NCBI GenBank assembly: GCA_945860285.1
Contig: CAMAQB010000037.1
Coordinates: 1 to 33,405 of the forward strand
Direction of reading: 5' to 3'
DNA: 33,405 nucleotides
From: Akkermansia muciniphila
GTDB lineage: Bacteria > Verrucomicrobiota > Verrucomicrobiia > Verrucomicrobiales > Akkermansiaceae
Shown here: positions 1 through 33,405 of the stretch, piece by piece
How positions within the stretch are numbered: the stretch's first letter is position 1
Layout of the letters: every line of letters begins with the position of its first letter
The notes under the pieces: model-generated
Databases searched by the model: none
What the model saw: the letters and a program-made list of their open reading frames with translations, nothing else
Told to the model about the DNA's origin: nothing
Program-made: the position numbers and the translations under genes

Positions 1-1064
1 AGGGTGATGATCATGCCGCATTTGCCATCGCCGATGCTTTTGCCGTCGAGGGCAAGGCTGCGGGGTAGTAGACCGGAGTTGGCTTGGAGCCATGCGGTGA
101 GGGCTTCGGAGTAGGCTTGGGGATCGATGAGGTTGAGTAGGTCGTTGAGGGCATCGTAGCCGGGCATTTTGAGGCGTCCGCTTGTTTTATGGCGGACTTT
201 TAGGCCTATGGCTTCGCGTTGTTTTTGGTCGAGTTTTGCAACTTTGCGCCAGATGTTGCGCATGTCGCGCCCGCCCATGAGTAGGCCGAGGGCAACGAGG
301 GTGAGCATGGCGGTGAATGGATGGCGGCGGCTTTGCGCTCGACGGGGATCGGGCACTTCTTCGAAGGCGTGGCGTAGGGTTTTGAGTTGGTTGATTTTGA
401 GTGGGCTGCGGACTCCTGCGCCAGCGGTTAGGGCGGCTTCGCAGACGCCGGGTAATTGGGGGGCGCACATGAGCTTATAGGCTTGTGGGTGGAGGGGTTT
501 AAGCCAGAGTTTTTTGGGGCGCTGATTGGGCAGATAGTAGTCGGTGTGGTCTTGGGAAAAGCCTTGGGTGTCGCCGATGTATGTCCAGTTAGTGGCTCGA
601 TAAACTGTGCCAGCGTGTAGTTCTGGATCACTAAAACTTTCGGCTAAAAGTGGGCGATAGCCGTGTTGGGCGTGCCATTGTGCTGGTAGTTCGCGCAGGG
701 CGAGGCCGAGGCATTGTGAGGCGAGATTGGGACGCCGAGATTTTTCTGGCACAAGGAAACGGCGTAACTGGACGACGAGTTTAAGCCGTTGCGAGCGGGT
801 GACGGGATCCCAGCCGATGATTGTATCGCGATCTTTGAGATGCCAAGCGGCAGCGCACCAAATGAGCACGGCGACGACTTGTCCGCCCTCGAGCACGAAC
901 TGGCAGAGTCGATCTCCGGCCTCGCGACCCGCGCCAAGGAAGTGTTCTTCATCGAGCATCTGATGGGCGATTTCCCAATCTGCGGATGTAAGTGCTTGTT
1001 TGATTTCAAGTAATCCGCGGTCCGAGTGGGCCGCGCCTGTTTGGAAGTCGTGCTTGTGGATCAC
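1..1064 (-). CDS. DUF4338 (DruA-like)-ISAs1 transposase fusion, 3' end beyond window
   Basis: Seen: an uninterrupted minus-strand frame of 354 codons from GTG 1064 to the window edge, so the C-terminus is missing. GTG is preceded by AGGA at 1076-1073, eight bases upstream; an in-frame TGA lies at 1070-1068, which fixes the start. Residues about 20-190 match the DUF4338 pattern found in DruA of the Druantia defence system (LCQFVLEGGQVVAVLIWCAA, HLKDRDTIIGWD, NLAS, HGYRPLLAESF, GTVYRATNWTYIGDTQGFS). Residues about 225-354 match the start of ISAs1/H-repeat transposases: EEVPDPRRAQSRRHPF, then ALDGKSIGD, whose Asp340 would be the first DDE residue. Known: DDE transposases cut and join IS ends; the role of DUF4338 is not established. 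Inference: this is an IS transposase with a DruA-like N-terminal module. It is intact as far as visible. Domain assignment is from pattern recognition only. Confidence 0.82.
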   Translation of the reverse strand, partial: MIHKHDFQTGAAHSDRGLLEIKQALTSADWEIAHQMLDEEHFLGAGREAGDRLCQFVLEGGQVVAVLIWCAAAWHLKDRDTIIGWDPVTRSQRLKLVVQLRRFLVPEKSRRPNLASQCLGLALRELPAQWHAQHGYRPLLAESFSDPELHAGTVYRATNWTYIGDTQGFSQDHTDYYLPNQRPKKLWLKPLHPQAYKLMCAPQLPGVCEAALTAGAGVRSPLKINQLKTLRHAFEEVPDPRRAQSRRHPFTAMLTLVALGLLMGGRDMRNIWRKVAKLDQKQREAIGLKVRHKTSGRLKMPGYDALNDLLNLIDPQAYSEALTAWLQANSGLLPRSLALDGKSIGDGKCGMIIT

Positions 1065-1183
1065 AAGTCAAATCCTGCATTTTTGGAGCCTTTTGTCTAG
1101 GATTATTTTAATAGCTTCTGTAAAAAGGCTTTGTGAGGATCAAGCCAATCGCCCTGCCGGATTTGAAGTGAAAGAATTTTTAC

Positions 1184-1231
1184 ACTTCCCATCCGGCTGC
1201 CGATCCGCTAAGTGCCATTCAAGCGATGAAC
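1184..1231 (+). repeat. Copy 1 of a 49-bp intergenic box
   Basis: Contains TTCCATCCGGCTGCCGATCC near its left end. About 42 of 49 positions match 7047-7094. Both copies lie 110-180 bases upstream of a copy of the pyrimidine-rich repeat, so the two may be parts of a longer composite element. Confidence 0.7.
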
Positions 1232-1367
1232 GATAGCATCACATTCAACACCGCTTATCACGTAGAAGCGGCATTGATCACCCGAGCCCCCGGCGGTGGC
1301 GATTCTCTTTTGCGCTCGAAATTGACAGCGGCAAGCCCTCGCCCTAGGGAGCCGCGCCCGGGAAACT

Positions 1368-1447
1368 CATTTCTCCTCTTTTCCCGGCTCTTCAAACCTC
1401 CCGTTTTTTTTCCCAGGCACATCAAACCTAACGAAAAATTCCAGCAA
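1368..1447 (+). repeat. Dispersed pyrimidine-rich repeat, copy R1
   Basis: Pyrimidine-rich ~80-bp block made of two similar halves: TTTTCCCGGCTCTTCAAACC, then about 30 bases later TTTTCCCAGGCACATCAAAC, followed by CTAACGAAAAATTCCAGCAA. The second half and tail recur at 7171, 8538, 10421 and 12448 in the same orientation. This copy ends directly at the ribosome-binding region of the DUF1592 gene. Confidence 0.8.
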
Positions 1448-1464
1448 TGGAAGGAAATTCCGGC

Positions 1465-4400
1465 GTGAACAATATGCTGCGATCCTCGATCTTTCCAGCA
1501 CTCATCTCGATGAGCGCGTCGGCGGTGTTCGCCGATCCGTTTCAGCTGTCCATTCAGCCACTGCTGAAAGAATATTGCGTCACCTGCCACTCCACGGAGA
1601 AGCAGAAGGGCGATCTCGATCTGGAGCGTTTTACCTCGCTCGATCTAGTGAAGCGCGATCCCGGAGTGTGGGAGCATGCGCTGGATCAGATCCGCGACAA
1701 GGAGATGCCGCCAAAGGGCAAGCCCAAGCCTTCGCCCGAGCAAATGAAGCTGATCACGGACTGGATGCAGGGCACGCTAGACGAAGTCGCGCTCGCGAAT
1801 GCGGGCGATCCGGGACCGGTGGTGATCCGGCGCTTGTCGAACATGGAATACACCTACACGCTGCGCGACCTCACGGGCGTGGTGTCGCTCGATCCGGCCA
1901 AGGAATTTCCCGTCGATGGTGCTGCCGGTGAGGGTTTCACGAATGCCGGCGCGGCGCTGGTGATGTCGCCGGCTCTGCTGACCAAGTATCTCGACGCGGC
2001 CAAGGAGATTGCCAGTCACGCGGTGCTTACGCGGGAAGGAATTCATTTTTCGCCGGGCACAACATCGCGTGATTGGACGGATGAAACGCTGGCGAAGATT
2101 CGCAGCTTCTACACGCGCCACACGGTGACGGGAGGTGGATCGCAGGTGACGCAACAGGGCATCAATCCCGATGTCGCGACCAGTGCGGGCCGCCTGCCCG
2201 TCGAAAAGTATCTCGATGCCTTGCAGGGCAGATCCAACGGCGACGGCCTGAATGCCAGATACCTCGACACGCTGCGCAAAGCGTTCGCGGATACGAGGTC
2301 CTCGCTCGTGCTCGACACTCTGCGCGCCAAGTTCCGGGCCGGCACGCTCAGGGTGGAGGACATCGAGACCTGGCAGCAGTCGCTTTGGCGGTTCACAAGC
2401 GTGGGGCACATCGGCAAGAATGGCGGCCCAAAGGCTTGGCAGGAACCGATGGCACCGCTTGCAACGCGGCAGGAAATGCGTGTGAAGCCCGGCACACCCA
2501 CCGATGGCGGCGACGTGACTTTCTATCTCTCCACCACCGACGCGGGCGACGGCACGGAGAACGATCTCGCCGTGTGGGAGAATGCGCGACTGGTGGCTCC
2601 AAGACGTGCGGATTTTCCGTTGAAGGATGTGCGCGCGCACATGCAGCAATTGGCAAAGCGGCGCGAGACCGTGAGCGCGAGCGTGGTGAAATGCCTCGCG
2701 GCAGCAGATGAGGTGGAGCGTTCCATCGAGCGCGCCGACATCGCCAAGCTCGCGCAGAAACATGGCGTGCAGCCGGATTTGCTTGCGGCATGGCTAGATT
2801 ACCTCGGTATGGAATCTTCCGACGAAGTAAAGCTCGGACAACTGCTCACCATAAAGATGGAAAGCACGCCTGAATACAACTTCATCAAAGGCTGGACCGA
2901 AGAAAACGCACTCAGCGTGCTCGCCAATTCATCGGATGCCACGGTGCGTATTCCGGGCGCGATGAAGGGCCATAGCATCGCAACTCATCCGTCGCCAAAG
3001 CTCGCGTCGGTCATCGCGTGGCGGAGTCCGGTGAGCGGGACGCTGCGCATCAGTGGCAGCGTGCAGGATGCACATACCGAGTGCGGCAATGGCGTGACGT
3101 GGTCTGTGGAGTTTCGTCGCGGAAAAACGCGCAACGTTCTCGCCAGCGGAGTAAGCACGGGCACTGCGGTCATCGACATGGGACACCATGAAAACATCCG
3201 CGTGCTGCCCGGCGATGCCATCGCGGTGGTGATCGGTCCGCGCGATGGCGAACACACGTGCGACCTCACAGCGATCGATCTCGTGCTGAACGACGGCACG
3301 ACAGAGTGGAGCCTCGCAAAAGACATTTCGCCCGACATCCTCGCCGGCAATCCTCACGCCGACAGCCACGGAAACAAGGACGTTTGGTACTTTTCCGGAG
3401 AGCCGGCCCAAAACGACATCGCACTGAATATTCCGGCTGGTTCCTTGCTCGATTTATGGCGCAATACGTCGGATGTCGGCGAACGCGAGCGCCTCGCAGC
3501 ACAGATCCAGCAACTCCTCCAGCGCGACCTCGCCACGGTCGCCAAGGACTCACCGGACCACGCCATGCATTCAAAACTGCTCTCATTCAACGGGCCGCTG
3601 CTGGCCGCCTCCCTTCGATCGGTGAAGTTGCAGGACGAAGATGGTTCGCCATCGCCTTATGGCGTGGAGCGCGGCCTGTTCACCGGGGCGGATCTCAACG
3701 TGCAGGCGCCTTCTTTAATCGAAGTGCGACTGCCTGCCTCGCTCGTGGATGGCGCGGAGTTTGTCGTGACCGGCATGCTGCGCTCCGCGGAAGGCAGCGT
3801 GCAGATGCAAGTGCTCACGACCAAGCCGGAGAAACTTTCCGGAATCGTGGCGAGCAGGGCGGAAACGGCGCAGGCCACTGGTCTGTGGTCCGACAACAAC
3901 CTGCGCACGCAATACAGCACGCCGGTGATCGTGAATGACGGCAGCGCGGTGCGTGGTCGTTTTGAAGCGGCTTTCGACGAGTTCCGCGCGCTGTTCCCGG
4001 TCGCGCTGTGTTACACGAAAATCGTGCCCGTGGATGAGGTGGTGACGCTGACCTTGTTCTATCGCGAGGACGAGCACCTGAAGCGCCTGATGCTCGACGA
4101 GGCGCAGAGCGCCGAACTCGACCGTCTGTGGGACGAACTGCGGTTTGTCAGCGAGGCGCCGCTCAAGCAGGTCGATGTATTTGAGCAGCTCTGGCAGTTT
4201 GCCACCCAGGATGCGAAACCTGAGGCCTTCGAACCGATGCGCGAGCCGATCATGCGCGGTGCGGAGGTTTTCAAGAAACAGCAGATCGAGGCCGAGCCGA
4301 AACATGTGCAGGCCGTGCTCGATTTCGCCATGCAGGCCTGGCGGCGGCCGCTGAACGACCCCGAGCAATCCGAGTTGCGCGCCCTTTACCAAAAGCTCCG

Positions 4401-5547
4401 CCAGCAGGATCTCCCTCACGCCTCCGCCGTGCGCATGCTGCTCGCCCGTGTGCTGGTGACACCGGCGTTTCTGTATCGCGGCGAGAAAGCTGCTCCGGGC
4501 CCGAAAGCAGCGCCGGTGAACGATTGGGAACTCGCCACGCGCTTGAGTTATTTCCTGTGGTCTTCCGCTCCCGATGCCGAACTGCGCGATCTCGCGGCCT
4601 CAGGGAAATTGCGCGATCCCGACGTGCTCACCGCACAGGCCCGCCGCATGATGAAGGACGCGCGCATTCGCCGCCTCGCGACCGAATTCGGCTGCCAGTG
4701 GCTGCACGTGCGCGAAGTCGAGACGCTCGATGAAAAGAGCGAGCGGCATTTCCCCACCTTCGTCGGATTGCGCGCCGACATGCAGGAGGAGGCGGTGCGT
4801 TTCTTCATGGATCTGTTCCAGGCCGATCGCTCCGTGCTCTCGCTGCTCGCGGCTGATTACAGCTTCGTCAATGGCCCGCTGGCGAAGCACTATGGATTCG
4901 CATCGAAAGGCGAGGACTGGCAGCGCGTGGATGGCTTGCGGGCGCAGGGCCGCGGCGGCGTGCTCGGTTTCGCGGCCACACTGGCGAAGCAGGCCGGAGC
5001 ATCGCGCACCAGCCCGATCCTGCGCGGGAACTGGCTCAGCGAAGTGGTGCTCGGTGAAAAGCTGCCGCGACCTCCAAAAGGTGTGCCGGTCCTCCCGGAG
5101 GAAGCGCCTGCGGGGCTCACCGAGAGACAGCTGACCGAGCGCCACAGCAGCGATCCCAAGTGCGCCGGATGCCATCAGCGAATCGATCCATTCGGCTTTG
5201 CGCTCGAAGGCTTCGATGCCATCGGCCGCGTCCGCAAACTGGATGCGGCCGGCCTCGTCATCGACACACACACGACGCTCGCCAACGGCACGCCCATCGA
5301 CGGCCTCGATGGCCTGCGCACTTATCTCGTCAGCACCCGGGGCGACGATTTTATCCGCCAGTTCTGCCGCAAACTCCTCGGCTACGCTCTGGGTCGTAGC
5401 GTGCAGCTTTCCGACAAACCGCTGATCGAAACCATGCTCGCCCAGCTCAAGGCCAACGAATATCGCGTCAGCACCGCGATGGAACTGATTGTCAACAGCC
5501 CGCAGTTGCGCGAAGTTCGCGGTCGGGATTTTATCACCAACCACTGA
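1465..5547 (+). CDS. DUF1587/DUF1595/DUF1592/DUF1588/DUF1585 cytochrome-like exported protein
   Basis: Exported PVC-type protein of about 1360 residues; the biochemical role of the family is not established. GTG 1465 is chosen because GGAAGGA (1449-1455) sits nine bases upstream; ATG 1474 is possible and ATG 1447 overlaps that site. A Sec-like leader (LRSSIFPALISMSASAVFA) is followed by heme-binding-type CVTCH (DNA 1576-1590). Then come DUF1587 (about residues 125-190, NMEYTYTLRDLTG), DUF1595 (about 950-1005, AWRRPLNDPEQ), DUF1592 (about 1010-1130, LATRLSYFLWSSAPD), DUF1588 with a second motif CAGCH (DNA 5161-5175) and C-terminal DUF1585. A segment of several hundred residues between DUF1587 and DUF1595, with beta-rich stretches around residues 510-640, makes it longer than the usual 800-1000. 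The stop lies five bases before the DUF1552 gene, so the two form an operon. Family call is firm; substrate unknown. Confidence 0.93.
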   Translation: MNNMLRSSIFPALISMSASAVFADPFQLSIQPLLKEYCVTCHSTEKQKGDLDLERFTSLDLVKRDPGVWEHALDQIRDKEMPPKGKPKPSPEQMKLITDWMQGTLDEVALANAGDPGPVVIRRLSNMEYTYTLRDLTGVVSLDPAKEFPVDGAAGEGFTNAGAALVMSPALLTKYLDAAKEIASHAVLTREGIHFSPGTTSRDWTDETLAKIRSFYTRHTVTGGGSQVTQQGINPDVATSAGRLPVEKYLDALQGRSNGDGLNARYLDTLRKAFADTRSSLVLDTLRAKFRAGTLRVEDIETWQQSLWRFTSVGHIGKNGGPKAWQEPMAPLATRQEMRVKPGTPTDGGDVTFYLSTTDAGDGTENDLAVWENARLVAPRRADFPLKDVRAHMQQLAKRRETVSASVVKCLAAADEVERSIERADIAKLAQKHGVQPDLLAAWLDYLGMESSDEVKLGQLLTIKMESTPEYNFIKGWTEENALSVLANSSDATVRIPGAMKGHSIATHPSPKLASVIAWRSPVSGTLRISGSVQDAHTECGNGVTWSVEFRRGKTRNVLASGVSTGTAVIDMGHHENIRVLPGDAIAVVIGPRDGEHTCDLTAIDLVLNDGTTEWSLAKDISPDILAGNPHADSHGNKDVWYFSGEPAQNDIALNIPAGSLLDLWRNTSDVGERERLAAQIQQLLQRDLATVAKDSPDHAMHSKLLSFNGPLLAASLRSVKLQDEDGSPSPYGVERGLFTGADLNVQAPSLIEVRLPASLVDGAEFVVTGMLRSAEGSVQMQVLTTKPEKLSGIVASRAETAQATGLWSDNNLRTQYSTPVIVNDGSAVRGRFEAAFDEFRALFPVALCYTKIVPVDEVVTLTLFYREDEHLKRLMLDEAQSAELDRLWDELRFVSEAPLKQVDVFEQLWQFATQDAKPEAFEPMREPIMRGAEVFKKQQIEAEPKHVQAVLDFAMQAWRRPLNDPEQSELRALYQKLRQQDLPHASAVRMLLARVLVTPAFLYRGEKAAPGPKAAPVNDWELATRLSYFLWSSAPDAELRDLAASGKLRDPDVLTAQARRMMKDARIRRLATEFGCQWLHVREVETLDEKSERHFPTFVGLRADMQEEAVRFFMDLFQADRSVLSLLAADYSFVNGPLAKHYGFASKGEDWQRVDGLRAQGRGGVLGFAATLAKQAGASRTSPILRGNWLSEVVLGEKLPRPPKGVPVLPEEAPAGLTERQLTERHSSDPKCAGCHQRIDPFGFALEGFDAIGRVRKLDAAGLVIDTHTTLANGTPIDGLDGLRTYLVSTRGDDFIRQFCRKLLGYALGRSVQLSDKPLIETMLAQLKANEYRVSTAMELIVNSPQLREVRGRDFITNH

Positions 5548-5552
5548 ATCCT

Positions 5553-6884
5553 ATGAACAACCACCGTTTCACCCGTCGTGCCTTTCTGCGAGGAGTCGGC
5601 GTAACCATGGCCCTGCCGTGGTTGGAGTCCTTCAATGTGTGGGGCGATGAACCGCTGCGCGACAAACCAGCCAGCGAAGCGCCGGTGCGACTGGCGGTAT
5701 TGTTTTCGGGCAATGGTTTTCATTCCAGGGAATGGTGGGCGAAGGGAGAGGGTCGGACGATGGAGCTGGGCCAGGTGCTCGCACCGCTGCAGGACTTTCG
5801 CGAGAAGATGATCTTCGTGCGCGGACTGTATCACGAGGAGGCGCGGAAAGGGAACATCCACAGCTCGCAAACGGGCAATCTGCTCTCGGGCGCACCGATT
5901 GCGTCGGGCGGCGAGATCCGCTCAGGCACGAGCTTCGATCAGGTGCTGGCGCAGACGTATGGGCGTTCCACGAAAGTGCCGAGCCTCGTGCTCGGCTGCG
6001 AGCGGTCGAATCCCTCGGTGCACAAGAACTACTCAATGCTCTACAGCTCGCACATTTCGTGGAGTTCGCCGACGACCCCGACGCCGCTGGAACTCTACCC
6101 CGCGCTGGCCTTCGACCGGCTCTTCAAGGACGACGCGGCACCCGGCGACAAGAGCGTGCTCGATGCCGTGCTCGCCGATGCGCAGGACCTGCGGCGCGGC
6201 ATCAGCAGCAGCGATCAGCGCAAGCTTGACGAGTATCTCGACAGCGTGCGCGAGGTGGAAAAGCGCATCGAAAACGCGGGCCTGCGCGGAGAATTGCAAG
6301 GTTGGCGGCCCACGCTCGACAAGCCGAACATCCGGCGCCCCGCCGAGGGCATCCCGCAGGACATCGGCGAGCACATGCGGCTGATGTGCGACATCCTCGC
6401 GCTCGGCTTCCAGACCGACACCACGCGCATCACCACGCTGAAGTTGAACAACGATCACAGCGCACTGCGTTTCCCGAATCTCCCGAGCGTGCAGCAGGTC
6501 GGCCACGGCATCGACTACATGATTCACCACCTGCTCAGCCACAGTGACGGAGATGACTGGCTGAAAGTGAATCAGTTTTTCATCGAGCAGCTTGCCTACC
6601 TCGCGCGCAAGCTCGACTCCATCCAGGAAGGCCCGCGCACGCTGCTCGACAACACCATGCTGCTCCATTGCTCGAGCATGATGGCCGGAGCGAAGCACGA
6701 CAACGACCAGCTTCCGGTCCTCGTCCTCGGCGGTGCCGGTGGCCGCCTCAAAAGCGGTCGCGTGATCGACTACAAGGACAAACCCGAGCGCCAGCTCTGC
6801 CGCCTCTTCCTGTCGATGATGGACAAGATGGACGTGCGCCCTAAGACCTTCGGCGACGCGAAACAGATGCTGGAGGAAATCTGA
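5553..6884 (+). CDS. DUF1552 protein with Tat leader
   Basis: 443 residues, the normal size for DUF1552. The N-terminus MNNHRFTRRAFLRGVGVTMA is a twin-arginine-type leader (RR at residues 8-9), so export in a folded state is expected. Family-like segments include LFSGNGFHSREWW, GLYHEEARKGNIHSSQTGNL and the C-terminal LVLGGAGGRLKSGR. DUF1552 genes usually directly follow DUF1592 genes, as here with a five-base gap, which suggests the two products work together in the periplasm. The enzymatic activity is unknown; these proteins are often compared with the DUF1501/sulfatase-like group, but no catalytic residues can be named from the sequence. Confidence 0.93.
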   Translation: MNNHRFTRRAFLRGVGVTMALPWLESFNVWGDEPLRDKPASEAPVRLAVLFSGNGFHSREWWAKGEGRTMELGQVLAPLQDFREKMIFVRGLYHEEARKGNIHSSQTGNLLSGAPIASGGEIRSGTSFDQVLAQTYGRSTKVPSLVLGCERSNPSVHKNYSMLYSSHISWSSPTTPTPLELYPALAFDRLFKDDAAPGDKSVLDAVLADAQDLRRGISSSDQRKLDEYLDSVREVEKRIENAGLRGELQGWRPTLDKPNIRRPAEGIPQDIGEHMRLMCDILALGFQTDTTRITTLKLNNDHSALRFPNLPSVQQVGHGIDYMIHHLLSHSDGDDWLKVNQFFIEQLAYLARKLDSIQEGPRTLLDNTMLLHCSSMMAGAKHDNDQLPVLVLGGAGGRLKSGRVIDYKDKPERQLCRLFLSMMDKMDVRPKTFGDAKQMLEEI

Positions 6885-6914
6885 TCACGGCGCATCCGCC
6901 GTCGGTAGCGCGGC

Positions 6915-7004
6915 TTAGTGGTTGAACACGAACCCTTTGGAGTTCATGAACGACCACAGCACGTCCTCGATCGCGGCACGGCGCGATTCGCCTTCCCTGG
7001 TGAA
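6915..7004 (-). pseudogene. C-terminal remnant of a DUF1549/DUF1553-type gene
   Basis: Minus-strand codons from about 7004 to a TAA at 6917-6915 read ...RRAA followed by AIEDVLWSFMNSKGFVFNH and stop. This is the characteristic tail of PVC DUF1549/DUF1553 proteins (AIEDxLWxxxNSKEFxFNH). Upstream, the similarity stops near 7004 and the frame closes at a TAA about 13 codons further (7041-7043), so only about 29 codons of the old gene survive. The break lies shortly before the 49-bp box at 7047. Recognised from family motif memory, not from a search. Confidence 0.7.
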
Positions 7005-7046
7005 TGGAGTACATGCGACTTCGCATGGAAAAAGAGAGAATTACTC

Positions 7047-7094
7047 ACTTCCCTTCCGGCTGCCGATCCGCTATAGGCCATTCAGGTGATGAGC
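7047..7094 (+). repeat. Copy 2 of the 49-bp intergenic box
   Basis: Matches 1184-1231 at about 42 of 49 positions, including the shared core TCCGGCTGCCGATCCGCTA. As at the first site, a copy of the pyrimidine-rich repeat follows about 80-120 bases downstream. Confidence 0.7.
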
Positions 7095-7170
7095 GTAATC
7101 CACACATTTCCCGTCGCTTTTCACGCAGAACCGGCTTCGGTCGCAAAAGCCCGCGACGTTGCCATTCATC

Positions 7171-7250
7171 ACCACACTTCTCCCCACCTCACGAACCTCT
7201 TATTCTTTCTCCCAAGCACATCACCCCTACAAGTAAATTCCTAACAATCA
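7171..7250 (+). repeat. Dispersed pyrimidine-rich repeat, copy R2
   Basis: Same two-half structure: CTTCTCCCCACCTCACGAAC then TTCTTTCTCCCAAGCACATC with tail CCCCTACAAGTAAATTCCTA. It lies between the converging 3' ends of the DUF1552 gene and hicB, so it cannot be a promoter for either. Confidence 0.75.
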
Positions 7251-7355
7251 CAAGAGGTTAAGTCAAAAAGCTTCGTCGGGGCGCGGGCCGCATATTGGGC
7301 ATCGGGCAAATGTTCTATTTCTATCTCATGCCTCTGGCGCAGCGGTCTTAACCAT

Positions 7356-7745
7356 TCACAACGCCTCGAGAGCGATCCGGGCGATGAAGCCGGAGCGGGA
7401 TTCGCCGTTTTTATCAGCAGCTGCATCGATGCGACGGAGAACGCGCTCGGGGAGGGAGATGTTCAGGCGCTTGGCTTTTCCGGAGAGGGCGGCGAGATCC
7501 ACCGAGGCGATTGCTCAGATCATACCAGCATAATCGGGGTTGGCGGCGTGGATTTCGATACCCTGAGGAGCAGGAATTTTCTCTCCAGCATCCAGCAAGC
7601 CCTCGATGTGAAAAGCCACTGCTTCTGAGGCATTGGCTATGGCCTCATCCAAGGTGTCTCCCGCGCTGAAGCATCCGGGAAGGTCGGTAATTTGAACACC
7701 ATAGGCTTTGCCGCGTTCGTGTTCGATGGCGATGGGATAGTTCAT
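7356..7745 (-). pseudogene. hicB: HicB-like antitoxin gene broken by an in-frame TGA
   Basis: The frame from ATG 7745 encodes a HicB-type partial RNase H fold (ITDLPGCFSAGDTLDEAIAN, then EAVAFHIEGLLDAGE, IPAPQ). At 7517-7515 a TGA stops it after 76 residues (...PDYAGMI). Without any frame change the same frame continues with AIASVDLAALSGKAKRLNIS and LPERVLRRIDAAADKNGESR to a TGA at 7358-7356: the ribbon-helix-helix DNA-binding tail of HicB. Read through, the product would have about 129 residues, normal for HicB. The stop sits where HicB proteins commonly have Trp (MIWAI), so a TGG-to-TGA change is the simplest explanation. HicB normally neutralises HicA and represses the operon; the truncated form lacks the DNA-binding part. 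The start overlaps the hicA stop as ATGA. Confidence 0.8.
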
Positions 7746-7930
7746 GGTTTATTGATTCCTGCCGATTTGAGGATGGCCCATGCGATCCCGATCGGCAGGT
7801 CTTTTTACGGGTGCGGAACAGTGACGACACCGGATTTAAGTGGGTGCTTGAATTGGTGATGGCTTCCCTTGGTTCGGGTCTCATGCCATCCATCCTTTTT
7901 CAAGAGCCTAATGATTTCTCGGCTTCTCAT
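7742..7930 (-). pseudogene. hicA: HicA-like mRNA interferase gene broken by an in-frame TAA
   Basis: From ATG 7930 the frame reads MRSREIIRLLKKDGWHETRT then KGSHHQFKHP and VVTVPHP, the HicA dsRBD-like fold with its catalytic-histidine motif GSHHQF. Codon 42 (7807-7805) is TAA, after which the same frame continues KDLPIGIAWAILKSAGINKP to a TGA at 7744-7742. Family members read PHPKKDLPIG here, so AAA-to-TAA is the simplest change. The full frame is 62 residues, the usual HicA length. HicA cleaves mRNA when not bound by HicB; this copy would yield only 41 residues and is probably inactive. No Shine-Dalgarno sequence precedes ATG, and the candidate -10 box is so close that the transcript could be nearly leaderless. 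Confidence 0.8.
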
Positions 7931-7950
7931 CGTGTGTAATTATACACACG
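7931..7950 (-). promoter_or_regulatory. hicAB operator palindrome overlapping the -10 box
   Basis: Perfect inverted repeat with arms CGTGTGTA and TACACACG and a 4-bp spacer ATTA. Read on the minus strand its centre contains TATAAT (7944-7939), a consensus -10 box; TTGCTA at 7965-7960 is a weak -35 candidate with a short 15-bp spacer. The palindrome abuts the hicA start. Autorepression by the HicB ribbon-helix-helix domain at such a site is typical for hicAB; binding here is inferred. Confidence 0.6.
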
Positions 7951-8305
7951 CACAGGCTTTAGCAAGCTTAGAATTAAGATATTTTGGGATACGTCTTTGG
8001 TCATGTTTTTGTAGATGTTTACACACAAAGGACGACAGTTTAGATCACTCATCAACTCGAGCGCCAAAATGACCATCTAAAAGGGGGCTCGCAGGTGTCG
8101 GAAAAACGTAGAACAAAATACTACAAAAGGTGGTCGAAACGTTTAAGCCGCCCGCGCATTTAGCTATGAAATCCAAGCCAACTTCTGATCGACACCAGCC
8201 CTTTCTCATCAAAGCTTATCCAGTCGGAAAGTGTCCTGACGAACAGTGGATTTTTCCGATGTCAAACTGCCGCCGCTTCCCATTCCGCTGCTTGCGGTAG
8301 TAGCG

Positions 8306-8385
8306 CATTCCCCCCTCTTTTCCCGCCTCCGGTCCGACCACCAGCCCTTTCAGTGTCCTACACCCCAAAAGCAAATTGCTTGCAG
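8306..8385 (+). repeat. Diverged copy of the dispersed repeat
   Basis: CATTCCCCCCTCTTTTCCCG followed about 35 bases later by TACACCCCAAAAGCAAATTG and CTTGCAG. This parallels the first half and tail of R4 (CATTTCCCTTTTTTCCCGCT ... CAACCCCAAAAGAAATTTTC). The middle is poorly conserved, so this is a weaker call than R1-R5. Confidence 0.5.
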
Positions 8386-8537
8386 TCCGCATCCAAGTTA
8401 AAATCTTGACCAAGTGTTCAAGAGAGCTATCCTCGCAGTGTTGGAATTGAGCCATTTAAACCAGTAATAGCATCCGCCGCACGGCTGTTTCGTCGCGTTT
8501 TTCAACCCTGCTCAGTAGTCACTCGACGCTTTTCACT

Positions 8538-8620
8538 TCTTTGGAACCCCTTTTCCCCGCTCTTCGAATCCTCAGTTCCTTTCCCACGCACGTCAACCCT
8601 AACGAAAATTTATACCAGTC
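8538..8620 (+). repeat. Dispersed pyrimidine-rich repeat, copy R3
   Basis: First half CTTTTCCCCGCTCTTCGAAT, second half CCTTTCCCACGCACGTCAAC with tail CCTAACGAAAATTTATACCA. Lies immediately upstream of the GH101-like gene start (8625). Closest to R1 in the tail CCTAACGAAAA. Confidence 0.8.
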
Positions 8621-8624
8621 CGAC

Positions 8625-10382
8625 ATGAAGATATCAGCAAGTTCAAGAGTGGTTGGTTTGATTGCAGGAATCGTCTTTTCTGGCGCGCTTGAAGCACCGG
8701 GCGAAACCGTCACTGATGACCGGTTGATCGATCAAATTGCCTTGCATGTTGAGCCGAAAATTCTCAACCCCGTGCGCGATAAGACAGCCACGGGGAAGAT
8801 ATCGCTGATCGCATTTCACGCGGATGGCTCACAGCGCGTTCTGCGGAACGCTGATGCGGTGATCAACGCGAGAACAAAAGTTGCCAGCGGGAATGTCGAA
8901 GTGGCGACGGTTGATGGCGACAAGGTTGTGCCCAAAGAGGGCGGCATCGCCATCATTGAGGCAGAAGTCGTTGAGAACGGCAAGTCATTCAAGGCCAGCA
9001 CGGATGTTGTCGTTACGCCGTATTACCGGGACTATCATCAGGCACTGGTTATGAAATTATTCCTCGGGATGGAAGGTGATCCGGTGGAGCGCCTTGCCAA
9101 CGATCCCACCTTCCGTCAAGGACACGAAGTGATGTGCACATTCGAGGAGACCCTGGAACTTATCCGCAGGACCGACAACCTGACGCGCGGAATACCGAAG
9201 ATCATCTATCTGGTCGGCTGGCAGAAAGGAGGCCACGACCACGGGTATCCCGACTGGAGTGAGGTGAACCCCAGGATGAAACGGGCGCAGGATGCCACCG
9301 GGCTCGAAAGCCTGCGCTGGCTAATCCGCGAGGGCAGGAAGTTCAACACGACGGTCAGCCTGCACCTCAACATGGTTGATGCCTACAAACACAGCCCGCT
9401 GTGGGATGAATACGTTGCGAAGGACTGTTTCGCCAAGGATGAGAGCGGGCAATTGCTTGTCGGCGGAATCCAGGTGAAAGGAGATGACATGTACAACGTG
9501 GTCTATCCCAAAGAATGGGAAGCCGGGTTGGCGCAGAGACGCATTGACGGTTTGATCAAACTGATTCCCGAACTGAAAGAGGGGCATACCATCCATGTCG
9601 ATGTGTTCATTGCCAACCGCGATGGCGGCAGGCCGATCAGCCCCTGGCATGCGAAACCAGAGCATGGCGGATTGACGCCGGACAAGTATGTCGGAACCCA
9701 GCGCAAGATTTTCCACTACTGGCGCGACCGGGGTTTTGATGTGACAGGGGAAGGAACCGGCTGGGCCCATCCGCCGGGTGAACATTTCATCGGCCTGCAG
9801 GCGATGTCGTGGTGGTATTCCTGGAACCCGATGGAGATCCCGGAGTGCCTGGGTGCGCGAGGCCGCACCGATCGAGGCGGCGACGGCGACTTCCGCTTCG
9901 GCGCAAGCATGCACGGCGAGGAAATCTGGAAGAACGACAAGACGAACATGCCCGGTTTTCTCGGCATGTTCTGCCGCACGACCCTTCCGTGGTACTACCT
10001 CAGCCGGTTGGATCGGCAGAAGTTTGAGAACGAGGTATTGTATTACAGCGAGGGGGTTGTGGCCGGACACGAAAAGGGAAAACGCATCATTCGCAAAGGC
10101 GAGTTCGTCCTGCGTGAGAATGATGATCTTTTTGTTCCCGCCCTGTGGAGAACGAAGAAAGAGATCATTGCCTACAGCAAAGAAGGCTATGAACTCAAAG
10201 AGTGGCTTTTGCCTGACGACTGGAAAAATGTAAAAAGTGTCGATCTTTACAGGATTACTCTGGAGGGTTGTATACCTCTGAAGAAGGATGTTCCGGCAAG
10301 CGGCGGCAAACTGAGTTTGTCGATGGAAAAAGACCAGGCGGTTTCCGTAATGCCAGCAGGGCAAATGATTTCAGGAGATTGA
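8625..10382 (+). CDS. Secreted GH101-like endo-alpha-N-acetylgalactosaminidase family protein
   Basis: 585 residues from ATG 8625, chosen because a Sec-like leader follows directly (MKISASSRVVGLIAGIVFSG); the in-frame ATG at 8541 lies within the repeat. Residues about 25-125 resemble a bacterial Ig-like domain. The catalytic region resembles GH101 proteins, which release core-1 O-glycans from mucin-type glycoproteins: IYLVGWQKGGHDHGYPDW, then LRWLIREGRKFNTTVSLHLN and HVDVF. Asp326 in HVDVF is a candidate nucleophile and Glu376 in DVTGEGTGW a candidate acid/base; both are inferred from position only. The protein is shorter than multidomain GH101 enzymes from gut bacteria. It stands alone, preceded by R3 and followed by R4. 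Alternative: another clan-GH-A/TIM-barrel glycosidase. Confidence 0.65.
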   Translation: MKISASSRVVGLIAGIVFSGALEAPGETVTDDRLIDQIALHVEPKILNPVRDKTATGKISLIAFHADGSQRVLRNADAVINARTKVASGNVEVATVDGDKVVPKEGGIAIIEAEVVENGKSFKASTDVVVTPYYRDYHQALVMKLFLGMEGDPVERLANDPTFRQGHEVMCTFEETLELIRRTDNLTRGIPKIIYLVGWQKGGHDHGYPDWSEVNPRMKRAQDATGLESLRWLIREGRKFNTTVSLHLNMVDAYKHSPLWDEYVAKDCFAKDESGQLLVGGIQVKGDDMYNVVYPKEWEAGLAQRRIDGLIKLIPELKEGHTIHVDVFIANRDGGRPISPWHAKPEHGGLTPDKYVGTQRKIFHYWRDRGFDVTGEGTGWAHPPGEHFIGLQAMSWWYSWNPMEIPECLGARGRTDRGGDGDFRFGASMHGEEIWKNDKTNMPGFLGMFCRTTLPWYYLSRLDRQKFENEVLYYSEGVVAGHEKGKRIIRKGEFVLRENDDLFVPALWRTKKEIIAYSKEGYELKEWLLPDDWKNVKSVDLYRITLEGCIPLKKDVPASGGKLSLSMEKDQAVSVMPAGQMISGD

Positions 10383-10420
10383 ATGCATGTATGATATCGT
10401 CAAGAGATTCCCCGTCGCAT

Positions 10421-10502
10421 CATTTCCCTTTTTTCCCGCTGCTATAACTTCTCATTATCTTTCCCGGCCACATCAACCCCAAAAGAAATTTTCTAGCAAT
10501 CA
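10421..10502 (+). repeat. Dispersed pyrimidine-rich repeat, copy R4
   Basis: CATTTCCCTTTTTTCCCGCT, then TCTTTCCCGGCCACATCAAC with tail CCCAAAAGAAATTTTCTAGC. It starts 38 bases after the GH101-like stop codon. Confidence 0.8.
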
Positions 10503-10608
10503 ATAATCTTGGCAAAGCCGGTCTGTGAACCTACGTTAGCGACAAATGAAATGAACCGTCAAATACAGCAACGGCCATCGCAACACTGCTGCGTCGCGTT
10601 CTGGCCTT

Positions 10609-10649
10609 CCCAATCCAAAATCCAAAATCAACAATCATCAATCGGCCAC
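10609..10649 (+). repeat. Direct repeat upstream of the ORF6N gene
   Basis: CCAATCCAAAATCCAAAATC continuing AACAATCATCAATCGG. Matches 11426-11465 after allowing for an internal 7-bp duplication (CCAAAAT) in this copy. The two copies flank the ORF6N gene about 820 bases apart. Confidence 0.65.
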
Positions 10650-10721
10650 CTCTTCCCATTCCGCTTTTTTCCTTCACCCAGCTACCACTTCAGTTAGCAT
10701 TTCGGCAATCACTATCCATCC

Positions 10722-11357
10722 ATGACCGCCAAGCGAAAACCCGGCCCGGACCCAGCACCTGCTTCCCTGCTCGTGCCGGATAAGCTCGCCACGCTCGTGC
10801 ACTACCTGCGCCGTGAGAAAGTCATTCTCGATTCCGATCTGGCGGAGCTTTACGGAGTTCCAACCGGACGCCTCAATGAAGCCGTTCAGCGTAACCTCGA
10901 ACGATTCTCCGCCGACTTCATGTTCCAACTCACTGAAAATGAATTGGAATCTTTGGTATCGCAAATTGCGATAGCAAAGAATGCGGAGTCGTCTTTAAGG
11001 TCGCAATCTGTGACCTTAAAGCGTGGCGGACGCCGCAGCCTCCCCTACGCCTTCACCGAACAGGGTGTCGCCATGCTTTCCAGCGTGCTGCGGTCGGAAC
11101 GTGCCGTGGAGGTGAACATCGCCATCATGCGGACCTTCGTGCAACTCCGGCGACTGATGGATTCCAACGCCCTCTTGGCCGAGAAAATCGAAGCCCTCGA
11201 GGAAAAATACGCCGATCACGACCAGCAATTCCAGATCGTCTTCGAAGCCATCAAACAACTCATCGCCGCTCCTGCTCCTCCATCCAAAGAACTTGGCTTT
11301 CACACCATCCCGTCCGCTGCTACCGCGAAAAAGCAACCCCGCCGTCCCAAAACCTGA
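10722..11357 (+). CDS. ORF6N domain protein
   Basis: 211 residues. Residues about 15-105 fit the ORF6N domain, a putative DNA-binding module first known from phage proteins: KVILDSDLAELYGVPTGRLN, QRNLERFSADFMFQLTENEL and the later YAFTEQGVAMLSSVL, RSERAVEVNIAIMRTFVQLR. Residues about 150-180 look like a short coiled coil (LLAEKIEALEEKYADHDQQF), and the tail is Pro/Ala/Lys-rich. ORF6N genes are scattered accessory genes in many bacteria; a regulatory or mobile-element-linked role is often assumed but not proven. Its flanking direct repeats (10609-10649 and 11426-11465) suggest movement as a cassette. No ribosome-binding site is obvious before ATG 10722. Confidence 0.88.
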   Translation: MTAKRKPGPDPAPASLLVPDKLATLVHYLRREKVILDSDLAELYGVPTGRLNEAVQRNLERFSADFMFQLTENELESLVSQIAIAKNAESSLRSQSVTLKRGGRRSLPYAFTEQGVAMLSSVLRSERAVEVNIAIMRTFVQLRRLMDSNALLAEKIEALEEKYADHDQQFQIVFEAIKQLIAAPAPPSKELGFHTIPSAATAKKQPRRPKT

Positions 11358-11425
11358 TCGCTCCTTGGATTGATGATTGATGAACTCCAATTTTTTTGAT
11401 CTGAAAGAAAGACGGCTATTGGTTT

Positions 11426-11465
11426 CCAATCCAAAATCAGCAATCGTCATACGGCAATCTCTCCC
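11426..11465 (+). repeat. Direct repeat downstream of the ORF6N gene
   Basis: CCAATCCAAAATCAGCAATC followed by GTCATACGGCAATCTC; pairs with 10609-10649. A degenerate first half of the dispersed pyrimidine-rich repeat follows (CTTTTCTCAGCATCTCCAAT, about 11466-11486). Confidence 0.65.
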
Positions 11466-11572
11466 CACTTTTCTCAGCATCTCCAATCTAATAACCCCAA
11501 TCTCATCATAAGCGCAGCCATCGAAACCACCGCATTGACCTGCTTTGAAGAACTGAACGCGGCAGCAACCCC

Positions 11573-12397
11573 ATGACTTGGAAACGAAAACTTCTTGGTA
11601 GATGGTCGTGGAAACGGCCTTTTATTTCTCTTGCCTGGATTTATTTTTTACTTTCAATAGTCGCGTATTTTTTCGGATCAAAACTTTTGTTTCGCCCTCC
11701 TCATAGTGGCTATGCGGCTGATGGACTGCGCTACAAAACCATAGAAAATGGAGTAACACCAAAGATTGGTTACACGTGGTTATCACCACGCGACGACAAA
11801 TCGCCAGTGCTGTTTTTTTCTCATGGCAATGCCGAAGATATCGCAGACTACGAATGGTTGTTCGATGAATGGCATCGAGCTGGTTGTGGCGTTTTTTCCT
11901 ACGATTATCCCGGTTATGGCATATCGGCAGGATCACCTACCGAGGCATCTGTGAATGCCGCGGCTTCCGCATCCTGGCATTATTTACGCGAGTCTCTCGG
12001 CATACCTGCGGAGCGCGTGATCATCATCGGACGCTCGGTAGGCTGTGGTCCAGCTCTGGCACTTGCGGTAAAAAATGATCATGCAGGAATCATTTTACTC
12101 TCCCCATTTATGTCAGCATTCAAGACTGTTACCCGCGTGCCGATTTTCTTGGGCGACATGTTTCCTAACGATCAAGTGATCCTCTCACTTCATACGCCCT
12201 TACTCATCATTCATGGCGAAGATGATCGCGTGGTTCCTTGCTCGCAAGGTCACTCTTTGTTTGAAAGCAGTCCTAGTCGCAATAAAACATGGCTTGCGTT
12301 GCCACACTGCGGGCACAATGATCTGTTCGACGAAAATGAAGCTTTATTGTTAGAAAAAATCGTCGGTTTCGCTATCGAAAATGGCACTCAAAAATGA
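11573..12397 (+). CDS. Membrane-anchored alpha/beta hydrolase
   Basis: 274 residues with one N-terminal membrane segment (about 18-36, ISLAWIYFLLSIVAYFFGS), so the hydrolase domain probably faces the periplasm. The alpha/beta-hydrolase pattern is complete: oxyanion region HGNAED (84-89), nucleophile elbow GRSVG with Ser155, an Asp in HGEDDRVVP (about 218) and His248 in CGHND. This is the ABHD17/BEM46-like type, whose bacterial substrates are mostly unknown; an esterase, lipase or thioesterase activity is expected. The gene is clearly richer in A and T, with more TTT/ATT/AAA codons, than the cytochrome-like genes on either side, which suggests different ancestry. It is followed by repeat R5 and converges with the DUF1501 gene. 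Confidence 0.85.
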   Translation: MTWKRKLLGRWSWKRPFISLAWIYFLLSIVAYFFGSKLLFRPPHSGYAADGLRYKTIENGVTPKIGYTWLSPRDDKSPVLFFSHGNAEDIADYEWLFDEWHRAGCGVFSYDYPGYGISAGSPTEASVNAAASASWHYLRESLGIPAERVIIIGRSVGCGPALALAVKNDHAGIILLSPFMSAFKTVTRVPIFLGDMFPNDQVILSLHTPLLIIHGEDDRVVPCSQGHSLFESSPSRNKTWLALPHCGHNDLFDENEALLLEKIVGFAIENGTQK

Positions 12398-12447
12398 AGC
12401 ATAGGCAACTCCAGCGCGATGAAACATCACTTCTAATCTTGCATCAC

Positions 12448-12531
12448 GCTCCTACTTTCCCCCATTCTTCCAACCTCTCACCTTCTTTCCCGTTCACATC
12501 AAGCCTGAAAGCAATTTTTTAGCAGCCAGCA
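12448..12531 (+). repeat. Dispersed pyrimidine-rich repeat, copy R5
   Basis: TACTTTCCCCCATTCTTCCA then CTTCTTTCCCGTTCACATCA with tail AGCCTGAAAGCAATTTTTTA. Lies between the converging 3' ends of the hydrolase and DUF1501 genes, so it is not a promoter. No copy was found to the right of this one. Confidence 0.8.
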
Positions 12532-12538
12532 TTTTTTC

Positions 12539-13939
12539 CTAAGCCAGGATCGGGGTGATGACCTTGCCCTTGATGTCGGTCAGGCGGTAGTCGCGACCTT
12601 GAAAACGATAGGTGAGCCGCGTGTGCTCGATGCCCATCAGATGCTGCATGGTGGCGTGGAGATCGTGAACATCCACCCGGTCCTGAACCGCGTGATAACC
12701 GAGTTCGTCGGTCGCGCCATAGCTGATTCCCGGTTTAATCCCGGCGCCGGCCATCCAGATGCTGAAGCCCTTGTTGTGGTGGTCGCGGCCGTTGCCCTGC
12801 GACATCGGCGTGCGCCCGAACTCACCGCCCCAGATCACCAGTGTGTCATCCAACAACCCGCGTTGTTTCAAGTCGCTGAGCAGGGCCATGCAGGCGCGGT
12901 CGATTTCCTCGGCTTTGAAAACGATGCCCTGTTTGATGTCGCCGTGATGGTCCCAGTCCTTGTGATAAAGCTGGATGAAACGCACGCCGCGCTCGGCCAA
13001 GCGGCGCGCAAGCAGGCAGTTGTAGGCAAAACTGCCATCGCCCGGTTTGCAGCCGTAGAGTTCCAGCACCGAAGCGGGTTCCTTCGACAGGTCCATCAGC
13101 TCCGGCACGCTAGATTGCATTTTGAACGCCATTTCGTACTGGGCGATGCGGGTCGCGATTTCCGGGTCGTGCACCACGGCATCGTGAACGCCGTTGAGCT
13201 GGTTGATCGCCTTGACCGCATCGAGTTGACGGCTGACATTGATCCCCGGCGGCGCGTTGAGATACATCACCGGATCGCCCTTGCCGCGCAGATGCACGCC
13301 TTGGTTGCGACTGGGGAGAAATCCGCTCGACCACTGGCGCGCGGCGATCGGCTGGTTTTGTCCACCGCGACCGAGCGACGTCAGCACCACGAAACCCGGC
13401 AGGTTCTGCGCTTCGCTGCCGAGGCCATAGGTTGCCCATGCTCCCATGCTCGGACGCCCGGCGATTTGCGAACCGGTGTTCATGAACATGTGTGCCGGAT
13501 CGTGATTGATCGCCTCGCTGTAGACCGAGCGAATGATGCACATGTCGTCGGCCATTTTCCCCAACTGCGGCAGCAGAGAGCTGAACTCCTGACCTGACTT
13601 GCCGTATTTTTGAAACGGGTGCTGCGGGGCGAAACATTTCAACGCCTGGCCTTGGAGCTGGGCGATCTGCTGGCCTTTGGTCATGCTTTCCGGCATCGTT
13701 TTGCCATCCATTTGCCCCAGCACCGGTTTGTAATCGAACGTCTCCAGATGCGACGGGCCGCCAGCCATGCTCAGGAAAATCACCCGCTTTGCCTTGGGGG
13801 CGAACAATGGCGAGCCGAGAACGCCGGGCACCGAAGCCGCGGCATCATTGCCTAACAAATGCGCCAACGCGGCGGCACCGAAGCCGTAGGATGCCTGATT
13901 GAGAAACGCGCGGCGATGAAGTGTGGAGAATGGTTGCAT
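12539..13939 (-). CDS. DUF1501 protein with Tat-type leader (copy 1)
   Basis: 466 residues, the usual length. Twin-arginine-type N-terminus (LHRRAFLNQASYGFGAAALA). Family motifs: KRVIFLSMAGGPSHLETFDY, HMFMNTGSQIAGRPSMGAWA, GLLDDTLVIWGGEFGRTP and RDHHNKGFSIWMAGAGIKPG. DUF1501 proteins belong to the alkaline-phosphatase/sulfatase-like fold; no substrate is known. Genes of this family almost always follow a DUF1549/DUF1553 gene, and here ATG 13939 lies three bases after that gene's stop, indicating translational coupling. It is the last gene of the minus-strand group starting at 17969. Confidence 0.95.
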   Translation of the reverse strand: MQPFSTLHRRAFLNQASYGFGAAALAHLLGNDAAASVPGVLGSPLFAPKAKRVIFLSMAGGPSHLETFDYKPVLGQMDGKTMPESMTKGQQIAQLQGQALKCFAPQHPFQKYGKSGQEFSSLLPQLGKMADDMCIIRSVYSEAINHDPAHMFMNTGSQIAGRPSMGAWATYGLGSEAQNLPGFVVLTSLGRGGQNQPIAARQWSSGFLPSRNQGVHLRGKGDPVMYLNAPPGINVSRQLDAVKAINQLNGVHDAVVHDPEIATRIAQYEMAFKMQSSVPELMDLSKEPASVLELYGCKPGDGSFAYNCLLARRLAERGVRFIQLYHKDWDHHGDIKQGIVFKAEEIDRACMALLSDLKQRGLLDDTLVIWGGEFGRTPMSQGNGRDHHNKGFSIWMAGAGIKPGISYGATDELGYHAVQDRVDVHDLHATMQHLMGIEHTRLTYRFQGRDYRLTDIKGKVITPILA

Positions 13940-13942
13940 GGT

Positions 13943-16423
13943 TCAGGAGCGGGTAATGAATTCGTGAAGGTTGATCACCACCCGGGCGACACTGCTCCAG
14001 GCGGCGAGTTCGGCGGCATCGACATCGGCGGGGGCCGGTGTTCCAACTTTTCCCAAGGCTTGGGCGGCGGGAAGGTCGGCTTTGTATTGCTCGCGGTGTT
14101 TGACCAGCAATTCCATCAAGGCGCCGCGCTCTTCATCGGTGGGCAGTCGCTGCAAGGCCTCGCGCCAGAGCCAGGCGATGCGTGCGGCATCGTCGCCCTG
14201 TGCTTCCTTCATCACCCGCAGGGCCAGTGCGCGTGCGGCTTCGACATAACTCGGGTCGTTCAGCAGGGCCAGCGCCTGCTGGGGAATGTTCGAGCGGGTT
14301 CGCTCGGCAGTGCACTCCTCGCGGGTTGTCGCATCGAAGGCAAGCATCGAAGGATGGAGAAACATGCGCTGCCACCAGGTGTAGAGACCGCGGCGGTATT
14401 GTGCCTCGCCCTTGGAAGGATCCCAGTTGCGGGCGGGGAAATTCAAATTCTCCCAGTAGCCTTCCGGCTGATAGGGTTTCACACTGGTGCCGCCGATTTT
14501 TTTCACCAGCAGTCGCGAGGTTTCCAACGCGTAGTCTCTAACAAATTCCGCCTCCAGCCGGTAGCGGCTCTGACGGGTCAATTCGCGGTTCTCCGGATCG
14601 AGTGCCAACATTTCAGGGCTGGCTTCGGATATTTGCCGGTAGGTCTTGCTGGTGACCAGCAGCCGCACCATGTGTTTCACATCCCACTTGCTGTCCATCA
14701 TTTCCCCGGCCAGCCAGTCGAGCAATGGCGCATTCGGTGGCATCTCGCCCTGCAGACCGAAGTCCTCCAGCGGTTTGCTCAAGCCGATCCCGAAAAACAA
14801 TTTCCAAATCCGGTTGACCAGCACGCGCGAGGTCAGCGGATTGTCCCGGGAAACCAACCACTGGGCGAGATCCAGGCGGTTGGGCTCGCGGCCTTCGATC
14901 TTCGGTTGCGGAAGATACAGCGGAAAGGCCGGCTTCACCACCTCGCCGGTCTCATTCAAAAAATCGCCGCGCGGCAGGACTCTCACCGTGCGTTTGTTCG
15001 GCGTGCTGCGGGTGACGATGCAGCGCGCCGCCGAGTCCTCGATCGATTTCTTTTTGCCGTTTGCGGCATCGAGCTGTTTCTTGATCTCGACAAACTCCGG
15101 AGCCTTCGATTTGTAAACGCCGAGCATTTTTTTGCCTTCATCGGGCGACCAGTTGGCCACGGGTTTTTCGATGATCGGCAGCCAGTCGCCCTTTTCCCCG
15201 GCATCGCGCTGGGCCTTGCCCCAGGTCTCGATCCGCTGGAGCAATTCGGCGCTGTTTTCATCATAGGATTTTTGCAGGCGCTGCTGCTCGGCGACCGCAG
15301 CATCCAGCTCTTTTTGCTGGGCCTCGCTGATGACCGGAATCCCCTGCTCCGGGCTGGCGATGATGCCCTCCTCGATGTCGGCGAAAAACGCACCCATCGA
15401 GTAGAAGTCCTTGGTCAACATCGGATCAAACTTGTGGTCGTGGCATTGCGAACACATCCACGTCTGCGCCAGCCATACCGCGCCGACAGCGCGCACGCGA
15501 TCCTGCATGTAACGGGCTTCGTAATCTTTCGCCTGCGCCCCGCCTTCGTCGGTGGTCAACAGGAGTTTGTTGAAACACGAGCCAACCTTTTGTTCCATCG
15601 TCGGATTCGGCAACAGATCACCGGCCAGGTGTTCGATGGTCATCTGGTCGAAGGGTTTGTTCTGGTTGAACGATGCGATGATGTAATCTCGAAACGGAGA
15701 AACGTTGCGCTCCTTGTCAGAGTGATACCCGGCGCTGTCGGCGTAGCGCACCAGGTCAAGCCACCAAACCGCCATGCGTTCTCCGTACGCCGGGTCGGCA
15801 AGCAGGCGCTCAACCAGTTTCTCATAGGCATCGGGGGATTTGTCGTTGATGAAAGCATCGACCTCTGCCGCAGGAGCGGGCATGCCGTGCAGGTCGGCAT
15901 AGAGCCGGCGGATCAAGGTCCGGCGGTCCGCCTCGGCCGATCCATTCAGTCCGAGTTCGCGCTGGCGGGCCGCGACCAGGGTATCGATGGGATTCCCGGC
16001 AGCGGCGGGGATGTCCGCTTTCGCAACCGGCAAGTACGCCCAGTGCAATTGATATTCCGCGCCCTCGGCAATCCACTGTCGGAACATTTCCTTTTGTGCC
16101 ACGGTCAGACTCTTGTGGGTTTTCCCCGGCGGCATGCACTCCTCGGGATCGGTTTCGAAAATCCGCGCGATCAGCTCGCTTTCGTTCGGTTTTCCTGGGA
16201 CGATGGCGATCTCGCCCGACTTGGCGGGTTTGAGCGCCTCATCGCGAATGTCAAGGCGCAGGCCCGATTCGCGTTTATTCGCGTCGGGTCCATGACAGGC
16301 AAAACATTGATCCGACAGCAACGGGCGGATCTGACGATTGTAGGAAATTTTCTCCACCGCCCCGGTTGGCAAGGCAGGCAGCAAAATCAGGATCGGCAAG
16401 AATAGGAAAGCTTGATTGCTCAT
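13943..16423 (-). CDS. DUF1549/DUF1553 protein with PVC cytochrome c-type domain (copy 1)
   Basis: 826 residues. Sec leader (FLFLPILILLPALPTGA), then the PVC cytochrome c-like domain with CFACH (40-44) and ECMPPGKTHK. DUF1549 follows (about 125-345, DLHGMPAPAAEVDAFIND, YGERMAVWWLDLVRYADSAG), including a second CxxCH, CSQCH (324-328). A charged, probably helical linker (about 365-400) leads to DUF1553 (about 510-780: NRLDLAQWLVSRDNPLTSRV, LEDFGLQGEMPPNAPLLDWL). The two CxxCH motifs suggest heme attachment in the periplasm, though no reaction is established for the family. It is preceded by a 2OG oxygenase gene (36-base gap) and followed three bases later by its DUF1501 partner. Confidence 0.95.
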   Translation of the reverse strand: MSNQAFLFLPILILLPALPTGAVEKISYNRQIRPLLSDQCFACHGPDANKRESGLRLDIRDEALKPAKSGEIAIVPGKPNESELIARIFETDPEECMPPGKTHKSLTVAQKEMFRQWIAEGAEYQLHWAYLPVAKADIPAAAGNPIDTLVAARQRELGLNGSAEADRRTLIRRLYADLHGMPAPAAEVDAFINDKSPDAYEKLVERLLADPAYGERMAVWWLDLVRYADSAGYHSDKERNVSPFRDYIIASFNQNKPFDQMTIEHLAGDLLPNPTMEQKVGSCFNKLLLTTDEGGAQAKDYEARYMQDRVRAVGAVWLAQTWMCSQCHDHKFDPMLTKDFYSMGAFFADIEEGIIASPEQGIPVISEAQQKELDAAVAEQQRLQKSYDENSAELLQRIETWGKAQRDAGEKGDWLPIIEKPVANWSPDEGKKMLGVYKSKAPEFVEIKKQLDAANGKKKSIEDSAARCIVTRSTPNKRTVRVLPRGDFLNETGEVVKPAFPLYLPQPKIEGREPNRLDLAQWLVSRDNPLTSRVLVNRIWKLFFGIGLSKPLEDFGLQGEMPPNAPLLDWLAGEMMDSKWDVKHMVRLLVTSKTYRQISEASPEMLALDPENRELTRQSRYRLEAEFVRDYALETSRLLVKKIGGTSVKPYQPEGYWENLNFPARNWDPSKGEAQYRRGLYTWWQRMFLHPSMLAFDATTREECTAERTRSNIPQQALALLNDPSYVEAARALALRVMKEAQGDDAARIAWLWREALQRLPTDEERGALMELLVKHREQYKADLPAAQALGKVGTPAPADVDAAELAAWSSVARVVINLHEFITRS

Positions 16424-16459
16424 TCGCGGAACCTATACGTTTTCCGACCCGGAAACATT

Positions 16460-17077
16460 TCATGTTTCACAGCGCCGGAACCAGCCGGTGATGCTCATGC
16501 GCGGTTTGACAGCGGGCATCACCTCGTGCCAGAAATCCCCCGCCATGAAACAAACCATGGTGCCGAGCCGCGGTTCGATCAGGGCATAGGCGCCGTCGCG
16601 ACTTCCCGACGTGGTCCACAACTTCAATTCCCCGCCGTCACCGGGCTGCCAGTGTTCGTTCAGATACAAAATCACCGTGACAATGCGCGAACCCGTCCCG
16701 GCATGACGGTCGAGATGCGCTTTGTAAAATCCGCCTTCGGAATAGATCGCGAAGTGTCCTTCGAAATCGAAGAGGCCGAGAAAAAAACGCTCGTTGATGG
16801 CGAGGCGCATGACTTCCAGTTTGGCCAGATAGATTTCCTGCTCTACGCTCTCTTCACCCGGCTGAATCCACTTCACCCGATCCTGCCGGATGTTTTCACG
16901 CACCTCCAATCCCTTGCCGCGTCCGACTCCCGCAGTAACAAAATCTCCGTTATCGCACGATGCCTGGCATTCCCGTGCGAGACGGATCGAATCGTCGTGA
17001 TTCATGCATCCCGGCATCGACACCCAGCCGTGCTGATCCAACCCGTTCAACATTCGTTCCACCGACCCCACAAGCAC
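16460..17077 (-). CDS. Prolyl-hydroxylase-type 2OG-Fe(II) oxygenase
   Basis: 205 residues, SM-20/EGLN-like fold. The iron triad is visible as His121-x-Asp123 (FYKAHLD) and His184 (DFWHEV), with Arg193 (PRMSITGWFR) for 2-oxoglutarate; YLNEHWQPGDGGELKLW is typical of the family. Such enzymes hydroxylate protein prolyl or other side chains using O2 and 2-oxoglutarate; the substrate here is unknown. No signal peptide is seen, so it should act in the cytoplasm. GTG 17077 is the first start after an in-frame TGA; ATG 17053 (residue 9) is a possible alternative. It lies between a LamG-like gene (52-base gap) and the DUF1549 gene (36-base gap), all on the minus strand, so it is probably co-transcribed with exported proteins. 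Confidence 0.88.
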   Translation of the reverse strand: MLVGSVERMLNGLDQHGWVSMPGCMNHDDSIRLARECQASCDNGDFVTAGVGRGKGLEVRENIRQDRVKWIQPGEESVEQEIYLAKLEVMRLAINERFFLGLFDFEGHFAIYSEGGFYKAHLDRHAGTGSRIVTVILYLNEHWQPGDGGELKLWTTSGSRDGAYALIEPRLGTMVCFMAGDFWHEVMPAVKPRMSITGWFRRCET

Positions 17078-17129
17078 GGAATCGCCCGCTCATGCCAGAC
17101 AATTCGCAGCAGCCGTGAAAATAGCGCGG

Positions 17130-17969
17130 CTACTGGATGCCGTAATGCTCGCGCAATTTCACCATCAGCGCCTTCATTTCCTCGTCGCTCAAGGGGCGAT
17201 CAAAAATCAACAAACGGGCGATCTCGCCATCGAACGACTCGTGCCCGGGATGGTTGATCGCGTCGCGCTCCTGACCGATCGCCATTTTCGATGGATTGCC
17301 TTTGGGATTCACCAAGACCTCGCCAGCGGCCACAGCTTCCGGAGCATTGACAAAAATCTCGACCTTCACCTTGTCCGTTCCCGCTGCCATGCGTCCGGCG
17401 ACAATCGCGAACCGTCCGGTCTCGATTTTCGGCCCGAGAATCTGCGGATTGTTGGCATCGAACCGCCCGAATGAAATGCCATTGCGCGGTCCCCACCACA
17501 CCGTATTGTCGTCATTGTAACATCCCCAAATGCCTTCGTAGTTTTCACCGTTTTTGAGATTGCCGAAAAACGAATTCACATCCTTCAATCCCTCGCGCTG
17601 CTGGTGTGCCGCAATGACTGTCAACCAGGTGCAGCCACTGCCGCGGGTGAGTGAGTCGAAGGCATCTTCATCCATGCACACCAGTTCCTGCTGCAGGAAC
17701 ACCAGCGAGTTGTGACCCCTGATTTCCTTGACCTCCTTGCGCAGGGTCGGACGCCCCGAGCCCGCTTCCTTGCGTCCCTCGTCGCGAGGCACGAAATCCC
17801 GCGCCGCGAATTTCTCCACCCGGTTTTTCCAAAGAGTGACGTGCTCGCCATCGGCCACGGTTACTTCGTGATCCGCATCGAGATCAAGAACGAGACCTGT
17901 CGGAAGAGTGACGGGATCCTCGGCGTGCAAGGCGGCGATCAAAAGCAAAGGGAAAAGCAGGGGTTTCAT
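17130..17969 (-). CDS. Exported LamG/concanavalin A-like protein
   Basis: 279 residues from ATG 17969, chosen because a clean Sec leader starts there (MKPLLFPLLLIAALHAEDP); the frame is open further upstream but without coding character. The mature protein reads as one LamG/concanavalin A-like beta-sandwich: LPTGLVLDLDADHEVTVADG, then a strand-rich middle and the typical end SFDGEIARLLIFDRPLSDEE followed by a short helix. Such domains bind carbohydrates or act as modules in surface proteins; no catalytic residues are evident. Probably first gene of the minus-strand group that continues with the 2OG oxygenase. Divergent from the YHYH gene with 117 bases between. Confidence 0.85.
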   Translation of the reverse strand: MKPLLFPLLLIAALHAEDPVTLPTGLVLDLDADHEVTVADGEHVTLWKNRVEKFAARDFVPRDEGRKEAGSGRPTLRKEVKEIRGHNSLVFLQQELVCMDEDAFDSLTRGSGCTWLTVIAAHQQREGLKDVNSFFGNLKNGENYEGIWGCYNDDNTVWWGPRNGISFGRFDANNPQILGPKIETGRFAIVAGRMAAGTDKVKVEIFVNAPEAVAAGEVLVNPKGNPSKMAIGQERDAINHPGHESFDGEIARLLIFDRPLSDEEMKALMVKLREHYGIQ

Positions 17970-17991
17970 GCAGCATACTACGCGTCGTGGC

Positions 17992-18020
17992 TTGATACCT
18001 TTCAATGGGAGAATTGTAAA
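17992..18020 (+). promoter_or_regulatory. Candidate promoter of the YHYH gene
   Basis: TTGATA (17992-17997) and TGTAAA (18015-18020) with a 17-bp spacer, in the 117-bp divergent region, 67 bases before ATG 18087. Fits a housekeeping-type promoter at 5/6 and 4/6 positions; only a sequence match. Confidence 0.4.
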
Positions 18021-18086
18021 GTTTTGGTAAATAGGCGCGACGGGCAGTGGCGGGCATGGTTGAAAAGAAGTGTCCGACACACCATC

Positions 18087-19340
18087 ATGAAAAAATCACC
18101 CATAACAATGAAACGAACAGCCGCATTCCTCTCGTTGCTCATGACTCCGGCAATGGTCTCCGCCCATCCTGATCACGATGTGGAAACCACCGGAGGAAGC
18201 ACATCCGCGCCGATGACAATCCAAACAAACGCGCAGCCAGTCGTGGAAACAAAGCCGACGGTGAGCATCCAGGTCGATGGCGAATTCCGCGTCATCCGCT
18301 CGAACGGCATCCCCGATCACCAGCCCGGAACGTTTCCGCGACGGGGCAATCCGAATACCATCAAACCACAGAGTTATTCATTGCGCGTGCCACTGCATCC
18401 GAAACCAGCGGCAAGCCCGGTGCATCGGGGCGGGTATTGGTGGGGTGTGGCAGTTAATGGCGTACCTTTCGAACCGGGCACGGCGGAGTCCTGGAACAAC
18501 GACATGCGCTCGGGCTGGCGCTACGAAGCCGGTACCGGATTTCTCAATCTCGGCCTCGACGAACACAACGCCCATGTGCAGCCCAACGGCTCGTATCACT
18601 ATCACGCCCTGCCGAACGGACTGGTGAAAACCCTCGGCGGCGACGAGAAAAAAATGCTTTTGGTCGCCTGGTCGGCCGATGGATTCCCGGTCTATACCGC
18701 GCAGGCCCACGCTTCACCAAAGGATGCAAACAGTCCGCTGCGCAAAATGAAATCGAGCTATCAACTGAAAAAAGGGCCACGCACCGATGAGCCAGGCGGC
18801 CCCGGTGGCAACTACGATGGCCGCTTCACCCAGGATTTCGAATACATCGCAAGCAGCGGCGATCTCGATGAATGCAATGGTCGTTTCGGAGTGACACCAG
18901 ATTTTCCTGAGGGCACCTACTATTACTGCATCAGCGCCGAGTTTCCCTTTGTGCCCCGGATGTGGCGCGGCGAACCCGATGCCAGTTTCAACAAAGGCGA
19001 TCGTCCTCCCGGCGGCGGTCCCGGCGGCACGGCACAGCGGCAAGTGCCGGTCGGCGGCGCGCCGCGCGGCATTCTTGAAGATGGCCCCTCCCCACAACCG
19101 AACAACACGCAGCCAACCGGCAACCCAGGCCAGGGAATTCCCCGCCTTCCTCTCCTCGGCGCGCTCGATGCCAACAAGGACGGCACGCTGGACAAGGACG
19201 AATTGTCCGCTGCGACGAAAGCGCTCATGACCCTGGACAAGAATCACGATGGCAAACTCACCGCCGATGAATACCGCGGTGCCGTGCCCATCGGCGGTCG
19301 ACAAGGACCTCCCGGAGCGACGCCACCGGATGCAAGATGA
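18087..19340 (+). CDS. Exported YHYH-domain protein with C-terminal EF hands
   Basis: 417 residues from ATG 18087 (ATG 18108 also possible); Sec leader KRTAAFLSLLMTPAMVSA followed by a His/Asp start. The YHYH domain (about 70-310) shows LGLDEHNAHVQPNGSYHYHA, LLVAWSADGFPVY and FPEGTYYYCISAEFPFVPRM. After a Gly/Pro-rich low-complexity linker (PPGGGPGG) come two canonical EF-hand loops, DANKDGTLDKDE and DKNHDGKLTADE, with acidic residues at positions 1, 3, 5 and 12. YHYH proteins are exported and uncharacterised; the fusion suggests calcium binding. A 66-base gap separates it from the GlcG-like gene. Confidence 0.9.
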   Translation: MKKSPITMKRTAAFLSLLMTPAMVSAHPDHDVETTGGSTSAPMTIQTNAQPVVETKPTVSIQVDGEFRVIRSNGIPDHQPGTFPRRGNPNTIKPQSYSLRVPLHPKPAASPVHRGGYWWGVAVNGVPFEPGTAESWNNDMRSGWRYEAGTGFLNLGLDEHNAHVQPNGSYHYHALPNGLVKTLGGDEKKMLLVAWSADGFPVYTAQAHASPKDANSPLRKMKSSYQLKKGPRTDEPGGPGGNYDGRFTQDFEYIASSGDLDECNGRFGVTPDFPEGTYYYCISAEFPFVPRMWRGEPDASFNKGDRPPGGGPGGTAQRQVPVGGAPRGILEDGPSPQPNNTQPTGNPGQGIPRLPLLGALDANKDGTLDKDELSAATKALMTLDKNHDGKLTADEYRGAVPIGGRQGPPGATPPDAR

Positions 19341-19406
19341 TCGGAACGGGTTGCATGGCTGAAAGGACGGGAAATTTTGACAAGTATCAGCCAGACCTTT
19401 CAAGTG

Positions 19407-19889
19407 ATGAAAATCTTCGCCATCCTTTTTGCCTGCATGTCCCTAATATCTCAAACCTCCGCGCAAACCCCGTCGACACCCTACGGTGCGCCCATCACCC
19501 TAGAACAAGCAAAAAAAGTCGCGGCGGCTGCACAGGAGGAAGCGCGCAAAAACCAATGGTTTGTGGTTGTCTCCGTCGTTGACAGCGGCGGACATCTGGT
19601 CTTGCTCGAACGCATGGACAACACCCAGTTCGCCAGCGTCGAGGTCTCCCGTGACAAGGCAACTTGCGCCGTAGCGTTCCGGCGTCCGACCAAATCCTTC
19701 CAGGACACGCTCGCCGCGGGAGGGGAATCTTTGCGTCTCCTGCAAGTGCGCGGTGTCGTTGCTGTGGAAGGTGGACTGCCCATCATCGTCGATGGAAAAA
19801 TCATCGGTGCAGTCGGAGTGTCGGGAGCAACCAGTGCTCAGGACGGTCAGATGGCACAGGCGGGAATTGCCGTATTGTCCGCGAAGTAA
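19407..19889 (+). CDS. Exported GlcG/HbpS-like protein
   Basis: 160 residues from ATG 19407, with Sec leader MKIFAILFACMSLISQTSAQ. The rest matches the GlcG/HbpS (DUF336) fold: ITLEQAKKVAAAAQEEARKN, VVVSVVDSGGHLVLLERMDN, the RDKATCAVAFRRPTKSF helix and GGLPIIVDGKIIGAVGVSGA. Members bind heme (HbpS) or occur in glycolate and diol utilisation loci; the exported forms are mostly unassigned. Catalysis is not implied. It lies 15 bases before the SDR gene on the same strand, so co-transcription is likely. Confidence 0.9.
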   Translation: MKIFAILFACMSLISQTSAQTPSTPYGAPITLEQAKKVAAAAQEEARKNQWFVVVSVVDSGGHLVLLERMDNTQFASVEVSRDKATCAVAFRRPTKSFQDTLAAGGESLRLLQVRGVVAVEGGLPIIVDGKIIGAVGVSGATSAQDGQMAQAGIAVLSAK

Positions 19890-19904
19890 CCCATCCAAGC
19901 CACC

Positions 19905-20591
19905 ATGGCTCCCCTCATCCTCATCACCGGTGCCACCCGAGGCATCGGTTTTGCCGCAGCAGCACAACTCGCCGCCCGCGGAGCCCAGGTGATCGTCGCC
20001 AGCCGCGATGCCACACGCGCGCAATTGGCAGCGGAAAAAATCGAACGCAACACATCATGGCTGACGCTCGACATCGATGACCCTGAAAGCGTGAGCGCCG
20101 CAGCCGCGAGCATCGCCACACGACACGGTCGTCTCGATGTGCTGGCGAACAATTCGGCTGTGCTTCTCGACCACTATCAAGACCTCGATCATTTGAAGCC
20201 GGAAACCCTCGCGGAAACATTGAAAACCAATGTCGTCGGCACCCTGCGGATCAGTCAGGCGATGAAGAATTTGTTAGAAAAGTCCCCCGCCCCGCGGATC
20301 ATCAACGTCTCCAGTGGGGCCGGGCAGCTCGACGGCGAACCGCAATCGTGGGCACCAGCGTATTGCATCAGCAAAACCGCGCTCAACATGCTGACCCAGC
20401 AACTCACCGCCGCCTGGCCGGATGTGATGGTCAACTCGATGTGCCCCGGTTGGTGTCGCACCGAAATGGGCGGCGACAACGCCCCGCGCAGCGCCGAGGA
20501 AGGTGCCGGCACCTTGACCTGGCTCGCACTTGATGCCCCGCATTCGCTGAGAGGAAGTTTCATCAAGGATCGCCAAGCGATTCCCTGGTAA
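19905..20591 (+). CDS. Short-chain dehydrogenase/reductase
   Basis: 228 residues, a classical SDR. Cofactor motif TGATRGIG (8-15), ANNSAV (81-86), Asn109 in KTNVVGT, Ser136/137 in INVSS, and the catalytic pair Tyr153/Lys157 (YCISK) are all present, so an active NAD(P)-dependent oxidoreductase is expected. Arg34 after the second strand (VASRDA) hints at NADPH preference. The carbonyl-reductase-like form (LAETLKTNVVGTLRISQAM, VNSMCPGWCRTEMGG) acts on unknown ketones or alcohols in the cytoplasm. Substrate cannot be inferred from the mixed neighbourhood. Confidence 0.92.
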   Translation: MAPLILITGATRGIGFAAAAQLAARGAQVIVASRDATRAQLAAEKIERNTSWLTLDIDDPESVSAAAASIATRHGRLDVLANNSAVLLDHYQDLDHLKPETLAETLKTNVVGTLRISQAMKNLLEKSPAPRIINVSSGAGQLDGEPQSWAPAYCISKTALNMLTQQLTAAWPDVMVNSMCPGWCRTEMGGDNAPRSAEEGAGTLTWLALDAPHSLRGSFIKDRQAIPW

Positions 20592-20636
20592 ATTTATCTT
20601 GTCGCGGCAAACGATCCATGCTTGCTATTGCGGGTC

Positions 20637-21254
20637 ATGAAATCATTGCTCGGAATTCTATTGGCCCTTACATCGTTCCTCATGCCGCTTGGCGCGGAAG
20701 ACGCCAAACCGGAGGAGGGTTTTGTTTCCCTCTTCGATGGCAAAACCCTCGATGGCTGGAAGATCAATGAATCACCCGCCGCTTTCTCGATCGAAGACGG
20801 CGCGATCAAGGCGAACGGCGACCGCTGCCACCTGTTTTACGAGGGCAAGGTGAATGGCGCGAAGTTCAAGGACTTCGAACTGCGCCTCGATGTGATGACG
20901 CGCAAGTCATCAAACGGCGGAGTTTTCATCCACACGGTTTTCCAGAAAAACGGCTGGCCGAGCGGCTACGAAATACAGGTAAACAACACCCAGGGCGACC
21001 CCCAGAAATCCGGCGGCCTCTACAATACTGTGAAAAACCTCGAACCCTTCGAAGACGACAAATGGATGACCTACGTGATCATCGTCAAGGACGGCACTGT
21101 CATCGTGCGGGTGAACGACAAGGAACTGGTCAACTACAAGACCGAACCCGGCACCAGCAAACTGCTGGTCGACGGAGGCACCCTCGCCATCCAGGCCCAC
21201 GACAAGGGCAGCACGACACTTTACAAAAACATCCGCATCAAAGTGGCGAAGTGA
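20637..21254 (+). CDS. Exported DUF1080 protein (3-keto-disaccharide hydrolase family)
   Basis: 205 residues from ATG 20637, with Sec leader MKSLLGILLALTSFLMPLGA. The DUF1080 signature is clear: FVSLFDGKTLDGWKINESP, KDFELRLDVMTRKSSNGGVF, GYEIQVNNTQGDP, KSGGLYNTVKNL and LAIQAHDKGSTTLYKNIRIK. The fold is a concanavalin-like beta-sandwich; characterised relatives hydrolyse 3-keto-glycosides after oxidation by Gfo/Idh/MocA enzymes. No such oxidase is in the window, so the substrate route is open. Probably periplasmic. Confidence 0.93.
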   Translation: MKSLLGILLALTSFLMPLGAEDAKPEEGFVSLFDGKTLDGWKINESPAAFSIEDGAIKANGDRCHLFYEGKVNGAKFKDFELRLDVMTRKSSNGGVFIHTVFQKNGWPSGYEIQVNNTQGDPQKSGGLYNTVKNLEPFEDDKWMTYVIIVKDGTVIVRVNDKELVNYKTEPGTSKLLVDGGTLAIQAHDKGSTTLYKNIRIKVAK

Positions 21255-21343
21255 GCTGCCGCCCATTCCGTCAATCCCCTCTTCTCGACCCCTCCGACTC
21301 CAGCAGCGTGATTCAAAAATCCTGACCTTAGCAGCAACTTTTC

Positions 21344-21664
21344 ATGATCCGCAACCGACATATCCGGCGTTTGTGGCAGCTAACGGCAATTGTGCTGATG
21401 CTGGAAATGATTGTCGCCCAGGTGATGGCTGCCAATGCCTTGTTCCACAAGGAGTGTCACAATGATGCGGATGACCCTGCGCACGAGTGCATGGTCACCC
21501 TGATGATGGACGGCGGGATTTGCAATGTCATGCCGGACATCATACCGGTGAAAGTGACATCGGAACCACCGCTAGGAGCGATGCCCGCACCGAAATCGGT
21601 GAACGACGTGTCGTCTCATCTGGTCGGCGGGGTTCTCGCCCATGCTCCTCCCCGGGGACCGTAG
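21344..21664 (+). CDS. Small exported Cys/His-containing protein preceding the TonB receptor
   Basis: 106 residues. A hydrophobic N-terminal segment (LWQLTAIVLMLEMIVAQVMA) acts as signal or anchor, followed by a potential metal-binding stretch with His, Cys and acidic residues: FHKECHNDADDPAHECMV, then GGICNV. The end HAPPRGP is a motif I associate with small proteins of this type in PVC genomes; no named family is certain. Its position 111 bases before a ZnuD-like TonB receptor on the same strand suggests a role in metal binding or sensing at the envelope. No Zur- or Fur-like palindrome was found upstream of either gene. Confidence 0.65.
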   Translation: MIRNRHIRRLWQLTAIVLMLEMIVAQVMAANALFHKECHNDADDPAHECMVTLMMDGGICNVMPDIIPVKVTSEPPLGAMPAPKSVNDVSSHLVGGVLAHAPPRGP

Positions 21665-21775
21665 CTACGGAAAAAACCCGAGTTGTTTGTCAGCGGCTTC
21701 ACGATGCCTTGGCGGCGCGTGTCGTCATGCCGTTGTTCGATTTTATCGGGCGCCGCCATTTCTTGATTCGTCATT

Positions 21776-23863
21776 ATGAAACCATTTTCTCTATCTATAT
21801 ACTATCCTATCTGCCTCATACTCGCCACCAATCCGTTCGCCCATGCCCAGCAATCCGCCGCTCCCACTCCCACCGCACTTGCCACGCTGGATGAGATGGT
21901 TGTCACAGCCACGCCGTTTGATCTAACTCTTTTCCAACTGGTCAAGCCGGCCACGGTGTTGAAGGAAAAAAATCTGCAGTTGAAGCTACAACCAACTCTA
22001 GGCGAAACATTGAACAACGAACCGGGTGTCAGTTCCACCTGGTTCGGCCCCGGTGCCAGCCGACCCATCATCCGCGGACTCGGCGATGATCGCGTCCGGG
22101 TGTTGCAGAACGGAACTTCCGTGCTCGATGTCTCCAATGTCAGCCCCGATCACGCGGTCGCCACTGATCAGATGTCGATCCGCGCCGTGGAGGTGGTGAG
22201 AGGTCCCGCAACGCTGCTTTATGGCCCTAACACCATCGGCGGGGTGATCAACGTGATCGATGACCGCATTCCCCAGGAACGATTCAACGGGCTTTATCCT
22301 ACGGGAAAATTCCAATCGAGCGTTGGTTCCGCGGATGACCTGTTCTCGCAATCGGGAGCCATCACCTGGGGTTCCGGTCCGATCGTTTTTCATCTCGACG
22401 GATTCCATAGCGCCACCAACGATCTCGACATCCCGGGCTTTGCGCGCTCCGCAGCCCTGCGAGAAGTCGATCCGATAATCCCTGAACCCCGCGATACATT
22501 ACCGAACAGCGCCACCGAATCAAGAGGAGCCGGTCTCGGTGGATCCTACTTCTGGAAAGGAGGTTTTCTCGGATTTTCCTATTCGGGAATCGATTCCGCC
22601 TACGGAACCGTCGCGGAACCGGATGTCACCATCGATCTGCAACAACGCCGCTGGGACATGCGTGGTGCCGTTTACGCACCGCAGCCGTGGATAACCGAAA
22701 TCAACTACAAGCTTGGTTATTCCGACTACGAGCACACCGAGTTCGAAGGCAGCGAGGCGGGCACGGTATTCCAGATCGAGGGATACGACGGACGCATCGA
22801 ACTGTTGCATCAGAAAACCGATCTGCTGGAAGGGGCGTTCGGTTTCGAATCGCAAGGCAGCAAGTTTTCCGCCCTCGGCGAGGAGGCGTTTTTGCCGGCA
22901 GTGGAAACGAGCGTGAATTCGCTATTCGTCTTCGAGGAAATTCCGTTAGATCAAATCCGCCTGCAATTCGGCGCACGATATGATCGACAGACGAACGACA
23001 GCGAGGCCAGCGCCGCATTCGGGCCTGGACTCAGCCGTGAATTCAATGCATTAAGCACGTCGGCTGGCATCGTCTACAATCCCACCGACGACTATGCCAT
23101 CGCGCTTTCGTTCGCCTATACGCAGCGTCCGCCCAACTATGTCGAACTTTTTGCCGACGGCCCGCACGTGGCCACCGGGACCTTCGAAAGGGGCGATCCG
23201 AATCTCGGCACGGAAGACTCATTTTCCGTCGATCTGTCATTGCGCAAGAGGACCGGCCGCGTGACCGGAAGCATCAGCGGCTTCTACTACCACTTCAATG
23301 ATTTCATCAGCCTGCAACCGAGTGGGGCGCTCGACCCGGATGACTCACTGCCGATTTACGACTATCAGCCCATCGGCGCGACATTCTATGGCGGCGAAAT
23401 CGAAACCACCTTTCACCTGTGGGAAGCAGTGCCTGCAACTCCGGCAACCGGTTCGAAATCGCCGCCCGCCACTCCAGCCCGCGACAGCAAGCTCGATCTC
23501 ATTCTCGGGGTCGATTATGTTCATGCGGAAGATCGCGACAGCGGTGAGCCGATCCCGCGAATTGCGCCTTTGCGGACGCGGGTTGCGCTCGACTATTCCA
23601 TCGGCAAGTTCGATGCCCGGCTGGAAGGATTGATTGCCGCGGCACAGCACCGCCACGCGGACTACGAGTTGCCGACGGATAGCTATTTCCTGCTCAACGC
23701 CAGCATCGGCTACGACCTGGACATCGGTGGCCTTGCCACAACGGTCTACCTGAAGGGCGTAAATCTTACCAACGAAGAAGCGCGCCAGAGCACATCGTTT
23801 CTCAAAGACATTGCGCCGATGCCCGGACGCGGAGTTGTGCTCGGACTGCGGGCGGAGTTCTGA
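21776..23863 (+). CDS. TonB-dependent outer-membrane receptor, ZnuD-like
   Basis: 695 residues: signal peptide (about 1-24), a TonB-box-like segment LDEMVVTATP, plug domain (about 45-165) and a 22-strand barrel ending in Phe. The plug carries the pattern of ZnuD-type zinc receptors: LGETLNNEPGVSSTWFGPGA, SRPIIRGLGDDRVRVLQNG, NVSPDHAV, EVVRGPATLLYGPNTIGGVI. These receptors import zinc (or heme in some reports) using TonB energy. The usual His-rich external loop of ZnuD is not evident, so the metal is uncertain. The preceding small Cys/His protein supports metal uptake. Length is typical. Confidence 0.88.
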   Translation: MKPFSLSIYYPICLILATNPFAHAQQSAAPTPTALATLDEMVVTATPFDLTLFQLVKPATVLKEKNLQLKLQPTLGETLNNEPGVSSTWFGPGASRPIIRGLGDDRVRVLQNGTSVLDVSNVSPDHAVATDQMSIRAVEVVRGPATLLYGPNTIGGVINVIDDRIPQERFNGLYPTGKFQSSVGSADDLFSQSGAITWGSGPIVFHLDGFHSATNDLDIPGFARSAALREVDPIIPEPRDTLPNSATESRGAGLGGSYFWKGGFLGFSYSGIDSAYGTVAEPDVTIDLQQRRWDMRGAVYAPQPWITEINYKLGYSDYEHTEFEGSEAGTVFQIEGYDGRIELLHQKTDLLEGAFGFESQGSKFSALGEEAFLPAVETSVNSLFVFEEIPLDQIRLQFGARYDRQTNDSEASAAFGPGLSREFNALSTSAGIVYNPTDDYAIALSFAYTQRPPNYVELFADGPHVATGTFERGDPNLGTEDSFSVDLSLRKRTGRVTGSISGFYYHFNDFISLQPSGALDPDDSLPIYDYQPIGATFYGGEIETTFHLWEAVPATPATGSKSPPATPARDSKLDLILGVDYVHAEDRDSGEPIPRIAPLRTRVALDYSIGKFDARLEGLIAAAQHRHADYELPTDSYFLLNASIGYDLDIGGLATTVYLKGVNLTNEEARQSTSFLKDIAPMPGRGVVLGLRAEF

Positions 23864-23918
23864 ACTGTTTCCATGTAAAACCAAGGAATAAGGAGGGGAA
23901 GTCGTTGCGCCATCATTC

Positions 23919-24080
23919 ATGACACCCGGCACATGGTTGTTGGGAGATGGAACAACAAACGTTTCCACCGGGGTGGATGGAGCAGTGAGCGGGAGCACCG
24001 ATTTCCAGATCATGTTCGCATCTGGTGTCATTCTTTCTGGCGCAACGACCTCTACCAAGCTCGTTTTCAGGCTTCCCTGA
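23919..24080 (+). CDS. Possible small ORF or gene remnant
   Basis: A 53-codon frame from ATG 23919 to TGA 24080 reads MTPGTWLLGDGTTNVSTGVD, then AVSGSTDFQIMFASGVILSG and a hydrophobic end. It is rich in Gly, Thr, Ser and Val like beta-structured exported proteins, but resembles no specific family. A strong AAGGAGGGG at about 23890 is 20 bases upstream, too far for this ATG. It sits in a 300-base gap otherwise without features; it may be chance or a decayed fragment. Confidence 0.2.
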   Translation: MTPGTWLLGDGTTNVSTGVDGAVSGSTDFQIMFASGVILSGATTSTKLVFRLP

Positions 24081-24165
24081 CGACAATCAAGTTGGCTCAA
24101 TGCGGGGCATTTTCATTTCCGAAATTCGGGATTGGACAGCGGCGAAACCTCGCTATGCTTGAGCC

Positions 24166-25017
24166 ATGCCACGCGCCGTTGACATTGTGATCGAGTTTTT
24201 AAAAAATCAGGAGTCGCACGGTCTCAGCCATGTCTCACTCGACGACAACGCACGGCTTTTTCTCAATCATCTTGTCAAGAACCGCGAGGGGAAAAATACC
24301 GTGGCTACGCATAAAATGCCAGCATCCGTCGGTAGAGTCGCGGAAAAACCGCTTGCTCCGGTGGTTTCTCCCCTGCCCTCGCTGCACATTTCCGGAGTGA
24401 CAAAGACCGAACTACTGGCCGATCTGAAACGTCAACTCGTCGGCTGGCCGACAGCGTGCGGCATCACTAGTTTGCGTCCTACACTGGTATTCTCCTCCGG
24501 CAATGCGGATGCCGAAATCATGATTATCGGCGAAAGCCCGAGTCATGCCGATGAAAGCGCGGGCCGTCCGTTTTCCGGACCTTCCGGAGAGAAATTCGAT
24601 GCCATTCTCAAGGCGATGAATCTTTCCCGCCAGGATGTTTACATGACGTATCTGGTCAAATTCCGACCATCGATGCCGCGACAGACCACCAACAACCGCA
24701 TGCCTGATGCTTCGGAAATCGCGGCATTCCTGCCGGTGCTGCAAAAGGAGTGTGAGATCGTGCAACCCGCTGTGATTCTCGCGCTTGGTTCCGTGGCGGC
24801 GCTGACACTTTGTCCGGGGAATACCGCGCTGCCAACTTTGAGAGGCCAATGGCAGGAGTGGCGGGGCGTGCCGGTGCGCACCAGCGAAAGCCCGTCAATG
24901 CTGTTGACGGCATCGAACGTGAAAAAACGCGAGGTCTGGGAGGACATGCTCGCGGTGATGGAGCGCATGGGCATGCCGATCAATGACAAACAGCGCGGCT
25001 ACTTCCTGACCAAGTGA
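24166..25017 (+). CDS. Uracil-DNA glycosylase-like protein lacking Fe-S cysteines
   Basis: 283 residues. The C-terminal 200 follow the family 4/5 UDG layout: LVFSSGNADAEIMIIGESPS (usually ...IGEAPG), SAGRPFSGPSGEKFDAILKA, VYMTYLVKFRP, LPVLQKECEIVQPAVILALG and NVKKREVWEDM. Several hallmark residues differ: of the four Fe-S cysteines only Cys98 remains (KCRP is KFRP at 166, the later Cys is Phe189), the Asn of the VYIxN motif is Tyr162, and the HPS motif is SPS (242-244). Residues 1-75 are poorly conserved. Family UDGs excise uracil from DNA; this one may be inactive, altered in specificity, or cluster-free. It converges with the DUF1501 gene, nine bases apart. Confidence 0.8.
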   Translation: MPRAVDIVIEFLKNQESHGLSHVSLDDNARLFLNHLVKNREGKNTVATHKMPASVGRVAEKPLAPVVSPLPSLHISGVTKTELLADLKRQLVGWPTACGITSLRPTLVFSSGNADAEIMIIGESPSHADESAGRPFSGPSGEKFDAILKAMNLSRQDVYMTYLVKFRPSMPRQTTNNRMPDASEIAAFLPVLQKECEIVQPAVILALGSVAALTLCPGNTALPTLRGQWQEWRGVPVRTSESPSMLLTASNVKKREVWEDMLAVMERMGMPINDKQRGYFLTK

Positions 25018-25026
25018 GCGCCGCGT

Positions 25027-26493
25027 TCAACCTAACAACTCCTTCACAACCTTGGTGCCGGGCTTGGTGATGTTCGAGAGCCGGTGCAGCGCGCCCTGAT
25101 GCGGATAGGTGAATTTCTCGTGGTCGAAACCTAACAAGTGCAAGATTGTCGCATGCAGGTCATGGCACGAAACCTTGTCGATCATCGCCTCGTAGCCGAT
25201 GGGGTCGGTCTCGCCGTGGGCATGGCCGGCGTTCACCCCGCCGCCCGCCATCCACAGGCAATAGGCACCAGGATTGTGATCGCGCCCCTGGTTATGCATG
25301 GCCACACCGTTGCGGTTTTCCCTCATCGGCGTGCGACCGAACTCCCCCGACCAGATCACCAGCGTTTCATCGAGCAACCCGCGCTGGCGCAGGTCTTTCA
25401 AGAGAGCCGCGATCGGCTGATCGATCTCTTTGCATTTTTCGACAAAGCCCTGAGTGAGGTCGGTCTTCGGATCGGTGCCGTGCGAGTCCCAACCCCAGTC
25501 GAACAATTGAATGTAGCGCACGCCGCGTTCGGCGAGCCGCCGGGCGAGCAGGCAGTTGTTGGCAAACGACTCCTTTCCGGGTTCGGTGTTGTAGGCCTTG
25601 TGCACGGCTTCCGGTTCCTGTTTGATGTCAAACGCGTCCGACGCATGAATCTGCATGCGATAGGCCATTTCATATTGGGCGATTCGGGTCACCGTTTCGG
25701 GGTCGCCGATTTCCTGGGCGATTTGCGCGTTGATGTCCGATAGCGCATCGAGCGTGCGACGGCGCAACGACTGCGAAACGCCATCCGGATTCTGCAAAAA
25801 AAGCACCGGTTCGCCCTGGGATCGGCACTGCACGCCTTGATAGACCGAAGGCAGGAACCCGGAGCCCCAGACCGACTTCCCGGCATCGGGATTCACCCCA
25901 CCAGAGGTCATGACGATGAAACCGGGAAGGTTTTGATTTTCCGATCCAAGACCGTATGTCGCCCATGATCCGGTCGATGGCCAGCCGAGATTGGCATTGC
26001 CGGTGTGCAGCAACAACTGCGCCGGCGCGTGGTTGAATTGATCGGTATACATCGACTTGACGATGCATAGTTCATCGATCACCGATTCCAGATGCGGCAT
26101 GCGGTCGGAGATCCAGTGACCGGATTTTCCCGCCTGGTGAAAGGGAAAACGCGAACTCATCATCTTCGGCACGCCCTGGATGAAGGCGAATTGTTTTCCG
26201 GCGAGATACTCCTGCGGGCAGTCCTTGCCGTCGAGTTTCGCCAGTTCGGGTTTGTGATCGAACAATTCCAACTGGCTCGGTGAGCCCGCCATGTGCAGGT
26301 AAATCACCCGCTTTGCCTTCGGCGCGAAATGAGAAAGATCGGGCAGCAAGGGTTGGGCGGGATTTTTTTTCAATGCTCCGGCAGCACCCCAGCTCTGGCC
26401 TTGCGAGGCAAGCCAGAGCCCGCCGAGGCCGATGGAACATTTGTCCAAAAAGTGGCGGCGGGTCAGGTGCTGCAGCTGGGTATGGTATAACAT
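25027..26493 (-). CDS. DUF1501 protein with Tat-type leader (copy 2)
   Basis: 488 residues. Leader LTRRHFLDKCSIGLGGLWLA is twin-arginine type. Family motifs as in copy 1: KRVIYLHMAGSPSQLELFDH, QLLLHTGNANLGWPSTGSWA, GLLDETLVIWSGEFGRTPM and GRDHNPGAYCLWMAGGGVNA. It is clearly a paralogue of 12539-13939 but diverged, so the two pairs are not a recent duplication. It follows its DUF1549/DUF1553 partner after 25 bases. Role unknown; exported. Confidence 0.95.
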   Translation of the reverse strand: MLYHTQLQHLTRRHFLDKCSIGLGGLWLASQGQSWGAAGALKKNPAQPLLPDLSHFAPKAKRVIYLHMAGSPSQLELFDHKPELAKLDGKDCPQEYLAGKQFAFIQGVPKMMSSRFPFHQAGKSGHWISDRMPHLESVIDELCIVKSMYTDQFNHAPAQLLLHTGNANLGWPSTGSWATYGLGSENQNLPGFIVMTSGGVNPDAGKSVWGSGFLPSVYQGVQCRSQGEPVLFLQNPDGVSQSLRRRTLDALSDINAQIAQEIGDPETVTRIAQYEMAYRMQIHASDAFDIKQEPEAVHKAYNTEPGKESFANNCLLARRLAERGVRYIQLFDWGWDSHGTDPKTDLTQGFVEKCKEIDQPIAALLKDLRQRGLLDETLVIWSGEFGRTPMRENRNGVAMHNQGRDHNPGAYCLWMAGGGVNAGHAHGETDPIGYEAMIDKVSCHDLHATILHLLGFDHEKFTYPHQGALHRLSNITKPGTKVVKELLG

Positions 26494-26518
26494 GGCGTGG
26501 ATGGGAGAATACGGAATT

Positions 26519-29368
26519 TCAGCGGCTTATGACCGAATCAAGGTTGAGCATCGTGTTCGCCACCAATACCAGCGCGGCCTGCGAGGCATTCGGTGCGATT
26601 TTCTGCATGTCGGCGGGATTTTTTTCCAAATCGGCCATGGCATCGGCGTGAAGTTTTGTTAGAGAATTCAGTATCGCCGGACTTGCTTCCTTCAAGGTCA
26701 GCCACTGATATCCCTGCTGGATTTGCGCGGGCAGTTCGGCGGCACTGGCACTCATGCGTTTGGCGAATGCTTGCGCCATTTCCATGAATGCAGGATCGTT
26801 CAAGGTCACCAGCGCCTGCATCGGCGTATTGGAACCGATGCGACGTGCCGTGCAGACATCGCGGCTCGGGGCGTCGAAGGTCAGCATCGCGGGATATCCG
26901 CTGGTGCGCTTGCTGTAGGTGTAGATCGCTCGGCGAAAGCGGTCCGGGCCTTGCGAGGTATTCCATTTCGCACCGCTGTATACCGATTTCCAGATGCCGT
27001 CGGGTTGCGGAGGAAACACCGGCGGGCCGAACTGTTTCGGTGCGAGCAAACCCGAGACCACCAGAGCCTGGTCGCGGATCATCTCCGCACTAAGCCGCTG
27101 TCTTGGCCCGCGGCTGGTCAGTTGATTGCGCGGATCTTTCTCCAACAAGTCCGCGCCGGCCTTCGATTGCTGACAATAACTCGCCGACAAAACAATCTCG
27201 CGCAAGAACGGCTTGATGTGCCAGCCGTGGTTTTTTTGCAGGCGCAGGGCCAGATGATCGAGCAGAGGCAGATTGACAGGAGCCGTGCCCGAGGTGCCGA
27301 AGTCCTCCTGGGTTTCGACAATGCCGATGCCAAACAACTCGGCCCACAAGCGGTTCGCGAGCACCCGGGCGGTGAGCGGGTTGCTTTCGCTCATCAGCCA
27401 CTGCGCCATGTCGAGGCGGGTCAAGCGCCCGGCTTTGCCTGGCGGCCTGACGATGTCTGGAATGCCAGGCGTTACCGAGTTGTCGCGGCTCATACGGTTG
27501 CCGCGAAGGAACACCCGGGTGTCGCGTGTCGCGGAGGTCGGACGTTCGCGCATCACCGGCATCATCGTCCCGCCGATGGCATCGTATTTCGCCTTTGCCC
27601 GGGCATGCTCTTGCCAGCGGGCCGCACGTTCGGGGGTGTTGACGAACTGCACGAGTTCCGGGTTGTTGGAAAAGGACAGCTTGAATTTTTTCAAGATGCA
27701 CGGCTGGTTGTCGCTGTTGCACGAGAGGTCGTGAAAAATTCCGATTTCCATCTGCGCACCGGGGGCGACAACAACGGCCTGTTCGGGAACAAAAACACAC
27801 CAACGGGGCGAACGCTGCGCAGGATAATCGCCGAAGCCCGGACCACCGCCGCGGATGGCTTCATTGGGGTCGAAGGGTCCGGTCACGGTATCGGCCACGA
27901 CTTCCTTGAAATTGACCGGCACTTTCGTGCCATCGGGCTGGATGATGGTCGCTTTGAAATCCCCGCACACCGCGGCGAGGCCCGACCATTTCTTCGGGTC
28001 ATCGGATTCCGTTAGAATATCGAGGCGGATCGCCGCGAACGACTGTGCCGGAAAGGTCAGCGTGTAGGAGGATCTGGTCGGATTGGTGCCGGACGAAACA
28101 AACAGTCCATCGGCCGTCTGGGCAATTCCACCTTCGGCTGCGGAGGCCTTGCAGGATGTTGCTTTGGGGACGTTGTAGTCGTCGATTTTTTTGGCAAGCG
28201 GCAGCGCCTCGTCATTGATTGCCTCGCGCAGGACGCGGATTTCCTTTTCGGCCAGGACGGATTCCTGCTGTCGGGCAGGATCGCTCGCTACTTTGGTCAG
28301 CGGAAAATCATTGTTCAGGTCGCAGTCCTCGGTGTTGTCATAAAAGGCCATGAAGCGATAGTAATCGTCGTGCGGAATCGGATCGTAGGGATGGGAATGA
28401 CATTGCACGCAGGCAAATGTCGTGGCCTGCCAGACGGTCCAGGTGGTGTTGATTCGGTCGATCACTGCGGCCATGCGGTATTCCTCGTCGTCGGTGCCAC
28501 CCTCGGTGTTGTTCTGGGTGTTGCGCTGGAATGCGGTGGCGATCAGATCGTCGGCTGCGGGTTTTTCCAACAAATCCCCGGCGAGCTGTTTGACGGTGAA
28601 TTGATCGAATGGCATGTCGGCATTGAAGGCGCGGATCAACCAGTCGCGATACGGCCAGACCTGCCGACCGGGGTCTTTTTCAAATCCCATGGTGTCGGAA
28701 TAGCGGGCCAGATCCATCCACATCACCGCCCAGCGCTCGCCGAAATGCTGCGAGGCGAGCAGGCGGTCGCAGGCTTTTTCATAGGCATCGGCCGATGGAT
28801 CATCGCGAAAGGCCACCCACTCCTCGGCGGAGGGCGGCAAACCTGTTAGATCGAGCGCGGCGCGACGGAACCACTCGGCTTTGCCGGCTTCCGGTGAAGG
28901 GGCGAGTCCTGACGACTCGAGTTTTGCCAACACGAAGGAATCGAGCGGCATTTTCGGCCAGTCCTTGTTGACCAGGTTCGCGACACCCGTTTCTTGCGGC
29001 GGACTGAACGACCAAAGTTCCTCCCACACTGCTCCTCCGCTGATCCAGCGGCGGAGGGTGTCGACATCCTGCGTCGACAACGGCGGCCCGTGTTTCGGCT
29101 TCGGCATGCGCTCCTCGGGGTCGGTCGAGGTGATGCGCTTCATCAACTCGGACTGCTCGGGATGACCAGGCACAATGGCGAACTCCCCCGATTTACCTTT
29201 TGCGAGCGCCCTGTCGCGAAAGATCAACGAGATGTTCCCCGCCTCCTTGACACCGCCGTGGCAGGCGGTGCAATGCTTCGTGAAGATCGGCCGGACATCG
29301 CGGTTGAAGCGCGGTTCCTCCGCAGCCAGTACTTGAAAAAAAACGAAAATGGTAGCAAGGAAGCGCAT
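26519..29368 (-). CDS. DUF1549/DUF1553 protein with PVC cytochrome c-type domain (copy 2)
   Basis: 949 residues from ATG 29368, where the Sec leader begins (MRFLATIFVFFQVLAAEEP); the longer upstream frame has no coding character. CTACH (33-37) opens the cytochrome c-like domain (EERMPKPKHGPPLSTQDVDT), DUF1549 follows with ERWAVMWMDLARYSDTMGFE and a second CVQCH (320-324), and DUF1553 forms the C-terminal third (RLTRLDMAQWLMSESNPLTA). Between them, about residues 400-560, lies a beta-rich insertion (SSYTLTFPAQSFAAIRLDIL, then FHDLSCNSDNQPCILKKFKL) resembling a carbohydrate-binding sandwich; copy 1 lacks it. The gene follows the E2 gene after 68 bases and precedes its DUF1501 partner. Confidence 0.94.
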   Translation of the reverse strand: MRFLATIFVFFQVLAAEEPRFNRDVRPIFTKHCTACHGGVKEAGNISLIFRDRALAKGKSGEFAIVPGHPEQSELMKRITSTDPEERMPKPKHGPPLSTQDVDTLRRWISGGAVWEELWSFSPPQETGVANLVNKDWPKMPLDSFVLAKLESSGLAPSPEAGKAEWFRRAALDLTGLPPSAEEWVAFRDDPSADAYEKACDRLLASQHFGERWAVMWMDLARYSDTMGFEKDPGRQVWPYRDWLIRAFNADMPFDQFTVKQLAGDLLEKPAADDLIATAFQRNTQNNTEGGTDDEEYRMAAVIDRINTTWTVWQATTFACVQCHSHPYDPIPHDDYYRFMAFYDNTEDCDLNNDFPLTKVASDPARQQESVLAEKEIRVLREAINDEALPLAKKIDDYNVPKATSCKASAAEGGIAQTADGLFVSSGTNPTRSSYTLTFPAQSFAAIRLDILTESDDPKKWSGLAAVCGDFKATIIQPDGTKVPVNFKEVVADTVTGPFDPNEAIRGGGPGFGDYPAQRSPRWCVFVPEQAVVVAPGAQMEIGIFHDLSCNSDNQPCILKKFKLSFSNNPELVQFVNTPERAARWQEHARAKAKYDAIGGTMMPVMRERPTSATRDTRVFLRGNRMSRDNSVTPGIPDIVRPPGKAGRLTRLDMAQWLMSESNPLTARVLANRLWAELFGIGIVETQEDFGTSGTAPVNLPLLDHLALRLQKNHGWHIKPFLREIVLSASYCQQSKAGADLLEKDPRNQLTSRGPRQRLSAEMIRDQALVVSGLLAPKQFGPPVFPPQPDGIWKSVYSGAKWNTSQGPDRFRRAIYTYSKRTSGYPAMLTFDAPSRDVCTARRIGSNTPMQALVTLNDPAFMEMAQAFAKRMSASAAELPAQIQQGYQWLTLKEASPAILNSLTKLHADAMADLEKNPADMQKIAPNASQAALVLVANTMLNLDSVISR

Positions 29369-29436
29369 GGAGTTGGTTTGGGGAATACGGAAAAAATCAG
29401 CACGTTTTTCAGCGCATGCATGCCCAGCCTGCCTCA

Positions 29437-30678
29437 TCACAAGCTTTCCGGCTTTTGCAGAAGTTCGACAATCCGCCGCAGCAACAATCCCGCACCGCCA
29501 CCGTCCACAACCCGGTGGTCGAAGGTCATTTCCAAATCGGCTTCGGTGGCGGGCACAAAGGCCGACAACTCTTCGCTCCACAACGGTTTCTTGACACCGG
29601 CACCAATGCCGAGAATCAAGGTCTCGTTGGGAAGCGGAATCGGCGTGCCCCAGGTGAGTCCGAATGTGCCGAAGTTCGTCACGGTGGCAATCCCGCCCTT
29701 GGTGTCTGCTTCAGTCAACCTGCGGCGGCGTGCCCGATCGACCAGATCATCGTATTCCATCACCAGTTCGCTCAGCAGTTTCGCATCGACCTGGCGGATC
29801 ACCGGAACCAGCACGCCATCCTCGACGGCAACGGCAACGCCGATGTCAAAGGAGCGCGGGTGCACCACTTTGGCACCGATGAGAAACCCGGCCACTGCCG
29901 GTTGTTCTTTCAAAGCCAGGGCGAAGGCGCGCAATAGATACAAGGTCAAACCGGGTTTTTTCTCCTGTTCGCGACGATGCTGCAACAGCTTGTCGAGCAC
30001 TACCGATGTCCCCACGGTGGCCAGCGGACGTGTCCAACTGCGGCGCATCGCATCGGCCACGGCCAGGCGCATCGGCGACGCGGTGCTGCTCGGCCAGGTC
30101 TGGATGTAATCGAGAAATTTTTCCAGGTCGTCCACGGTGACCCGCCCCCCGGCTCCGGTGCCGACGACAGCTGAGAGATCGGCCTCGCGCAAGCCCATCT
30201 CGTCCATGCGGGCGCGCATGCGGGGCGAAATGTAGTGCGCTCCCATCGTGCCGGCGGGAACGGCCAAACCGCGGATCGTCGGCATCAGTTCGGGCACTTT
30301 TTCCTCATAACTCTCGGCTTCCACCGCAAAGTGCAGGTTCTGCTCGCCCGCAGCGCTGGACTCGATTTTTTCCTCGTGGAGGCGCCGGATTTCCAAGGAC
30401 TCCAGGGTATCGACACCGGTTCGGGCGACTTCTTCCTCGCTGACCTCCAATACGCCGAGAATGGTGCCGACGGTGTAACTCACCCCTTCCCCGCATCGCA
30501 GTTCCTCGACCACACCGGAACAGAGCGCCGTCACACCCATGGTCGCTTTGTTGGTCTCCACTTCAATCACTTCCTGATCCGTGGCGACCTTGTCGCCCAC
30601 CGCAACCATCAGTCTCACAACGGTGGCTTCCGCGATCGATTCGCCCAACTGGGGCATCACTATGGCTACTCGGGGCAT
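29437..30678 (-). CDS. Dihydrolipoyl acyltransferase (E2) of a 2-oxoacid dehydrogenase
   Basis: 413 residues. Lipoyl domain (1-80) with the modified lysine expected at Lys44 in ETNKATMGV; peripheral-subunit-binding domain at about 149-189 (YISPRMRARMDEMGLREADL); catalytic domain from about 200 to the end with the active-site motif FDHRVVDG (His388). It transfers the acyl group from E1 to CoA in the cytoplasm. It lies seven bases after the E1beta gene in the order E1alpha-E1beta-E2. No E3 (lipoamide dehydrogenase) gene is present, so a shared E3 elsewhere is likely. One lipoyl domain is normal for bacterial BCKDH and some PDH E2. Confidence 0.95.
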   Translation of the reverse strand: MPRVAIVMPQLGESIAEATVVRLMVAVGDKVATDQEVIEVETNKATMGVTALCSGVVEELRCGEGVSYTVGTILGVLEVSEEEVARTGVDTLESLEIRRLHEEKIESSAAGEQNLHFAVEAESYEEKVPELMPTIRGLAVPAGTMGAHYISPRMRARMDEMGLREADLSAVVGTGAGGRVTVDDLEKFLDYIQTWPSSTASPMRLAVADAMRRSWTRPLATVGTSVVLDKLLQHRREQEKKPGLTLYLLRAFALALKEQPAVAGFLIGAKVVHPRSFDIGVAVAVEDGVLVPVIRQVDAKLLSELVMEYDDLVDRARRRRLTEADTKGGIATVTNFGTFGLTWGTPIPLPNETLILGIGAGVKKPLWSEELSAFVPATEADLEMTFDHRVVDGGGAGLLLRRIVELLQKPESL

Positions 30679-30685
30679 GGTCGTG

Positions 30686-31654
30686 TCAGTAGGATAAGAG
30701 TTTTCGCAACGAATCGCAAATGGATTCCGGTGTCGGCCTGTGGGACGCCCACAACTTGGGATGGTACGGCACCGGGGTGTCGCGGGAGTTCAGGCGCATC
30801 GGCGGCGCTTCCAACAAATGAAATCCATCGGCGACAACGCGCGAGACGACTTCCGCCGTAACTCCGCCCCAGGGAAATGCTTCACCCAATGCGAGCAACC
30901 GACCGGTGCGCGCGACACTGGCAAGCACGGTGTCGATGTCTAGCGGTTTGACGCTGCGGAGATCGACGACCTCAATCTCCCAGCCCGATTCCTTTTGCAG
31001 TCGCTCGGCGGCACGCACCGCTTCGTGAACCATCGCACTGTAGGTGACCACAGTGGCATGTCGACCCGTGCGTGTAATCCGCGCCTGGCCGATCGGCAAA
31101 CAATCGCCTTGGAAACTTTGCGCCTTCAACCAACGATAGAGAAATTTGTGCTCGCAGAATATCACCGGATCGTCGAGTTTGACCGACTCGATCAGCATGG
31201 AATAGGCATCGGCGACCGTGGCGGGCGTGACCACCACCACGCCGGGATAGTGCGCATAGATCGCCTCCATGCTCTGGCTGTGAAACGGCCCCGAACCCGC
31301 GGTGCCGCCAGAGGGCATACGCACGGTGATCGGCACCGGCATGCCGGTCCGGTAAAAGTGCGTCGCCGCATGGTTGACGATCTGGTTGAATGCCACCGAC
31401 GAGAAATCGGCGAACTGCATTTCAATGATCGGCCGCATTCCCTGCAACGCGGCACCGATGGCCATGCCGATCATCGCGTCCTCGCTGATCGGCGCGTCGA
31501 ATACCCTTCCGGGAAACATTTCCGCCAATCCCTTGGTCGCCTTGAAGGCACCGCCGAATACCGCGATGTCCTGACCATAGAGAAACACCCGCGGATCATC
31601 GCGCAGCAACACTTCCTGCGCCTCGCGAATCGCATCGATGTAGGTCACGCTCAT
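30686..31654 (-). CDS. 2-oxoacid dehydrogenase E1 component, beta subunit
   Basis: 322 residues, the standard E1beta size. N-terminal transketolase-like pyrimidine domain with FLYGQDIAVFGGAFKATKGL, DAPISEDAMIGMAIGAALQG and PSGGTAGSGPFHSQSMEA, then the C-terminal domain with EIEVVDLRSVKPLDIDTVLA and TGRLLALGEAFPWGG. It forms an alpha2beta2 thiamine-diphosphate-dependent decarboxylase with the next gene upstream. The features fit branched-chain, acetoin or pyruvate dehydrogenases; substrate cannot be chosen with confidence. The start follows the E1alpha stop by three bases, consistent with one operon. Confidence 0.95.
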   Translation of the reverse strand: MSVTYIDAIREAQEVLLRDDPRVFLYGQDIAVFGGAFKATKGLAEMFPGRVFDAPISEDAMIGMAIGAALQGMRPIIEMQFADFSSVAFNQIVNHAATHFYRTGMPVPITVRMPSGGTAGSGPFHSQSMEAIYAHYPGVVVVTPATVADAYSMLIESVKLDDPVIFCEHKFLYRWLKAQSFQGDCLPIGQARITRTGRHATVVTYSAMVHEAVRAAERLQKESGWEIEVVDLRSVKPLDIDTVLASVARTGRLLALGEAFPWGGVTAEVVSRVVADGFHLLEAPPMRLNSRDTPVPYHPKLWASHRPTPESICDSLRKLLSY

Positions 31655-31657
31655 CGT

Positions 31658-32680
31658 TTACTCTTTTTCCGCATAAAATCTTCCGGTGCTCCAGGCCTGC
31701 CACACTTCCTTGTAAGGATCGGGCGCGGGCTCCTGCTGGGCCTGCGCCACCGCCGCCTGCACATCCACCGCCGCCTGCTCGCGGATTGCCTCGATTTCCT
31801 CGCGACTCATGATGCCGTGAACGAGCAATTGCGATTCCGCCACATCGATGCAGTCCCTGCCGTAGTTGCCCGCTTTGATGACTTCGGGCACATACCAGGC
31901 GTCGTCGTGCTCGCCGTGACCGGTGAGCCGCAGCAGGCGCGCCACCACCATTTGCGGCCCTTCACCGGCGCGTGCCCGGCTCACCGCATCGCCGATCACC
32001 GCCGCACAGGCGAGAAAGTCGGTGCCGTCCACGCTGTGACCGGCCACACCGTATCCCACCGCGCGGTCAACGAGGTCCGCACAGGCATACTGACGCGACG
32101 TCGGCGTGGAATAGGCAAACTGGTTGTTCGTCACCACCAACACCAACGGCAGTTTTTCCACCGCCGCAAAGTTCAAGCCCTCGTGAAATGCACCGGTCGA
32201 TGTCGCCCCGTCGCCGACACAGGTGGCACCGACCACGCCATCCAGCTCCCCTTTCAGTCTCTTGGCAAACAAAGATCCCGAGACGACGGCCACTGCCGAA
32301 CCAAGGTGGCTGATCATCGCCAGCACTCCTTCGCCCGGTTTGCCGCGGTGCACATTGCCATCCCGACCCCGCATCGGTCCGAGCGACGAACCGAGATACG
32401 CGCGCGCGCAGTCGATGAACGGCTCGCCAAAGGCCGTGCGACCCGCCTGATCGCGGATCAACGGCGCGTAAATGTCCTGTCCCGGAATCAACACGGCCCC
32501 CAGCGCGGCACTGACCGCCTCCTGCCCCTTGCCCAAATAGACGCCGCCGACGATTTTTCCCGCTTTGTAAAGACTGGAAAGCTTGCTCTCCAAAATCCGC
32601 GCCTGGATCATTGCCACATACATCGCCCGAACATACTCCGTTCCCGTCCGCTGCGTTTGCCTGCCCTCATGCTCCGTCAC
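31658..32680 (-). CDS. 2-oxoacid dehydrogenase E1 component, alpha subunit
   Basis: 340 residues. The thiamine-diphosphate motif runs from GDGATSTGAFHEGLNFAAV to VLVVTNN; the phosphorylation-loop-like segment LLRLTGHGEHDDAWYVP is present. It catalyses oxidative decarboxylation of a 2-oxoacid with E1beta. Start is GTG 32680; the upstream sequence has only a weak AGG ribosome site. First gene of the E1alpha-E1beta-E2 operon. The downstream DUF1549/DUF1501 pair is on the same strand after 68 bases, but functional linkage is not shown. Alternative names are acetoin dehydrogenase or BCKDH alpha subunit. Confidence 0.94.
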   Translation of the reverse strand: MTEHEGRQTQRTGTEYVRAMYVAMIQARILESKLSSLYKAGKIVGGVYLGKGQEAVSAALGAVLIPGQDIYAPLIRDQAGRTAFGEPFIDCARAYLGSSLGPMRGRDGNVHRGKPGEGVLAMISHLGSAVAVVSGSLFAKRLKGELDGVVGATCVGDGATSTGAFHEGLNFAAVEKLPLVLVVTNNQFAYSTPTSRQYACADLVDRAVGYGVAGHSVDGTDFLACAAVIGDAVSRARAGEGPQMVVARLLRLTGHGEHDDAWYVPEVIKAGNYGRDCIDVAESQLLVHGIMSREEIEAIREQAAVDVQAAVAQAQQEPAPDPYKEVWQAWSTGRFYAEKE

Positions 32681-32788
32681 GCCGCCAGCCTAGTCAGCCG
32701 ATCCCAAAAAGGCAAAAAATAAATCGATGACCCCAGCGGAATCTGCGGATTACCGGGCGCGGGGGCGACAATTCCTGATCTGTTTCCC

Positions 32789-32814
32789 TCTGTGACTGTC
32801 CCTGAATCTTTGGG
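32789..32814 (-). repeat. Left inverted flank of the hairpin array
   Basis: Read on the minus strand: CCCAAAGATTCAGGGACAGT followed by CACAGA. Pairs with 33308-33333 in opposite orientation (22 of 26 positions equal). Confidence 0.6.
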
Positions 32815-32950
32815 ATGATTGCCATTCAAATGAGATGGCCGACGATGCGCAGGTCTGTTAGATAACGACCGCAGTGAAAAGTACTGTCCATGGGAGGTGG
32901 AGCCAGCGGAGGCAGATCTGAATCGTTACGTTAACTCCACTACTGTATTC

Positions 32951-33230
32951 GGGAAGACAGGCGTCCCCGCCTGCCTGTCCCGCCAAGCGGTGGTCTCGGC
33001 AAACAGGCTTCCAGCCTGTTTCTTCACCTGCTACCTTGGGAAGACAGGCGTCCCCGCCTGTCTCGGCAAACAGGCTTCCAGCCTGTTTCTTCGCCTGCTA
33101 CCTTGGGAAGACAGGCGTCCCCGCCTGTCTCGGCAAACAGGCTTCCAGCCTGTTTCTTCGCCTGCTACCTTGGGAAGACAGGCGTCCTCGCCTGTCTCGG
33201 CAAACAGGCTTCCAGCCTGTTTCTTATCTG
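32951..33230 (+). repeat. Four tandem 67-bp units with two hairpins each
   Basis: Units begin at 32951, 33038, 33105 and 33172 (period 67; the first carries a 20-bp insertion). Each unit holds GACAGGCG-TCCC-CGCCTGTC (perfect inverted repeat) and AAACAGGCT-TCC-AGCCTGTTT (9-bp perfect stem), followed by TTCGCCTGCTACCTT. Units are nearly identical, with single substitutions (TCCTCG in the last; TTCACC in the first). Such paired palindromes are REP-like. It is not a CRISPR: there are no unique spacers. Confidence 0.9.
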
Positions 33231-33307
33231 CCCATCCGTTTTGAAATGCCAAACAACAGAATCACACATTATCATGACGGCGAGTATAACGATCCTGGAG
33301 ATGTTTT

Positions 33308-33333
33308 CCCGCAGATTCAGGGACGGCCACAGA
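33308..33333 (+). repeat. Right inverted flank of the hairpin array
   Basis: CCCGCAGATTCAGGGACGGC followed by CACAGA; partner of 32789-32814. Together they bracket about 490 bases containing the hairpin array, giving a MITE-like layout. Confidence 0.6.
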
Positions 33334-33405
33334 TTTGCATTCTTCTTCCTTCGGTACTACCTGAATCATTACGTTTTTTTACTTCTTTGAAATCCGGGTA
33401 ATCTG

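Follow-up and report, generated by a model that had tools for sequence, protein, structure and literature searches.

The dispersed repeat in the first 12.5 kb of the window, by which we mean the whole 33,405-nucleotide stretch from Akkermansia muciniphila that was analyzed, is very probably made of the right (ori) ends of a Verrucomicrobiota IS91-family rolling-circle transposon that spread by one-ended transposition. The window is an entire contig (C37) of a 3.7-Mb genome in 162 contigs. Most copies are minimal, nonautonomous elements of about 76 to 80 bp (YAACCCCC...AAAAGCAAATTCCTAGCA), and some are longer fragments truncated on the left. The repeats are most likely noncoding IS91-type end pieces that have accumulated between genes of Verrucomicrobiota genomes, for the most part in one orientation, and would thus mark old insertion points, not promoters or integron cassettes. 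The first-pass annotation, made from the letters of this DNA alone, had suspected insertion points of an undescribed element. The insertion points were borne out; an undescribed kind of element was not supported, since the copies correspond to the right end of a transposon of the IS91 family.

Five copies had been listed, near positions 1368, 7171, 8538, 10421, and 12448. A profile of subtype T1, trained on 19 copies outside the window (10 from the same genome and 9 from two relatives of the genus), recovered all five with E-values of 1e-12 to 1e-8 and 30.5 to 43.3 bits. The best of 100 dinucleotide-shuffled windows reached 10.3 bits with this model. As had been claimed, the copies share one orientation, all being on the plus strand, and the remainder of the 33.4-kb contig gave no further strong match beyond the first 12.5 kb. 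The refined ends of the five copies (Table 1) come from model R2. Three weaker sites had a mixed outcome. The one near 8306 is a copy of another subtype, T8, scoring 26.2 bits (shuffles, ≤10.2 bits) with a model built from 103 cores of genome-contig loci, none of them typed from the window's genome. The sites near 10649 and 11466 matched neither model at an E-value of ≤10 and are not supported as copies.

The 103-core model gave the five named copies at most 7.5 bits, no better than shuffles. It is dominated by other subtypes, and the middle of the element differs strongly between subtypes. The evidence that the five copies belong to the family therefore comes from the T1 model and from a related genome, G003, whose IS end is of subtype T1. 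T8-like stretches are present in genomes G006, G004, and G002. A profile of the IS 3' region, built from 11 loci, extended the copy near 8538 leftward to 8384, the base after the T8 copy, and a probable second fragment begins at the base directly after the copy near 10421. The longest IS remnants elsewhere in the window's genome measure 467 bp (contig C22). Rfam gave 0 matches within the window.

Table 1. Repeat copies and IS91 fragments in the window, with the support for each
Feature	Start	End	Strand	Support
Miniature IS91-type right-end element, subtype T1 (copy 1368)	1373	1447	+	43.3 bits, model of 19 copies outside the window
Miniature element, subtype T1 (copy 7171)	7172	7248	+	30.5 bits
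Miniature element, other subtype, T8 (copy 8306)	8310	8383	+	26.2 bits; 8314 to 8383, E = 1.5e-6
Left-truncated IS91 3' fragment, about 236 bp, abutting the T8 copy	8384	8619	+	IS 3'-end profile, 8384 to 8558, E = 7e-11
Subtype T1 (copy 8538), last part of the 8384 to 8619 fragment	8546	8619	+	35.6 bits
Miniature element, subtype T1 (copy 10421)	10425	10500	+	41.5 bits
Probable IS91 3' fragment, right side cut too	10501	10607	+	Profile positions 274 to 374, E = 8e-4, 14.3 bits
Miniature element, subtype T1 (copy 12448), at the synteny break versus G003	12450	12525	+	37.1 bits

A miniature copy begins with YAACCCCCTTT, ends with AAAAGCAAATTCCTAGCA, and has a middle that is specific to its subtype. 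We found 165 copies with both AACCCCC and the 3' end; IS sequence continues leftward in 24 of them and does not in 141. In the latter group, C precedes AACCCCC in 118 copies and T does so in 20, giving a left tetranucleotide of CAAC or TAAC in 138. The tetranucleotide on the right side is CA followed by two variable bases, and it is repeated in 19 of 132 full copies. Extra 3' pieces within 60 nt of these 132 copies lie mainly to the right (11 rightward, 2 leftward), and at one locus (L247), two full copies are followed by a series of truncated ones with the same ending. Among the 71 copies that the search pattern had not picked, both ends are present in 44, the left end is missing from 24, and the right end is missing from 3; the right end is the best conserved, and local profile matches may therefore favor it and exaggerate left truncation. 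Terminal inverted repeats or terminal pairing were not found by folding or in a 37-copy alignment. The proposal that each copy consists of two halves of about 30 bp sharing one plan was not supported, as 82 of 500 shuffles equaled the half-against-half score. Some T1 copies translate to MHINPKSKFLAV-like starts; on an informal reading, a coding function was dropped because the lengths of the subtypes differ and some copies are out of frame.

The link to a transposon comes from the longer copies. Their mutual homology reaches up to about 1.9 kb to the left, and in nearly all listed pairs it ends within 16 nt of the right end of the element. The exceptions are a pair that matches on both sides of the copy (L224/L262) and two alignments that end inside the copy. 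The protein encoded by the longer elements matches Y2_Tnp (PF04986; 1.3e-24) and Zn_Tnp_IS91 (PF14319; 4.3e-19) and reaches 183.8 bits with the NCBIfam IS91 model, for which the cutoff is 125. All six aligned transposases have an HPHLH motif and, within the expected motif (EYLLR), one invariant tyrosine. A second catalytic tyrosine, of the Y2 type, is a feature of the IS91 family.

The fetched DNA contains 25 distinct transposase-like sites, and we tested the linkage at each of them by searching within 1,500 nt for the 3' end with no more than 4 substitutions. It was found downstream on the same strand at 17 sites, on the opposite strand at none, and in the upstream control at 1. When only clear transposase matches reaching the end of the query are considered (at least 60 aa with identity above 60%), the 3' end follows on the same strand in 15 of 15, at a distance of 713 to 957 nt. 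The eight sites without it are fragments, a site lacking room downstream, or relatives of 24 to 26%. Most transposase loci had been fetched for carrying the element, and only the 14 sites located through the transposase by itself escape this selection. Seven of these have the 3' end, including all six long matches; the other seven are fragments, one site without room, and 24 to 28% relatives.

The clearest single case is genome G183, where an uninterrupted IS91 element (502 codons) is accompanied by seven further copies on one strand within 11 kb. Four of these copies are identical to the last 75 nt of the IS (75/75), and three agree at 70 to 71 of the 75 positions. A transposase match is also present in G003 (with one stop), G005, G016, G017, and G036. 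Genome G031 has 12 copies and a transposase only in the form of a 28% relative, and G006 and G007 carry copies, with no IS91-type transposase found in either. In the window's genome (G000), there was no transposase match at an E-value of ≤1e-8.

According to PMC3189936, the right end is where IS91 transposition begins, and it terminates at the left end or at sequences resembling it. For IS801 in Pseudomonas syringae, the same source describes right-end fragments of 229, 360, and 679 nt that start at a tetranucleotide and are attributed to one-ended transposition, with upstream DNA sometimes carried along. Deletions made by one-ended transposition are bordered by GAAC or CAAG, as given in PMC6354349. 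Here, products that keep the right end intact and have a left end that is either variable or at a tetranucleotide are found across the family, and the fragments in the window agree with this. The copies fit this scheme, with YAAC as a common stopping point some 76 nt away from the right end. We infer that an HUH transposase acting in trans would start at the right end and copy leftward, and that copying would often end short of the true left end, either at YAAC after about 76 nt or elsewhere. New copies would be added beside right ends already present, or close to them, producing head-to-tail arrays on one strand and reiterated 3' ends. The copies in the window are probably old relics, because they are worn (the T1 copies agree with the subtype consensus at 61 to 65 of 80 positions) and their own genome has no matching transposase. 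The data themselves show that the copies match the IS end, along with their polarity, arrays, and distribution, whereas the enzymatic steps, the action in trans, and the age are deduced.

MITEs are defined as short, noncoding, repeated elements with terminal inverted repeats. Like bacterial MITEs, the elements described here are short, noncoding, repeated, and presumably dependent on a transposase in trans; unlike in MITEs, no terminal pairing was found, and their parent is a rolling-circle element of the IS91 type. Nonautonomous Helitrons of eukaryotes are also short derivatives of a rolling-circle HUH parent, but the elements here are shorter and have no conserved 3' hairpin in 37 folded copies. 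With IS801, as described in PMC3189936, they share the intact right end, the left end at a tetranucleotide, and the continuity of the fragments. They differ in that the main class is only about 76 to 80 bp long, with many copies per genome, same-strand arrays, and reiterated 3' ends, and in that copies are matched in half of the sampled genera of one order (see below). The tetranucleotides differ as well: those of IS801 in that source are GAAC, GGAC, CAAG, and CGAC, whereas the copies here have YAAC at the left end and CA followed by two variable bases at the right end. ISCR elements likewise have an IS91-related transposase and a right-end oriIS and are linked to mobilized neighbor genes (PMC6218425), whereas the transposase found here scores 97 bits against an ISCR clade Ia cutoff of 925.

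We investigated the distribution of the repeat in the window's genome, in its relatives, and across one Verrucomicrobiota order. At least 21 places in the window's genome match R2 at an E-value of ≤0.002, of which 15 are training copies (150 of 890 candidates were scored). At an E-value of ≤0.001, R2 matched 6 of 38 genomes, that of the window included (G000, G003, G006, G007, G016, and G031), and a pattern scan of genome contigs gave at least 111 stretches. Nearly all of the 80 matches listed carry Verrucomicrobiota names; single matches labeled Halioglobus, Myxococcota, and "uncultured bacterium" may reflect misbinning. With a 37-copy model, matches were found in 49 of 239 genomes of the order, belonging to 24 of 48 sampled genera. 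Scoring covered 20 candidates per genome, so the counts per genome are floors; 22 of the 49 genomes have a single match, and since the E-values are rough, single matches may include chance ones.

A repeat dispersed over these genomes can now be named. Among the titles and opening lines of abstracts listed by searches of the open PMC literature, we found no description of miniature IS91 ends in Verrucomicrobiota. The roughly 230 nonredundant copies in the fetched loci, many of them with the left end at one tetranucleotide roughly 76 nt away from the right end, form a natural record of one-ended transposition of the IS91 type, and such short elements could be used to test how IS91 chooses its stop and how often neighboring genes are carried along. 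When unrecognized, they pass for promoters, for cassette sites, or for small gene-border repeats.

The copies occur in same-strand arrays. Neighboring copies 100 to 20,000 nt apart are on the same strand in 113 of 122 nonredundant pairs and on opposite strands in 9. The copies in the window had been said to mark borders between gene modules, and at the one border that could be tested, gene content does differ. Positions 12538 to 16424 (DUF1501-PSD1) align to contigs C271 and C152 of G003; on C271, an unrelated gene comes next, with no element detected. The synteny break coincides with the copy at 12450 to 12525, with the right flank conserved and the left flank replaced. For the PSD/DUF1552, GH101, and ORF6N modules, there was no substantial DNA match among the matches listed in 10 genomes of the genus. 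The pair L242/L379 shows the same one-sided pattern, with conservation on the right reaching as far as the copy and none on the left, but L379 carries a copy of its own some 80 nt farther left. In L217/L225, a 1.5-kb unit between two copies is 97% identical and the outer flanks differ. These patterns fit carriage of the DNA to the left of a copy, and they also fit deletion or recombination.

The IS91 family is characterized by single-strand rolling-circle transposition without target-site duplication. No clean empty sites were found among the fetched loci. The first candidates proved to be array artifacts. A second list had 44 redundant rows, mostly IS remnants with 5 "simple" cases, and its category counts carry no evidential weight. 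The pair L369/L377 lies on the same contig and is a tandem duplication. In L030/L129, an orthologous copy is present below the cutoff, and the G003 site of L030/L113 is identical to that of L030/L129. The pairs L044/L027 and L044/L080 reflect gene duplication within a single contig.

Same-strand arrays and exchanged left flanks allow a further reading, which we regard as doubtful, namely, that the 76-bp ori ends serve as a cassette system without a recombinase, with integron-like gene shuffling by rolling-circle transposition. A copy fired by an IS91 transposase in trans would carry off the gene on its left and reinsert beside another copy. Arrays of "gene plus ori end" on one strand would grow in this way, and gene modules would be shuffled. 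The ratio of same-strand to opposite-strand pairs, the break at 12450 to 12525, the L242/L379 flanks, and the L217/L225 unit all fit such a system.

We consider it unlikely that the copies are relics whose spread owes more to homologous recombination, or to segmental duplication of old IS fragments, than to transposition. Genomic IS801 fragments in P. syringae are ascribed mostly to reorganizations in PMC3189936, and the genome of the window has no transposase. Some copies also descend in place, as judged from the two-sided match of L224/L262 and from a copy on contig C9 of the window's genome that has an orthologue in G003. Against this stand the identical copies of G183, which have unrelated flanks and the same two ends and lie beside an uninterrupted IS, and the 141 of 165 two-ended copies outside an IS context.

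A conserved promoter or leader upstream of genes, a role reported for the oriIS of ISCR1, which carries outward promoters (PMC6218425), is quite unlikely as the main explanation. The copies at 1373 to 1447 and 8546 to 8619 are indeed located where the PSD and GH101 frames begin. However, the genes next to 104 copies, called with a simple ORF caller, are oriented alike on either side (right, 65 plus and 39 minus; left, 64 plus and 40 minus), and the copy at 12450 to 12525 lies between converging genes. Sigma-70-like sites between 1100 and 12600 number 5 versus 4.4 expected, which is no excess. These results agree with the earlier remark that the copies are not simply promoters; a side effect of the copies on expression may exist.

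The first-pass annotation had also been reminded of cassette arrays, and integron-like recombination sites (attC analogues) used by an IntI-type tyrosine recombinase would account for the same-strand arrays, whose units measure from 0.1 to a few kb. Seven of 12 related genomes have IntI genes scoring above the cutoff, and the window's genome has a C-terminal IntI fragment near a contig end. This likeness did not hold. An attC-like fold is absent: both strands are less stable than shuffles (z = 0.8 and 1.3), and 37 copies have 0 consensus pairs. No copy was found in 12 stretches around intI in related genomes, several of them shorter than 4 kb and ending at contig ends, and the genes adjoining the copies point both ways. 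With the unit being the end of an IS91 element, this linkage refutes the integron as the main reading, and we give it hardly any credence. Barely conceivable, too, is a SINE-like retroelement spread by target-primed reverse transcription: the constant 3' end, left truncation, reiterated rightward 3' pieces, and tetranucleotide tails would suit it, and RVT_1 is matched in G006, G007, and G031, but the heavy carriers G000, G003, and G016 have no RVT_1 match at an E-value of ≤1e-5, and the longer elements encode an HUH transposase.

As a separate observation, the GC skew by the copies, which is confounded by gene orientation and by the C-rich element itself, was negative in 123 cases and positive in 49.

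The window opens with a gene carrying DruA and DDE_Tnp_1-associated domains. Positions 1100-1157 were found again on several further contigs, mainly close to contig ends, which gives this stretch the appearance of a multi-copy mobile element. Apart from the IS91-end copies (right-end pieces of an IS91-family transposon), the window has a second dispersed repeat, which sits to the left of two of these copies and has further matches on contigs C93, C24, and C61. The profile of the IS91 3' region gave no match at either window site of this repeat. The shorter AATCCAAAATC-rich repeat lies near the putative weak copies listed in the first-pass annotation.

Other features of the window
Feature	Positions	Remarks
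DruA-type gene	3-1157	
Second dispersed repeat, ~116 bp	1183-1298 and 7046-7161	74% alike
AATCCAAAATC-rich repeat, 40 bp	10619-10658 and 11428-11467	83%
Tandem array, 67-bp period	32951-33225	motifs CAGGC...GCCTG

IntI genes exceeded the cut-off in 7 of the 12 related genomes, and in the window's own genome an IntI C-terminal fragment was found close to a contig end (C118:9503-9661).

Two further loci are described here. At L342, on contig C24 of genome G036, a variant IS91 end lies 776-863 nt beyond the aligned part of the transposase; its 3' end is AAAAGCGATTTCCTAGCA, a partial tandem copy is present, and a AACCCCCTCC/GGAGGGGTT inverted repeat was read by eye. At L044, on contig C27 of the window's own genome, an IS91-end copy precedes each gene of a tandem pair (7315-8031 and 8219-8932), whose products look secreted and both contain a ubiquitin-like sequence, MQIFVKTLTGKTITLDV..., recognized by eye.
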